The position numbers were made by a program, and so were the translations under genes. From NCBI GenBank assembly GCA_018262975.1, contig JADFDG010000002.1, positions 219,523 through 283,522 on the forward strand: a stretch of 64,000 nucleotides of DNA, in the 5' to 3' direction. Positions 1-64,000 of the stretch are shown one piece after another (positions within the stretch are counted from its first letter, which is position 1; each line of letters opens with the position of its first letter). The stretch comes from Gammaproteobacteria bacterium. GTDB lineage: Bacteria > Pseudomonadota > Gammaproteobacteria > Pseudomonadales > JADFDG01. The notes under the pieces were generated by a model. That model worked only from the letters and a program-made list of their open reading frames with translations, was not told the origin of the DNA and did no database searches.

Positions 1-2
1 TC

Positions 3-683
3 ATCGAGACGCGCCTGCCGGTATTGCTGTCCTGCGTCGGCGCCGAGCGGCTGCGCGAGCACTATGGCGTGGCCAAGACCAGCCTGGAGCGCAGCTGGAC
101 GGCCGGTGGCGTCAACGAGGCCATCGACCAGTTCTTCGCGGCCCTCGAGCAGGACCTGCAGAAACTCGACAGCGAGGCCGGCAACATGGCCCGCGAGATC
201 CAGAAGTTCTACACCGACTGCCGCGCCGAGGGACTGATCGGTGACATGAAGGTCCCGGAGTTCAGTGCGAAGGAACAACTGGAGGCGCTGGAGCAGCTGC
301 ACTCGCAGTCCGGCCGCTACCAGTTGCGCCTGACCCGCCTGGCCAGCGGCCAGGGCAAGGAAGGCGTGCGCTTCTTCAACGCGCTGGCCGAGAAGGCGCG
401 CGACATCTACGTGTCGGCCGGCCGCAACGCGCAGCACTGGTGCAAGGATGCCCTCAACCCGGTGATCCAGAAGGCGGTGGCCCGTCGCAACCTGCTCGGC
501 GAGCAGATGCAGCAGCTGTCGAAGCTGTCCGCCGCCGGCCAGACCGGCCAGCAGCGGCTGGCCGAGGCCGAGCGCATGCTCGGCGACCTCGAGCGCCAGT
601 TCGCCATCCTCGACAACAGCCTGCAGGTGCTCAAGCGGCCGGCGCCACAGATCGAGGTCAACCGCATCGTCACCCTCGACTGA
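3..683 (+). CDS. C-terminal part of an unrecognised helical protein (truncated by window edge)
   Basis: The reading frame is open to the left edge and ends at TGA 681-683, so only about the last 226 residues are present. They are rich in Glu, Gln, Leu and Arg with heptad-like spacing, which suggests long helices or coiled coil. No catalytic motif is visible. A TTG at 24 could serve as an internal start, but there is no reason to prefer it over a longer gene beginning outside the window. A helical stalk of a dynamin-like GTPase is one possibility, but I cannot support it from this fragment. A REP-like pair and metX follow on the same strand. Confidence 0.6.
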   Translation: METRLPVLLSCVGAERLREHYGVAKTSLERSWTAGGVNEAIDQFFAALEQDLQKLDSEAGNMAREIQKFYTDCRAEGLIGDMKVPEFSAKEQLEALEQLHSQSGRYQLRLTRLASGQGKEGVRFFNALAEKARDIYVSAGRNAQHWCKDALNPVIQKAVARRNLLGEQMQQLSKLSAAGQTGQQRLAEAERMLGDLERQFAILDNSLQVLKRPAPQIEVNRIVTLD

Positions 684-698
684 CCCGCCCGGCTCTTC

Positions 699-757
699 GT
701 CGCGAGGGGGCCATGCCCCCGACCGGCATTGATATCGGGGGCATGGCCCCTCTCTAC
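699..757. repeat. REP-like inverted pair (BIME-like), copy 1
   Basis: The left unit is 699-722 (head GTCG instead of GTAG, then GAGGGGGCCATGCCCCCGA). The right unit is the inverted copy at 735-757, ending CTCTCTAC. A 12-base spacer separates them. Each unit is itself palindromic and the two units are mutually inverted. It lies between the first gene and metX and reaches into the likely metX promoter region. Confidence 0.8.
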
Positions 758-773
758 AAGGGGAGCGGCGCCG

Positions 774-779
774 TATAAT
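774..779 (+). promoter_or_regulatory. Possible -10 box of metX
   Basis: A perfect TATAAT lies 27 bases before the metX ATG, which would give a leader of about 20 bases. The -35 position falls in the right arm of the REP-like element (TCTCTA) and has no good TTGACA match. If this promoter is real, it is weak at -35 or activator dependent. Confidence 0.4.
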
Positions 780-806
780 CGCCACTCCCCTTCGTGAGTC
801 CCCGCA

Positions 807-1979
807 ATGCCCGAGGTCATCCCCGCCGATTCCGTCGGCATCGTCGTGCCGCAGACCGCGCACTTCGACGAGCCGCTCGCGCTGGAGTGCAACCGCACCC
901 TGGCGGGGTACGACCTCGTGTACGAGACCTACGGCACGCTGAACGCCGACGCCTCCAACGCGGTGCTGATCTGCCACGCGCTGTCCGGCAGCCACCACGC
1001 CGCCGGCTACCACTCGGCCGCGGACAAGAAGCCGGGCTGGTGGGACCTGTGCATCGGCCCCGGCAAGCCCATCGACACCGATCGTTTCTTCGTGGTCTGC
1101 CCCAACAACCTCGGCAGCTGCTACGGCTCCACCGGCCCGACTTCCCTGAACCCGGACACCGGCCGCCCCTGGGGCGCGGACTTCCCGCTGATGACGGTGA
1201 AGGACTGGGTGAAGTCTCAGGCCCGCCTGGCCGACCGCCTGGGCATCCGCCGCTGGGCGGCCGTGGTCGGCGGCAGCCTGGGCGGCATGCAGGCGCTGCA
1301 GTGGAGCATCGATTTCCCGGACCGCGTGCGCCACGCGCTGGTGATCGCCTCGGCACCGAAACTGTCCGCGCAGAACATCGGCTTCAACGAGGTGGCCCGC
1401 CAGGCCATCCTCAACGACCCCGGCTTCCACAACGGCCACTACTACGCGCACGACACCGTGCCGAAGCAGGGGCTGATCCTCGCGCGCATGGTGGGGCACA
1501 TCACCTACCTCAGCGACGAGGCGATGAAGCAGAAATTCGGCCGCGACCTGCAGAGCGGCAAGTTCCAGTTCGGCTTCGACGTCGAGTTCCAGGTGGAGAG
1601 TTACCTGCGCCACCAGGGCGAGCAGTTCTCGAAGTTCTTCGACGCCAACACCTACCTGCTGATGACCAAGGCGCTGGACTACTTCGACCCGGCCCGTGAT
1701 TTCGGCAACGACCTGGTCAAGGCGCTGGCGCATGTCCAGGCCTCGTACTTCGTGGCGTCGTTCACCACCGACTGGCGTTTCTCGCCGGAGCGTTCGCGCG
1801 AGATCGTCAACGCGCTGCTCAAGAACCGCAAGAACGTCAGTTACGCCGAGATCGATGCACCGCAGGGCCACGACTCCTTCCTGCTGGACAACGAGCGTTA
1901 CCTGGCGCTGTTCCGCGCCTACATGGGTCGCATCGCCGGCGAGACCGGCGCCGCGCCGGCCGCCACGGGAGCCGCCTGA
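807..1979 (+). CDS. metX: Homoserine O-acyltransferase MetX
   Basis: This 390-residue alpha/beta-hydrolase-fold enzyme transfers an acetyl or succinyl group to the hydroxyl of L-homoserine, the first committed step of methionine synthesis, in the cytosol. The family signature [11 protein letters not shown] is near residue 57. The nucleophile elbow GGSLGG places the catalytic serine at about 157, and the catalytic His is in GHDSFLL at about 355. The length is normal for MetX. The start at ATG 807 gives the expected N-terminus. Sequence alone does not tell me whether acetyl-CoA or succinyl-CoA is the donor. metW begins one base after the stop, the usual MetX-MetW pairing. Confidence 0.95.
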
Positions 1980-1980
1980 C

Positions 1981-2574
1981 ATGCGCGCCGAACACGAACT
2001 GATCGCGCAATGGATCGCCCCCGGCACGCGCGTGCTCGACCTCGGCTGCGGCCATGGCGACCTGCTCGCGCACCTGCGCGACACCCGCAACGTTTTCGGC
2101 TACGGCATCGAGATCGGCGCCGACCAGATCCGCAGCTGCGTGGAAAAGGGCGTCAACGTCATTGAACAGGACATCGACGGCGGCCTGCGCAACTTCGACG
2201 ACGGCAGTTTCGATACCGTGGTGATGACCCAGGCCCTGCAGGCCCTGCACCGCCCCAACCTGGTCATCGGCGAGATGCTGCGCGTCGGCCGCGAGGCCAT
2301 CGTCACCTTCCCGAACTTCGCCCACTGGCGCCCGCGCCTGCACATCGCCCTCAAGGGCCGCATGCCGGTGAGCAAATCGCTGCCGCACCAGTGGTACGAC
2401 ACGCCGAACATCCACCTGTGCACCTTCCGGGACTTCGAGGTGCTGTGCCGCGACAACGGCTGGCGCGTGCTCGAGCGGCTGGTCGCCGACAGCAACCACG
2501 TGCAGGGCACGCTGATGCAGACGCTGCCCAACCTGCTCGGCGAAATCGCCATCTACCGGCTCAGTCGCAAGTGA
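1981..2574 (+). CDS. metW: Methionine biosynthesis protein MetW
   Basis: This 197-residue protein has a SAM-methyltransferase-like fold. MetW proteins accompany MetX and are needed for full homoserine acylation in several proteobacteria; their exact catalytic role is less clear. The SAM-binding glycine loop [11 protein letters not shown] lies at about residues 18-28. The family sequence [10 protein letters not shown], around residue 137, is present. The ATG at 1981 follows the metX stop by one base, so the pair is almost certainly cotranscribed and coupled. The last four bases overlap the GTG start of rdgB. Confidence 0.93.
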
Positions 2575-3176
2575 ACGCGCAAGCGAAACGCATCGTGCTG
2601 GCGACCGGCAACGCCGGCAAGCTGCGCGAGATGCAGCAGGTACTAGCACCACTGGGCTTCGAGGTGGTGGCGCAAAGCGACTTCAACGTGCCGGAGGCCG
2701 ACGAGACCGGCCTGTCGTTCGTGGAGAACGCCATCATCAAGGCGCGCAACGCCGCCCGCCACACCGGCCTGCCGGCCATCGCCGACGACTCCGGCCTGGA
2801 AGTGGATGCACTGCTGGGCGCGCCCGGCATCTACAGCGCGCGCTACGCCGGCGCCGGTGCCGGCGACGCCGCCAACAACGCGAAGCTGCTGGCCGAACTG
2901 GCACGCCTGGGCGTGCGCGACGCCACCGCCCGCTTCCAGTGCGTGCTGGTATACATGCGCCACGCGGAAGATCCCGTGCCGCTGATTGCCCAGGGCACCT
3001 GGGATGGCGTGATTACCGACGCGGCGCGCGGCAGCAATGGTTTCGGCTACGACCCGCTGTTCTTCGTACCCGGCGAAGACTGCACCTCCGCGGAACTCGC
3101 GCCGGCGCGCAAGAACCTGCTCAGCCATCGCGGCCAGGCGCTGGTGAAACTCGCCGCGCTGCTCACGCCCCCGTAG
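2571..3176 (+). CDS. rdgB: XTP/dITP diphosphatase (RdgB/HAM1 family)
   Basis: This house-cleaning nucleotide pyrophosphatase hydrolyses dITP, ITP and XTP to monophosphates and keeps deaminated purines out of DNA. The protein is 201 residues. It opens with the family signature [14 protein letters not shown]. The substrate/metal loop [12 protein letters not shown] and the [11 protein letters not shown] segment follow, with [11 protein letters not shown] and LSHRGQAL towards the end. The start is GTG 2571 inside a GTGA overlap with metW. The stop codon TAG at 3174-3176 is the TAG of the GTAG head of a REP-like unit, so a repeat appears to have inserted at the gene's end. Confidence 0.95.
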
Positions 3177-3196
3177 CGAGGGGGCCATGCCCCCGA
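3173..3196 (+). repeat. REP-like single unit, copy 2, forming the rdgB stop
   Basis: A complete 24-base unit (GTAG, C, then GAGGGGGCCATGCCCCCGA) with no inverted partner. Its TAG is the in-frame stop of rdgB. An ATG inside it at 3187 is in frame with hemW but is not a credible start. Confidence 0.8.
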
Positions 3197-3219
3197 CAAC
3201 TCCCTTCCGGGGCCAGCCC

Positions 3220-4377
3220 ATGCCCATCCCCCTCGCCCTCTACATCCACGTGCCCTGGTGCGTGCGCAAGTGCCCGTATTGCGACTTCAACTCGCACGAG
3301 GCCGGGCGTGACGCGTTGCCTGAACGCGAATACGTGGCGGCGCTGCTCGCCGACCTCGACCACGACCTGGCGTTCGTGCAGCAACGCGACATCACCAGCA
3401 TCTTCATCGGCGGTGGCACGCCCAGCCTGTTGTCGCCGCACGCCTACGACGCGCTGTTTGCCGGACTGCAGAAGCGCCTGCGCTTCGCAACGGACATCGA
3501 GATCACCCTGGAAGCCAACCCCGGTACCGTAGAGCAGGCGAAGTTCCGCAACTACCGCTCGCTGGGCATCAACCGCCTGTCGATCGGCGTGCAGTCATTC
3601 GACGCCGCACAACTGCAGGCGCTCGGCCGCATCCACGGCCGTGACGAGGCGAAACGCGCTGCCGACGCCGCGCGTGCCGCCGGCTTCGACAATTTCAACC
3701 TCGACCTCATGCACGGCCTGCCGGGACAGACACCGGACGCCGCCATCGCCGACCTGGACCAGGCCATCGCGCTCGCACCCACCCACCTGAGCTGGTACCA
3801 GCTGACCATCGAACCCAACACGGTGTTCTTCAGCATGCCGCCTGCGCTGCCGGAAGACGAGGCGCTGGCAGACATCGAGGACGGCGGTTTCGCGCGCCTG
3901 GCCGCGGCCGGTTACGCGCGCTACGAGGTGAGCGCGTTCGCCCGCGCCGACCGCCAGTGCCGGCACAACCGCAACTACTGGGAATTCGGCGACTACCTCG
4001 CACTGGGCGCCGGCGCGCACGGCAAGGTCACGCGCGCGGACGGCGAAGTGCTGCGCTACCGCAAGACGCGCCTGCCGCGCGACTACCTGGCGGCCAGCAC
4101 GCGCATCGCCGCCGGCACCAACCCGTTCACCAGCGAGTCCTCGACGGTGGCGCCGGACGAATTGCCGTTCGAGTTCATGCTCAACGCCTTGCGCCTGGTC
4201 GATGGCGTGGACGCGGCGCTGTTCAGCGCGCGTACCGGGCTGCCGCCGGAGCGGATTGCGCGCACGCTGGCGGAACTGCGCGCGCGCGGTTTGCTGGTGG
4301 AGGATGAGCGGCACATCGCCTGCACCAACACCGGCCTGCGCTTCCTCAACGATGTGGTCGGCGCCTTCGCCGGCTGA
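3220..4377 (+). CDS. hemW: Radical SAM heme chaperone HemW
   Basis: This 385-residue radical-SAM protein resembles oxygen-independent coproporphyrinogen oxidase, but the HemW branch is thought to bind heme and insert it into respiratory proteins. The [4Fe-4S] motif is Cx3Cx2C at residues 14, 18 and 21 (CVRKCPYC), where HemN would have further residues. The SAM-binding GGGTPS lies at about 64-69. HGLPGQT and a C-terminal winged-helix HemN-like region follow. I chose ATG 3220 because the earlier in-frame ATG at 3187 lies within the REP unit and would add residues absent from the family. The next gene is convergent and begins 10 bases beyond the stop. Confidence 0.93.
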   Translation: MPIPLALYIHVPWCVRKCPYCDFNSHEAGRDALPEREYVAALLADLDHDLAFVQQRDITSIFIGGGTPSLLSPHAYDALFAGLQKRLRFATDIEITLEANPGTVEQAKFRNYRSLGINRLSIGVQSFDAAQLQALGRIHGRDEAKRAADAARAAGFDNFNLDLMHGLPGQTPDAAIADLDQAIALAPTHLSWYQLTIEPNTVFFSMPPALPEDEALADIEDGGFARLAAAGYARYEVSAFARADRQCRHNRNYWEFGDYLALGAGAHGKVTRADGEVLRYRKTRLPRDYLAASTRIAAGTNPFTSESSTVAPDELPFEFMLNALRLVDGVDAALFSARTGLPPERIARTLAELRARGLLVEDERHIACTNTGLRFLNDVVGAFAG

Positions 4378-4387
4378 CTCGCACCCG

Positions 4388-5971
4388 TCACATCATCCGG
4401 TCGGGCCCGAAGGTATCCACCACCCACGCCTGCAGCCTGCGCCATGGACTGGCTTTCGGGCGCCGCACGCCGAATTCGCCGTCCGCATCGCGCGTGTAGT
4501 GGCGTACCACCTTGCCTTCCAGCGCCAGCCGGTAACTGCTCGCCGGATCGAACGCCTCGCCGAGCACGTCATCGAGTTCGGCGGCCAGTTGCTCGCTGCG
4601 CGCGATCACGCCCACCTCGGTATTCCACAGGCGCGAGCGCGGGTCCAGGTTGAACGAACCGACGAAGGCCACGCGGCGATCGAACACCATGGCCTTGGTA
4701 TGCAGGCTGGCGCCGGACGATCCCCAGATGCCGTAGCGGTTGCGCAGCGTCCGCTCGTGCGAGAACGGCTTGAGCTCGTACAGACCGACGCCGGCGGCGA
4801 GCAACGGTTCGCGCGAGTCCACGTAGGCACCGTACACGAACGGCACGTCGGTGGCCTGCAGCGAATTGGTGAGCACGCGCACCGACACGCCCCGCGCTGC
4901 CAGGTCGCCCAGCAGGCGCACGCCGCGGTCGCCCGGCACGAAATACGCGCTCACCAGCGTGATTGCCTGCCGCGCATCGTCGAACAGCGGCGCCAGGCTG
5001 GTGGCCAGCAACTGCTCGTCGGGCGGCACGCCGCTGGCGTTCACCTTGGCCGGGTCATCCCATAGCGCGTGCGCCTCACCCCACGACAGCGAGTCGTCAT
5101 CGAGGGCCAGGAAGCCGCCGCCCTGCCGCTCGCGCAGGCGCACCAGGTAATCCGAGGATTGCACGGCGTCGCTGGCCACCCAGGCCTGGAGGCGCGTGCG
5201 CAACCGACGCAGATCGTCCTCGTCGGGGCGACGCGTGACGAACGCCTCCACCGGCACCGCGTTGGGACTGTTCCAGTAGGCATCGAAACTGGCGGACAAC
5301 TCGCCGGCGACCGGCCCGAGCGCCAGCAGGTCGATGTCGGCGAAGTTGATGTCGCGCGCGGCACCGAAATATTCGTCGCCCAGGTTGCGGCCGCCGGTAA
5401 CGGCAATGGCGTTGTCGGCGACCCACAGTTTGTTGTGCATGCGCCGGTGCAGGCGGTTCAGCTGCGTGAGCATGGCCATCGAACTGCCGATCACGCTGCG
5501 CCGGCCGCCATACATCGGGTTGAACAGGCGCACCTCGATATTCGGGTGTGCCGACAGCGTGGCCACCCCGAAGTCGTTGCCACGGCTGGCGGTATCGTCG
5601 AGCAGGATGCGCACGCGCACGCCGCGCTCGGCGGCGGCCAGCACCAGCTGCATCAGCACGCGGGTGGTCAGGCCGTCATGCACGATGTACGACTGCACGT
5701 CGAGCGTGCGCTCGGCGCGCATCGCCATCATGGCGCGTGCGGCGAAGGCCTCCGCGCCCTCGTCCAGCAAAAGCATGCCGGACTGGCCGGCATGCGCGGC
5801 CGATGCCTCGCGCGCCTGCGCCAGCAAGGTCGACGCCGCCGGGTCATCCAGCGCCACACTGGGCGTGCGCGGGAAATCCAGCGCGCGCGTCGCGCAGCCG
5901 GCCAGCAGCACCATCGCCGCGCAACCCAGCAGGCGGACCAGGCGCCGCCGCCACACCTCAGTGGCCGCCAT
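4388..5971 (-). CDS. Phospholipase D / cardiolipin-synthase-like lipoprotein
   Basis: The 527-residue protein has two HxKx4D phosphatidyltransferase motifs, one at His179-Lys181-Asp186 followed by GGRN, and one at about His424-Lys426-Asp431 followed by GSFNLDPRS. This is the arrangement of bacterial ClsC/ClsB-like cardiolipin synthases and PLD-like enzymes. The N-terminus is a hydrophobic signal ending in a lipobox (VLLAGC, Cys26), so it should be a lipid-anchored envelope protein rather than a cytosolic one. The start at 5971 overlaps the end of the upstream hydrolase by 14 bases. An anionic-phospholipid transferase or phospholipase role is inferred; the substrate is unknown. Confidence 0.85.
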   Translation of the reverse strand: MAATEVWRRRLVRLLGCAAMVLLAGCATRALDFPRTPSVALDDPAASTLLAQAREASAAHAGQSGMLLLDEGAEAFAARAMMAMRAERTLDVQSYIVHDGLTTRVLMQLVLAAAERGVRVRILLDDTASRGNDFGVATLSAHPNIEVRLFNPMYGGRRSVIGSSMAMLTQLNRLHRRMHNKLWVADNAIAVTGGRNLGDEYFGAARDINFADIDLLALGPVAGELSASFDAYWNSPNAVPVEAFVTRRPDEDDLRRLRTRLQAWVASDAVQSSDYLVRLRERQGGGFLALDDDSLSWGEAHALWDDPAKVNASGVPPDEQLLATSLAPLFDDARQAITLVSAYFVPGDRGVRLLGDLAARGVSVRVLTNSLQATDVPFVYGAYVDSREPLLAAGVGLYELKPFSHERTLRNRYGIWGSSGASLHTKAMVFDRRVAFVGSFNLDPRSRLWNTEVGVIARSEQLAAELDDVLGEAFDPASSYRLALEGKVVRHYTRDADGEFGVRRPKASPWRRLQAWVVDTFGPDRMM

Positions 5972-6854
5972 CGACGAACGCGAGCAGCGCCTGCGTGAAT
6001 GCATCCGGCGCCTCGAACATGGGGTAGTGGCCGATACCCGGCAGCCAGTCCAGCCGCGCGTGCGGCAACTCGCGGGCAAGCCGTTCGGCAATCGCGGGAA
6101 TGCCCACGGGGTCGCGGTCGCCCCACAGCACCTGCGCCGGCGCATCGAAGGCGCGGATCGCTGCGTTCCAGCGCGCCTTGTGTATCCAGCGGCGTTCCTC
6201 GAGGTAGTGCGACAGCCAGCCGAGCGCCAGCTTGCCGTTGTCGCGGCTACCCAGCTCCCACAGCACGTCGAGTTCGGCATCCAGTTGCGCGGAGGGCTTG
6301 CCCCACAACCGGCGCATGTTCAGGCGGAACATGCGCCGGCTGGCCAGCCGCGAGGCCAGCGGCCGGGTCAGCGGCATGCGCAGCAGGTGCTGCACGACGC
6401 GCAGCCCGGCCATGTCGTAGTACAGCCCCGAGTTCACCAGCGTGGCGCCGGCGAGTTCCACCGGCAAGCCTCCGGCGGCGCGGCGATGGAACAGTTCGGT
6501 GGCCACGCTGCAGCCGTAGTCGTGCGCGAGCAGGTGCGCGCGGCGGACGCCGAGCGCCTGCCACAGGGCCAGCGCGTGATCGGCCTGGTCGAGGATCGAG
6601 TAGCCATAGTCGCGCGGCTTGGCGGACAGGCCGAAGCCCGGCTGGTCATGGATGACCACGCGGTGCGCCCGTGCCAGTGCCGGCAACACGCGCCAGAAAT
6701 CCCAGGAAGCGCTGGGAAAGCCGTGCAGGATGACGATCGCCGGCGCATCGCGCGCGCCGGCATCGATCACGAACAGGCGGTGGCCGAGCACATCGCGGAA
6801 TTCGCCGCGGGCCTGCCAGTCGGCGACCGTGGGCATTGCGGGCATGTCGACCAT
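5958..6854 (-). CDS. Alpha/beta hydrolase with aspartate nucleophile (epoxide hydrolase/haloalkane dehalogenase-like)
   Basis: In this 298-residue protein HGFP (residues 44-47) forms the oxyanion region and the nucleophile elbow reads AHDYG. The nucleophile is therefore Asp112, not Ser, as in epoxide hydrolases and haloalkane dehalogenases. WGDRDPVG supplies the likely acid and GHYPMFEAP the catalytic His. There is no signal peptide, so it is probably cytosolic. A GGAGGA ribosome site lies just before ATG 6854. It sits between the PAP2 gene and the PLD lipoprotein gene on the same strand, which suggests a role linked to membrane lipids or lipophilic compounds, but the substrate cannot be read from the sequence. 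Confidence 0.85.
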   Translation of the reverse strand: MVDMPAMPTVADWQARGEFRDVLGHRLFVIDAGARDAPAIVILHGFPSASWDFWRVLPALARAHRVVIHDQPGFGLSAKPRDYGYSILDQADHALALWQALGVRRAHLLAHDYGCSVATELFHRRAAGGLPVELAGATLVNSGLYYDMAGLRVVQHLLRMPLTRPLASRLASRRMFRLNMRRLWGKPSAQLDAELDVLWELGSRDNGKLALGWLSHYLEERRWIHKARWNAAIRAFDAPAQVLWGDRDPVGIPAIAERLARELPHARLDWLPGIGHYPMFEAPDAFTQALLAFVDGGH

Positions 6855-6881
6855 CGGTCTCCTCCGCGCCCTTGGCGCCGC

Positions 6882-7562
6882 TCAGGGCGTCGCCGGCGTC
6901 TCGTTGCCGGCACCGTCGGCACTCGCCGGCACAACCACGTCGGTGAAGCGCTCCGACACCAGCAGGCAGAAAGCCGCCAGGGCGAGGCCGCCGACCACGT
7001 CCACCAGCACGTGCTGCTCGGTGGTGAGCGTGGAGATCGCGATGGCGCCGGCCCACACCGGCGCCAGCCAGCCCCAGTGCGGGTGGGAGCGCACCAGTGC
7101 CACCATGCCGATGGTCGCTTCGGCGATGTGCATCGACGGGAAGCTGTTGGTGGGATTGTCCGCCTGCAGCAGGAAGGCCCACGCCGCGGTGGTCAGCGGC
7201 CCGGCATCGATGTCGGCCAGTTCGCGACGCGGCAGTTCGGTCGGGAAAAAGAAGAAATAGAACGTCGACAACACCGCGCACATCACCATCGCCCAGAAGG
7301 CGCGCGTGCACGCCTCACCGCGCACCATCCACCACCAGGCGGTGAACAGCAAGGCGATGTGCGACAGGTAGATCCAGATCGTGCCCGGCAGGAAGGGCAC
7401 CGCCGCATCGAAGGCCGTATGCGGCGGATGCCACGGCTCGAAAAACGCAAACGCGCCGGTCAGCGTGTACGAGAAGTACAGGAAGAACGCTGCCGGCCAG
7501 AAATAACGCTTGCGGTTCTCGACGGTGACCAGCGGAAGGACGAGCCGTCCGTTGCGGATCAT
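6882..7562 (-). CDS. PAP2-superfamily membrane phosphatase
   Basis: A 226-residue integral membrane protein with about six hydrophobic helices. Two PAP2 motifs are visible: SFPSMH (Ser-His near 142-145) and TEQHVLVDVVGG (His184, Asp188). This is the IPC-synthase/aureobasidin-type C-terminal subclass rather than the classic SRxxxxxHxxxD. Such proteins remove or transfer phosphate on lipid head groups at the outer face of the inner membrane. The start is ATG 7562 within a TAATG overlap with the upstream lipoprotein gene. A longer frame exists upstream, but it would run through that gene. Confidence 0.8.
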   Translation of the reverse strand: MIRNGRLVLPLVTVENRKRYFWPAAFFLYFSYTLTGAFAFFEPWHPPHTAFDAAVPFLPGTIWIYLSHIALLFTAWWWMVRGEACTRAFWAMVMCAVLSTFYFFFFPTELPRRELADIDAGPLTTAAWAFLLQADNPTNSFPSMHIAEATIGMVALVRSHPHWGWLAPVWAGAIAISTLTTEQHVLVDVVGGLALAAFCLLVSERFTDVVVPASADGAGNETPATP

Positions 7563-7861
7563 TACTCGCCGTATACGGTGACCGTCAGCTCGGAGGAAGC
7601 ACCCCACAGGATGACCTTGCCACGGGCATCAACGTGGTGCGCCTTGGAAATACGGCCGTTCTTCATCGCGGTGTGCACCGAGCAGTCGCCGCTGGCGAAT
7701 ACCCAGAGGAAGCCATTGCAGGAAGCGCTGCCTTCGCGCGTGGCCTGGTCGGCGTCGAGCTTGAGCGAAACATTCGGGGTGGGGATCGCGAGGTTGACGT
7801 AGCAGCCGGACAGCAGCGAGGCGGACAGCAACGTGGCGACGGCGAGCGGGCGGATGGTCAT
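7562..7861 (-). CDS. Small TRL-like lipoprotein
   Basis: This 99-residue protein has a lipoprotein signal ending in LLSGC. The mature part contains a glycine/aspartate motif (FASGDCSVHTAMKNGRISK) typical of the TRL-like family, whose function is unknown. An AAGGGA ribosome site precedes ATG 7861. Its stop overlaps the PAP2 start (TAATG), so the two should be translationally coupled. It is the first gene of the minus-strand cluster that continues through the hydrolase to the PLD lipoprotein. Confidence 0.75.
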   Translation of the reverse strand: MTIRPLAVATLLSASLLSGCYVNLAIPTPNVSLKLDADQATREGSASCNGFLWVFASGDCSVHTAMKNGRISKAHHVDARGKVILWGASSELTVTVYGE

Positions 7862-8021
7862 GGCTGGTCCCTTTAGTTGTTGGTATCGGGCAGTCGCGCG
7901 GGCGACCCGCACACTCTAACCGCCGTACCCCGGCTCAGGAACCCCCAATTCCGCAGGCGGTTTGGCGCTATCATCGACGTGGCCGCCTTTCCCGATTTCC
8001 GTCCCCCCGCCGGGAGCATCC

Positions 8022-9755
8022 ATGAACCGCGTTCGCCGTTTTGCTGTCGGCGCCCGCCCCGCCCTGCGCGCCTGGCTGGCGACGGCCTGCCTGTGGCTGT
8101 CCTGTACCGCAGCGCTGGCCGCGACGGTCAACCTGGCCGTCCCGGTGTCCGGCCCGCTCGGCACGTCCATGAGCCTGCTGGAGGAATACGGCCCGCCACT
8201 GCCCATCGAGGAGGCCATCCGCCGGCATGCGCACGGCGCTTTCCGCCCCGGCACGCAGGCAGTCCCCGACTTCGGTATCGGTGCGCGACCGGTATGGGCC
8301 CACCTCGCGGTCGACAACCCCGGCACGCAGCCGCTGCCGCGCATCCTCCAGCTGGGCACCACGTGGATCGATCGCCTCGATCTGTACCTGGTACGCGACG
8401 GCCAGGTGGTGCGCCACCTGCAGGCCGGTGACGGCGATGCCCGCCTGCAGCGCCCGGTGGCCGGCATGGGATACCTGTTCGAAGTGGAATTCGCGCCGGG
8501 CACCACCGCCATCTACGTGCGCGCGGCCACGCCCGACCCGTTGTCTCTGCCACTGGTGTTGATGACCGCGCAGGATGCCGACACCCATCGCCACTGGCAG
8601 AACTACACCTACGGCGCCCTGTACGGGTTCCTGCTGGCGCTGATCGCCTACAACGCGCTGCTGTATGCAGGCCTGCGCGAACGCAGCCACCTGGATTACG
8701 CGATCTACCTGGGCACCTTCATGCTGCTCAACATCGCGTACACGGGCCATGGCTACGCGCTGCTGTGGCCGGATGCCGGCGAGCTGCAACGCTACGTGAT
8801 CCTCGTGCTGATGTTGTTGTTCGGCTGCACCGGCACGCGCTTCGCTGCACGTTTCCTTGCCCTGCACCGCCATGCGCCACCGCTGGCGCGCTGGGTCAGG
8901 ATCTATTGCGCCGGCGGCTTTGCACTGATGCTGGCGGCCATCCTCGCTGACCGCCAGGACCTCGCCGCCCTGCTGGCCTTCGTGTTCGCACTGTTCTTCG
9001 TCTTCGGCATGGTGGCACTGGGCGTGTTCGCGGTGCGCCAGCGACTCGACGCCGCGTGGTACTTCCTCGCTGCCGTCGCCTGGGGCATGTGCGGTGCGCT
9101 GGTCACCAACCTCGCCGTGTGGGGCGTGCTGCCCTACAACGCCTGGACCTACCGTGCGCTGGAGATCGGCCTGCTCATCGAGGCAACACTGCTGGCGCTG
9201 GCGGTGACACACCACGTGCGCGTGCAGCAACGCGCCCGCCAGACTGCCGAGGAGCTGGCACGCATCGATCCGCTTACCGGCCTGTTCAACCGCCGCGCAT
9301 TCATCGAGCAGGGCGGGCAGGCACTGGCCACCGCGCAGCGCAGCGACCGGCCGCTGTCACTGGTCATCATCGACATAGATCATTTCAAGTCGATCAACGA
9401 CAGGTTCGGGCACGCCGTGGGCGACCAGGCCATCCAGGCCGTCGCGCGCCTGCTGCAGGACACCTGCCGCCGCGGCGACGTGGTAGCACGCTGGGGCGGC
9501 GAGGAGTTCATCCTGTTGCTGCCGGAAACCAATCGCTCGCAGGCCACCTTCCTGGCCGAGCGACTGCGACAGAAGATCGAGGAAACACCGCTGCGCACCG
9601 GCGACACCGCCATTACCCTGACCGCCAGCATGGGCGTGGCGGCCCGCGACCGCCATCCGTCGCTCGACACCCTGGTCAGCGAGGCGGACAGCCAGCTCTA
9701 TCGCGCCAAGGAATGCGGCCGCAACCGCGTTTGCGGCTTCTGTCAGGCAGGCTGA
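8022..9755 (+). CDS. Membrane diguanylate cyclase with 7TMR-DISM sensor
   Basis: The 577-residue protein begins with a signal peptide (residues 1-31) and an extracytoplasmic 7TMR-DISM extracellular-type domain of roughly 150 residues. Seven hydrophobic helices (about 190-400) and a C-terminal GGDEF domain follow. The active-site loop reads GGEEF at 492-496 and an RxxD inhibitory site lies five residues before it, so it should make cyclic di-GMP from two GTP and be product inhibited. The ligand of the sensor, possibly a carbohydrate or other periplasmic molecule, is unknown. The start at ATG 8022 is preceded by CGGGAG and gives the signal peptide. No PDE domain or c-di-GMP effector is adjacent. 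Confidence 0.9.
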   Translation: MNRVRRFAVGARPALRAWLATACLWLSCTAALAATVNLAVPVSGPLGTSMSLLEEYGPPLPIEEAIRRHAHGAFRPGTQAVPDFGIGARPVWAHLAVDNPGTQPLPRILQLGTTWIDRLDLYLVRDGQVVRHLQAGDGDARLQRPVAGMGYLFEVEFAPGTTAIYVRAATPDPLSLPLVLMTAQDADTHRHWQNYTYGALYGFLLALIAYNALLYAGLRERSHLDYAIYLGTFMLLNIAYTGHGYALLWPDAGELQRYVILVLMLLFGCTGTRFAARFLALHRHAPPLARWVRIYCAGGFALMLAAILADRQDLAALLAFVFALFFVFGMVALGVFAVRQRLDAAWYFLAAVAWGMCGALVTNLAVWGVLPYNAWTYRALEIGLLIEATLLALAVTHHVRVQQRARQTAEELARIDPLTGLFNRRAFIEQGGQALATAQRSDRPLSLVIIDIDHFKSINDRFGHAVGDQAIQAVARLLQDTCRRGDVVARWGGEEFILLLPETNRSQATFLAERLRQKIEETPLRTGDTAITLTASMGVAARDRHPSLDTLVSEADSQLYRAKECGRNRVCGFCQAG

Positions 9756-9765
9756 GACCGCGCGC

Positions 9766-10482
9766 TCAGGCGCGCCGGAACAACAGGTCCCACACGCCGT
9801 GGCCGAGGCGCTCGCCGCGCGCCTCGAACTTGGTGTGCGGACGCCAGGCCGGCACCGGCACGTAGCCACCTTCCGCCGACTCGTTGACCAGCGCCGGCTC
9901 GGCGGCGAGTACCTCGAGCATCCACTGCGCGTAGTTTTCCCAGTCGGTGGCGAAATGCAGCAGCGCGCCCGGCTTCAGCTTGCGCGCCAGCAGGGCCACG
10001 AAGGCCGGCTGCACGATGCGCCGCTTGTGGTGGCGCTTCTTGTGCCAGGGATCGGGGAAGTACAACTGCAAGCGGTCAACGGACGCATCGGGCAACATGT
10101 GCTCGAGCACTTCCACGGCGTCGTGGTGCAGCGTGCGCAGGTTGGCCAGGCCCTTTTCCTCGATGCCCATCAGCAGGGCACCGACGCCGGGCGTGTGCAC
10201 TTCGATGCCGAGGAAATTCTTTTCCGGTTCGGCGGCGGCCATGGCCAGCAGCGAGCCGCCCATGCCGTAACCGATTTCCACCACCAGCGGCGCCGCGCGA
10301 CCGAACAATGCGGCGGGATCGACCGCCTGCGCCTGGTATTCCACGCCGAAGCGCGGCCACAGTTCTTCCATGGCGCGTTCCTGGCCCTTCGTGAGCCGGC
10401 CTTCGCGCAACACGAAACTGCGCACCTTGCGCAGCGGCTTGCCGGTTTCCGGATCGAACTCCGGCGTGTAGACGTCGCTCAT
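9766..10482 (-). CDS. trmB: tRNA (guanine-N7-)-methyltransferase TrmB
   Basis: The 238-residue SAM-dependent enzyme makes m7G46 in the variable loop of t[18 protein letters not shown] is the SAM-binding loop, and [15 protein letters not shown], near residue 150, is the TrmB signature. The ATG at 10482 lies one base after the stop of thiG, and the gene closes a minus-strand series DUF423-thiS-thiG-trmB. It converges on the diguanylate cyclase with a 10-base gap. The linkage of thiazole synthesis and TrmB recurs in related genomes. Confidence 0.95.
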
Positions 10483-10483
10483 G

Positions 10484-11266
10484 TCAGGAAATCAGCCCGC
10501 CCAGCGGGCTGGAGGCGCTGGCATACAGTTTCTTCGGCATGCGCCCGGCGAGGAACGCCTCGCGGCCGGCTTCCACCGCCTTCTTCATTGCCGAGGCCAT
10601 CAGTACGGGATTTTTCGCCGCCGCGATCGCCGTGTTCATCAGCACACCCTCGCAGCCGAGCTCCATGGCGATAGCCGCGTCGCTCGCGGTGCCCACGCCG
10701 GCGTCTACCAGGATCGGCACTTCCGCCTGCTCGAGGATGATGCGCAGGTTGTACGGGTTGACGATGCCGAGGCCGGAACCGATCAGCGAGCCGAGCGGCA
10801 TCACGGCGATGCAGCCGATCTTCTCCAGCTCTTTGGCGATCACCGGGTCGTCGCTGGTGTAGACCATCACGTCGAAGCCGTCCTTCACCAGCTCCTCGGC
10901 CGCCTTCAGCGTTTCCGTCACGTGCGGGAACAGCGTCTTCTGGTCGGCCAGCACTTCCAGTTTCACCAACTTGTGGCCATCCAGCAGTTCGCGCGCCAGC
11001 CGGCAGGTGCGCACCGCGTCCTTCGCGTTGAAGCAGCCGGCGGTGTTCGGCAGGATGGTGTACTTCTCCGGCGACACGTAGTCGAGCAGGTTGGGCTCGC
11101 CGGCGTTCTGGCCTATGTTGGTGCGGCGGATCGCCACGGTGACGATCTCGGCGCCGCTGGCCTCGATGGCCGCGCGCGTCTCGTCGAAATCCTTGTACTT
11201 GCCGGTGCCGACCAGCAGGCGCGACGCGAAGGTGCGCCCGGCGAGGGTGAAGGTGTCGTTGCCCAT
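10484..11266 (-). CDS. thiG: Thiazole synthase ThiG
   Basis: This 260-residue TIM-barrel enzyme condenses 1-deoxy-D-xylulose 5-phosphate, dehydroglycine and ThiS-thiocarboxylate into the thiazole phosphate of thiamine. It opens with [19 protein letters not shown], the family N-terminus. VKLEVLAD carries the Schiff-base lysine (about residue 100). [28 protein letters not shown] is the phosphate-binding end. A GGAGA ribosome site precedes ATG 11266. thiS lies immediately upstream, as expected for partners. No TPP riboswitch is visible before this operon. Confidence 0.96.
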
Positions 11267-11284
11267 GGTGTCTCCGGTTGTCTG

Positions 11285-11485
11285 TCAGCCGCCGCCGATG
11301 GCGTGGACGATCTCGATGCGGTCGTTGTCGCGCAGCACGGTCTGCGCGTGCAGGCCTTTCGGCACGATGTCCTCGTTCACTTCCACGGCAATGCGCCGGC
11401 CGGCGAGATCGAGCGCGGCCACCAGCGTGGACACCGTGGCGCCGTCCGGCAGCTCGCGCGGCTCGCCGTTCACGAAGATGCGCAT
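11285..11485 (-). CDS. thiS: Sulfur carrier protein ThiS
   Basis: A 66-residue ubiquitin-like protein ending in the required Gly-Gly (HAIGGG), whose C-terminus is adenylated and thiocarboxylated to deliver sulfur to ThiG. It starts with MRIFVNGE, the standard beta-grasp opening. The gene is 18 bases upstream of thiG and 5 bases downstream of DUF423. Confidence 0.93.
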   Translation of the reverse strand: MRIFVNGEPRELPDGATVSTLVAALDLAGRRIAVEVNEDIVPKGLHAQTVLRDNDRIEIVHAIGGG

Positions 11486-11490
11486 GGCAG

Positions 11491-11856
11491 TCAGCCCTTC
11501 AGCGCCGCGTACGCCAGCGCCAGCCAGCCGACGATGAACGCCACGCCGCCGACCGGCGTGATAGCGCCCAGCGTCTTCACGCCGGTGAGCGCCAGCAGGT
11601 ACAGGCTGCCGGAGAACAGCACGATGCCCACCGTCAGCGCGACGCCGGCGGTGTTCACCGCGCCGGCCGGTTGTGCGCCGGCGATGATGCCGGCCAGCAC
11701 CAGCGCCAGCGCGTGGTACATGTGGTACTCGGCGCCGGTGTTCCAGGTGGCCAGCAGTTCCGGCGTGAGTTTCGCCTTGAGGCCGTGCGCACCGAAGGCA
11801 CCCGCCATCACGGCCAGGGCGCCATTGATGGCGCCGGTGGCGATCATCCAGTTCAT
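11491..11856 (-). CDS. DUF423 family inner-membrane protein (YgdD-like)
   Basis: The 121-residue protein has four predicted membrane helices and the family sequence GAFGAHGLK near residue 20, followed by WNTGAEYHMYHALAL. DUF423 proteins are small inner-membrane proteins of unknown function. I chose ATG 11856, which has a GGAGAA ribosome site. Longer in-frame starts would lie in the REP-like repeat. It is the first gene of the thiS-thiG-trmB series and may share its promoter, though that gives no functional link to thiamine. Confidence 0.85.
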   Translation of the reverse strand: MNWMIATGAINGALAVMAGAFGAHGLKAKLTPELLATWNTGAEYHMYHALALVLAGIIAGAQPAGAVNTAGVALTVGIVLFSGSLYLLALTGVKTLGAITPVGGVAFIVGWLALAYAALKG

Positions 11857-11868
11857 CAGGTTCTCCCT

Positions 11869-11892
11869 GTAGCGAGGGGGCCATACCCCCGA
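11869..11892 (+). repeat. REP-like single unit, copy 3
   Basis: GTAGCGAGGGGGCCA followed by TACCCCCGA: one full unit with a G-to-A change in the centre. A degenerate second half (about 11901-11925, GCAGCGAGGCTGCCATGG) follows. It sits between the rpoH terminator and the DUF423 start. Confidence 0.7.
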
Positions 11893-11930
11893 CCGCTTTC
11901 GCGCAGCGAGGCTGCCATGGCCCCGCAAAC

Positions 11931-11957
11931 AAAAAGGCCGCGTGATTATACGCGGCC
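11931..11957 (-). terminator. Rho-independent terminator of rpoH
   Basis: Read on the minus strand, a GGCCGCG/CGCGGCC stem (11957-11951 and 11942-11936) with an 8-base loop is followed by five T. It lies 23 bases beyond the rpoH stop. Confidence 0.85.
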
Positions 11958-11979
11958 CCGGTTCATGCCTCGCGGCGAA

Positions 11980-12861
<882 letters not shown>

Positions 12862-12893
12862 GGCTGGATACCTCTGGGGGTACTTTCCCGATA

Positions 12894-12920
12894 TTAGCAC
12901 TCGGATTATATGAGTGCTAA
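12894..12920. promoter_or_regulatory. CIRCE operator (HrcA binding site) over the rpoH promoter
   Basis: TTAGCACTC (12894-12902), nine bases, GAGTGCTAA (12912-12920): every base of the classical CIRCE inverted repeat matches and the spacer is exactly nine. HrcA binds CIRCE and represses chaperone operons, usually groESL and dnaK, until heat titrates GroEL. Here the next gene is rpoH, 33 bases away. The spacer contains the likely -10 box, so bound HrcA should block the promoter. Confidence 0.92.
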
Positions 12921-12936
12921 GCCCCCGGAAAGTTCC
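12905..12936 (-). promoter_or_regulatory. rpoH promoter: TATAAT inside CIRCE plus sigma-E-like elements
   Basis: On the minus strand TATAAT occupies 12910-12905, within the CIRCE spacer, with only a poor -35. A second reading fits a sigma-E promoter: GGAACTT (12936-12930), 16 bases, then TCATA (12913-12909). Either places the transcript start inside the proximal CIRCE arm, giving a leader of roughly 37-40 bases. A sigma-E promoter for rpoH is known in E. coli (P3). Its presence here is inference. Confidence 0.6.
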
Positions 12937-12997
12937 CGGAACATATCCTTGTGAATCAGTGGGATACAAAGTCCCGCCCTTCGTAGGGAGGGGGTGG

Positions 12998-13993
12998 TCA
13001 GGCCGGCTCCACGTCGCGCAGGTGGCGGCCCACCGCCAGCCAGGCACCGGCCAGGCCCAGCAGCGCGCCCAGCGCCACCAGTGCCAGCGAGCCGCCGATG
13101 CCCAGGCCCGCCAGCACGAACGCCGACCCGTACAAGGTCACCAGCGCCTGCACCGGCCCGCCCACCCAGGCCACCAGCAGGGCAACCAGCACCGCGGCCG
13201 CCAGGCCACCGGCCAGCCCGAACCACAGCCCCGTGTACAGGAACGGCCGCCGCACGAAGGCATCGGTGGCGCCCACCAGCTTGACCACCAGGATCTCCTC
13301 GCGACGGCTCTCGATGGCCAGGCGGATCGTATTCACCACCACCAGCAGCACCGCCAGCGCAAAGGCCGCGCCCAGCGCCTGCGCCAGCCGCTCACCGATC
13401 GCCAGCATGGCCGCCAGCTTCTGCAGCCAGCCGCTGTCCAGTTGCGCGATGTCCACCTGCGGTTCCTTCGCCAGCGCCTCGCGCACCTGTTCCGCCACCG
13501 CGACCGACGCCGGCTGCACCACCAGCACGCCGGGCAGCGGGTTGCCCTCGATGCTTTCCAGCACTTCGCCGAAGCCCGACTGCGCGCGGAACTCCGCCAG
13601 CGCCTGCTCGCGCGTGACCACGTCCACCTTCACCACGTCGTCGCGCTGGCCGATGCGGGTCGCCAGCGCGCGCTGGGCGCGCTCGTCCACGTCCATCTTC
13701 AGGAACAGCGACACCTGCGCCTGCCCTTCCACCTGGCCGGCCAGCGCGCGCACGTTATCGAGCACCACGTAGAGCGTGGCCGGCAGGCTGAGCGCCACCG
13801 CGACCACCAGCACGGTCATCAGCGAGGTCAACCATTGGCGCGCCATGCGCAGCGCGGCGTCGCGGGCGCTGGCGCGGTGATGGTCGAGTGCGGCGTCCAG
13901 GCGATCGCGCCAGCGCACCTCGTGTACCGAGGCGCCGCCGCGCGGCGCCGGCTTCGGAGCGGGCTTCACGTCAGTGCGGCGATCAAGGGCCAT
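12998..13993 (-). CDS. ftsX: Cell division protein FtsX
   Basis: The 331-residue permease-like partner of FtsE belongs to the divisome and controls septal peptidoglycan hydrolases. A cytoplasmic N-terminal stretch of about 55 residues is followed by TM1 ([21 protein letters not shown]). A periplasmic domain of roughly 100 residues and three C-terminal helices (about 190-310) come next. The start at 13993 overlaps the end of ftsE by 11 bases. Together with ftsY this is the conserved ftsYEX cluster, with rpoH next on the same strand behind its own promoter. Confidence 0.95.
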
Positions 13994-14693
13994 CGGCGTC
14001 GCCCTCCCCGTCCACCCACGCGGCCGCGTCGCTGCCGATGTCCTGCACCAGTTCGCCGGCGCGCAGGGTCAGCAGCCGGTGGCGGTAGCGCGCGATGAGC
14101 GCGAGGTCGTGCGTGGCGATCAGCACCGAGGTGCCCACCCGCGCGAACTCCTCGAACAGGTCCATGATCTCGGCAGCCAGCGCCGGATCGAGGTTGCCGG
14201 TAGGCTCGTCGGCCAGCAGCACCGGCGGCCGGTTGACCACCGCGCGGGCGATGCCCACGCGCTGCTGCTCGCCGCCCGACAGGTTGAGCGGGCTGAGCTT
14301 TTCCTTGCCCAGCAAACCGACCTTGTCCAGCGCGGCACGCACGCGGCGATCGATGTCCGGCGCGCGGAACCCGGAGATCACCAGCGGCAACGCCACGTTG
14401 TCGAACACGCTGCGATCGAACAGCAGGTGGTGGTTCTGGTGGACCATGCCGATGGAACGGCGCAGCGCAGGGATATCACGGCGACCGGCGCGGTTCAGGT
14501 TCATGCTGTTGACGCTCACCGTACCACTGGAGGCACGCTCCATCAGCAGGATCAGCTTGAGCACCGTGGACTTGCCGGCACCGGAATGGCCGGTCAGGAA
14601 GGTCATTTCGCCCGGCGGCAAGGTGAACGACACGCCCTTGAGCGCCTCGTGGCCGTTGTCGTATTTCTTGCCGACGCGGTCGAAGACGATCAT
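13983..14693 (-). CDS. ftsE: Cell division ATP-binding protein FtsE
   Basis: This 236-residue ABC ATPase pairs with FtsX and couples ATP hydrolysis to activation of septal amidases. Walker A is GHSGAGKST (about residues 35-43), the ABC signature is LSGGEQQR, Walker B is [13 protein letters not shown], and the H-loop is ATHD. Length and motif order are normal. ATG 14693 lies six bases after the ftsY stop. Confidence 0.96.
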
Positions 14694-14699
14694 CGCCGG

Positions 14700-15857
14700 T
14701 CAGCCCGCCTCGAACAGCGCGGCGACGAATTCCTTCGCGTTGAACACGCGCAGGTCGTCGATCTTCTCGCCGACGCCGATGTAGCGGATCGGGATGCCGA
14801 ATTTCTCGGCCAGCGCGAACACGATGCCGCCCTTGGCGGTGCCGTCGAGCTTGGTGACCACCAGGCCGGTGAGGCCGACCGCCTCGTTGAACTCGCGCAC
14901 CTGGTTGATGGCGTTCTGGCCGGTGCCGGCGTCGATCACCAGCAGCACCTCGTGCGGCGCCGACGGGTCGATCTTGCCCATCACCCGCTTCACCTTGCGC
15001 AGCTCGTCCATCAGGCCGGCCTTGTTCTGCAGTCGCCCGGCGGTATCGGCGATCAGCAGGTCGGCACCGCGCGACTGCGCAGCCGCCAGTGCGTCGAAGC
15101 ACACGCTCGCCGAATCGGCGCCGGTGTGCTGGGCGATCACCGGCACGCCGTTGCGCTCGCCCCACACCTGCAACTGCTCGACCGCGGCGGCGCGGAAGGT
15201 GTCGCCGGCGGCCAGCAACACGCTGCGGCCGTCCGCCAGTTGCTTCTTCGCCAGCTTGCCGATGGTGGTGGTCTTGCCGACGCCGTTCACGCCCACCACC
15301 AGCACCACGTAGGGCTTCTTGCCGGCATCGACCACCAGCGGCGCCTGCACCGGCACCAGCAGGTTGGCGAGTTCCTCCTGCAGCGCGTCGTACAGCGCGT
15401 CGGCGTCGATCAGTTCCTTGCGGCTGACGCGCCCGGTGAGGTTGTCGATGATGCGCCGCGTGGCGTCCACGCCCACGTCGGCCACCAGCAGCTGCGTCTC
15501 GATCTCCTCGAAGATCTCGTCGTCGATTTCCTTCTTGCCGACCAGCACGTTGACGATGCCGGTGGCCAGCGCGGCGCGCGTCTTGGCCAGCCCCGACTTC
15601 ATGCGGCCGAGGAACCCGCCACCGTCGGCGGCAGGCGCGCCGGCTCCTGCGGCTTCAGCCGCGGCGATGTGGGCGTCGGTCAGCGCCGGCGCATGCGGCA
15701 GGGTCGGCGCATCGTCGGACACCGGCACGCCGGGCGCCGGTTCCGCGGGGGCGGCCGGCGCCGCCTCTTGCGAGCGGCTGAAACGGAAGAAACGGCGCAG
15801 CGCGCTCTCTTTCTGGGGTTCCGTGCCGGAGGCGGGGGTATCGTCGGGAGCGGTCAT
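14700..15857 (-). CDS. ftsY: Signal recognition particle receptor FtsY
   Basis: The 385-residue SRP-type GTPase docks ribosome-SRP complexes at the membrane during cotranslational insertion. An acidic, Ala/Pro-rich A domain (about 1-80) precedes the helical N domain and the NG GTPase core. The P-loop is [22 protein letters not shown] is the G3 region, and [10 protein letters not shown] is G4. The gene is the first of ftsYEX and is divergent from the M16 peptidase gene 101 bases away. Confidence 0.96.
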
Positions 15858-15958
15858 GGGCCTGGAACCGGAAAGCCGGGACGCACGGCGCGAAACGAGG
15901 ATCGCGTCACGTCGCGGCAGGGGTTAATTCGCGGGCTGCTATCGTATCATTGGCCGCC

Positions 15959-17353
15959 ATGCGAATCACATTGCGACACCTCACCCCACGCGGCGTCACC
16001 CGCGGCAGCCTCGCCCGTGCGGCGCTGCTGCTCGCCGCCACGATTGCAGCCACCCTGTCCGGCCCGGCCACCGGCGCGACGGCCCATGAGCAGACGCTAG
16101 CCAACGGCCTGCGCGTCATCGTCCAGGAAGACCACCGCGCCCCGGTAGTCATGGCGCAGGTCTGGTACCGCGTGGGCTCGACCTGGGAGCCGCCCGGCCT
16201 GACCGGCATCTCCCACGTGCTCGAGCACATGATGTTCAAGGGCACCCGCCAGGTGGGGCCGGGCGAGCTGGCGCGCCTGGTCGGCCGCTTCGGCGGCGAA
16301 CACAACGCTTTCACCAGCACGCACTACACGGCCTACTACCAGTACTACGACAAGTCGCGGCTGCCGCTCGCGCTGGCGCTGGAAGCCGACCGCATGCGCG
16401 AGCTGCAGATCGACGAAAACGAGTTCCGCAAGGAAATCGAGGTGGTGCGCGAGGAACGCCGCATGCGCGTGGAGGACAATCCCACCTCCACCGCCTGGGA
16501 AAAGGTGCGTGCCACCGCGTTCCTCGGCACCCCGTCGGGCCAGCCGGTGATCGGCTGGGCCGACGACCTCGCCAACATCGGCGTGGACGACCTGCGCGAC
16601 TGGTACGACACCTGGTACGCGCCCAACAACGCCATCCTGGTGGTGGTCGGCGACGTCAAGGCCGAGGACGTGTTCCGCATGGCGCAGCAACAGTTCGGCG
16701 CGCTCAAGTCGCGCCGCGTGCGCGCCGCCCCGGTACCGCGCACCCCGCCATCGCCCGGCCTGCGCGAGATGACGCTGCCGGTCGCCGTGCGCGTACCCAC
16801 CCTGGCCATGAACTGGAACGTGCCCAGCCTGATGACCGCCGACAGCGGCGGCAACGACGCGTGGGCGCTTTCCGTGCTCGCCGGCGTGCTCGACGGCGGC
16901 ATGAGCGCGCGTTTCGAGCGTGAGCTGGTGCGCAACCGCAAGGTCGCTGCTTCCGCGGGCGCCGGCTACAACCCGCTGGACCGTGGCGACACCCTGCTGA
17001 CGGTGCACGCGGTGCCGGCCAACGGGCGCACGCTCGATGATCTGAAGAAAGCGGTGCGCGAGATCGTCGCCAACCTGCGCGACAAGCCGCCCGCCGACGA
17101 TGAACTGGCACGCGTGAAGGCGCAGGTGGTCGCCGAGCTCGTCTACCAGCAGGATTCGCTGGCCGGCCAGGCACAACTGATCGGCGCACTGGCGACCATG
17201 GGTTACGACTGGCGACTCAAGGACAGCTGGGCCGACAACATCATGAAGGTCACCGCCGCCGACGTGCAGCGCGTGGCGCGCACCTGGCTGGTCGATGACC
17301 GCCTGACGGTTGCCCGCATCGTGCCGGCCAGCGCGCCGGCGAAGAAGGAATGA
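15959..17353 (+). CDS. Secreted M16 zinc peptidase (catalytic partner)
   Basis: This 464-residue insulinase-family peptidase has the inverted zinc motif HxxEH at residues 86-90 (HVLEH). The third ligand is in the VVREERR segment about 75 residues on. A signal peptide (about 1-42, ending near ATGATA) predicts periplasmic location. I chose ATG 15959 over an in-frame TTG nine bases earlier. The next gene overlaps by four bases and encodes an M16 paralogue without the zinc motif, the usual active/inactive pair of bacterial M16B enzymes. Substrates are unknown but are probably short periplasmic peptides. Confidence 0.9.
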   Translation: MRITLRHLTPRGVTRGSLARAALLLAATIAATLSGPATGATAHEQTLANGLRVIVQEDHRAPVVMAQVWYRVGSTWEPPGLTGISHVLEHMMFKGTRQVGPGELARLVGRFGGEHNAFTSTHYTAYYQYYDKSRLPLALALEADRMRELQIDENEFRKEIEVVREERRMRVEDNPTSTAWEKVRATAFLGTPSGQPVIGWADDLANIGVDDLRDWYDTWYAPNNAILVVVGDVKAEDVFRMAQQQFGALKSRRVRAAPVPRTPPSPGLREMTLPVAVRVPTLAMNWNVPSLMTADSGGNDAWALSVLAGVLDGGMSARFERELVRNRKVAASAGAGYNPLDRGDTLLTVHAVPANGRTLDDLKKAVREIVANLRDKPPADDELARVKAQVVAELVYQQDSLAGQAQLIGALATMGYDWRLKDSWADNIMKVTAADVQRVARTWLVDDRLTVARIVPASAPAKKE

Positions 17354-18864
17354 CGCCCATGGGACTGCGGCGGATCTTCCGCGACAACACCACCATCGCC
17401 CTGCTGCTCGTGCTGCTCGCGCTCGGCGCGTTCATTGCCTGGCAACTCACCCGGCTCGGCAGCGACGACGGTGCGCCCACCCGGGTAGCGGCCGCCATTC
17501 CGGCCGGCGCCTCGGTGCAGGAAACCGTGGGCGCGCTGGAGGCCACGCCGGTATCGCGACCGCGCCTGGCCCTGCAGCGCTGGCAGACGGCCAACGGCGC
17601 ACGCGTCTACTTCGTGCCGGCACCGGAGCTGCCGATGCTCGACGTGCGCGTGGTCTTCGATGCCGGTGGCGCGCGCGACGGCGGGCTGTCGGGCCTCGCC
17701 CGCTTCGCCAGCGCGATGATCGGCGAAGGCACCGCCACGCGCGGTGTCGATGCCATCAACGCCGGCTTCGAGAACGTCGGCGCGCAGTTCGGCACCTCGT
17801 CACACCGCGACATGGCGGTCGCCGAACTGCGCACGCTGGCCGGTGCCGGGCAGGCTGACCCGGCACTCGCGCTGTTCACCGACGTGCTCGCCAATCCTTC
17901 ATTCCCGGCCGACGCCATGGAACGCATCCGCGGCCAGATGCTGGTCGGGTTGCAGCGTGACGAGGAAGAGCCCGGCACCATCGCCTCGCGTGCCTACATG
18001 GCGGCGCTGTACCTGGTGCACCCGTACGCCACGCCGCCGGACGGCGGCGTCGATACCGTCAAGGCCATCCGCGTCGAGGACCTGCGCGCGTTCCACAAGC
18101 GCTACTACGTGGCACGCAACGCGGTGATCGCCATCACCGGCGCTGTCGACCGCGCGCGCGCCGAGCAACTGGCCGCGCAGATTGCCGGCGCATTGCCCGC
18201 GGGCGAACCGGCACCGGTGCTGCCGGCGCCGCCCGAGGCCAAGGGTGGCAACTTCCACGTCAAGTTCGACTCGCAACAAACCCACCTGCTGATCGGCCTG
18301 CCGGCCCTCAAGCGCAACGACCCCGACGAGGCCGCACTGCTGGTGGCCAACGAGATTCTTGGCGGCAACGGCCTCACCTCGTTGCTGGGCGAGGAAATCC
18401 GCAACAAGCGCGGACTGGCCTACTCGGCCGGCAGTGGCTTCCAGGGCATGCGCGCCGCCGGGCCGTTCACCGTGAGCATGCAGACGCGCAACGATTCCGC
18501 CGGCGAGGCGCTCGGCGTATCGCTGGAGACCCTGCGCCGCTTCGCCAAGGAAGGTCCGACCGAACAGCAACTGGAGGATGCACGCCGGCAACTGGTCGGC
18601 GGCTATCCGCTGCAACTGGCCGGCAACCGCGCCATTGTCGGCACGCTGGCCATGCTCGGCTTCTACAACCTGCCGGACGATTACCTCGAACGCCAGCTCG
18701 CGCGCATCGAGCAGCTCACGCGCGAAGACGTACGCGCGGCATTCGCGCGGCGCGTGCCGGTGGATCGCCTGATCGTCGTGACGCTGGGGCCGGAGAAGCC
18801 GGTGCCGAAGGTGACGCCACCGAAACCCGGCGCCGCTGACGGCGCACAGGCCGCGCAGCCTTGA
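17350..18864 (+). CDS. M16 family protein lacking the zinc motif (inactive partner)
   Basis: The 504-residue protein carries both M16 repeats, including a clear C-terminal half (NKRGLAYSAGSGFQGMRAAGPF). The position of HxxEH reads GLARFASAM, so it cannot bind zinc in the usual way. An uncleaved N-terminal helix (about 15-36, LLLVLLALGAFIAWQL) should anchor it in the inner membrane facing the periplasm. The start is ATG 17350 in an ATGA overlap. ATG 17359, with GAAGGAA upstream, is an alternative. It probably forms the substrate-binding half of a dimer with the preceding peptidase. Confidence 0.87.
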   Translation: MTPMGLRRIFRDNTTIALLLVLLALGAFIAWQLTRLGSDDGAPTRVAAAIPAGASVQETVGALEATPVSRPRLALQRWQTANGARVYFVPAPELPMLDVRVVFDAGGARDGGLSGLARFASAMIGEGTATRGVDAINAGFENVGAQFGTSSHRDMAVAELRTLAGAGQADPALALFTDVLANPSFPADAMERIRGQMLVGLQRDEEEPGTIASRAYMAALYLVHPYATPPDGGVDTVKAIRVEDLRAFHKRYYVARNAVIAITGAVDRARAEQLAAQIAGALPAGEPAPVLPAPPEAKGGNFHVKFDSQQTHLLIGLPALKRNDPDEAALLVANEILGGNGLTSLLGEEIRNKRGLAYSAGSGFQGMRAAGPFTVSMQTRNDSAGEALGVSLETLRRFAKEGPTEQQLEDARRQLVGGYPLQLAGNRAIVGTLAMLGFYNLPDDYLERQLARIEQLTREDVRAAFARRVPVDRLIVVTLGPEKPVPKVTPPKPGAADGAQAAQP

Positions 18865-19448
18865 AGCAGGTCCGCCGCGACGGCGCCGACCAGAACACGG
18901 TCCGCCTGATCGGCGGGCGCTGGGGCGGGCGCAAGATCCGCTTCCCCGACGGCGAAGGGCTGCGGCCAACGCCGTCGCGCGTGCGCGAAACGCTGTTCAA
19001 CTGGCTGATGCACGACGTGCGTGATGCGCGCGTGCTGGACCTGTTCGCCGGCAGTGGCGCGCTGGCGTTCGAGGCGCTGTCGCGCGGGGCGCGCGAGGCG
19101 GTGCTGGTTGATCGCTCGCCGGCGGTATGCGCACAGCTGGCGCGCGAGCTGGCGGCGCTGGCGGGCGCGCAGGCGCGCATCGTCCGCCAGGATGCACTGG
19201 CCTGGCTGCAAGTGCCGGCCGATGCGCCCTTCGACGTGGTCTTCCTCGATCCGCCGTTCCACCGGGGCCTGCTGGGCGACGCCTGCGCGCGGCTGGAAGC
19301 GAACGGATTCCTGCGCGCCGGCAGCATCGTCTACGTGGAAGCAGAGACCGTTCCCGACGCGACGATCATTCCCGCATCGTGGCAGCTCCATCGCCGCCAG
19401 CAAGCCGGCCAGGTGTGCTGCTCGCTGTACCGGCGGGAGAGCGCATGA
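18861..19448 (+). CDS. rsmD: 16S rRNA (guanine966-N2)-methyltransferase RsmD
   Basis: The 195-residue SAM methyltransferase modifies G966 of 16S rRNA in the assembled 30S subunit. RLIGGRWGGRKIRFP and RPTPSRVRETLFNWL are the RsmD N-terminal signatures. LDLFAGSGALAFEALSRGA binds SAM and FLDPPF is the catalytic [DN]PPF motif. The start is TTG 18861 within a TTGA overlap with the M16 partner gene. The end overlaps the next ATG by four bases. coaD, which often lies next to rsmD, is here 4 kb downstream. Confidence 0.93.
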   Translation: MKQVRRDGADQNTVRLIGGRWGGRKIRFPDGEGLRPTPSRVRETLFNWLMHDVRDARVLDLFAGSGALAFEALSRGAREAVLVDRSPAVCAQLARELAALAGAQARIVRQDALAWLQVPADAPFDVVFLDPPFHRGLLGDACARLEANGFLRAGSIVYVEAETVPDATIIPASWQLHRRQQAGQVCCSLYRRESA

Positions 19449-20461
19449 CGCCGTTCGCCGCGCCGCGCTGGTTGCGCGGCGCCCATGCACAGACGGTGTG
19501 GGCACCGCTGGTGCGCCGGCAAGCCGCGCCGCCTCGGCTGCGCGAGCGCTTCGAGTTGCCCGACGGCGATTTCGTGGACGTCGACTGGACCGACGACGAC
19601 ATCACCCGCCCGCTGGTGGTGGTGCTGCATGGCCTGGCCGGTTCAGGTGATTCCGCCTACGTGGTCGGCATACAGCACGCGCTGCGCGCGGTCGGAATCG
19701 GCTCGGCGGTGATGCATTTCCGCGGCGTAGGCGGCGAACCCAACCGCCTGGCGCGCGGCTACCACTCCGGCGACACCGGCGACCTGCGCGCCTTCATGCA
19801 GGCCGTGCGTGCACGCTTTCCCGGGCGCCGCACCGGCATCACCGGCTACTCGCTGGGCGGCAACGTCACGCTGAAGTGGCTGGGCGAGGAAGGCCGCGGC
19901 GCGCCGGTGGACGCCGCCTGCGCGGTATCGGTGCCGTTCGAGCTGGCGCCCTGCGCCACGCGCCTGGACCAGGGCTTTTCGCGCATCTACCGCAATCGCC
20001 TGCGCGATGAACTGGTGCGCAACCTGCTGCACAAGGAACAGGTCCTGCGCGCCGCCGGCAATCGCGGCGAAGCCGATCGCATCCGCGCGCTCGGCGACCT
20101 TTCCACCATCGAATCCTTCTGGCAGTTCGACGACCGCGTCATCGCGCCGCTGCACGGTTTCCGCGATGCGGCGGACTACTACGCGCAGTGCAGTGCCCGC
20201 CGCTACATGCGCGACATCGCGCGACCAACGCTGGTGCTGCACGCGCTGGACGATCCGTTCATGACGCCGGCGGTGGTGCCGGCGCGCGGCGAGGTATCGA
20301 CCGATGTCGAGCTGTGCGCCAGCGCGCACGGCGGCCACGTGGGCTTCGTGCACGGCTTGCCTTGGCAGCCGCGTTACTGGCTGGAGGAAACCATTCCCGC
20401 GTTCTTCTGCACGGCGTTCGCGATGAGCGCCAGCGGCCCCGGCGCATCCGGCGCGCGGTAA
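19445..20461 (+). CDS. YheT-like alpha/beta hydrolase
   Basis: The 338-residue protein opens with the YheT/AB-hydrolase-4 signature WLRGAHAQTVWAPL. It has VVLHGLAGS as oxyanion loop and GYSLGGN as nucleophile elbow (Ser near residue 139). The C-terminal His is in HGGHVGFVHG. The natural substrate of bacterial YheT proteins is not established, though esterase activity is likely. The gene starts at ATG 19445 in an ATGA overlap with rsmD. Its last 88 bases overlap the 3' end of the convergent TetR gene. The final 25 residues (after TIPAFF) look non-conserved, as expected for such a read-through tail. Confidence 0.87.
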   Translation: MTPFAAPRWLRGAHAQTVWAPLVRRQAAPPRLRERFELPDGDFVDVDWTDDDITRPLVVVLHGLAGSGDSAYVVGIQHALRAVGIGSAVMHFRGVGGEPNRLARGYHSGDTGDLRAFMQAVRARFPGRRTGITGYSLGGNVTLKWLGEEGRGAPVDAACAVSVPFELAPCATRLDQGFSRIYRNRLRDELVRNLLHKEQVLRAAGNRGEADRIRALGDLSTIESFWQFDDRVIAPLHGFRDAADYYAQCSARRYMRDIARPTLVLHALDDPFMTPAVVPARGEVSTDVELCASAHGGHVGFVHGLPWQPRYWLEETIPAFFCTAFAMSASGPGASGAR

Positions 20462-21105
20462 CGCGCCTTGATGTCGGCCAGGTGCACCAGCGCCTCGCCG
20501 CGCACGTAGGGTTCTTCCAGGCAGATGATCTGGTAGATGCCGTAGCGCAACATCTGCTCGCCCATCAGGTCACTGGCGCCGGTGTGCGCGGCGGTGGTGT
20601 GCAGGAACGTGGTCCACGACGTCGCCAGCACCCAGATATTGAGCACCAGCGCATCGAGTTCCTCGTCCGTGGCCTCGACCAGCCCGGCGGCGATCATGCC
20701 CTGGTAGATCGCGTGCGCCTGGCGCATCGACAGCGCCGCGAACGCGCTATAGCGCACCCGCAGCGCCGGCGTCCCGGCGAACAGCTGCTCGAGGTCACGG
20801 TGCAGGAAGCGGTACTCCCACAGCCCGCGGAAGATCGACTCGAAGTAGCCGAGCTTGTCCTGCCAGGTCATCGGCCGGTCGTGCGGCACGTCCAGCCAGC
20901 TGCTCATCGCCTGCTCGTAGCGCAGGAACAGCTCGAAGATGATCTCGCCCTTGTTGCGGAAGTGGTAGTAGAGGTTGCCCGGGCTCATGCCGAGCGCCTG
21001 GGCAATATGGTTGGTAGTGACGTTGCGCTCGCCACGCTCGTTGAACAGCTCCAGGCTGGCCTGCAGGATGCGGTCACGGGTCTTGGTCGGTGCGATGACG
21101 GCCAT
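20374..21105 (-). CDS. TetR-family transcriptional regulator
   Basis: In this 243-residue protein the N-terminal helix-turn-helix, about residues 25-45 (TTNHIAQALGMSPGNLYYHF), is typical TetR. The C-terminal ligand domain is of unrecognised specificity. A perfect 20-bp palindrome lies between it and the divergent oxidoreductase operon, 68 bases from its start, and is the obvious operator. The regulator therefore probably represses that operon, and perhaps itself, until an alcohol, aldehyde or acyl ligand binds. Its 3' end overlaps the hydrolase gene on the other strand by 88 bases. Confidence 0.9.
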   Translation of the reverse strand: MAVIAPTKTRDRILQASLELFNERGERNVTTNHIAQALGMSPGNLYYHFRNKGEIIFELFLRYEQAMSSWLDVPHDRPMTWQDKLGYFESIFRGLWEYRFLHRDLEQLFAGTPALRVRYSAFAALSMRQAHAIYQGMIAAGLVEATDEELDALVLNIWVLATSWTTFLHTTAAHTGASDLMGEQMLRYGIYQIICLEEPYVRGEALVHLADIKARYRAPDAPGPLALIANAVQKNAGMVSSSQ

Positions 21106-21166
21106 CGGGCGGGGCTCGCTGTGTCTGGTGTGGCGCGATTCAACAACGACGGCGCGCGTCGTCGCG

Positions 21167-21195
21167 TTGACAGTCTAGAGTAATTACTCTAGAAC
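21167..21195 (+). promoter_or_regulatory. Promoter of the Tat/GMC oxidoreductase operon
   Basis: A perfect TTGACA (21167-21172), a 17-base spacer and TAGAAC (21190-21195, 4 of 6 matches) form a sigma-70 promoter. It gives a leader of about 60 bases before ATG 21265. The 20-bp palindrome fills the spacer. Confidence 0.65.
21174..21193. promoter_or_regulatory. Perfect 20-bp palindrome, likely TetR operator
   Basis: TCTAGAGTAATTACTCTAGA reads identically on both strands. Its size and symmetry are those of a TetR-family operator. It sits between the divergent tetR gene and the oxidoreductase operon and fills the -35/-10 spacer, so binding would exclude RNA polymerase. Confidence 0.8.
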
Positions 21196-21264
21196 CCCAA
21201 GCACGGGCCGGCCGGCGACGGCAGCCAGGCGGCCGGCAGAACAACAATCGCACCCGGAATACCC

Positions 21265-21828
21265 ATGCGCGCACCCCCGATGCCACCGGCCGACCCGGGC
21301 CGGCGTGACTTCCTGCAACTGTCCCTCGGCGGCAGCCTCGTACTGGGCCTTGCCGGCGGCATGGCCACGCTGTCCGGCTGCGCACGCGAGGCAGCCACCG
21401 CGCAGGGCTTCCATGTCCTGCGCCCGCAGGACCTGCCGCTGGTATCGCGCCTGCTGGGCGGCGCCCTGGATGGCGCCTTGCCGACCGAACCGGCGGCGCG
21501 CGCCGACGCCGTGCAGCGCACGCTGGCCTCCTTCGACCGGCTGCTGCACGACACCTCCCCGGGGGTGCGCGGCATGTTCCTGCAACTGCTCGACCTGCTC
21601 GACCTCGGCATCACCCGCGGCCCGCTGTTCGGCCTGTGGAAGTCCTGGGATGACGCCAGCGACGCCGACGCCGGTGCCGTGCTGCAGCGCCTGGCCGGCA
21701 GCCGCGTCGGCTTCCTGCGCGGCGCCTACAACGGCCTGACCACCATGACCACCATGGCCTGGTACCTCGATGCCGCCAACGTACCGGCGGCCATCTACCC
21801 CGGCCCGCCGAAAAAAGTCATCGCCTGA
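21265..21828 (+). CDS. Tat-exported small subunit (gluconate 2-dehydrogenase subunit 3-like)
   Basis: The 187-residue protein has a twin-arginine signal (GRRDFLQLSLGGSLVLGLAGG, about residues 12-32) followed by a Cys in LSGC. The rest is helical without cofactor motifs. This matches the small subunit that accompanies GMC-type FAD dehydrogenases. It probably carries the cofactor-loaded GMC partner across the inner membrane by hitch-hiking, since the partner lacks a signal. The partner gene starts 10 bases after the stop. Whether the Cys is lipidated is unclear. Confidence 0.8.
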   Translation: MRAPPMPPADPGRRDFLQLSLGGSLVLGLAGGMATLSGCAREAATAQGFHVLRPQDLPLVSRLLGGALDGALPTEPAARADAVQRTLASFDRLLHDTSPGVRGMFLQLLDLLDLGITRGPLFGLWKSWDDASDADAGAVLQRLAGSRVGFLRGAYNGLTTMTTMAWYLDAANVPAAIYPGPPKKVIA

Positions 21829-21838
21829 GCGCCCCGCC

Positions 21839-24276
<2,438 letters not shown>

Positions 24277-24310
24277 CAAGCGCTGCGTCGATGCAGCCTG
24301 GAGTACAGCG

Positions 24311-26002
24311 ATGCCGACGACACGGACGTGGTCAGCGCCTGCGCGCCGACTGTTTTTCTTCTGCGCTTTTTTCGTGGCTTCCGTTGCCCATGGCGCCGCG
24401 CCGCCCAGGGCCGGCATCGCCAGCGCCCACCCGCTGGCCACGGCCGCCGGCATGGAAGTGCTCGATGCCGGCGGCAACGCCTTCGACGCCGCGGTAGCGG
24501 TAGCTGCAGCGCTGGCCGTGGTCGAGCCGTTCGGCTCGGGGCTGGGCGGTGGCGGCTTCTTCCTGCTGCACGACGAACGCACCGGCAAGGCCGTGGTGGT
24601 CGATGCGCGCGAAGTGGCGCCACTGCAGTCGGTGCCGGAAATGTTCCAGAACAACAAGGGCGAGGTGGTGCGCGACTGGTCCACCAACGGCCCGCTGGCC
24701 GCAGCCATCCCCGGCACGCCGGCGGCACTGGTGCATGTCGCCGCGCGCTACGGCAACCTGCCGCTGGCGGAAAGCCTCAAGCCTGCCATCCGCCTTGCCC
24801 GCGACGGCTTCCCGGTGAACGAGAGCTACCGGCTCGCCGCCCGCCAGCGCCTCGACATCCTGCGCCGCTTCGCCGAGAGCTCGCGCACCTTCCTGGTCAA
24901 GGGCGACGTGCCCTCGCTCGGCACGCTGGTGCGCCAGCCGGAGCTCGCCGCCACGCTTGAGCGGATCGTCCAGGAAGGCCACGACGGTTTCTACGGCGGC
25001 GAATTCGCGCGCCAGCTGGTCGATGCCGTCACCGAGGCCGGCGGCATCTGGAGCGAAGAGGACCTGGCGAAATACCGCGTGGTCGAGCGTGCGCCGCTGG
25101 TGGGCAATTTCCGTGGCGCGCGCATCGTCACCGTCCCCCCGCCATCGGCCGGCGGCGTCGCGCTGTTGCAGATGCTGAACATCCTCGACGCCGGCAATTA
25201 CCCGGCCATGCCCGTGGCCACCCGCGACCACCTCGTGGTGGAAGCGATGCGCCGCGCCTTCCGCGACCGCGCACTGCACCTGGGCGACCCGGATTTCGTG
25301 ACGGTGCCGGTGGCGCAGTTGCTGTCGGCGGAGCACGCCGGCACGCAATTCACCTCGATCGACCGCGCGCGCGCCACGCCCAGCAGCGAACTCGGCGGGG
25401 CACCCGCGCTGCCCGCGCAAGGCGAAAACACCACGCACTTTTCCATCCTCGATCGCCAGGGCAACCGCGTGGCCGCCACGCTCAGCCTGAACCTCGCGTT
25501 CGGCTCCGGCTTCATGGTCCCCGGCACCGGCGTGCTGCTCAACAACGAGATGGATGACTTCACCACGGCAGTGGGCGTGGCCAACAGCTACGGACTCACC
25601 GGCTCTGTCGCCAACGTGATCGCGCCGGGCAAGCGCCCGCTGTCGTCGATGACACCAACCTTCATCGAGTACAACGACCGCGTGGCGATCGTCGGCACAC
25701 CGGGCGGCAGCCGCATTCCCGGCATGGTGCTGGCCACGCTGCTGGCGCTGCTCGAAGCCGGCGAACCGGCCGCCGTGCTCGCCGCACCGCGCTTCCACCA
25801 CCAGTACCTGCCCGACCAGGTGGACGCGGAACCGGAATTCTTCGGCAGCGACCGCGCGCGCCAACTGCGCGCGCGCAAGCACTTCGTCACGTCCACGGGA
25901 CGCAACTACGGCGATGTGCAGCTGGTGATCTGGGAGAAAGGCGCGGGGCGCGTCACGGCGACGAGCGACCCGCGCGGATCAGGTCAGGGCCTGGTGAAGT
26001 AA
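24311..26002 (+). CDS. ggt: Gamma-glutamyltransferase (glutathione hydrolase)
   Basis: The 563-residue N-terminal-nucleophile enzyme hydrolyses or transfers the gamma-glutamyl group of glutathione in the periplasm. A signal peptide (about 1-31) is followed by the large subunit. Self-cleavage should occur before Thr374 in ENTTHFS, freeing the catalytic Thr of the small subunit. GSGLGGGGFF and the C-terminal PLSSMTPTF and GTPGGSRI (oxyanion and substrate binding) are present. Length and motif order fit a full active enzyme. It starts 34 bases after the ferredoxin gene. Confidence 0.93.
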   Translation: MPTTRTWSAPARRLFFFCAFFVASVAHGAAPPRAGIASAHPLATAAGMEVLDAGGNAFDAAVAVAAALAVVEPFGSGLGGGGFFLLHDERTGKAVVVDAREVAPLQSVPEMFQNNKGEVVRDWSTNGPLAAAIPGTPAALVHVAARYGNLPLAESLKPAIRLARDGFPVNESYRLAARQRLDILRRFAESSRTFLVKGDVPSLGTLVRQPELAATLERIVQEGHDGFYGGEFARQLVDAVTEAGGIWSEEDLAKYRVVERAPLVGNFRGARIVTVPPPSAGGVALLQMLNILDAGNYPAMPVATRDHLVVEAMRRAFRDRALHLGDPDFVTVPVAQLLSAEHAGTQFTSIDRARATPSSELGGAPALPAQGENTTHFSILDRQGNRVAATLSLNLAFGSGFMVPGTGVLLNNEMDDFTTAVGVANSYGLTGSVANVIAPGKRPLSSMTPTFIEYNDRVAIVGTPGGSRIPGMVLATLLALLEAGEPAAVLAAPRFHHQYLPDQVDAEPEFFGSDRARQLRARKHFVTSTGRNYGDVQLVIWEKGAGRVTATSDPRGSGQGLVK

Positions 26003-26026
26003 CCAGGCCTTGCAGGACGTGCCGCG

Positions 26027-26395
26027 TCAGCGCGCGGCACGCTCGGCGCGACGCTCTTCGCTCATGCGCTCGTGCTGCACCGGCGAGCAGCCGAGGCAAC
26101 GCACCAGCAGGCTCTCGGCCGGCGCAACCACCAGCGTATCGAAGGACTGGCCGGCATTGCCGCCCAGCAGGGAGAACGGCACCGTCACCACGTAGAGGCC
26201 GGCCCCGACGATCGTGCCGACCGCCAGCACCGGGCGCGCCACCAGCGCATCCAGCACCATGGCACCGCCGGACGGGCGATCCTCGTTGAAGATCTCCTCG
26301 GTACGCTGGTCAGCATGACTCACGCCCGACAGCAGGGCGCCGACCGCCAGGGTCGAGGCCAGTACCGGAACCAGCAGCCTGTTGCGCATCACCAT
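26027..26395 (-). CDS. Small secreted or membrane protein of unknown function
   Basis: I do not recognise this 122-residue protein. It has a signal-like N-terminus (about 1-28, ending SHADQR) and one strongly hydrophobic segment (about 52-76, PVLAVGTIVGAGLYVVTVPFS). The tail is charged, with Cys at about 99 and 102 (CLGC). The first ATG at 26395 has GAGGG eight bases upstream; ATG 26389 is an alternative. It converges on ggt and lies downstream of mutM on the same strand, beyond a 113-base gap holding an inverted repeat. Confidence 0.6.
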   Translation of the reverse strand: MVMRNRLLVPVLASTLAVGALLSGVSHADQRTEEIFNEDRPSGGAMVLDALVARPVLAVGTIVGAGLYVVTVPFSLLGGNAGQSFDTLVVAPAESLLVRCLGCSPVQHERMSEERRAERAAR

Positions 26396-26446
26396 GGGAA
26401 CACCCTCTTTCGATTGTTCTTCTAAAGGCCCGGCACGCGGGTGAGT

Positions 26447-26467
26447 TAAAGTAATTAGGCTACTTTA
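26447..26467. repeat. AT-rich inverted repeat upstream of the small membrane protein gene
   Basis: TAAAGTA (26447-26453), 7 bases, TACTTTA (26461-26467), perfectly inverted and conspicuously AT-rich in a GC-rich genome. It lies about 50 bases before the minus-strand start at 26395. It could be an operator or part of the promoter region. There is no run of T to make it a terminator. Confidence 0.45.
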
Positions 26468-26508
26468 CGCGCTAACTCTCTCTTTTAAAAGCCTTCTCGC
26501 ATTGCCGG

Positions 26509-27324
26509 TCACTTCTGGCAGTGCGCGCAGTACACGGTCGATCGCCCCCCGGTGCGCACCTCGGCCAGACGCCGGCCGCAGCCCGGGCAGGGCTGGCCAC
26601 CCCGACCATACACCGAGAGTTGCACCTGGAAGTAACCCGATTGCCCCCGTCCGGCAGCGAAATCGCGCAGGGTGGTGCCGCCGGCACGTATGGCTTCTTC
26701 CAGGACCTGGCGGATGGCGGCCAGCAGCACACCGTACTCCGCCCGCGTCACCCGCCCGGCGGAGCGGCGCGGGCGGATGCCGGCGCGGAACAGCGCCTCG
26801 TTGGCGTAGATGTTGCCCACGCCCACGATCACGCCGGCATCCATGATGAAGGACTTCACCGCCACCCGGCGGCCGCGCGACAGCGCGAACAGGTAATCGG
26901 CGTCGCAGGCCTTGTCCCAGGGCTCCGGGCCGAGGCTCTTCAGCAGGGGATGGGCGGCCGGATCGCCGGTCACCCACACGAAGGCACCGAACCGGCGCGG
27001 ATCCTTGTAGCGCAGGATCTCGCCGTTTTCGCAGACGATGTCCACGTGTTCGTGCTTGCCCGGCGGCTCGTCGCGGGTCAGCAGGCGGATGCTGCCGGAC
27101 ATGCCCAGGTGGATCAGCAGCGTGCCGGCGTCAGTTTCCACCAGCACGTACTTGGCCCGGCGGCGCACCTTCGTCACGCGTGCGCCGGCCAGCAGTTGCG
27201 GCAGGCGGGGATCGACCGGCCAGCGCAAGCGCCGCTCGCGCACCACGACCTGGCGGATGCGCTGGCCCTCGAGCGTTCCGCGCAGGGCACGCGCGGTTGT
27301 TTCGACCTCGGGCAACTCGGGCAT
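26509..27324 (-). CDS. mutM: Formamidopyrimidine-DNA glycosylase MutM (Fpg)
   Basis: The 271-residue bifunctional glycosylase/AP lyase removes 8-oxoguanine and formamidopyrimidines from DNA. Catalysis needs Pro as the N-terminal residue after Met removal. The sequence has two adjacent ATG codons, so the real start must be the second (27324), giving MPELPEVETTARAL. Lys in LVETDAGTLLIHLGMSG and the C-terminal zinc finger (CPGCGRR and CAHCQ) are present. Length is normal. It is separated from the upstream lipoprotein gene by a 60-base gap holding a hairpin. Confidence 0.96.
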   Translation of the reverse strand: MPELPEVETTARALRGTLEGQRIRQVVVRERRLRWPVDPRLPQLLAGARVTKVRRRAKYVLVETDAGTLLIHLGMSGSIRLLTRDEPPGKHEHVDIVCENGEILRYKDPRRFGAFVWVTGDPAAHPLLKSLGPEPWDKACDADYLFALSRGRRVAVKSFIMDAGVIVGVGNIYANEALFRAGIRPRRSAGRVTRAEYGVLLAAIRQVLEEAIRAGGTTLRDFAAGRGQSGYFQVQLSVYGRGGQPCPGCGRRLAEVRTGGRSTVYCAHCQK

Positions 27325-27339
27325 CAACTGCTCTCATCA

Positions 27340-27373
27340 CGCGGCCGGCCGGGCAGGCGCACGACCGGCCGCG
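27340..27373. repeat. GC-rich hairpin between the YfaP-like lipoprotein gene and mutM
   Basis: CGCGGCCGG (27340-27348) and CCGGCCGCG (27365-27373) are a perfect 9-bp inverted repeat with a 16-base loop. No T run follows on either strand, so termination would have to be Rho-dependent, or the hairpin may protect the 3' end of the lipoprotein mRNA. Confidence 0.5.
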
Positions 27374-27384
27374 TCGTTACCATC

Positions 27385-28653
27385 TCAGTTTTCGCGCGCG
27401 GTGGCGATCGACTCGGTGCACAGCAACGCCTGCTCCCACACGCTCGGCTCGTCGAGCGCCCCGGTCAACACGTTGTCGAGCGTGCAAGCCGGCCCGAAGT
27501 TGAAGTCCAGCACCGGCACCTGCACGCCCGGGTTGGCCGTGGTCAGGATGCCGCGGAAGGTGCGCGAGGAATTGCAGGCATTGATGGTGACGGTGTAGCC
27601 GGTTTCCACGGAGCCGGCGTAGTAGACCACATCAACCTGGAACAACCCCGACGGCGGCACCACGTCGGCCGGGTAGAAGATGTTTTCCGGGCCAAAGCCG
27701 TCGGTGTCATCGACGTCCAGCTGGGCACCACTGTCGCTGGTACGGCTGCCGTAATAGACGTGCGTGCCATCCGGCTCGGTCAGGTGGAGGTCGACGTCCA
27801 CCGGCTGGTCCCACGTCAGGGTCGCCTGGAACGAACCGCTGCCCACGGCGACGGCTTCGGTGGCCAGCGCGGCCGGCGGCGACCAGAGCGCCGGGTCCGT
27901 GCTGCCGGCCCAGGTGGCGGCGGTGAAGTCCGGCTGCGTGCCGGTCGGTACCCAGAAGGCCTGCACCGTTGCCGGCGCCGCGAATGCGTCACCTGACGCA
28001 CCCTGGATGAGCGCATCAACGCTGGCATCCGGGTCCGGACCGATCAGCGTGACACGCACGCCGCCGGCCGCCAGTACCGCCGCGGTGGCGGCGGCCTGCG
28101 CCGTCAGGCTGGCGGCCATCGCCGCCAGTTGCGCGTCGGCAGGACTGGCCGCCGCGGCGGCCTCCGCCTCGGCGGCCGCCGCATTCTCGGCCGCCAGCAC
28201 GGCGGCAAGATCCGCCTCGCCGATCACGCTGATGAAGTGCTCGCCCACGCCGTCGAACTGGAAGAACACGGCGCCGATGTAATGGCCGGCAACGATCGAA
28301 TCGGGCACGACGTCGAACTCGACCTGCGAGTTGTCGGTGATGCGAATCGACGAGGGATTGATGGTGATCGCCGGCGCCGCCTCGGCGCCCGGCGTGGGGA
28401 TGGCGCCACTCACGCGCACGGCCTGCAAGAAGGAAATCGCTGCGGACAACGTGGTCGCGTCGACCACCGGCGTGGTCGTATCAGGCGAATCCGGCGGCAG
28501 CACCACGGTGCCGGGATCCGTGGGCGTGAAAGCGCCCGCGCAGTCATCGCCCGCGTACTGCTCCTTCAGCGACACTTCATCGCAGGCCGAGAGCAGGAAC
28601 GCCGCCGATACGGCTACCGCCAGGGTGCGCAGCGCGCTGTTGTTCTTCTTCAT
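27385..28653 (-). CDS. Lipoprotein with alanine-rich linker and YfaP/DUF2135-like domain
   Basis: This 422-residue protein carries a lipobox at AFLLSAC (Cys24), so it is lipid anchored. Residues about 60-150 look beta-rich. A striking Ala/Glu-rich stretch (about 150-195) probably forms a helix. The C-terminal part (about 270-345) reads LTWDQPVDVDLHLTEPDGTHVYYG followed by DVDDTDGFGPENIF, the Asp-rich pattern of YfaP/DUF2135-like domains that resemble calcium-stabilised beta sandwiches. Function is unknown; a surface adhesion or matrix role is only a guess. It is followed upstream by a small beta-barrel gene on the same strand, 12 bases away. Confidence 0.75.
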   Translation of the reverse strand: MKKNNSALRTLAVAVSAAFLLSACDEVSLKEQYAGDDCAGAFTPTDPGTVVLPPDSPDTTTPVVDATTLSAAISFLQAVRVSGAIPTPGAEAAPAITINPSSIRITDNSQVEFDVVPDSIVAGHYIGAVFFQFDGVGEHFISVIGEADLAAVLAAENAAAAEAEAAAAASPADAQLAAMAASLTAQAAATAAVLAAGGVRVTLIGPDPDASVDALIQGASGDAFAAPATVQAFWVPTGTQPDFTAATWAGSTDPALWSPPAALATEAVAVGSGSFQATLTWDQPVDVDLHLTEPDGTHVYYGSRTSDSGAQLDVDDTDGFGPENIFYPADVVPPSGLFQVDVVYYAGSVETGYTVTINACNSSRTFRGILTTANPGVQVPVLDFNFGPACTLDNVLTGALDEPSVWEQALLCTESIATAREN

Positions 28654-28665
28654 GTGCGCAACCTC

Positions 28666-29193
28666 CTAGAAGCGGAACTCGGCGCCGGCACCGGCGCTGA
28701 TGATATCGACCGTATCGACATCGAAGGTGTAGCCCAGGTCCGCCGTGATGCGGAAGGCATCCCCCAGGTGCATGCCAATGCCGAACGATGCGGCATAGCC
28801 GAGGCCGCTTTCCTCGTCGACCGAGCCCGGCGGCAACGCCGGGATGTTCGCGTCGATCATCCAGTGCAGGACGCTGAGTCGGCCGTGCGCGGAGATCGCG
28901 TCATTGATGCGGTGAAAGCCCGTCATCGAAGCGGACACCGCCTGCACGTCCAGTTCATTGGGGCCGGAGCTGACGGCAAAGGAACCGAAATCCTGCACGC
29001 CCAGTTCGACGCCGATGGTGTCCTTCACCATGTAGCCGATATAGGCGCGGGCGCCACTGGCACTGTCGAATTCCTCGACGCGCGGATCGGACTGCATGAT
29101 GCCGCCACCGGCATACCAGGTGGCGGCCTGCGCCGCCGGCACGATCCCCGTCAGCAGCAGGGTCATCCCTGCCGCGGCAAAACGCTTGCTCAT
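28666..29193 (-). CDS. Small outer-membrane beta-barrel protein
   Basis: This protein is about 175 residues. A signal peptide ends near AAQAATWYAG. Alternating hydrophobic strands and a terminal Phe (EFRF) are the marks of an outer-membrane beta-barrel. Three starts are possible: 29193 (MSKRF, best signal peptide), 29196 and 29211 (which has AAGGA upstream). No substrate is indicated. The YfaP-like lipoprotein gene lies 12 bases downstream and should be cotranscribed, suggesting that the two act together at the cell surface. A 212-base gap to rpmG precedes it. Confidence 0.75.
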   Translation of the reverse strand: MSKRFAAAGMTLLLTGIVPAAQAATWYAGGGIMQSDPRVEEFDSASGARAYIGYMVKDTIGVELGVQDFGSFAVSSGPNELDVQAVSASMTGFHRINDAISAHGRLSVLHWMIDANIPALPPGSVDEESGLGYAASFGIGMHLGDAFRITADLGYTFDVDTVDIISAGAGAEFRF

Positions 29194-29353
29194 CATGCCC
29201 CCTGGCGCCATGGCGTCCTTGATCCCTGCGATATCGTCGGGGAAAGGGCTTTAAATTCAACAAGTTAAAGCGCTTACCCGCAATCCACGTCAAGTATATG
29301 GCCTAATCGGCTGAAAAACCACCGCCCCCGCGGGCATCTGCCAACTCGCGCAC

Positions 29354-29380
29354 ACAAAAAAGCCCGGCATCGCCGGGCTT
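29354..29380 (-). terminator. Rho-independent terminator of rpmBG
   Basis: On the minus strand AGCCCGGC (29379-29372), a 3-base loop and GCCGGGCT (29368-29361) form an 8-bp stem followed by TTTTT. It lies 26 bases after the rpmG stop. Confidence 0.9.
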
Positions 29381-29405
29381 CTCGCAGAACAGGCAACCGG
29401 TGCGG

Positions 29406-29573
29406 TTACTTGATCTTGGCTTCCTTGAACGGAACGTGCTTGCGGACGACGGGGTCGTACTTGTTGAACTCCATCTTGTCCGGCGTGTTCCGCTTGTTCT
29501 TGTCGGTGGTGTAGTAGTAGCCCGTGCCCGCAGTGGACACCAGCTTCACTTTTTCACGAATGCCCTTGGCCAT
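29406..29573 (-). CDS. rpmG: 50S ribosomal protein L33
   Basis: The 55-residue protein starts [20 protein letters not shown] and ends VPFKEAKIK, the standard L33 without the CxxC zinc ribbon (the zinc-free form). It lies 11 bases after rpmB in the conserved rpmB-rpmG operon and is followed by a strong terminator. Confidence 0.95.
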
Positions 29574-29584
29574 GGCTCAATTCC

Positions 29585-29821
29585 TCAGACTTTCTCGCCG
29601 CGGGCGCGCAGCTCGGTAACAACCTGCTCGATGCCCTGCTTGTCGATGACGCGCAGGCCATGCGTGGAAACACGCAGGCGTACAAAGCGCTTCTCGCTCT
29701 CGAGCCAGAAACGGTGATAGTGGAGGTTCGGCTCGAAGCGACGCTTGGTCTTGATGTTCGAGTGCGAAACGCTGTTACCGACGATCGGCTTCTTGCCGGT
29801 AACCTGGCAAACCTTGGACAT
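29585..29821 (-). CDS. rpmB: 50S ribosomal protein L28
   Basis: The 78-residue protein starts [20 protein letters not shown]. The single Cys is not part of a zinc pair, so this is also the zinc-free form, matching L33. I chose ATG 29821 over an upstream in-frame start because it gives the exact family N-terminus. A good sigma-70 promoter lies about 80 bases upstream. Confidence 0.96.
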
Positions 29822-29906
29822 GACGACTCTCCGGAGCATTTCTCACCGGGTCGCGGCCGCCTGAAAAACAGGCTGTTTATCGCCGGGCCCGGGCAAAGGG
29901 ACGCGA

Positions 29907-29935
29907 TTTATACCAGAACACCTTCCCCGGTTCAA
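29907..29935 (-). promoter_or_regulatory. rpmB: Promoter of rpmBG
   Basis: On the minus strand TTGAAC (29935-29930), 17 bases and TATAAA (29912-29907). The elements and spacing match strong sigma-70 promoters. The predicted leader is about 79 bases. Confidence 0.75.
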
Positions 29936-29981
29936 CGGGTGTCGTGCCCTGCCCCGGATTACCCCGCCGGCCCCGGCCCCG

Positions 29982-30677
29982 CTAGAGCAGGCCCCGCTCG
30001 GCAAAACTCACGGCTTCCCCGTCACCCACCACCACGTGGTCCAGTACCCGCACGTCCACCAGCGCCAGGGCATCCACCAGGCGGCGGGTGATCTGCCGGT
30101 CGGCCAGGCTGGGCTCGGCCACGCCGCTGGGGTGGTTGTGGGCGAGGATCACCGCGGCGGCATTGTGGCCCAGGCACTCGGTGACCACCTCGCGCGGATA
30201 CACGCTGGCGCCGTCGATGGTGCCGCGGAACAGTTCGCGGAAGGCGATCACCCGGTGCTGGCTGTCGAGGAACAGGCAGGCGAATACCTCGTGGCGGAGG
30301 TGGCGCAGGCGGGCAGTGAGGAAGCGGCGGGTCTGGGTGGGGTTGGCCAGCGCATCGCCGCGCACCAGCGACTGCTCGAGGCTGCGCCGGGACATTTCCA
30401 TGGCCGCCACGAAGCGGGCAGCCCGCGCCGGCCCCACGCCCGGCAAGGCCGCCAGCGCGCGGGCGTCACGCTCCAGCAGGGGTCGCAGGCCGCCGCAGGT
30501 GGCCAGCAACTCCTGCGCCAGGTCGGGCGCCGGGCGACCGGCCAGCCCGGTACCCAGCATGACCGCCAGCAGGTCGGCATCGGTCAGCCCCGGCGCGCCA
30601 CCGGCGAGCAACCGTTCGCGCGGCCCGGGCAGGCGCCCGTGGCCCGCCATGTTCGTGGTCAGATCGTAGCCGGACAT
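29982..30677 (-). CDS. radC: RadC family JAB-domain protein (UPF0758)
   Basis: The 231-residue protein begins with a helix-hairpin-helix-like region ([15 protein letters not shown]). It ends with a JAMM/MPN metalloprotease-like domain with [14 protein letters not shown], the HxHx7SxxD metal site. The old DNA-repair role is disputed and the true function is unknown. It lies upstream of rpmB on the same strand and is divergent from coaBC, as in many gammaproteobacteria. Confidence 0.93.
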
Positions 30678-30820
30678 TCCCTGTCTCCCTTAATGATCGC
30701 GGTTAGCAGGCATTCACCAACCCCTACGCAACCGCGTGCCGGCGGTGCTATCGTTCGCATCTTTCCCTCCCCCGCAGGCCGTGCCCTCCGCGCGGCCGCA
30801 CACATTGACGGACCTTTCGG

Positions 30821-32023
30821 ATGCAGCGGCTCGCCAACAAGCGGATCGTGCTCGGCGTCACCGGTGGCATTGCGGCCTACAAGAGCGCCGAACTGGTCCG
30901 CCTGCTGAAAAAAGCCGGCGCCGACGTCCACGTGGTGATGACCCGCGGCGGCCGCGAGTTCATTACCCCGCTCACGCTGCAGGCGCTGTCCGGCAACCCG
31001 GTGCACACCGACCTGCTGGACCCTGCCGCCGAGGCGGCCATGGGCCACATCGAGCTGGCGCGTTGGGCAGACCTCGTGCTGGTGGCCCCCGCCACCGCCG
31101 ACTGCATTGCGCGCCTGGCCACCGGCCAGGCCGACGACCTGCTCACCACCCTGTGCCTGGCCACCAACGCGCCGATCGCGCTGGCACCGGCGATGAACCA
31201 GGCGATGTACCGCGACCCCGCCACCCAGGCCAACCTCGCCACCCTGCGCGCGCGCGGCGTGCACCTGTTCGGTCCGGCCGAGGGCGCGCAGGCCTGCGGC
31301 GACACCGGCCCGGGGCGCATGCTCGAACCGGTGGACATTGCAGCGTCTGCCGCCGGCCTGTTCCAGAGCGGATTGCTCGCCGGCGTGCGCGTGCTTGTCA
31401 CCGCCGGCCCCACGCGCGAAGCCATCGACCCCGTGCGCTATATCACCAACCACAGCTCCGGGAAGATGGGCTACGCCATCGCCGAGGCGGCAGCGGCCGC
31501 CGGTGCGCGGGTCACGCTGGTGAGCGGCCCGGTACGGCTGGCGTGCCCGGAACGCGTGACCCGGATCGACGTCACCAGCGCCCGGCAGATGCACGAGGCG
31601 GTGCTGGCGCAGGCCGGCGACTGCGACATCTTCATCGGCACCGCCGCGGTGGCCGACTACGCGCCGGTCGAATGCGCCACGCAGAAAATCAAGAAGACCG
31701 AGGGAAATGACGAGCTCGTCATCCGCCTGAAGAAGAACCCGGACATCATCGGCGAAGTCGCCGCGCTGGCGCGCAAGCCGTTCACCGTGGGTTTCGCCGC
31801 CGAAACCCACGACGTGCTGGCCTATGGGCGCGACAAGCTGGCGCGCAAGCGGCTGGACATGATCGTGGCCAACGACGTCAGCAACGAGCGCATCGGCTTC
31901 AACAGCGACAGCAACGCCGTCACCGTCATCTGGGCCGACGGCGAGCGTGTGCTGCCTGAAGCCAGCAAGCACACCATCGCGCGGCACCTGGTCGCGCTGG
32001 TGGCCGAACGTTTCAAACGCTGA
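30821..32023 (+). CDS. coaBC: Phosphopantothenoylcysteine decarboxylase/synthetase CoaBC
   Basis: The 400-residue bifunctional flavoprotein is in coenzyme A synthesis. The CoaC half (about 1-190) has the flavin-binding [13 protein letters not shown] and the PAMNQAMY motif with active-site Asn. The CoaB half ligates cysteine to phosphopantothenate with CTP and contains [28 protein letters not shown] and the Lys loop KIKK. This is the first gene of coaBC-dut-algC-argB-slmA. Confidence 0.96.
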
Positions 32024-32072
32024 GCGCGCCACGGCGCCCGCGGCATCAACCGGCCAGACAAGGACACAGCAC

Positions 32073-32531
32073 GTGAACAGGCAGTTGCAGGTCAGGATCC
32101 TAAACACGCGCGTCGGACGCGACATCCCGCTACCGGCGTACGCCACCGAAGGCTCCGCCGGCATGGACCTGCGCGCCTGCCTCGATCACCCGGTCACCCT
32201 GCAACCCGGGGCGGCGCACCTGGTGCCCACCGGCATCGCCATTCACCTGGAAGATCCCGGCCTGGCCGCGGTGATCCTGCCGCGTTCCGGGCTTGGCCAC
32301 AAACACGGGCTGGTGCTCGGCAACCTGGTCGGGCTGATCGATTCGGACTACCAGGGCGAACTCATGGTGTCGTGCTGGAACCGCAGCGGCATCGCCTACA
32401 CGATCAGCCCCGGCGAGCGCATCGCGCAACTGGTGATCATGCCGGTGGTGCAGGCGAAACTGGTGGTGGTGGATGAATTCACGCCGACCTCGCGTGGCGA
32501 TGGCGGCTTCGGGCATACCGGTCGCGCCTGA
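32073..32531 (+). CDS. dut: dUTP diphosphatase Dut
   Basis: The 152-residue trimeric dUTPase keeps uracil out of DNA and supplies dUMP. All five motifs can be seen: [32 protein letters not shown] and the C-terminal [11 protein letters not shown] arginine finger. The start is GTG 32073 with AGGA nine bases upstream. No ATG gives a sensible N-terminus. Confidence 0.96.
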
Positions 32532-32573
32532 CGCGCAACCGGCAGGCAACACGGCAAAGGACGGAACGTCGAC

Positions 32574-35144
32574 ATGGTCAAGAAAGCCAAAGTAGAAGAA
32601 GCGGCGGACACCAGCAAGGAAAACGCCGCGCCGGCCAGGGAATCGAAGGGCAAGCCGGCGTCCGGCGGCTCGAAGGTCGGCGGCCTGTTCCGCTTCACGC
32701 TGACCACGGTGCTGGTCTGCGGCATCGCGGTGCTGCTGGGCGCCTTTGCCATCCAGAAGTACGTGCTGGACGCCGAGGAAAAAGCGCACGGCGATCGCCT
32801 GGCCCAGGTCTACGCGCAGCAGTTTTCCGGCTACTACAACCAGATCTTCACCCAGGCATCGCGCCAGCTCGGTGGCATCGTCGCCACCGGCAACCTGGCC
32901 GAGCTGCTGACCAGCGGCGATGACGCGCGCATCAGCACCGAGGCAGCGGCCATCGCCGCCTCGCTGGCCAACAAGTCGCAGGTGTTCCTGATCGCCAACG
33001 CCTCCGCCGTCGCCGGCATTCCGCTGGGCTTCGCCGCGCAGGACATGGCCGAGCGCGCGTTCCGCGGCGAAGCGGTCAACGCCGAGATCATCCCGCTCAA
33101 GGAACAGCCGCTGCTGTTGCTGGCCTACAGCGTCCGCGACGCCGCCAACCAGGTGGTCGGCGTGCTGCTGGTCGGCTTCGACCTCAACGAGGTGAGCACC
33201 AACCTGAAGGTCTTCGAGGCCAGCGCCGGCCTGATGACGCTGCGCCAGTCGTTCGCCGACACGGCTGAACCGCAGGCCGTGATGTCCTACGGCAATGCCA
33301 GCCTCGCTGCCAGCCCGTACGTGACCGAAGCCGCCACCCTGCACCCGAACCTGAAAGTGCAATTCGCCCTCAACCCGCAGATCGTCGCCGCGCAGACCGG
33401 GATGACCTTCATGATCGTGGTCGGCGTGATGCTGTTGCTGGTGTTCGCCTCCATCGTGCTCACCAACCTGCTGCTGCGCCGCGCGTTGCGCCGCAACGGG
33501 TCGATGCTGCTGCAGTACGCCGAGAGCCTCCTCAAGCGCGCCCCGATCCCGGTGGGCATCCAGTTCGACGTTGACGTCTTCGACGACATCGCACAATCGC
33601 TGAACCGAACCGCGCGCGGCGGCGGTGCCGAGCAGCCGGCCAACGGCGGTGGCGCGGCACGGCGCGTTGCACGTGCCGACGTGCTGGACGTGGACATCTC
33701 CGCCGAGGATTCGTCGCTGCTGGGCGGCGGCGGCGATCACGGCACGCATGGCGCAGCCGCCGCGCCGGCGATCAGCATCGCACCGGAGATCTTCCGCGCC
33801 TATGACATCCGTGGCGTGGTCGGCAAGTCGCTGACCGACGACACCATGCGCCTGCTCGGCCAGGCCATCGGTTCCGAGGCACTCGACCGTCGCCAGCAGG
33901 CCATCTACGTCGGCCGCGACGGGCGCCTGTCCGGGCCGCAGTTGCTGGAGGCGCTGATCCAGGGCATCACCAGCACCGGCTGCCGGGTGGTCAACCTCGG
34001 CATGGTGCCCACGCCGCTGGTGTATTTCGCCGCAGCCACCACCGGCATCAAGTCCGGCGTGATGCTCACCGGTAGCCACAACCCGCCCGACTACAACGGC
34101 CTGAAGATCGTGATCGACGGCGAGACCCTCGCCGACCAGCGCATCCAGGGCCTGCGCCAGCGCATCGAGAAGCGCGAGTTCCGCAGCGGCAATGGCAGCG
34201 CCGAGTCGCTGGACATCGCGCCGAAGTACCTGGAGCGCGTGCGTGACGACATCGTGCTGGCCCGCCCGATGAAAATCGTCGTCGACTGCGGCAACGGCGT
34301 GGCCGGCGCCATCGCCCCGCAGTTGCTCTCGGGTATCGGCTGCCAGGTCATTCCGCTGTTCTGCGACGTGGACGGCCACTTCCCCAACCACCACCCCGAC
34401 CCGAGCAAGCCGGAAAACCTCAACGACCTGGTCGCCAAGGTGCTGTCCGAGAAGGCCGACATCGGCCTGGCCTTCGACGGCGACGGCGACCGCATCGGCG
34501 TGGTGACGCCGCAGGGCAACGTGATCTGGCCGGATCGCCTGATGATGCTGTATGCCAAGGACCTGCTGATGCGCAGCCCCGGCGCCGACATCATCTTCGA
34601 CGTCAAGTGCACCCGCGACCTGGCCAGCGTGATCAGCCAGAACGGCGGCCGCCCGGTGATGTGGCGCACCGGCCACTCGCTGATCAAGGCCAAGCTCAAG
34701 GAGACCGGCGCGGCGCTGGCCGGAGAGATGAGCGGCCACATCTTCTTCAATGACCGCTGGTACGGCTTCGACGACGCGCTCTACTCGGCGGCCCGCCTGC
34801 TGGAGATCCTGTCGCTGGAAGTGGCCGGCGCCGACGAGGTGTTCGCCGAGTTCCCCATCAACGTGTCCACGCCGGAGCTGAACATCAACGTCAGCGAGGA
34901 CGCCAAGTTCCGCATCGTCGAGGCGCTGCAGAAGCAGGGCAACTTCGGCAACGGCAGCGTGTCCACCATCGACGGCGTGCGCGTGGACTACCCGGAAGCG
35001 TGGGGCCTGGTGCGCGCCTCCAACACCTCGCCGGTGCTGGTGGCCCGCTTCGAGGGCCGTACCGCCGAGGACCTCGAGACCGTGCGCACGCTGTTCCGCG
35101 AGCAGCTGCTCAAGGTCGAGCCATCGCTGCGCATCCCGTTCTGA
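32574..35144 (+). CDS. algC: Phosphomannomutase/phosphoglucomutase AlgC with long membrane N-terminus
   Basis: The 856-residue protein is bipartite. Residues 1-400 contain a Lys/Ala-rich cytosolic tip, TM1 (about 38-60), an extracytoplasmic domain of about 215 residues, TM2 (about 277-305) and an Ala/Gly linker. The rest is a complete alpha-D-phosphohexomutase that makes mannose-1-P or glucose-1-P for LPS, alginate or other polysaccharides. Catalytic Ser501 is in TGSHNP, metal-binding DGDGDR is near 634 and sugar-binding GEMSGH follows. Long AlgC forms with such an N-terminus are known in Pseudomonas and Xanthomonas relatives. The membrane part may tether or regulate the enzyme. Confidence 0.93.
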   Translation: MVKKAKVEEAADTSKENAAPARESKGKPASGGSKVGGLFRFTLTTVLVCGIAVLLGAFAIQKYVLDAEEKAHGDRLAQVYAQQFSGYYNQIFTQASRQLGGIVATGNLAELLTSGDDARISTEAAAIAASLANKSQVFLIANASAVAGIPLGFAAQDMAERAFRGEAVNAEIIPLKEQPLLLLAYSVRDAANQVVGVLLVGFDLNEVSTNLKVFEASAGLMTLRQSFADTAEPQAVMSYGNASLAASPYVTEAATLHPNLKVQFALNPQIVAAQTGMTFMIVVGVMLLLVFASIVLTNLLLRRALRRNGSMLLQYAESLLKRAPIPVGIQFDVDVFDDIAQSLNRTARGGGAEQPANGGGAARRVARADVLDVDISAEDSSLLGGGGDHGTHGAAAAPAISIAPEIFRAYDIRGVVGKSLTDDTMRLLGQAIGSEALDRRQQAIYVGRDGRLSGPQLLEALIQGITSTGCRVVNLGMVPTPLVYFAAATTGIKSGVMLTGSHNPPDYNGLKIVIDGETLADQRIQGLRQRIEKREFRSGNGSAESLDIAPKYLERVRDDIVLARPMKIVVDCGNGVAGAIAPQLLSGIGCQVIPLFCDVDGHFPNHHPDPSKPENLNDLVAKVLSEKADIGLAFDGDGDRIGVVTPQGNVIWPDRLMMLYAKDLLMRSPGADIIFDVKCTRDLASVISQNGGRPVMWRTGHSLIKAKLKETGAALAGEMSGHIFFNDRWYGFDDALYSAARLLEILSLEVAGADEVFAEFPINVSTPELNINVSEDAKFRIVEALQKQGNFGNGSVSTIDGVRVDYPEAWGLVRASNTSPVLVARFEGRTAEDLETVRTLFREQLLKVEPSLRIPF

Positions 35145-35153
35145 CACCGTTAA

Positions 35154-36717
<1,564 letters not shown>

Positions 36718-36720
36718 CCT

Positions 36721-37461
36721 TCAGGGCGTGCCCTTGGCGGGAGGCGCCGGTGTGGCCGGCGCAGCCGGTGCGGCCGGGACTGCGGCGGCCGCCGGAGCCG
36801 GCGCGGCCTTGTCCGGGTACAGCACCTTCAGTCGCTCGATGATCGGGCCGAAGTCGGTGCGCATGCGCACCTTGTCGTCTTCGAGCGTGCGGATGTCCTT
36901 GTCGAGGCCGGCAATCTGTTCGTTCAGGCGGGCCAGGTTCTCGCGCATCTCCTTGGGCACCGGCGTGCCGGCGCGCTCGAGTTTCGCGGCCTGCTCGAGG
37001 TCGCGCTTGCGCTTGCCGGTCAGCTGCAGCAACTGGCCCTTGGCGTAGTCGACCTTCAGGGTAATGGCTTCGATCTGGCGATCGCGCAGGCGCTCGGCGT
37101 CCTGCGGCGAACTGTAGAGCTTCTTCAGTTCCGCATCGCGGCGGATCATCTGGGCAGCCTCTTCGCGCCGGCGCTTGGCCTCGCCCTCGTCAGCCGGATC
37201 ATCGACCACCGTCGGCGGCACGCGCTTGAGCAACTGGCCGCTGCGGCTCAGCACGTCGTAGCCCTTGCTGACGTACTGCGGCGGGATCGCGCTGTCGATC
37301 ACCGTCACGCCCTTGTCGTTGACGTAGCGGTAGAAGGCGCCGGCATCGGCAGCGCCACTCTTCTTCGCCGGCGCGCTGCCCTTCTTTTCCGCAGCCAGCA
37401 GCGCCGGCGGCGTCGCGACGGCCAGCACCAGGGCCATGATCACCAGTAGTTTCGATCGCAT
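36721..37461 (-). CDS. Secreted DUF4124 protein with coiled coil
   Basis: The protein is about 246 residues. A signal peptide (MRSKLLVIMALVLAVATPPALLA) is followed by a DUF4124 domain (AFYRYVNDKGVTVIDSAIPP, residues about 45-85), a charged coiled coil (about 95-210) and an Ala/Pro-rich tail. DUF4124 proteins are periplasmic and of unknown function. Three in-frame ATGs lie close together (37482, 37470, 37461); none has a good ribosome site, and I chose the last for the best signal peptide. It converges on slmA with 3 bases between stops. Confidence 0.75.
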   Translation of the reverse strand: MRSKLLVIMALVLAVATPPALLAAEKKGSAPAKKSGAADAGAFYRYVNDKGVTVIDSAIPPQYVSKGYDVLSRSGQLLKRVPPTVVDDPADEGEAKRRREEAAQMIRRDAELKKLYSSPQDAERLRDRQIEAITLKVDYAKGQLLQLTGKRKRDLEQAAKLERAGTPVPKEMRENLARLNEQIAGLDKDIRTLEDDKVRMRTDFGPIIERLKVLYPDKAAPAPAAAAVPAAPAAPATPAPPAKGTP

Positions 37462-37513
37462 GGAATGCATCCGGGGGAACATGACGTCCGGGTCGGGATT
37501 ATAGGGTCGCCCG

Positions 37514-38161
37514 TCAGGACGCGACCCCGTACATACCACGGTAGGCCTCGACCCTGCCAAGGTCCGCCTGTCGTGCCGGGTCCTCGCGCAGGAATTCGAC
37601 CAGCTGCGCCAGGGAGACAATGCTATAGACCGGGATTCCGAAGTCCCGTTCCACTTCCTGGATGGCCGACAGCTCGCCCTTGCCCTTTTCCTGGCGGTCC
37701 AGGGCTACCAGCACCCCGGCCGCCTGCGCCCCCTGGGCCTGCACGATCTGCATGACCTCGCGGATGGCGGTGCCCGCGGTGATCACGTCGTCGACGATCA
37801 GCACCCGGCCCTTGAGGGGAGCGCCCACCAGCGTGCCGCCCTCGCCGTGGTCCTTGGCCTCCTTGCGGTTGAAGCACCAGGGGTAGTCGCGGCCGTGGCG
37901 GTCGGCCAGCGCCACCGCGGTGGCCGACACCAGCGGGATGCCCTTGTAGGCCGGGCCGAACAGCAGGTCGAAGGACGCCCCCGAGGCCACCACCGCCTCG
38001 GCGTAGAAGCGGCCCAGCGCCGCCAGCGCACCGCCGGTGTTGAACAGCCCGGCGTTGAAGAAATACGGGCTCTGGCGGCCGGACTTCAGGGTGAACTCAC
38101 CGAAGCGCAGGACGTTGCGGTCAAGACAGAACTGGATGAACTCGCGCTGGTAGGGCTGCAT
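37514..38161 (-). CDS. pyrE: Orotate phosphoribosyltransferase PyrE
   Basis: The 215-residue enzyme adds PRPP ribose phosphate to orotate in pyrimidine synthesis. It begins [29 protein letters not shown] and has the PRPP loop [16 protein letters not shown] near 125. [10 protein letters not shown] is the flexible catalytic loop. The start at 38161 is set by this family N-terminus. xthA is divergent, 76 bases away, a conserved arrangement. Confidence 0.96.
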
Positions 38162-38237
38162 GGGGGCTCCGGGTCGGCAGGCGGCCGCTATCATAGCCGC
38201 CCCGCCCACCGGCTTCAGCCCGCCCGCGAGCAAGCGC

Positions 38238-39017
38238 ATGCGAATCGTTACCCTCAACTGCAACGGCGTCCGCTCCGCCGACCGCAAGGGCTTCTTCACC
38301 TGGCTGGCGCAGGCCGATGCCGACGTGGTGTGCCTGCAGGAAACCAAGGCCCAGGTGCACCAGCTGGCCGACCACGTACTGCGCCCGGCCGGCTACCACG
38401 GCTACTTCTTCGATGCCGTGAAGCCCGGCTACAGCGGCACCGCGCTCTACTGCCGCGAGAAGCCGCGCGCCGTGCACAGCGGGCTGGGCTTCACCATCGC
38501 CGACACCGAGGGCCGCTACATCCAGGCGGACTTCAAGGGCGTGTCGGTGGCATCGATCTACCTGCCGTCGGGGTCGTCGAGCGAACTGGCCCAGCAGCGC
38601 AAGTTCGCCTTCATGGACGCGTACGACCCGATCCTCGCCACCCTGCGCCGCACGCGCCACGAGCTGGTGATCTGCGGGGACTGGAACATCGCCCACAAAC
38701 CCGTCGACCTGAAGAACTGGCGCGGCAACCAGAAGAACTCCGGCTTCCTGCCCGAGGAGCGTGCCTGGCTGGACAAGCTGCTTGACGAATACCGGCTGGT
38801 GGATGCCTTCCGCGTGGTGGACGACCGCGCCGACCAGTACACCTGGTGGAGCAACCGCGGCCAGGCCTGGGCGAAGAACGTCGGCTGGCGCATCGACTAC
38901 CAGATCAGCACGCCGGGGCTGCGCGACGCGGTGCGGGGCGCGTCCATCTACAAGGACGAACGCTTCAGCGACCACGCCCCGCTGCTCATCGACTACGACG
39001 TCGACCTCACCCCGTAG
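38238..39017 (+). CDS. xthA: Exodeoxyribonuclease III-type AP endonuclease
   Basis: This 259-residue enzyme cuts DNA at abasic sites. [22 protein letters not shown] (metal-binding Glu), [17 protein letters not shown] and SDHAPL are the five EEP-family motifs in order. The start at ATG 38238 gives the family N-terminus. The stop TAG at 39015-39017 is part of the GTAG head of a REP-like unit, the same situation as at rdgB. Confidence 0.93.
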
Positions 39018-39037
39018 CGAGGGGGCCACGCCCCCGA
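39014..39037 (+). repeat. REP-like single unit, copy 4, forming the xthA stop
   Basis: GTAGCGAGGGGGCCACG followed by CCCCCGA: one complete unit with T-to-C in the centre. Its TAG is the in-frame stop of xthA. It lies between the convergent xthA and rph genes, with the rph stop 8 bases beyond. Confidence 0.8.
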
Positions 39038-39044
39038 CCGCCCT

Positions 39045-39761
39045 TTACCAGTTCAACGCCTTCTTCTGCGCCTCGATCAGCTGCGCGATGCCCTGCTCGC
39101 CCAGTGCCATCATGGCGTCGGCCTGCGCGCGCGTGAACGGCGCACCCTCGGCGGTACCCTGGATCTCGATGAAGCCGCCGTGCTGGCCCATGACGATGTT
39201 CATGTCGGTTTCCGCGGCGGAATCCTCGGGATAATCGAGGTCCAGTACCGGCACGCCCTTGTACATGCCCACGCTCACCGCGGCCACGAGTTGCGCCAGC
39301 GGATCGTCCTTGATGAGTTTCTTCTGCAGCATCCAGCTGAGCGCATCGACGGTGGCCACGCAGGCACCGGTGATCGACGCGGTGCGCGTGCCGCCATCGG
39401 CCTGCAGCACGTCGCAGTCGAGGGCAATGGTGTTCTCGCCGAGTTTCTTCAGGTCGATGGCCGCGCGCAGCGAACGGCCGATCAGCCGCTGGATTTCCAG
39501 CGTGCGGCCGCCCTGCTTGCCGCGGACCGCCTCGCGGTCGGAACGCGAGTGCGTGGCGCGCGGCAGCATGCCGTACTCGGCGGTGAGCCAGCCCTGGCCC
39601 TTGCCCTTGAGGAAGCGCGGCACGCCCTCGGTGACCGAGGCGGTGCACAGCACCTTGGTGTCGCCGAATTCGACCAGCACCGAGCCTTCGGCATGGCGGG
39701 TGTAATGGCGCGTGATGCGCACGTCGCGCAACTGGTCGGGCGCACGGCCGGAAGGACGCAT
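39045..39761 (-). CDS. rph: Ribonuclease PH
   Basis: The 238-residue phosphorolytic 3'-5' exoribonuclease trims tRNA precursors. It opens [49 protein letters not shown]-like residues bind phosphate, and the C-terminal region ends in the usual helix. Length is full, so the frameshift known from E. coli K-12 rph is absent. The start at 39761 matches the family; the gene is divergent from yicC by 80 bases. Confidence 0.96.
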
Positions 39762-39841
39762 GGGGAAACCTCGGGGGGATACGGACGGGAAGGCCGGCCA
39801 TTCTAGTACAATCGCGCCTTTCACCCCGCCGGGAGTTGACG

Positions 39842-42830
<2,989 letters not shown>

Positions 42831-42910
42831 GGCGGCCGCTGTCCTTGTCCCGGGCAGGGGGGTCGGCTAGACTTCCCGCCCCTTGTGTCACCCGCTTTCG
42901 AGGTCCTCCC

Positions 42911-43201
42911 ATGGCCCGCGTCACCGTCGAAGACTGCCTCACCAACCTGGACAACCGTTTCGAGCTCGTGCTGGTCGCTGCCAAGCGCGCCCGCCAGCTG
43001 TCCACCGGCGGCAAGGAGCCGAAGGTCCAGTGGGAGAACGACAAGCCGACCGTCGTGGCCCTGCGCGAAATCGCCGACGGCCTGGTCGACCGCACCGTAC
43101 TGGACGAGCCGGACCAGGAAGAAGTCCCGCCGTCGCTGGACTTCCTGGCCAACCAGCAGCGCGTCGTCACCGCCATCGACTTCAACGACGACCGCGACTG
43201 A
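42911..43201 (+). CDS. rpoZ: RNA polymerase omega subunit RpoZ
   Basis: The 96-residue protein opens [30 protein letters not shown], the conserved omega N-terminus that helps fold beta' and contributes to ppGpp site 1. The acidic tail is normal. It lies 80 bases after gmk. A REP-like pair separates it from spoT. Confidence 0.97.
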
Positions 43202-43223
43202 CCCCCTTCGCTCTCCGCTCTTC

Positions 43224-43291
43224 GTAGAGAGGGGGCCATGCCCCCGACGCTCTTCCTCGAGGAGCGATCGGGGGCATGGCCCCCTCTCTGC
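43224..43291. repeat. REP-like inverted pair, copy 5, between rpoZ and spoT
   Basis: Left unit 43224-43247 (GTAGA, then GAGGGGGCCATGCCCCCGA); right inverted unit 43268-43291, ending CTCTCTGC rather than CTAC. The spacer is 20 bases. The rest of the 258-base rpoZ-spoT gap holds no recognised gene. Confidence 0.85.
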
Positions 43292-43459
43292 ATGATCCGC
43301 TCCTGAGGCACCGCCTCAGCATCCGCGCCTAAGCCCTTCCCCCTACGCATATTTCCCGGCTTCATCGCCGTGGACTTCCGGTACGATCGTCTTTAGATTC
43401 AGGGAAACCACGTCACCGGAGCCGACGGTGCCCACAAGGCGCCGCGGGAATACTGTCCC

Positions 43460-45574
43460 TTGGCCACCATCGAGAGCCTCACCAAGCGCCTCGAAAGCTA
43501 CTTGCCGGAAGAGCAGATCGCGCTCGTCCGCAAGGCCTATTACTTTGCCCGTGACGCCCACGAGGGTCAGTTCCGCAAGGACGGCGACCCGTACATCACC
43601 CACCCGCTGGCGGTGGCCGGCATCCTCACCGACATGCACATGGACGGCCAGAGCCTGGCCGCCGCACTGTTGCATGACGTGCTCGAGGACTGCGGCGTCA
43701 GCAAGGAAAAACTGGTCGAGGAATTCGGCCAGGACGTCGCCGACCTCGTCGACGGCGTGTCGAAGATCACCACCATCGAATTGCCCACGCGCGCCGAGCA
43801 GCAGGCCGAGAACCTGCGCAAGATGATCCTGGCGATGACGCGCGACATCCGCGTCATCCTGGTGAAGCTCGCCGACCGCCTGCACAACATGCGCACGCTG
43901 CACTCGCTGCCGCCGGCCAAGCGCCGCCGCATCGCGCAGGAGACGCTGGACATCTTCGGGCCGATCGCCAACCGCCTCGGCATGAACAACATCCGCGTCG
44001 AGTACGAGGACCTCGCCTTCGCGGCGATGTACCCGATGCGCGCGCAGCGCATCGGCCGCGCGGTGAAGGCGGTGCGCGGCAACCGCCGCGAGGTCGTCAC
44101 CAAGCTCAAGGACACCATGGAGCAGCTGCTCCGCAACGAGGGCATCAACGCGCGCATCATGGGCCGCGAGAAGCACCTCTACAGCATCTACTGCAAGATG
44201 CGCGAGCAGAAGAAATCCTTCGACGAGATCATGGATTTCTACGGCTTCCGCGTCATCGTCGACAAGGTCGACACCTGCTACCGCGTGCTGGGCATCCTGC
44301 ACAACTATTTCAAGCCGATCCCGGGCCGCTTCAAGGACTACATCGCGATCCCCAAGGCCAACGGCTACCAGTCGCTGCACACCACGCTGAAGAGCCATGC
44401 CGGCGTTCCCGTCGAGGTGCAGATCCGCACCGAGGACATGGAGAACATGGCCAACAACGGCATTGCCGCGCACTGGCTGTACAAGTCCGACGACAAGGAG
44501 CGCACCACCGGCCCGCAGGCGCGCGCGCGGCAATGGATGAAGGGCCTGCTCGACATCCAGAAGCAGGTCGGCAACTCGGTGGAATTCATCGAGAACGTGA
44601 AGATCGACCTGTTCCCCGACGAGGTGTACATCTTCACGCCCAAGGGCGACATCATGGAGCTGCCCGCCGGCGCCACGCCGGTGGACTTCGCTTACGCGGT
44701 GCACACGTCGGTGGGCAACGCCTGCGTGGCGGCACGCATCGACCACCGCATGTCGCCGCTGTCCACGCCGCTCAAGAGCGGCCAGACCGTGGAAGTCATC
44801 ACCGCACCGGGCGGCGTGCCGAGCCCGGCGTGGCTGAACTTCGTGGTGACGTCCAAGGCGCGCACCTACATCCGCAACTTCCTGAAGACGCAGCGCAAGG
44901 GCGAATCGGTGGCGCTCGGCCAGCGCCTGCTCGAGCAGGCGCTGGCGGAATACAACGTCGCCGTCCATGACCTGCCGCTGGAGCGCGTGGTGGCCGAGCT
45001 GGCCGCCAGCGGCTACACGCACCTGGACGACCTGCTCGAGGACATCGGCATGGGCAACCGCGCGGCGCCGCTGGTGGCACGCCAGCTCGCCGCCGTGGAC
45101 GACCTCGGCGCCTTCCACGCCACCGACAAGCCGCTGGCCATCCGCGGCACCGAGGGCATGGTGGTCACCTACGCCAAGTGCTGCTACCCGCTGCCCGGCG
45201 ACGAGATCATCGGCCACCTGTCCGCCGGCCGCGGCCTGGTCGTGCACCGCCACACCTGCCGCAACGTGGAAAACGAACTGCGCGACAACCCCGAGCGCTG
45301 CCTGCCGCTGCGCTGGGAGAAGAAGGTACAGGGCGACTTCCCGGTGGAGTTGCGCGTGGAACTGTCCAACCGGCGTGGCGCGCTGGCAACGCTCGCCACC
45401 ATCGTCGCCGAGAACGATTCGAACATCGACGCCATCAACCTGATCGAGAAGGACCCGCAGATGGGCGTGGTGTCCATCCTCATCAGCGTGCACGACCGCG
45501 TGCACCTGGCGCGCATCATCAAGCGGCTGCGCCTGGTGCCCGGTGTCGGTAAGATCTCGCGCGGCAAGTCCTGA
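43460..45574 (+). CDS. spoT: Bifunctional (p)ppGpp synthetase/hydrolase SpoT
   Basis: The 704-residue stringent-response enzyme has an N-terminal HD hydrolase domain with HD at 72-73 (LLHDVLED). The synthetase domain (about 210-340) contains GREKHLYSIYCKM, RFKDYIAIPKANGYQSLHTTL and the EXDD-type region. TGS (about 390-450), helical, zinc-finger-like and ACT (about 630-704) domains follow. Hydrolase residues are intact, and the synthetase motifs seem intact too. The start is TTG 43460, the only early start in frame; a GTG further inside would delete conserved residues. Confidence 0.95.
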   Translation: MATIESLTKRLESYLPEEQIALVRKAYYFARDAHEGQFRKDGDPYITHPLAVAGILTDMHMDGQSLAAALLHDVLEDCGVSKEKLVEEFGQDVADLVDGVSKITTIELPTRAEQQAENLRKMILAMTRDIRVILVKLADRLHNMRTLHSLPPAKRRRIAQETLDIFGPIANRLGMNNIRVEYEDLAFAAMYPMRAQRIGRAVKAVRGNRREVVTKLKDTMEQLLRNEGINARIMGREKHLYSIYCKMREQKKSFDEIMDFYGFRVIVDKVDTCYRVLGILHNYFKPIPGRFKDYIAIPKANGYQSLHTTLKSHAGVPVEVQIRTEDMENMANNGIAAHWLYKSDDKERTTGPQARARQWMKGLLDIQKQVGNSVEFIENVKIDLFPDEVYIFTPKGDIMELPAGATPVDFAYAVHTSVGNACVAARIDHRMSPLSTPLKSGQTVEVITAPGGVPSPAWLNFVVTSKARTYIRNFLKTQRKGESVALGQRLLEQALAEYNVAVHDLPLERVVAELAASGYTHLDDLLEDIGMGNRAAPLVARQLAAVDDLGAFHATDKPLAIRGTEGMVVTYAKCCYPLPGDEIIGHLSAGRGLVVHRHTCRNVENELRDNPERCLPLRWEKKVQGDFPVELRVELSNRRGALATLATIVAENDSNIDAINLIEKDPQMGVVSILISVHDRVHLARIIKRLRLVPGVGKISRGKS

Positions 45575-45585
45575 CGCCTGCACAT

Positions 45586-45664
45586 GTAGCGAGGGGGCCA
45601 TGCCCCCGACGCTCTTGCATCACGAACGGCAGGAAAATCATCGGGGGCATGGCCCCCTCTCTAC
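45586..45664. repeat. REP-like inverted pair, copy 6, between spoT and ridA
   Basis: Left unit 45586-45609 (GTAGC, GAGGGGGCCATGCCCCCGA); right inverted unit 45641-45664 ending CTCTCTAC. The spacer is 31 bases. It begins 11 bases after the spoT stop and ends 11 bases before the ridA ATG, so the ridA ribosome-binding region abuts it. Confidence 0.85.
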
Positions 45665-45675
45665 AGGAGTGATAC

Positions 45676-46059
45676 ATGTCCCGCACCACCGTCCACACCG
45701 ACCAGGCCCCGGCCGCGATCGGCACCTATTCGCAGGCCGTGAAGGCTGGCAACACGCTGTACCTGTCGGGCCAGATCCCGCTCGACCCGCAGACCATGCA
45801 GATGGTGGAAGGCGACATCGACGCGCACATCATCCGCGTGTTCGAGAACCTCAAGGCGGTGGCCGAAGCCGGCGGCGGTTCGCTGGCGCAGGTGGTGAAG
45901 CTCAACGTCTTCCTCACCGACCTCGGCAACTTCGCGCGCGTCAACGAGATCATGGCGAAGTACTTCCAGCAGCCCTACCCGGCGCGCGCCGCCATCGGCG
46001 TGGCCTCGCTTCCGCGCGGCGCGCAGGTGGAAATGGACGCCATCATCGTCCTCGACTGA
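45676..46059 (+). CDS. ridA: Reactive intermediate/imine deaminase RidA
   Basis: The 127-residue member of the YjgF/YER057c/UK114 family hydrolyses reactive enamines/imines such as 2-aminoacrylate. It has [30 protein letters not shown] and the catalytic Arg in [28 protein letters not shown] lies before ATG 45676, within the end of the REP pair. It is flanked on both sides by REP-like pairs. Confidence 0.95.
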
Positions 46060-46073
46060 GCCACCCACTACCT

Positions 46074-46140
46074 GTAGAGAGGGGGCCATGCCCCCGATGC
46101 TTTTGAGCCACAAACTCTCGGGGGCATGGCCCCTCTCTAC
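46074..46140. repeat. REP-like inverted pair, copy 7, after ridA
   Basis: Left unit 46074-46097; right inverted unit 46118-46140 (one C short). The spacer is 20 bases. It fills almost the whole convergent gap and touches the stop of the YeeZ-like gene at 46137. Confidence 0.85.
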
Positions 46141-47036
46141 GAAGTGCGGCGATAGTCCGCCACCAGCGCGTCGTAACCGACACGGAAGTCCGGGTAGCGG
46201 AAACTGAAGCCCAGCGAGCGGATGCGCGCATTGCCCACCCGCTTGCCGCCCACCGCCACGTTGGGCGGCGGCGCCTTCGTGGTGATGTCCACCGCGTCCG
46301 CACCCTGCAACAGCGCCACGATGTGCGCCAGCACGTCCACGTTCAGCGACGGTTCGTTGTCCACGCCGGTGTAGATGCGCTCCAGCGTGGTGCCGGCCAG
46401 CGCCCGGTTTACCAGGAACGCCACCATGCGCGCGGCGTCGTCGCGATGGATGCGATTGGTCCACGCCGGCGACGGCATGGCCTCGCGCCCGGCGCGTATT
46501 GCCTCCGCCTTGCGGATCATCATGTAGCGCCCCGGCCCGTAGATGCCGGACAGGCGCAGCGAGACCGCCTGGGCGCCCTGCAAGGCCAGCGACGAATTGA
46601 ACAGCGCCTGCTCGGCGGCCAGCAGGATCTCGCCGTTCCACGAGTCCGGGCGCGCCGGCGTGTCCTCGCTGATCCACAGGTCGCCGCTTTCCGCCCACAC
46701 GCTGGTGCTCGACACGAACAGCACCAGTCGCGCCCGCCCGCCGGCGGCCTGCACCGCACGCAGCGTGTGTTCGACGGCACCGACATAAGTGGCCCGGTAA
46801 TCGTCGCGCTCGTGGCGCTGCGGACTCACCGCGATCACCACGGCGTCGATGTCGCCCCGGGTTGCGGCGGGCAGGGTGAACGGCGCGCGCAGGTCCACCG
46901 CGTGGCAATCGATGCCCGCCCACGGCGCTTCCGGCGCAGTGCGCTTCAGTGCCTGCACGCGCAGGCCGGCGTCGGCCAGCAAACGGCCGGCGGCGCTGCC
47001 TAGGTCGCCGAAGCCGGCAAAGAGCACGGTAGCCAT
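46137..47036 (-). CDS. YeeZ-like NAD(P)-binding epimerase/reductase
   Basis: In this 299-residue protein, VLFAGFGDLGSAAGRLLADAG at the N-terminus is a dinucleotide-binding Rossmann fold. Extended-SDR features follow (VSSTSVWAESGD, RLSGIYGPGRYM and RIHRDDAARM). The classical YxxxK catalytic pair is not evident (WNGEILLAAEQALF aligns where YxxxK should be), as in E. coli YeeZ. The enzyme may therefore be atypical. The start at 47036 gives MATVLFAGFG. Substrate unknown. Confidence 0.82.
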   Translation of the reverse strand: MATVLFAGFGDLGSAAGRLLADAGLRVQALKRTAPEAPWAGIDCHAVDLRAPFTLPAATRGDIDAVVIAVSPQRHERDDYRATYVGAVEHTLRAVQAAGGRARLVLFVSSTSVWAESGDLWISEDTPARPDSWNGEILLAAEQALFNSSLALQGAQAVSLRLSGIYGPGRYMMIRKAEAIRAGREAMPSPAWTNRIHRDDAARMVAFLVNRALAGTTLERIYTGVDNEPSLNVDVLAHIVALLQGADAVDITTKAPPPNVAVGGKRVGNARIRSLGFSFRYPDFRVGYDALVADYRRTS

Positions 47037-47092
47037 GTGGATTCCCCTGCGTTGACGCTTGCTCAATAGAGTAAGACTATCGCAATTACCGT

Positions 47093-47159
47093 GTAGAGAG
47101 GGGCCATGCCCCCGACGCTCTTTGCACACAGCTTATCGGGGGCACGGCCCCCTCTCTAC
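47093..47159. repeat. REP-like inverted pair, copy 8, before oxyR
   Basis: Left unit 47093-47115 (one G short); right inverted unit 47136-47159 ending CTCTCTAC. The spacer is 20 bases. It lies between the divergent YeeZ-like gene and oxyR, 24 bases before the oxyR ATG, so it may be in the oxyR leader. Confidence 0.85.
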
Positions 47160-47183
47160 AACAGGCACGATACGGATACCGGC

Positions 47184-48101
47184 ATGAACCTTACCGAACT
47201 GCGCTACGCCGTCGCCCTCGCCCGCGAGCGCCATTTCGGCCGCGCCGCCGCCAGCTGCTCCGTCACCCAGCCGACCTTGTCGGTGGCGGTGAAGAAGCTG
47301 GAGGACGAGCTGGGCGTGCAGTTGTTCGAGCGCCATCGCCACGACGTGCGCGTCACGCCCACCGGCGAGGCCGTCATCGCCCAGGCCCAGCGCGTACTCG
47401 AGGAAGCCGAGAAGCTGCGCCAGCTGGCCGATCCGCAGGTGCAACAATTCGGCACGCCGCTGCGCGTCGGCGCCATCCACACCATCGGCCCCTACCTGTT
47501 CCCCGCGCTGGTGACCGCTGCCCGGCGGCTGGCGCCGCAGTTGCCGCTGTCCATCGAGGAGAACTTCACGCACGTGCTGGCGCAGCGCCTGCGCGACGGC
47601 GAGGTCGATGCCATCCTCATCGCCCTGCCGTTCGCCGAGCCTGGCGTGGTGGTCACCCCGCTGTACGATGAAACCTTCGAGGTGTTGATGCCGGCCGCGC
47701 ACCCGCTGGCCCGGCGCAAGCGCATCGCTGCCACCGATCTCGACGACGAGAACGTGCTGATGCTCGGCGAGGGCCACTGCCTGCGCGACCAGGTGCTGAG
47801 CTTCTGCCCGCACATCCGCGGCGGCCGCGCCGGCACCGAGGTGGCGTCCAGCTCGCTGGAAACCATCCGCCACATGGTCGCTGCCGGCATGGGCGTGTCG
47901 GTGCTGCCGCAGACCGCCTGCGCATCGCCCTTCTATGGCGAGGAAGTGCTGGTGACGCGGCCATTCGAGAAACCGGAGCCTTCCCGCCGCGTTGCACTGG
48001 CCTGGCGGGCGAGCTTCCCGCGCACCAAGGCCATCGACGTGCTGATTGCCGCGACCCGCGAAGCCGCGAAGTTGCGCGGCCAGCACGAGGTCGCCGCTTG
48101 A
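47184..48101 (+). CDS. oxyR: Hydrogen-peroxide sensor OxyR (LysR family)
   Basis: In this 305-residue protein the N-terminal winged helix (MNLTELRYAVALARERHFGRAAASCSVTQPTLS) is followed by the OxyR sensor domain. Both redox cysteines are at exactly the E. coli positions, Cys199 (EGHCLRDQ) and Cys208 (SFC), so a disulfide switch is expected. It would activate antioxidant genes, and recG follows in a TTGA overlap as in Pseudomonas. The start at ATG 47184 is set by the family N-terminus. An in-frame ATG at 47106 lies in the REP repeat and is rejected. Confidence 0.95.
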   Translation: MNLTELRYAVALARERHFGRAAASCSVTQPTLSVAVKKLEDELGVQLFERHRHDVRVTPTGEAVIAQAQRVLEEAEKLRQLADPQVQQFGTPLRVGAIHTIGPYLFPALVTAARRLAPQLPLSIEENFTHVLAQRLRDGEVDAILIALPFAEPGVVVTPLYDETFEVLMPAAHPLARRKRIAATDLDDENVLMLGEGHCLRDQVLSFCPHIRGGRAGTEVASSSLETIRHMVAAGMGVSVLPQTACASPFYGEEVLVTRPFEKPEPSRRVALAWRASFPRTKAIDVLIAATREAAKLRGQHEVAA

Positions 48102-50188
48102 GCAACGGCACCGCCGGCGATCCGCTGCGTGCGGCGGTCGCCAGCCTCAAGGGTGTCGGGCCGGCATTGGCGGCGCGCCTGGCCGTGCTGGGCCTGGAAA
48201 CCGTCGAGGACCTGCTGTTCCACCTGCCGATCCGCTACGAGGATCGCACGCGCGTCACGCCGATCGGCGCGGTGCGTCCGTTCACCACCGCGCAGGTCGA
48301 AGGCGAAGTACTGGCCGCCGACATCCTGTTCGGGCGGCGGCGCAGCCTGCTGGTGAAGATGGGCGACAGCACCGGCATCGTCGCCTTGCGTTTCTACCAC
48401 TTCAACGCGGCGCAGAAGGCGCAGTTCGCGCGCGGCGTGAAGGTGCGCGCCTTCGGCGACGCGCGCCCCGGCTCCACGGGACTGGAGTTCTATCACCCGG
48501 AATACCGCGTGCTCGCGCCGGGCAGCACGCCGCCGCTGGCCGATCGCCTCACGCCGGTGTACGGCATTACGGAGGGCGTCACCCAACAGCGCGTGCGCGC
48601 GCTCACCGATGCCGCCATCATGCTGCTCGCCCGCCACGCGCCGGCCGAACTGGTTCCCCCGGAGCTGCTCGCACGCTTTCGCCTGCCGGCGCTGCGCGAG
48701 GCGCTGGATTTCGTGCACCACCCGCCACCGGGCGCGCGCACCGAAACGCTCAGCGACGGCTCGCACCCGGCCATCCGCCGTCTCGCCCTGGAAGAGCTCG
48801 CCGCGCATCACCTGAGCATGCTCGCCGTGCGCAAGGAGATCCGCCGCCACAAGGCGCCGGCCTTGCCACCCAACCCGCCGCTCGCGCAACGCCTGAAGGC
48901 CTCGCTGCCGTACGCGCTTACCGGCGCGCAGCAGCGCGTGCTCGCCGACATCGCCGCCGACCTCATGCAACCGGTACCCATGCTGCGCCTGGTGCAGGGC
49001 GACGTCGGCGCCGGCAAGACCGCCGTGGCGGCGCTGGCTGCCGCGCAGGCACTCGGCGGTGGCGTGCAGGTGGCGCTGATGGCGCCCACCGAGATCCTCG
49101 CCGAGCAACATTTCCGCACCTTCCGCCAGTGGTTCGAACCGCTGGGCATACCGGTGGGCTGGCTGACCTCGCGCCTGAAGAAGAGGGAGCGCGAGGCCAC
49201 GATCAGCGCGCTCGCCGACGGCTCGCTGCCGCTGGTGATCGGCACGCACGCGCTGTTCCAGCAGGACGTCGCCTTCGCGCGCCTGGGCCTGGTGGTCGTC
49301 GACGAACAGCATCGCTTCGGCGTGCAGCAGCGTCTCGCGCTGCGCGACAAGGGTGGCGAAGCCGGCATCGCCCACCAGTTGATCATGACCGCCACGCCCA
49401 TCCCGCGCACGCTGGCGATGAGCGCCTACGGCGACCTCGACACCTCGGTGATCGACGAACTGCCGCCCGGACGCACGCCGGTACAGACCGTGGTGCTCGG
49501 CGAAGAGCGCCGGCCGGACATCATCGAGCGCATCCGCGGCGCCTGCGAAGAAAGGAAGCAGGCCTACTGGGTGTGCCCGCTGGTGGAAGACTCGGAGGAA
49601 GTCGAAGCGCAGGCCGCGGAATCCACGTTTGCCGACCTGCAGGCCGCGCTACCGGGCGTACGCGTGGGACTGGTGCACGGCCGTCTGAAAGCAACGCAGA
49701 AGGCCGCCACCATGGATGCCTTCAAGCGCGGCGAGCTCGACCTGCTGGTGGCCACCACGGTGATCGAGGTCGGCGTGGACGTGCCCAACGCGTCGCTGAT
49801 GGTCATCGAGAACGCCGAGCGGCTCGGGCTGGCGCAACTGCACCAGTTGCGCGGTCGCGTCGGGCGCGGCGCGCAGCAAAGCTTCTGCGTATTGATGTAC
49901 AAGTCACCGCTGTCGCAACTGGGACGCGAACGCCTGGCGGTGATGCGCGAGACCACCGACGGCTTCCGGATCGCCGAGAAGGACTTGGAGCTGCGCGGCC
50001 CCGGCGAAGTGCTGGGCACGCGGCAGACCGGCGAGCTCACGCTGCGCGTGGCCGACCTGATGCGTGATGCGGCATTGGTGGAAGTCGCCAGGGAACTGGC
50101 CAAGGAACTGGAGCAACGGCACCCGGACAAGGTGCCGCTGCTGATCAGGCGCTGGATCGGCGAAGCCGTCCGCTATTCCCGCGTGTAG
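48098..50188 (+). CDS. recG: ATP-dependent DNA helicase RecG
   Basis: The 696-residue SF2 helicase reverses stalled forks and processes recombination intermediates. The wedge/OB domain occupies about 60-180. Helicase motifs are LVQGDVGAGKTAVA (I), DEQHRFGVQQR (II), MTATPIPRT (III), TTVIEVGVDVPNASLMVIENAERLGLAQLHQLRGRVGRG (V/VI), and the C-terminal TRG-like region is present. Full length. The start is TTG 48098 overlapping the oxyR stop; no ATG is near. Confidence 0.94.
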   Translation: MSNGTAGDPLRAAVASLKGVGPALAARLAVLGLETVEDLLFHLPIRYEDRTRVTPIGAVRPFTTAQVEGEVLAADILFGRRRSLLVKMGDSTGIVALRFYHFNAAQKAQFARGVKVRAFGDARPGSTGLEFYHPEYRVLAPGSTPPLADRLTPVYGITEGVTQQRVRALTDAAIMLLARHAPAELVPPELLARFRLPALREALDFVHHPPPGARTETLSDGSHPAIRRLALEELAAHHLSMLAVRKEIRRHKAPALPPNPPLAQRLKASLPYALTGAQQRVLADIAADLMQPVPMLRLVQGDVGAGKTAVAALAAAQALGGGVQVALMAPTEILAEQHFRTFRQWFEPLGIPVGWLTSRLKKREREATISALADGSLPLVIGTHALFQQDVAFARLGLVVVDEQHRFGVQQRLALRDKGGEAGIAHQLIMTATPIPRTLAMSAYGDLDTSVIDELPPGRTPVQTVVLGEERRPDIIERIRGACEERKQAYWVCPLVEDSEEVEAQAAESTFADLQAALPGVRVGLVHGRLKATQKAATMDAFKRGELDLLVATTVIEVGVDVPNASLMVIENAERLGLAQLHQLRGRVGRGAQQSFCVLMYKSPLSQLGRERLAVMRETTDGFRIAEKDLELRGPGEVLGTRQTGELTLRVADLMRDAALVEVARELAKELEQRHPDKVPLLIRRWIGEAVRYSRV

Positions 50189-50195
50189 CGGTGGA

Positions 50196-50762
50196 TCACT
50201 TCAGGTCGTAACGCAGGTTGATCCAGAGGCCGTCGAACTCGGCATCGTTGGCGATGCCGGCGGCAGCGGACAGCTGCTTGTTCATGTAGTAGCGCGCACC
50301 GACGGACAGGCCCAGGCCGTCATCGAACGGATCGACTTCCACCACCGTCAGCTTGCCTTCGATCTGGAAGTTGTCCTGCACGGCGTAGCGCACGCCACCG
50401 GAAGCGGCGAAGCCGAGGTCGTCATCACCACCGAAAGGCGTGTCCCAGTCCGAATAGACCAGTTCGAGCGTGCCGACGAAGTCCAGGTCCTTGTTGATCG
50501 GCGTGTGGAACAGGCCGCCACCGCGCAGCACGGTGCCATCGAACTGACCGATGTCGATCAGGCCCAGCGAGCCGAGCAGGCCGAACTGCTTGTCCAGTTC
50601 CATCGCGCCACCGAAATAGATGGCGTCGCCATCATCGACCCAGCCATCGCCGTCGATTTCGCCGAAGCCGCCCTCGATGTAGTTGTAGCTGAAGGCGCCG
50701 GCCTGCGCGGCACCGGCAGCCGCCATCAGGGCGGCCAGGGAAAGGATGCGGAACGTGTTCAT
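50196..50762 (-). CDS. Small outer-membrane beta-barrel protein
   Basis: The 188-residue protein has a signal peptide (MNTFRILSLAALMAAAGAAQAG) and then amphipathic strands: FSYNYIEGGFGEID, AIYFGGAMELDKQFG, GGLFHTPINKDLDFVGTLELVYSDW, ASGGVRYAVQDN and GARYYMNKQLS. The mature part is acidic and has many Gly/Asp turns. It resembles short porin-like proteins of unknown function. The start at 50762 is set by the signal. It converges on recG with 7 bases between. Confidence 0.78.
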   Translation of the reverse strand: MNTFRILSLAALMAAAGAAQAGAFSYNYIEGGFGEIDGDGWVDDGDAIYFGGAMELDKQFGLLGSLGLIDIGQFDGTVLRGGGLFHTPINKDLDFVGTLELVYSDWDTPFGGDDDLGFAASGGVRYAVQDNFQIEGKLTVVEVDPFDDGLGLSVGARYYMNKQLSAAAGIANDAEFDGLWINLRYDLK

Positions 50763-50862
50763 GCGGATACTCCGTCGGTTTTTCTTGGTAAACAAACAGC
50801 CGTGGCAGTCTAGCGCACCGGACCCGGAGGGCAACCGCCCGGGCGCCGGAATGCGGCCTGGA

Positions 50863-51261
50863 TCACGCCGCGGGCTTTTTCTTTTGCGGCCCGAGGTACT
50901 TCGCCACCTGCATGAAGAGCATGAGTTTGCTGAAGTCGCCTTCGATCTTCACTTTCTGCTCCTGCATGCCCTTCATCATCACCGACTGGTCCTTGCCGGA
51001 CGCCATGAGGGTGTTCAGCGCGTAGTGGCCGTCGAGGAAGGACAACGTGATCGAGGGCTTGTCGATCAGACCCGGCAGCGGCTGCACCTGGCCGTCGCGG
51101 AAATGGAAGGCGCGCGCGGCCTTGTTGTCGAAGGTGCGGAACTGCATGGTGAAGTCCTGCCCCTTGAGCTTCTCGCGGAACTTCTCGTTGTTGTTGCCCA
51201 GCCAGCGCAGGCGCAGGCCGAGCACCCACAGCACGATGCGGAACAGGAAGTTGTAGAACAT
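50863..51261 (-). CDS. SCP2-like sterol/lipid-carrier family protein
   Basis: In this 132-residue protein a hydrophobic N-terminal segment (about 1-20, FLFRIVLWVLGLRLRWLG) is followed by a compact domain. The domain pattern is PSITLSFLDGHYALNTLMASGKDQSVMMKGMQEQKVKIEGDFSKLMLFMQV, close to SCP2 lipid-binding domains. The tail is Lys-rich. Function unknown; membrane-associated lipid binding is plausible. It stands alone between two other minus-strand genes, 94 bases after DUF4824. Confidence 0.65.
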   Translation of the reverse strand: MFYNFLFRIVLWVLGLRLRWLGNNNEKFREKLKGQDFTMQFRTFDNKAARAFHFRDGQVQPLPGLIDKPSITLSFLDGHYALNTLMASGKDQSVMMKGMQEQKVKIEGDFSKLMLFMQVAKYLGPQKKKPAA

Positions 51262-51304
51262 GGCATGGACCCCGGTGTGGCTGGTGGAATGTCGGGTGGT
51301 GCAA

Positions 51305-51320
51305 CGCCCCCGCGGGGGCG
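51305..51320. repeat. Perfect 16-base GC palindrome
   Basis: CGCCCCCGCGGGGGCG lies in the gap between the DUF4824 and SCP2-like genes. It could form a stem of about seven pairs but has no T run on the minus strand. It may be a weak pause or Rho site, or chance in a GC-rich genome. Confidence 0.35.
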
Positions 51321-51355
51321 GCGGAAAGATAGCAGGAATGCCCGGCAGCGGGCAG

Positions 51356-52207
51356 TTACGGCCGGCCAGGCGGCGCGCTGGCGGCCACCAGCCACGGCTC
51401 CAGCCGGCGGCCGACATGGACGTCCGCCTGGAAGCGCGCCGGCATCTCGTCACCGGACTGGCGCAACGCGCGCTCGAACACCGGACGGAAGGCGAGCGGC
51501 ACATGGATGGCGCCGGCCTTCACCCCGGCGATATAGCCGCGGTAGCGCACCGCGTTCTCGTATTCGTCCACAATCGGACCGACCTGCCCCGGCAGGATCG
51601 CGTAGCGGCTGCGGTCGGGGTAGCGGGCGCGCAACTCCGCCAGCGACAGACCGGCGGCAACGATGAACAAGCGGCTGGCACGCGTTTGCTCGCGTTGCAG
51701 TTGCAGGCCTGCCTCGGCGACCTCCTGGCGCAGGCGATCATCGGCGGGCGCGGCCGCCAGCAGCGCCTCCGTGCGCGCCAGCTCTTCGACGGCACGCTGC
51801 ACCGACGCCTGGTAAGCCGGGCCGTCGAGTTCCAGTACCAGCAACACGTCGCGCGACAGCTGGCGAGCGTAGCGGCGCCGCGCATCGGCGTCAGTGCTGG
51901 CCGGCACGGCAAAGCCCAGCGCCTGCATGGTCGCTGCGTCGAGCCAGGCCAGTGTCTCGCGGCGCGGGGCGCCCGGGCCCGCGAGCGGCGTCATCGCCAC
52001 CTGCCACTGCATCTGCAGCGCCACGCCGGAGTTCTCTGCGTGCATGCCCCATCCCCAGGGCACCAACAGCTCGCGCTCGGTGAGGCGCAACGTCGCTTCC
52101 GGTGCACCACTGCGGTTGTACCAGGCGCCGGCCAGCGCCACGGCATTCACCAGCAACACCAGCGCCACGCCAACTGCAAATGCCCTGCGCAGGCTCCACG
52201 ACTTCAT
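51356..52207 (-). CDS. DUF4824 family protein
   Basis: The 283-residue protein has one N-terminal helix (about 8-28, AFAVGVALVLLVNAVALAGAW), then LTERELLVPWGWG and a mainly alpha/beta extracytoplasmic part. A DUF4824-type Tyr/Gly region (VRYRGYIAGVKAGAIHVPL) lies near the C-terminus. Its start overlaps the stop of the DUF2157 gene by ATGA, so the two are a coupled pair, as in other proteobacteria. No function is known. Confidence 0.75.
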   Translation of the reverse strand: MKSWSLRRAFAVGVALVLLVNAVALAGAWYNRSGAPEATLRLTERELLVPWGWGMHAENSGVALQMQWQVAMTPLAGPGAPRRETLAWLDAATMQALGFAVPASTDADARRRYARQLSRDVLLVLELDGPAYQASVQRAVEELARTEALLAAAPADDRLRQEVAEAGLQLQREQTRASRLFIVAAGLSLAELRARYPDRSRYAILPGQVGPIVDEYENAVRYRGYIAGVKAGAIHVPLAFRPVFERALRQSGDEMPARFQADVHVGRRLEPWLVAASAPPGRP

Positions 52208-53283
52208 GCTTGAGCCCTCCCGGCCGCGGCGCGCAGGCGTCGCAACACCAGCAGCACCAGCACCGCCGCCATGCCCAGCACCAGGAAGAACAGGTACTTC
52301 GGCATGGAGTCCCACCACCAGTCGAAGAACTTGCTGTACAGGAACACCACGAAGAACACGATGCCGGTGTTGACGGTGTCCTGCCAGTTACGGCGCACGC
52401 CCAGCCATACCGCCAGCGCCGACAGCGCGAAACCGGCCAGCTGGTAACTGCCCTCGATGAGGCCGCGGTCGAGATCCAGGTAACTGGCCTCGCCCCAGTG
52501 CGCCAGCACCAGCACCGGCAACAGCAGCGCGAGCAACCCGCACACCCGGTAGGTCATCGCAAAGCCGCTGCGCGCGGCATGGTCCACCCACTGCGGGAAG
52601 CAGAACAGCGCGATCGCCACCGGGAAGAAATTTTCCGGGCGCCGCCCGAAATCCAGCCAGTAGATGCCATCCCAGGTGCCGGTGCGCGCCGCCACCCACG
52701 CCACCAGGCACAGGATCCCGGCGACCAGCAGCAGGCGCAGGTCGCAGGTATAGGCGAGCAGGAAGGCGAACGCCGCCCACGGCAGCAGGGCGTTGTCGGA
52801 CGGGGTGATGTTGAAGATCTGCCCGACCATCACCACGTTCAGCACGAAGCAGGCAAACGTGACCAGCGCGGCGAGCTTGGCGAAATAGCCGGAGCGGTCG
52901 CGCGACTGTATCCACAGCGTGCCGGCCAGCGTCGCAATCACCGCACCGACGAGAATGCCGACTTGCGCCGGCGTCGGCAGCAGGCCCCAGTAGCGGTAGA
53001 AGAGGAAGAACACGCTGGCCGCCAGCGCCAGCGCGCCGAGGAACGACGCCACCCGCATGCCCAGCGACAATTGCGCTGCGCGCGCATCGCGGTCGATGTC
53101 GAAACCCTGCGCGTAGCCGGCCAGCAGGCGGGCGTGATGCGCGGCAAGCGCGCTGCGCTGCCCGTCGTCCAGCGACAGCGCGCCCTCGTCCTGCAGGCGC
53201 GCCAGTTCGCGGCTGAAAGCGCGGATGTCGTCGGCGCGTGCCTGCGCCGCTGCCTTGCTGGTGACCGGTGCCTTGTCATCCAT
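52204..53283 (-). CDS. DUF2157 membrane protein
   Basis: The 359-residue protein has a soluble N-terminal part (about 1-75) and ten or so hydrophobic helices. VASFLGALALAASVFFLFYRYW and KYLFFLVLGMAAVLVLLVLRRL are the first and last. This is the DUF2157 fold: predicted inner-membrane protein, role unknown. ATG 53283 is preferred; a GTG at 53292 is possible. It is coupled to DUF4824 downstream and starts 13 bases after the rubredoxin reductase stop. Confidence 0.8.
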   Translation of the reverse strand: MDDKAPVTSKAAAQARADDIRAFSRELARLQDEGALSLDDGQRSALAAHHARLLAGYAQGFDIDRDARAAQLSLGMRVASFLGALALAASVFFLFYRYWGLLPTPAQVGILVGAVIATLAGTLWIQSRDRSGYFAKLAALVTFACFVLNVVMVGQIFNITPSDNALLPWAAFAFLLAYTCDLRLLLVAGILCLVAWVAARTGTWDGIYWLDFGRRPENFFPVAIALFCFPQWVDHAARSGFAMTYRVCGLLALLLPVLVLAHWGEASYLDLDRGLIEGSYQLAGFALSALAVWLGVRRNWQDTVNTGIVFFVVFLYSKFFDWWWDSMPKYLFFLVLGMAAVLVLLVLRRLRAAAGRAQA

Positions 53284-53295
53284 GACCGGCACCGC

Positions 53296-54441
53296 TCAGA
53301 ACAGCACCGGCATGGTCTTGGCCAGCGCGGTCTTTTCCTCGGTGGCCTTGCCGGTGAGCGCGAAGCCCAGCGGCTTGCCGTCGCTGCCCACGAACACGCC
53401 CTTCACGTCCTGGCCGTTGGCTTCCACCTGCCAGCTGCCCTGGCTGCCCACCGGCGGTGGGCACACCACCACCGGGCAGGCCGGCGTCTTCACCTGCACC
53501 GGCATCACGCCGTAGCTTACCGGCGTCGGGTAGCCGGCCAGCGATTTCGCCAGCGCGCGCGCCGCGCCCATCAGCGGCAGCACGTAAGGCAGCACGTAGC
53601 CGTTCACTTCGGCGCAGTCGCCGAACGCGTACACGTGCGGCGCGCTGGTGCGCAGTTCCTTGTCGGTGACGATGCCGCGGTTCACCGCCAGGCCCGCCTC
53701 CTTGGCCAGCGCGATGCGCGGGCGCAGGCCAACGGCGGAGATCACCAGGTCGGCATCCACCACCGTGCCGTCGGTGAGCGTGCAACGGTAGCCGTCACCG
53801 GCCTTGTCCACCGCCTTCACCGCCGGGCCGAAATGGAATTTCACGCCGAGGCCTTCCAGGCCACGCGCCACCGCGGCGCTGGCTTCCGGCGGCAACAGCG
53901 CCGGCAGGCAGCGGCCGGCGGGATCCACCACTTCCACCTGGAAGCCGCCGTTGGACAGGTCGTTGGCGAACTCGCAGCCGATCAGGCCGGCGCCGATCAC
54001 CAGCACCTTCTTCTTTCCGTCCGCTTTGGCACGGAACGCCGCGTAGTCCATCAGGTCGTTGATCGACAGCACCTCGGCGGCGGCATCGCCTTCCATCGGC
54101 ACCTTGAAGGTGTCGGCGCCCAGCGCCAGCACCAGGTCCCCGTAGGCGATCGATTCGCCGCTTTCCAGTGTCACCGTCTTCGCCGCGGTGTCGATGCGCG
54201 CCACGCGCACGTGCGTGCGCACCTCGGCATTCAGTTGCGCAGCCATGTCGGCGGCGCTGTTCATCGCCAGCTCGTCGGCGGTCTTCTGCTTGGTGAAGCC
54301 GGTGGACAGCATCGGCTTCGAGTAGTTGCGGCCGTCGTCCGCGGTGAGGATCAGCAGCGGGCGCTCGGCCTCCAGCTTGCGGAATTCCTTGGCGAGGTTG
54401 TAGCCGGCGAGGCCGGTGCCGATGATGACGAGGCGGTTCAT
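53296..54441 (-). CDS. Rubredoxin-NAD(+) reductase (FAD-dependent)
   Basis: The 381-residue flavoprotein moves electrons from NADH to rubredoxin. The FAD fold is at the N-terminus (IIGTGLAGYNLAKEFRKL) and the NAD fold in the middle (VIGAGLIGCEFANDL, about 145-159). GDCAEVNG lies near residue 280. It is one gene downstream of rubredoxin on the same strand, but a terminator hairpin separates them, so the reductase should be made in lower amount. The link to alkane hydroxylation or oxidative-stress defence cannot be decided here. Confidence 0.88.
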   Translation of the reverse strand: MNRLVIIGTGLAGYNLAKEFRKLEAERPLLILTADDGRNYSKPMLSTGFTKQKTADELAMNSAADMAAQLNAEVRTHVRVARIDTAAKTVTLESGESIAYGDLVLALGADTFKVPMEGDAAAEVLSINDLMDYAAFRAKADGKKKVLVIGAGLIGCEFANDLSNGGFQVEVVDPAGRCLPALLPPEASAAVARGLEGLGVKFHFGPAVKAVDKAGDGYRCTLTDGTVVDADLVISAVGLRPRIALAKEAGLAVNRGIVTDKELRTSAPHVYAFGDCAEVNGYVLPYVLPLMGAARALAKSLAGYPTPVSYGVMPVQVKTPACPVVVCPPPVGSQGSWQVEANGQDVKGVFVGSDGKPLGFALTGKATEEKTALAKTMPVLF

Positions 54442-54484
54442 CTGTTCACTCCGGTGGCGCGGGCCGCGCGGGCCCGCAAACGAA

Positions 54485-54509
54485 AAGGGCGACCGTGCGG
54501 GTCGCCCTT
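54485..54509 (-). terminator. Terminator between rubredoxin and its reductase
   Basis: AAGGGCGACC (54509-54500 on the minus strand), a 5-base loop and GGTCGCCCTT (54494-54485): a perfect 10-bp stem ending in TTTT. It lies 20 bases after the rubredoxin stop and 44 bases before the reductase start. Confidence 0.75.
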
Positions 54510-54528
54510 GGCGCGGTCGGGCGGGTAT

Positions 54529-54693
54529 TCAGCCCTGGACCAGTTCGAAATCGTCCTTGCTGACGCCGCAGTCCGGGCATACCCAGTCATCCGGGATGTC
54601 CTCGAACCTGGTGCCCGGCGGAATGCCATCTTCGGGCAGACCCTTGGCTTCGTCGTAGATGAAGCCGCAGACAACACATTCCCACTTGCGCAT
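54529..54693 (-). CDS. Rubredoxin
   Basis: The 54-residue one-iron protein has two CxxC knuckles (CVVC and CPDC) and the conserved [30 protein letters not shown] core. It carries single electrons to partners such as alkane monooxygenase or peroxidases. The ATG at 54693 gives [10 protein letters not shown]. The reductase gene follows after a terminator. Confidence 0.95.
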
Positions 54694-54745
54694 CACACTA
54701 CCCTCAAACGGTCGGCCGGGCGACGGGGCTGCCCGGGGCCGGCAT

Positions 54746-54774
54746 AAACTACGCACACGGGTACGCGAGGTCAA
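54746..54774 (-). promoter_or_regulatory. Possible promoter of rubredoxin
   Basis: TTGACC (54774-54769 on the minus strand), 17 bases and TAGTTT (54751-54746). The -35 is 5 of 6 but the -10 only 3 of 6. It gives a leader of about 46 bases. Confidence 0.35.
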
Positions 54775-54867
54775 TTGAGCGCGGCTGCGGCGGCCTGTGG
54801 ATACGCGCCAGCCGCGCACCGCCCCGGTGCTAGAATCCCGCGCCACCACCAGCCGCCCCCATTCCGC

Positions 54868-55401
54868 ATGCGCCAGCCTCCCATACGCCTCGACGCCGGC
54901 TGGCGCTTCCGCGCCACGCGGCCCGACGCCGCCACGCTCGGCTGGCTGGCCGACCCGGGCTCGCTCACCGCCCGCCTGGTGGCGCTCTCCGCTGGCCGCT
55001 TCCGCGTGCGGGTGACCCGCCAGCGCTGGGGCCGGCCGACGCTGGCCGAGCGCCGCGCCCTGGCCCTGCCTGGCAACGAATGGGCCCTGCTGCGCGAGGT
55101 CGTACTGGAGGGCTGCGGCGAACCCTGGGTGGTGGCCCGCTCGGTGATTCCCCGCACCAGCCTGACCGGCGCGAACCGGCGCCTGCTCAGCCTCGGCGAC
55201 CGTCCGCTGGGTGCCTTCCTGTTCCGCGATCCCGGCCTGCGGCGCACCGCGGTGACCGTGGTGAAGTTAGACCAGGCAAGCCCCTTGGGCGTAGCAAGCG
55301 CTCACTCCTGCTGGGGGCGCCGGTCCACCTTCCTGCTGCGCGGCGCCCCGCTGCTGGTGGCCGAGTACTTCCTGCCCGCCCTGCTGGAGACCACCCGGTG
55401 A
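54868..55401 (+). CDS. ubiC: Chorismate pyruvate-lyase UbiC
   Basis: The 177-residue enzyme makes 4-hydroxybenzoate from chorismate for ubiquinone. The conserved basic segment [22 protein letters not shown], the [20 protein letters not shown] strand and a C-terminal Glu in VAEYFLPAL are visible. The ATG at 54868 gives a normal length; a TAGAAT (54831-54836) could be the -10 box. ubiA starts within the GTGA overlap at its stop. Confidence 0.92.
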
Positions 55402-56264
55402 ACCCCTGGCGCGCCCGCCTCGGCGCATACGCGCGCCTGCTGCGCCTGGACCGGCCCATCGGCATATACCTGCTCTTGTGGCCCACCTGGTGGGCGCTGT
55501 GGATCGCCGGCAATGGCTCGCCCTCGCTGACCAACGTGCTGGTGTTCACCGCCGGGGTGGTGCTGATGCGCTCGGCCGGCTGTGCCATCAACGACTTCGC
55601 CGACCGCGACTTCGACAAGCAGGTCTGGCGCACCAGGGCCCGCCCGCTGGCCGCCGGCGAGATTCGCCCGAAGGAAGCCCTGGGCCTGTTCGCCGGCATC
55701 GCCTTCGTCGCCTTCCTGCTCACCCTGTTCCTGAACCTGTACACCATCGTCATGTCGGTGGGCGGCCTGCTGCTGGCCGCGGCCTACCCCTTCATGAAGC
55801 GCTACACCCACCTGCCGCAGGTGGTGCTGGGGGCGGCCTTCAGCTGGGCCATCCCCATGGCATTCGCCGCCGAACAGGAAGCGCTGCCGCCGCTGGCCTG
55901 GCTGCTGTTCTTCGCCAACCTCGCCTGGACCGTCGCCTACGACACCTTCTATGCCATGGCCGACCGCGACGACGATCTCAAGGCCGGCGTGAAATCCACC
56001 GCCATCCTGTTCGGCCGCCATGACCTCGCCATCATCGCCGCGCTGCAGGGCCTCGCCCTCGCGCTGCTGGCGGCGGCCGGCCACGTCGCCGGCCTCGGCT
56101 GGCCGTTTTACGCCTCGCTGGGCGTGGCCGCCGCGCTGTTCCTGTACGAGCACCGCCTGGCCCACCACCGTGAACCGCAGGCCTGCCTGGCGGCCTTCCT
56201 GCACAACAACTGGGTCGGCATGGCGGTGTTCGCCGGGATATATCTCGCTTTCGTGACAGCCTGA
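55398..56264 (+). CDS. ubiA: 4-hydroxybenzoate polyprenyltransferase UbiA
   Basis: The 288-residue integral membrane prenyltransferase attaches the polyprenyl tail to 4-hydroxybenzoate, the second ubiquinone step. The first Asp-rich motif is [21 protein letters not shown] (about 70-90) and the second is [22 protein letters not shown] (about 180-200). Eight or nine helices are predicted. The start is GTG 55398 in the GTGA overlap with ubiC. phoB follows 79 bases on behind its own Pho box. Confidence 0.94.
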
Positions 56265-56292
56265 GGCGCATCCGGGTGGATACCCGGCTTTT

Positions 56293-56326
56293 CTGTCATG
56301 CTTCTGTCATGACCCGGGACTGTAAT
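56293..56326 (+). promoter_or_regulatory. phoB: Pho box and -10 of phoB
   Basis: Two perfect CTGTCAT repeats (56293-56299 and 56304-56310) separated by four bases make one 18-base Pho box. TGTAAT (56321-56326, 5 of 6 to TATAAT) follows 10 bases later, the normal PhoB-dependent -35 replacement. phoB should therefore be autoactivated under phosphate limitation. The start codon is 17 bases beyond. Confidence 0.9.
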
Positions 56327-56343
56327 GTGCGGCGACGAAACGG

Positions 56344-57066
56344 ATGAAAGCCGAGCCCCGCATGACCGAAGAAACCATCCTCGTCGTCGACGACGAGGCG
56401 GCGATCCGCGAGATGATCGCCACCACCCTCGAGCTGGCCGACTTCCGCGTGCTGGAAGCCGAGAACGCCCAGCAGGCGCACCAGCGCGTGGTCGATGACC
56501 GCCCCGACCTGATCCTGCTCGACTGGATGCTGCCCGGCATCTCCGGCATCGAGCTCACCCGCCGCCTGAAGCGCGACGAGGCCACCCAGGAAATCCCCGT
56601 CATCCTGCTGACCGCCAAGAGCGAGGAAGACAACAAGATCCTCGGCCTCGACGTGGGCGCCGACGACTACGTCACCAAGCCCTTTTCCACCCGCGAACTG
56701 CTGTCGCGCATCCGCGCCGTGCTGCGCCGCGCCTCCAGCAAGGGTGCCGAGAAGGCCATTTCCCACGACGGCCTCACCCTCGACCCGGTCAGCCACCGCG
56801 TCACCGCCAACGACGCGCCGGTGGACATGGGCCCCACCGAGTACCGCCTGCTGGAGTTCTTCATGAGCCACGCCGAGCGCGCCTACTCGCGCGCCCAGTT
56901 GCTCGATCGCGTCTGGGGCGGCAATGTGTACGTCGAGGATCGCACGGTGGACGTGCACATCCGCCGCCTGCGCAAGGCGCTGGAGCCGCACGGTTTCGAC
57001 CGCTTCATCCAGACCGTGCGTGGCACCGGCTACCGCTTCTCCACCAAGGGCGACAAGCCCTTCTGA
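56344..57066 (+). CDS. phoB: Phosphate regulon response regulator PhoB
   Basis: The 240-residue OmpR-type regulator has a receiver domain with acidic pocket VVDDE and phospho-acceptor Asp in LLDWMLP (about residue 60). It also has Lys in YVTKPF and a C-terminal winged helix with [18 protein letters not shown] and GTGYRF. It should activate phosphate uptake genes and itself through the adjacent Pho box. ATG 56344 is the first ATG; ATG 56362 (MTEETIL) is a possible alternative. phoR follows after 25 bases. No pst or phoU genes lie in this window. Confidence 0.95.
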
Positions 57067-57091
57067 CCGACATCCACGGAACAGGCCGAGC

Positions 57092-58411
57092 GTGCCGCAA
57101 CAGACCCGCAACCATCGCCTCGAGGAAGCCCGCCGCGTCGCCGCGGCCGTCGGCACCGGGGTGCTGCTCGGCCTGGCGTTCGGGCACATGGCCTGGTTCA
57201 TCGTCGGTACCGTGGCCGTCTACCTGGTGTGGGTGGTCAGCGAACTGCTGAAGTTGCACCGCTGGCTGAACGATCCCGCGCACGCGACCGCACCGGTGGA
57301 ACCACCGGACAGCTTCGGCCTGTGGGGCGAGATCTTCGACGGCATCTATCGCCTGCAGAAACGCGAGCAGGCTGCGCGCGCCGAGCTGCAGTCCATCATC
57401 GACCGCGCACGCGACTCGGTGGTTGCCCTGCGCGACGGCGTGGTGATCGTGCAGGGCGACGGCACCCTCGAATGGTGGAACCCCGCGGCCGAGCGCCTGC
57501 TCGGCCTGCACTGGCCCGTCGACGCCGGCCAGCCCATCGCCAACCTGGTGCGTGACCCGCGCTTCAAGCAGTGGTTCGAAGCCGGCGACTACTCGCAGTT
57601 GCTGGAAATGCCGTCGCCCTTGCGCGACGACCTGTTCGTGCAGGTGCAGGTGACGGTATTCGGCAACGGTGACCACCTGCTGGTGGCACGCGACATCACC
57701 CGCATGCACCAGCTCGAGCAGATGCGCCGCGACTTCGTCGCCAACGTCTCGCACGAACTGAAGACACCGCTCACCGTCGTGAAGGGCTACGTGGAAACAC
57801 TGGCCAACAACAAGGATGCGTTGCCGCCGCGCTTCGGCCGCGCCCTCACGCAGATGGCCCAGCAGGCCGAGCGCATGGACCGGCTGATCAACGACCTGCT
57901 GCTGCTGTCACGGCTGGAGAGCACGCAGCCCGACAGCGCCCAGGCCTCCGTGGCCATCGGTGCGTTGCTGGAAAACATCCGCAACGACGTGCGCACCGCG
58001 GCACGCGACAAGGACCACACCATCACCCTGCGCGTGCAGGACGACGTGCGCCTGCTGGGCAACGACATGGAGCTGCAGAGCGCCTTCTCCAACATCATCG
58101 TCAACGCGGCGAAATACACCGGGCAGAACGGCGAGATAGACATCCACTGGTGGGTCGACGACAAGGGCGCGCACCTGGCGATCAGCGACAACGGCATCGG
58201 CATCGAACCGCAGCACCTGCCGCGGCTCACCGAGCGCTTCTATCGCACCGACAAGGGTCGTTCGGTGGCCGAGGGCGGCACGGGGCTGGGCCTGGCCATC
58301 GTCAAGCACGTGCTCAAGCGGCACGATGCATCGCTGGAAATCCACTCGGAACCGGGCAAGGGTTCGACCTTCACCTGCCACTTCCCGCCGCAGCGCATCG
58401 CGCGCCGCTGA
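57092..58411 (+). CDS. phoR: Phosphate regulon sensor histidine kinase PhoR
   Basis: In this 439-residue protein two N-terminal helices (about 18-50) are followed by a PAS domain (about 100-190). The HisKA H-box is VANVSHELKTPLTVVKGYVE (phospho-His near 217). The HATPase_c domain has N-box NIIVNAAKYT, DNGIGI and GGTGLGLAI. The periplasmic part is almost absent, as in all PhoR, so sensing depends on the Pst/PhoU complex. The start is GTG 57092 (VPQQTRNH); no ATG is available before the first helix. Confidence 0.94.
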   Translation: MPQQTRNHRLEEARRVAAAVGTGVLLGLAFGHMAWFIVGTVAVYLVWVVSELLKLHRWLNDPAHATAPVEPPDSFGLWGEIFDGIYRLQKREQAARAELQSIIDRARDSVVALRDGVVIVQGDGTLEWWNPAAERLLGLHWPVDAGQPIANLVRDPRFKQWFEAGDYSQLLEMPSPLRDDLFVQVQVTVFGNGDHLLVARDITRMHQLEQMRRDFVANVSHELKTPLTVVKGYVETLANNKDALPPRFGRALTQMAQQAERMDRLINDLLLLSRLESTQPDSAQASVAIGALLENIRNDVRTAARDKDHTITLRVQDDVRLLGNDMELQSAFSNIIVNAAKYTGQNGEIDIHWWVDDKGAHLAISDNGIGIEPQHLPRLTERFYRTDKGRSVAEGGTGLGLAIVKHVLKRHDASLEIHSEPGKGSTFTCHFPPQRIARR

Positions 58412-58431
58412 ACGTCAACGCGGATAGCCGA

Positions 58432-58902
58432 TCAGCGCGGGCTGATCGCCTTCAGCCAGTCAACGACGATCTTGCGCGCGTTCTTGTCGCTGCGCGCCAC
58501 CGGCACACCGTCCACCACGTAGACACGCCCGCCGGCATACAGCACGGCGCCGACGACGTTGGCGGCCTGCACCTGCGTGGGCAGCGCGCTGACCGTATCC
58601 GTGTACCAGGCATCCGGCCACAGCGCCTTCACCGGCACCGCCTGCTGCCAGCGGCTCTTTTGCGGCGCCGACGGCGAGGCCTCGACCAGCACGCGCACGC
58701 GGATGCTGTCCCGCACCCCGGACTTCAGTTCGCAGGAAGCGATCTCGCCGGCCACCGGCGCATGCATCGTCGTGGCCGGCGTCCACGCGCGGCCGGTGTG
58801 CTTCACCAGCGGACGCACGTCCAGCGCACCGCACAGCGACGCGGCCGGGGCCTGCGTGGAGGCGAGGCCAAGGGCAAGGGCAACGAGGGCTGGACGCAGC
58901 AT
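58432..58902 (-). CDS. Secreted hypothetical protein
   Basis: I do not recognise this 156-residue protein. It has a signal peptide (MLRPALVALALGLASTQAPAA) and then a region with two cysteines (Cys24 in ASLCGAL and Cys57 in ASCEL), which could form a disulfide. A Val-rich C-terminal part (QVQAANVVGAVLYAGGRVYVVDGVPVARSDKN) ends it. The start at 58902 gives the signal. A GATCAGC-GCGG-GCTGATC hairpin overlaps its stop codon, but no T run follows. Confidence 0.65.
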   Translation of the reverse strand: MLRPALVALALGLASTQAPAASLCGALDVRPLVKHTGRAWTPATTMHAPVAGEIASCELKSGVRDSIRVRVLVEASPSAPQKSRWQQAVPVKALWPDAWYTDTVSALPTQVQAANVVGAVLYAGGRVYVVDGVPVARSDKNARKIVVDWLKAISPR

Positions 58903-58983
58903 GGAGACTCCGGTTTTCAGGGACGGCCGCGCGGCCGGCTGTCCGGGCAAACTACCCCCGGAACCACCGGCTGCGCAACGGCC

Positions 58984-59685
58984 TCAGTCGCCCAGCGCGA
59001 CGTAGACGTCCTGCACGTCGTCGTCGCCGTCGATGGCCTCGAGGAAGGCCTCGACCTCGGCGCGCTCGGCATCGCCCAGCGACACCGGGTTCTTCGGCCG
59101 GTAGCCGATCTTGGCGCTCTGCACCACGAAGCCCTGGTCGGGCAGCGCGCGGCACACGGCGTCGAGGTCGGTAATGGCGGTGTAGAAGATCGTCGCGCCC
59201 TCGTCACCGGCCTCGAAGTCCTCGGCGCCGGCCTCGATGGCCGCCACTTCCGGGTCGGCACCGGCCGCCTTGGGCGTCGCCTCGATGATGCCCAGGTGGT
59301 CGAAGTCCCACGACACCGAGCCGGACGAGCCCAGCTGGCCCTTGCGGAACAGCACGCGCATGCTGGAGATCGTGCGGTTGTTGTTGTCGGTGAGGCACTC
59401 GACGATCACCGGCACGCGGTGCGGCGCGAAGCCCTCGTAGGTCACCTTCTCGTACTGCACCGCGCCGGCGTCCAGGCCCGCGCCCTTGCGGATGGCGCGC
59501 TCAACCGTGTCCTTGGGCATGGACGCCTTCTTGGCCTGGTCGATGGCCAGGCGCAGGCGCGGGTTCATGTCCGGCTCGGCGCCGCTGCGCGCGGCGATCT
59601 GCAATTCCTTGGCCAGTCGCGTGAACAGGCGGCCCTTCGCCGCGGCGTTCTCGCTCTTGCCCTTCACCTTCCACTGCTTGCCCAT
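58984..59685 (-). CDS. YebC/PmpR-TACO1 family regulatory protein (YeeN-like)
   Basis: The 233-residue protein opens [27 protein letters not shown], nearer to YeeN than to YebC. It keeps the core [14 protein letters not shown] and [15 protein letters not shown] segments. Proteins of this family are DNA-binding regulators or translation helpers at proline stretches; which of these applies to the YeeN branch is not settled. Length is normal. Confidence 0.88.
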
Positions 59686-59761
59686 GACCTGCTCTCCGAC
59701 ACGAGTCTGTCTGACCGCCGCCCCGGCGGGCGCCGCGGGCAGCGGAGCGCATTGTAGCGAG

Positions 59762-60103
59762 TTACGCCTTCTTCACGAATTCCGACTTCAGCTGCATGGC
59801 ACCGAAACCCTCGATGCGGCAGTCGATGTCGTGGTCACCGTCGACCAGGCGGATGTTCTTCACCTTGGTCCCCACCTTCACCGAGGAAGACGAGCCCTTG
59901 ACCTTGAGGTCCTTGATGACGGTGACGGAGTCGCCGTCCTGCAGCACGTTGCCGAACGCGTCACGTACCACGCGCGACTGCTCGGCGGCTTCCGGCGCGG
60001 CGTCCTTCGACCACTCGTGGGCGCATTCCGGGCAGACGAACATGGCGCCGTCCTCGTAGGTGAAGCCGGAACCACACTTCGGACACGCGGGCAAACCACT
60101 CAT
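59762..60103 (-). CDS. yjdM: YjdM/PhnA-type zinc-ribbon protein
   Basis: The 113-residue protein starts [31 protein letters not shown], a two-CxxC zinc ribbon. It continues with the PhnA C-terminal domain ([17 protein letters not shown] and [19 protein letters not shown]). YjdM/PhnA was linked to phosphonate use by location only, and its function is unproven. The start at 60103 is set by the zinc ribbon. Confidence 0.93.
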
Positions 60104-60212
60104 GCTGCACCTGCTCTCTGCTGTACTCCGCCCGCGCCGCCCGGCGCCGGCAGGCCGCGGCCATGACCACGGCGGGCGTAAGGATACCGCCTCGCGGCCA
60201 CGCTTGTCCGCC

Positions 60213-60626
60213 TCAGGTCGGATCGATGTCGTCGCGGCCGGTACGGCTGCGGCGACGCGCATCCACCTCGAAGGGGTTGTGCCAGTAGGGTCGGCGCCCG
60301 CGCAGCCACTGCCACAGGCTCGCCAGCGGATAGGCCAGGAAGAACAGCACGCCCCAGCGCTCGTACTGCTGCACGTGCACGTGCTCGTGTGCGCGCAGTT
60401 GCGCCAGCGTGTCGCTATCCGAGCCCAACACCACGTGGCCGAAGGTGATCGCACCGGCCAGGCGCCGGCGGCGCAGCGTGCGCGGCAGCGCCACCTCCAG
60501 CACGCCGTCGATGCGGCGCAGCGAACCACCCGCGGCCAGCACCGCCAGCGCCAGCAGCAAGCCCACCAGCGTGCAGGGCGCCGCCCACAGGTAACGCAGC
60601 AACCCGCGCACCCGCACCGCCGCCAC
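60213..60626 (-). CDS. Small membrane protein with HExxH and NPFExDA motifs
   Basis: In this 137-residue protein an N-terminal helix (about 14-34, [21 protein letters not shown]) is followed by VALPRTLRR and then [14 protein letters not shown]. HExxH sits at His80-Glu81-His84. A second hydrophobic patch ([15 protein letters not shown]) and [14 protein letters not shown] follow. HExxH plus a downstream Glu in NPFExDA is the pattern of gluzincin-like metallopeptidases, so a tiny zinc protease is possible. No family was recognised with certainty. It begins 2 bases after the FAD oxidoreductase stop and is probably cotranscribed. Confidence 0.6.
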
Positions 60627-60628
60627 CG

Positions 60629-61972
60629 TTACTTGCCCAGCACCGCCTCGACCGCGCGCGCCGCGCTCTGGCAGGCGCCTTCCATCGTGGTGGTCCAGTC
60701 GGTGCGCGTCCAGTCACCGGCAATCGCCAGTCCCTGCACCGACGTCTTCTGCTCAGGGCGCACGCCGAACGTGCCCGGCGCCTGGCGGTACGTCGATTGC
60801 GGCATGCGCACGATGTGGCTGTGCAGCACCTGCGCGTCGCGCGCCTGCGGGTAGTAGCGACGGATCACGTCCATCTGCGTGTCGACGATTTCCTTGTTCG
60901 TACCCTTGATGAGTTCGTAGGACGCCGACACGGTCGTGGAATAGAACCAGTTCTTCACCGGCTGGCGACCGTGCATCTTCTGGCGATCCCAGATCTGCTC
61001 GAGCACGCCTTCGCCGCCGTAGATGATCTCGCCCCAGTCGTCCATGCCGATGGAACGATCGAGGTAATAGTTCACCGACACGATCGGCACCGGCTTCAAC
61101 TCGTCGCAGGCGCGGTAGATCTTCGCGTGCTCCGGCACCTGGTCGAGCATGCCGCGCACCTGCCACACCGGCACCGCGCAGATCACCGCGTCGGCCGTCA
61201 CCACCTCGCCGTCATTGAGCGTCACGCCGGTGACGCGACCGTTGTCCACGTTCACGTGGCGCACCGGCGCGCGCGCGCGTACTTTCACGCCGCGCTGCGC
61301 GAATACTTTCTCCGCGGAGGTGACGAACAGCGTGTCGAGATCGACCGTCGGGTAGCCGATGGACACCGGCGTCTTCGTGGCGACCGCGCGACGGATGCCG
61401 GTGGCCAGCAGGTCGGCAGGCACCTTTGCCGAGGAAATCGTCGGCAGGTCGCCGGTCAGGCCGATCACGATGCCGTCCCACTGCGCCTTGCGCGCCGACG
61501 CCGGCATGCCGATGCGGCGGAACCATTCGTCCGCGGTGATCTGGTCGAGGTCCGGCGGCTGGCGCAGCGACTGGCGGATCAGCTTCGCCTGCGCGATGGC
61601 GGTGCGCACCTTGTCCATGCCGGTCACGCCGGGCAGGTCGCCCAGCGCCGCGCGCAGCGCATCGATGCCGGTGGAACGGTTGCGGCGCACTTCGCCGCCG
61701 GGCATGCGGAACGACATCTGCCCGGGGAAGCACACGTGCTGGCGCGTACCGACGCTGTCGAGGTAGCGCATCAGGTACTCGTAGCCGCTGGCGAACACGT
61801 GCTGGCCGTTGTCCGGCACGTCATCCACTTCCGGCTGCGGAATGGCGATGGTGCGGCCACCGAGCGAGCCGCGCTTTTCCAGCAAGGTCACCGAGTGGCC
61901 CGCCTCGGCCAGCCACACCGCGGAGGCCAGCCCCGCCAATCCACCACCCACGACCAGGCACTGCATGTCCAT
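60629..61972 (-). CDS. FAD-dependent amine-oxidase-like protein (HpnE/phytoene-desaturase-like)
   Basis: In this 447-residue flavoprotein the N-terminal VVGGGLAGLASAVWLAEAGHSVTLLEKRGSLGGR is the FAD fold. DNGQHVFASGYEYLMRYL matches the GQH segment of hydroxysqualene dehydroxylases and carotenoid desaturases. The C-terminal LAIAGDWTRTDWTTTMEGACQSAARAVEAVL is the second FAD/substrate region. HpnC/HpnD genes are absent nearby, so squalene formation cannot be claimed. Other isoprenoid or amine substrates are open. It is followed by the HExxH membrane protein. Confidence 0.8.
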   Translation of the reverse strand: MDMQCLVVGGGLAGLASAVWLAEAGHSVTLLEKRGSLGGRTIAIPQPEVDDVPDNGQHVFASGYEYLMRYLDSVGTRQHVCFPGQMSFRMPGGEVRRNRSTGIDALRAALGDLPGVTGMDKVRTAIAQAKLIRQSLRQPPDLDQITADEWFRRIGMPASARKAQWDGIVIGLTGDLPTISSAKVPADLLATGIRRAVATKTPVSIGYPTVDLDTLFVTSAEKVFAQRGVKVRARAPVRHVNVDNGRVTGVTLNDGEVVTADAVICAVPVWQVRGMLDQVPEHAKIYRACDELKPVPIVSVNYYLDRSIGMDDWGEIIYGGEGVLEQIWDRQKMHGRQPVKNWFYSTTVSASYELIKGTNKEIVDTQMDVIRRYYPQARDAQVLHSHIVRMPQSTYRQAPGTFGVRPEQKTSVQGLAIAGDWTRTDWTTTMEGACQSAARAVEAVLGK

Positions 61973-62027
61973 GTCCCCGTTTTGCTGTCAGACGGGGCGA
62001 AGCATACGCGCCAGCGCCGGCTCGCGC

Positions 62028-62489
62028 CTACAACCAGCGGCGCACGGCCTGGCGGTAGCGCTCGAACTCCGCGCCGAACAACGCGGCCAAGGCGCGCTCT
62101 TCCGGCACGATCTGGAAGCGATTGATGTACAACACGAACACCAGCACGCCCGACAGCGCCAGCGGCGACGCCAGCCATGCCGCCCACGCGACCAGCAGCA
62201 GCGCGAAGCCCACGTACATCGGGTTGCGCGACAGCCGGTAGATGCCCGAGGTGACCAGCGCCGAGGCGCTGTCGGGTTTGAGCGGGTTGACCGTGGTGCG
62301 CGCGCGGCGGAAGGACAGCACGCCGGCCAGGCAGAAGAACGCGCCGCCCAGTGCCGGCACTGCGGTGGCCGCCATGCGGAGCGGCAGTGACAGCTCGAGG
62401 GCCGGCGTCACGCCGGCCACGCCCCACATCGCCACCGCACAGGCCAGCGCCACCAGCGGCGGCGGGATGCGGTGCTCCAGGGCGCGCAT
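62028..62489 (-). CDS. ICMT/PEMT-type membrane methyltransferase
   Basis: In this 153-residue protein with four or five helices, a loop GIYRLSRNPMYVGFALLL and the C-terminal VPEERALAALFGAEFERYRQAVRRWL are the isoprenylcysteine carboxyl methyltransferase-like signature (SAM-binding and substrate-binding). Bacterial members methylate lipids or small hydrophobic acceptors; the substrate is unknown. ATG 62489 begins one base after the DUF2750 stop; an earlier GTG at 62510 is less likely. Confidence 0.85.
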   Translation of the reverse strand: MRALEHRIPPPLVALACAVAMWGVAGVTPALELSLPLRMAATAVPALGGAFFCLAGVLSFRRARTTVNPLKPDSASALVTSGIYRLSRNPMYVGFALLLVAWAAWLASPLALSGVLVFVLYINRFQIVPEERALAALFGAEFERYRQAVRRWL

Positions 62490-62490
62490 G

Positions 62491-62844
62491 TCAGGACGCG
62501 CGGCCACCACGAGCCGCCTGGATGGCCGCCAGCAGTTGCCCGGCCTCGATCACCGAACCGCGCGATTTCGGGCCGAAATTGATGTTAACGTGGATGCCAT
62601 CCTCGATCATGGCCGGCAGCCAGGATTCCACGTAGGCCTGCAGGTCGATCGCCGCCGGCTGGTAGACCTTCCACTCGCCGGTGGCGCAGACCTTCGCCCC
62701 TTTCTCGTCGGACCACAGCAGCATGGCGTCGAATTCACCGTCGTTGAATTCGCAGACGGCCCAGTCGTCCTCCGCGCCTTTCAGGCCCCAGACCTGGCCC
62801 AGGCCAACGGCCTTGATGGCGAACGTATCTTGCGGCGCACTCAT
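62491..62844 (-). CDS. DUF2750 family protein
   Basis: The 117-residue cytosolic protein has the DUF2750 pattern VWGLKGAEDDWAVCEF, MLLWSDEKGAKVCA, GEWKVYQPAAIDLQAYVESWLPAMIEDGIHVNINFG. No function is known for the family. ATG 62844 gives a normal length. It is probably cotranscribed with the methyltransferase that follows. Confidence 0.82.
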   Translation of the reverse strand: MSAPQDTFAIKAVGLGQVWGLKGAEDDWAVCEFNDGEFDAMLLWSDEKGAKVCATGEWKVYQPAAIDLQAYVESWLPAMIEDGIHVNINFGPKSRGSVIEAGQLLAAIQAARGGRAS

Positions 62845-62924
62845 GCATGACTCCCGGTGGTGGACGGACGGCGGCGTTACGGCCAGCAACCCGGCTGGCG
62901 ACGCATCATCTTACACGCAAGCCC

Positions 62925-63317
62925 CTACGGCAGCCGCATCACCAGCAGCGGCATGAACACCAGCAACAGCAGGCCGATGGCCAGGTAGTTGCCGGTGCGC
63001 GGATCGAAGTCACGCAGCACCCTGGCCCAGGGCAGGCGCAACACGACCCTGGCGAGCACGATGTCGAACGTCGCCATGAACAGCGCCAGCACCAGCCCGA
63101 CCAGCAGCAGGCCGGTGGTTTCCGTCATGCCGATGCCCGGCACCAACAAATGGCAGACAACGAAAGCCAGCAACGTGCCGGACACGATGCTGGCTTTCAG
63201 CGCGCGCTTCTTGCCGATGCGCGGCACCAGCACCGCGGCCCGGAATATGCCGTGCAGCGTTTCCACGCCGGCCAGCGCGACGCACAGCGCCGCAACGCGG
63301 GTGATGGCTTCGCCCAT
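62925..63317 (-). CDS. Small integral membrane protein, unknown
   Basis: The 130-residue protein is mostly membrane helices: about 5-30, 48-66, 70-92 and 108-128. A basic loop PRIGKKRALKAS and a WARVLRDFDPRTGNY loop separate them. I do not recognise the family. ATG 63317 is chosen for a compact start (MGEAITRVAALCVALAGVE). The next upstream gene, also membrane, ends 11 bases before it. Confidence 0.65.
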   Translation of the reverse strand: MGEAITRVAALCVALAGVETLHGIFRAAVLVPRIGKKRALKASIVSGTLLAFVVCHLLVPGIGMTETTGLLLVGLVLALFMATFDIVLARVVLRLPWARVLRDFDPRTGNYLAIGLLLLVFMPLLVMRLP

Positions 63318-63328
63318 GCCTGCGCCGC

Positions 63329-63751
63329 TCAACCCGACAGTTGCGTGGAGATGAACCCCCACACGATGGCGGCGACCCCGCCGAGCTCGCCCACAATCAG
63401 CAACCACATGCCCCAGGTGGTGTTGAAGTTGCGCTCCTTGAACTGGTTGGTGACCTTGCCTTCCAGGCCGAGCCGGAAGTACTGCGCGATGGCCACCGCG
63501 AAGAAGAACAGCGGCACGCCGGTAATCACCAGCTGCACTTCCAGCGAATAGGGGCTGAAGTACAGCAGCGCGGCCATCACCAGCGCCGCGAAGCTGTAGA
63601 GCAGCGAGGAGCGGTGGGCGATGTCGATGTACGGATGGGCGCGGCGGTTGGCACTGGCCATGATCCCGCGGTATTTGAGGATGCCGCCGACCAGGCCGGC
63701 CAGCAGGAAGATTCCCGACGCGGCGAGCGTCAATTTCACGGCGAGGTTCAC
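63329..63751 (-). CDS. Small integral membrane protein, unknown
   Basis: The 140-residue protein has four hydrophobic helices with the conserved-looking loop GILKYRGIMASANRRAHPYIDIAHRSSLLYSFAAL. HPYIDIAHRSS may hold functional His/Asp residues. The start is GTG 63751 (VNLAVKL) with GGAGAAA six bases upstream; an earlier in-frame start would lack that site. The family is unrecognised. It is adjacent to, and probably cotranscribed with, the preceding and following small membrane genes. Confidence 0.68.
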   Translation of the reverse strand: MNLAVKLTLAASGIFLLAGLVGGILKYRGIMASANRRAHPYIDIAHRSSLLYSFAALVMAALLYFSPYSLEVQLVITGVPLFFFAVAIAQYFRLGLEGKVTNQFKERNFNTTWGMWLLIVGELGGVAAIVWGFISTQLSG

Positions 63752-63785
63752 GCGGCTTTCTCCGGGTATCGGAAGGAGGATCGAA

Positions 63786-64000
63786 TCACCGCCGGGAGTC
63801 GGGCAATAGCCGGTCTGCGACGAAAGCGAAAGCATGCGCGGCCACGTGGCCAAGCAGGAAGGCCGAACCGTATGCCATCAAGCCGTTGACTGCGAGCGAC
63901 AGCGCGCTGGCGCCGCCGAACCAGAGAACGGTCTGAGCAACGGCGAACACCACCAGGGATACCGGGAACGCCGTGGCATCTGCGGACAGGAAACAGTGCC
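63786..64000 (-). CDS. C-terminal part of a membrane protein (truncated by window edge)
   Basis: The minus-strand frame is open to the right edge and stops at TGA 63788-63786. The visible 70 residues are hydrophobic, with helices around AFPVSLVVFAVAQTVLWF and ALSLAVNGLMAYGSAFLLGH, and end ADRLLPDSRR. The two downstream small membrane genes suggest an operon. No family can be named from this fragment. Confidence 0.55.
   Translation of the reverse strand, partial: HCFLSADATAFPVSLVVFAVAQTVLWFGGASALSLAVNGLMAYGSAFLLGHVAAHAFAFVADRLLPDSRR

What the first reader, a model, noticed from the sequence alone, without database searches (positions are those of the whole stretch)
12894..12936. Perfect CIRCE operator covering the rpoH promoter
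The nine-base arms and nine-base spacer match the classical HrcA operator exactly. The spacer contains TATAAT, and a sigma-E-like GGAACTT-N16-TCATA overlaps it. CIRCE normally controls groESL and dnaK. On rpoH it would put the activator of the heat-shock regulon under the GroEL-titrated repressor, so HrcA, sigma-32 and perhaps sigma-E form one nested circuit. If sigma-E initiates the transcript, membrane stress could also bypass HrcA. I know of no classical example of CIRCE directly on rpoH, but I could not search the literature.
Basis: partly seen in the sequence, partly recalled or inferred. Interest (0 to 1): 0.82.

Follow-up and report, generated by a model that had tools for sequence, protein, structure and literature searches.

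The report
HrcA operator fused to rpoH promoters
A heat-shock repressor's binding site sits on top of the promoters of the gene for the heat-shock sigma factor, and the same arrangement recurs across many families of Gammaproteobacteria that still carry the repressor, so it looks like a widespread control switch and not a local oddity.

Summary
Observation confirmed: a perfect CIRCE (12894-12920) lies 32 bp upstream of rpoH (minus strand), overlapped by GGAACTT-N16-TCATA. The genome encodes HrcA; its other CIRCE with at most 2 mismatches is at groESL. The site is not peculiar to this genome. In 142 genomes of the order with an rpoH hit, CIRCE (<=2 mismatches) precedes rpoH in 37 of 40 hrcA carriers and 6 of 102 without detected hrcA; in a class-wide draw in 55 of 62 and 5 of 26 upstream rows. 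Aligned on CIRCE, 103 rpoH regions show GAAC[TC] in one narrow register (77 of 103; groES 0 of 29) and TGnTAnnnT across the right arm (100 of 103; groES 4 of 29). Best reading: one DNA segment is HrcA operator, sigma-E promoter and extended -10 promoter, so HrcA should gate both; simple bypass by envelope stress is less likely. Mechanism is inferred; rpoE was not searched for. CIRCE on rpoH was predicted before in Geobacter sulfurreducens (PMC545781): a variant of a known kind. My paper searches showed no description of the composite, but Permina and Gelfand 2003 was not held.

The parts
11980..12861 (-). rpoH, heat-shock sigma factor sigma-32 (293 aa)
   Evidence: TIGR02392, 400 bits
12894..12920 (.). 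perfect CIRCE, predicted HrcA operator
   Evidence: found at rpoH in relatives
12930..12936 (-). GGAACTT, sigma-E -35-like element
   Evidence: GAAC[TC] in this register in 77 of 103
12909..12913 (-). TCATA, sigma-E -10-like element (TCnnA), made of the end of the left CIRCE arm plus spacer
12915..12920 (-). TTAGCA, weak sigma-70 -35-like hexamer inside the left CIRCE arm (4 of 6, 18 bp from the -10)
   Evidence: sequence; inference
12891..12899 (-). TGCTAATAT, extended -10-like element spanning the right CIRCE arm
   Evidence: TGnTAnnnT here in 100 of 103 rpoH regions and 4 of 29 groES regions
12905..12910 (-).
   Evidence: 1 of 103
12871..12875 (-). AGAGG, possible ribosome-binding site
   Evidence: sequence; inference
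12998..13993 (-). ftsX, gene upstream of rpoH (context)
13983..14693 (-). ftsE (context)

Best explanation
The segment 12891-12936 is a composite rpoH control site. On the minus strand a sigma-E promoter (GGAACTT-N16-TCATA) and an extended -10 promoter (TTAGCA-N18-TAATAT with TGn before it) overlap, and the CIRCE operator is built from parts of both: the last two bases of its left arm start the sigma-E -10, and its right arm holds the TG and the TAA of the extended -10. In unstressed cells HrcA, helped by free GroEL, would occupy CIRCE and keep both promoters low; when misfolded protein draws GroEL away (or heat inactivates HrcA), HrcA would leave, and sigma-70 and sigma-E holoenzymes would start rpoH. 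Sigma-32 then drives groESL, grpE and dnaK from their sigma-32-like promoters, and new GroEL restores HrcA. Shown here by sequence: the elements, their conserved register, hrcA, and the tie between hrcA and the site. Inferred: HrcA binding, sigma-E and sigma-70 use, repression of both.
For: Perfect operator, none in 100 shuffles. HrcA: TIGR00331 313 bits, cut-off 197. Genome-wide, CIRCE with up to 3 mismatches only at rpoH and at groESL. CIRCE at rpoH goes with hrcA: 37 of 40 versus 6 of 102 genomes, 55 of 62 versus 5 of 26 rows; Fisher p 3e-24 and 5e-10, not corrected for relatedness. Register: GAAC[TC] at -17..-10 from CIRCE in 40 of 43 and 37 of 60 rpoH regions, against 0-4 at 11 other offsets and 0 of 29 at groES CIRCEs of hrcA-bearing order genomes; the full pattern GAAC[TC][TA]-N14-17-TCnnA in 75 of 103, 1.8 in shuffles. 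TGnTAnnnT 100 of 103 versus 4 of 29. A composite DNA pattern, searched without rpoH, hit 58 of 369 class genomes; 30 of 30 fetched loci lie just upstream of rpoH (one other of the 58 is at clpB, see against). Sigma-32-like promoters (13 of 14 positions) precede groES, grpE and dnaK; best at rpoH 9. GroE raising HrcA binding: PMC8533110, reviewed in PMC6032397 (passages). Sigma-E driving rpoH P3 in E. coli: PMC8103513 (passages).
Against: No binding, transcript or mutant data. The sigma-70 scan found no promoter by its rule: both hexamers match 4 of 6. In the class draw the sigma-E register is seen in only 37 of 60 and A at spacer position 3 in 41 of 60. Eleven regions without detected hrcA keep CIRCE (6, 5); five of those genomes are at least 95% complete. 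Among hrcA carriers, G104 and four class rows (G215, G180, G169 and one of two rows of G175) have more than 3 mismatches at rpoH. One composite site (G215) is upstream of clpB, so the composite is not confined to rpoH. In a Xylella fastidiosa nitrogen-starvation study hrcA rose fourfold at 2 h yet rpoH rose twofold at 8 and 12 h (PMC3224663, passages), which does not look like simple repression, though times differ and its rpoH upstream was not examined here. Genomes are related, so counts are not independent events. No other genome of the window's family is held.
Confidence: 0.72

Rival explanations
1. HrcA controls rpoH only through the extended -10 (sigma-70) promoter; the GGAACTT element is a relic or serves another ECF sigma factor, so sigma-E has no role at this site in this organism.
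For: TGnTAnnnT is more constant (100 of 103) than the GAAC[TC] register (77 of 103); rpoE was not tested in this genome.
Against: GGAACTT is exact here with N16, and in the order the register holds in 40 of 43; 53 of 117 regions with neither CIRCE (<=2 mismatches) nor detected hrcA also hold a sigma-E-like promoter against 2.6 in shuffles, which points to selection of its own.
Confidence: 0.15
2. Sigma-E holoenzyme overrides HrcA: the first reader's bypass, with envelope stress raising rpoH whether or not HrcA is bound.
For: The -35 element (12930-12936) lies outside CIRCE, so sigma-E could dock there while HrcA is bound (sequence).
Against: The -10 element lies inside CIRCE (12909-12913), so open complex formation and HrcA binding should exclude each other; inference from position only.
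Confidence: 0.1
3. The CIRCE at rpoH is a leftover that HrcA no longer uses.
For: Regions without detected hrcA can keep CIRCE-like sequence.
Against: Here the operator is perfect, better than the groESL site (2 mismatches), and the hrcA frame is open with a full-length family match.
Confidence: 0.03

Closest known systems
CIRCE upstream of rpoH in Geobacter sulfurreducens (predicted, PMC545781 Table 8, passages seen)
   Same: Perfect CIRCE close upstream of rpoH (-51 from the translation start there), predicted HrcA target; groESL also a target
   Different: A delta-proteobacterium; there hrcA-grpE-dnaK-dnaJ also has CIRCE, here it does not; a fused sigma-E promoter was not described in the passages seen
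CIRCE/HrcA control of groESL
   Same: Same operator type and, in this genome, presumably the same repressor
   Different: At groES a TAnnnT ends at the first base of CIRCE (22 of 29, versus 4 of 103 at rpoH) and there is no GAAC[TC] register (0 of 29)
E. coli rpoH P3, sigma-E dependent (PMC8103513, passages)
   Same: rpoH transcribed by sigma-E
   Different: E. coli is among the 14 control genomes (it rings for Cpn10) but not among the 7 that ring for hrcA, so no HrcA layer
[quoted passage not shown]
   Same: By its title, the same regulators in the same groups; it may already list rpoH as an HrcA target
   Different: Not held, not read; only its citation was seen

Membership tests
HrcA/CIRCE regulon | Operator TTAGCACTC-N9-GAGTGCTAA near a heat-shock gene | tested here: met
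   0 mismatches; rpoH
HrcA/CIRCE regulon | hrcA encoded in the same genome | tested here: met
HrcA/CIRCE regulon | Co-occurrence of site and hrcA in relatives | tested here: met
   37 of 40 versus 6 of 102; 55 of 62 versus 5 of 26 rows; not corrected for relatedness
HrcA/CIRCE regulon | HrcA binds the site and represses the gene | not testable with these tools
   needs EMSA, footprint, mutant
Sigma-E promoter | GGAACTT, 15-16 bp, TCnnA (consensus recalled) | tested here: met
   (N16 here); in relatives the GAACTT-to-TC gap is 16 in 51, 15 in 21, 17 in 5 and 9 in 1 of 103
Sigma-E promoter | rpoE present and used | not tested
Sigma-70 extended -10 promoter | TGn before TAnnnT (recalled) | tested here: met
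   TGCTAATAT at 12891-12899; same pattern in 100 of 103 regions
Sigma-70 promoter with -35 | -35/-10 hexamers with at least 9 of 12 matches | tested here: not met
Sigma-32 promoter at rpoH | CTTGAAA-N11-16-CCCCATnT (recalled) | tested here: not met
   best 9 of 14; 25 of 200 shuffles reach 10

The most novel reading that the evidence does not exclude
Across Gammaproteobacteria that keep hrcA, rpoH is a core HrcA target along with groESL, and in most of them its operator is physically fused to a sigma-E and an extended -10 promoter, so one 46-bp segment integrates cytoplasmic folding load and envelope stress. The E. coli scheme, with no HrcA, would then be a stripped-down descendant in which loss of hrcA let the operator decay while its promoter letters stayed.
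Probability: 0.55. Interest if true: 0.78.

Novelty: new variant of a known kind. Interest (0 to 1): 0.62.

Why it matters
Common accounts (recalled) set positive sigma-32 control (E. coli) against negative HrcA/CIRCE control (Bacillus). A fused site would place the repressor above the sigma factor in many Gammaproteobacteria, make the heat-shock response a nested circuit with envelope stress as a second input, and give a simple test of how two sigma factors and a repressor share one stretch of DNA. It also offers a case where loss of a regulator and decay of its operator can be followed across families.

Tried and rejected
TATAAT in the spacer as the -10: in 1 of 103 aligned regions, the window's own. 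A sigma-32 promoter at rpoH: best 9 of 14, and 25 of 200 shuffles reach 10. CIRCE or a sigma-32 promoter upstream of hrcA: no CIRCE with up to 3 mismatches; best sigma-32 score 10, reached in 34 of 200 shuffles. A plasmid comparison of 10000-17000 matched 2122 records, none covering 80% of the query; the five listed rows are 68-74% identical over the rpoH-ftsEXY part, the other 2117 were not seen, and it was not used. Rfam gave nothing at its gathering thresholds in the window. A family-level survey was empty because no other genome of the family is held.

Operator remnants: among 117 regions with neither CIRCE (<=2 mismatches) nor detected hrcA, 53 hold a sigma-E-like promoter; 58 alignments on it give a mean of 6.3 of 16 arm positions against 4.0 at other offsets. 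Eight rows reach 11-13 where their best other offset was 8, but 43 of 58 rows score 8 or less. I do not call these proven fossils, since promoter letters overlap the arms.

Paper searches for HrcA or CIRCE with rpoH or sigma-E: of the seven papers I opened, passages only (PMC545781, PMC4890791, PMC8103513, PMC3224663, PMC10490939, PMC6032397, PMC8533110), only PMC545781 placed CIRCE at rpoH in what I saw; the other listed papers were seen as listings.

Full report
OBSERVATION. The window holds one CIRCE, TTAGCACTC-GGATTATAT-GAGTGCTAA on the plus strand, at 12894-12920, with no mismatch; no other site with up to three mismatches exists in the window, and 0 of 100 shuffles had one. The gene downstream on the minus strand is rpoH (TIGR02392, 400 bits), start codon at 12861, 32 bp from the operator. 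Upstream of it come ftsX, ftsE and ftsY. GGAACTT-N16-TCATA at 12936-12909 minus is the only match to GGAACTT-N16-TCnnA in the window, expected 0.03.

THE GENOME. The window lies in a 3.3 Mb assembly of 29 contigs, 99.95% complete. No other genome of its family is held. The 80 named RpoH relatives listed (best of 589) are, by their names and my recall of taxonomy, Gammaproteobacteria, and from this I infer the class. hrcA is present in an hrcA-grpE-dnaK-dnaJ order (dnaJ by reading the ORF). CIRCE with up to three mismatches occurs at rpoH (0), upstream of groES-groEL (2), and as a 3-mismatch site overlapping the groESL one (groES/EL). None precedes hrcA. Sigma-32-like promoters matching 13 of 14 positions precede groES, grpE and dnaK (shuffles reaching 11: 7, 4 and 2 of 200); the best at hrcA is 10 and at rpoH 9 (consensus recalled).

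RELATIVES. An order-wide draw gave 145 genomes; 142 had an rpoH hit and 42 an hrcA hit; 40 had both. I took about 420 bp upstream of the rpoH match from all 142 (30 as loci, 112; L120 and L148 are shorter). CIRCE with up to 2 mismatches was found in 37 of 40 with hrcA (39 of 40 at up to 3; the exception is G104) and in 6 of 102 without a detected hrcA. By eye the 37 span 18 families. A class-wide draw gave 104 genomes, 93 with rpoH; of 92 upstream rows not already in the order set I used 88 (28 loci, 60; L316 is short). The four weakest hits, G156, G150, G202 and G176, were left out for lack of fetches; G156 has hrcA. CIRCE (<=2) was present in 55 of 62 rows with hrcA (58 at up to 3) and 5 of 26 without (hrcA; genome G175 gives two rows, one with CIRCE and one without). 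Of the eleven regions with CIRCE and no detected hrcA, five are in genomes at least 95% complete. Relatedness is not corrected for.

ARCHITECTURE. Aligned on CIRCE, 103 rpoH regions (43 order, 60 class, up to 2 mismatches) show GAAC[TC] at -17..-10 in 40 of 43 and 37 of 60, against 0-4 at eleven other offsets and 0 of 29 at groES CIRCEs. The gap from GAACTT to TC is 16 in 51, 15 in 21, 17 in 5 and 9 in 1. A at spacer position 3 (completing TCnnA) is in 41 of 43 and 41 of 60, and in 5 of 29 at groES. TGnTAnnnT across the right arm is in 100 of 103 versus 4 of 29. At groES a TAnnnT ends at the first base of CIRCE in 22 of 29, versus 4 of 103 at rpoH. So one operator is placed in two different promoter registers. 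The groES set: 38 of the 42 hrcA-bearing order genomes were searched (G022, G044, G061 and G104 left out), 41 hits, 30 fetched, one without CIRCE dropped, the rest taken at up to 3 mismatches.

SPECIFICITY. The composite pattern (GAACT, 8-11 bases, perfect CIRCE with A at spacer 3), drawn up from the order's rpoH sites, hit 58 of 369 class genomes; by eye 57 of the 58 are in the hrcA list (G149, 62% complete, is not). All 30 loci fetched lie upstream of rpoH, one of them (L257) with rpoH cut by the contig end. In a phylum draw 5 of 398 genomes matched, all from the window's class: four at rpoH, and G215, which is also one of the 58, upstream of clpB. So the composite is not strictly limited to rpoH; the other 27 of the 58 were not examined, apart from the window's own site. 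Named loci: 20 of 80 have CIRCE (<=2) within 300 bp upstream of the rpoH match, among them Alcanivorax, Pleionea, Ketobacter and Methylomonas, and 11 of these 20 meet the full sigma-E pattern in register; the printed Acinetobacter, Halomonas, Pseudomonas and Enterobacterales loci have none (39 of 80 printed).

MECHANISM. Inferred from position: HrcA on CIRCE covers the sigma-E -10 and most of the extended -10, so it should block both. GroE raising HrcA binding is reported for Campylobacter jejuni and reviewed for others (PMC8533110, PMC6032397; passages). Sigma-E transcription of rpoH P3 in E. coli is reviewed in PMC8103513 (passages), and sigma-E binding to the rpoH promoter of Vibrio alginolyticus is reported in PMC4890791 (passages). 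In Xylella fastidiosa under nitrogen starvation hrcA rose at 2 h and rpoH rose at 8 and 12 h (PMC3224663, passages), which does not look like simple repression; its rpoH upstream was not examined.

PRIOR ART. The 2003 survey of these regulons by Permina and Gelfand was not held. My searches of the open-access library showed no description of the composite, but I opened seven papers, passages only, and saw the rest as listings.

VERDICT. A real, conserved site whose regulatory role is inferred; new variant of a known kind; interest 0.62.

Noticed in passing
L378, composite site at 1501-1542, gene from 1650: In genome G215 the sigma-E/CIRCE composite precedes clpB, while that genome's rpoH upstream has no CIRCE-like site (best 6 mismatches).
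   Followed up: partly
L005:2464-2490: A 3-mismatch CIRCE-like site overlaps the groESL operator in the window's own genome, on the side nearer groES.
   Followed up: no
upstream of rpoH in G033, G099, G127, G001, G045, G081, G089, G218: CIRCE-like sequence with 11-13 of 16 arm positions in the expected register although no hrcA was detected; possible decayed operators.
   Followed up: partly
G104, rpoH upstream (L227): hrcA present but no CIRCE-like site at rpoH (best 9 mismatches), the one exception in the order draw.
   Followed up: no
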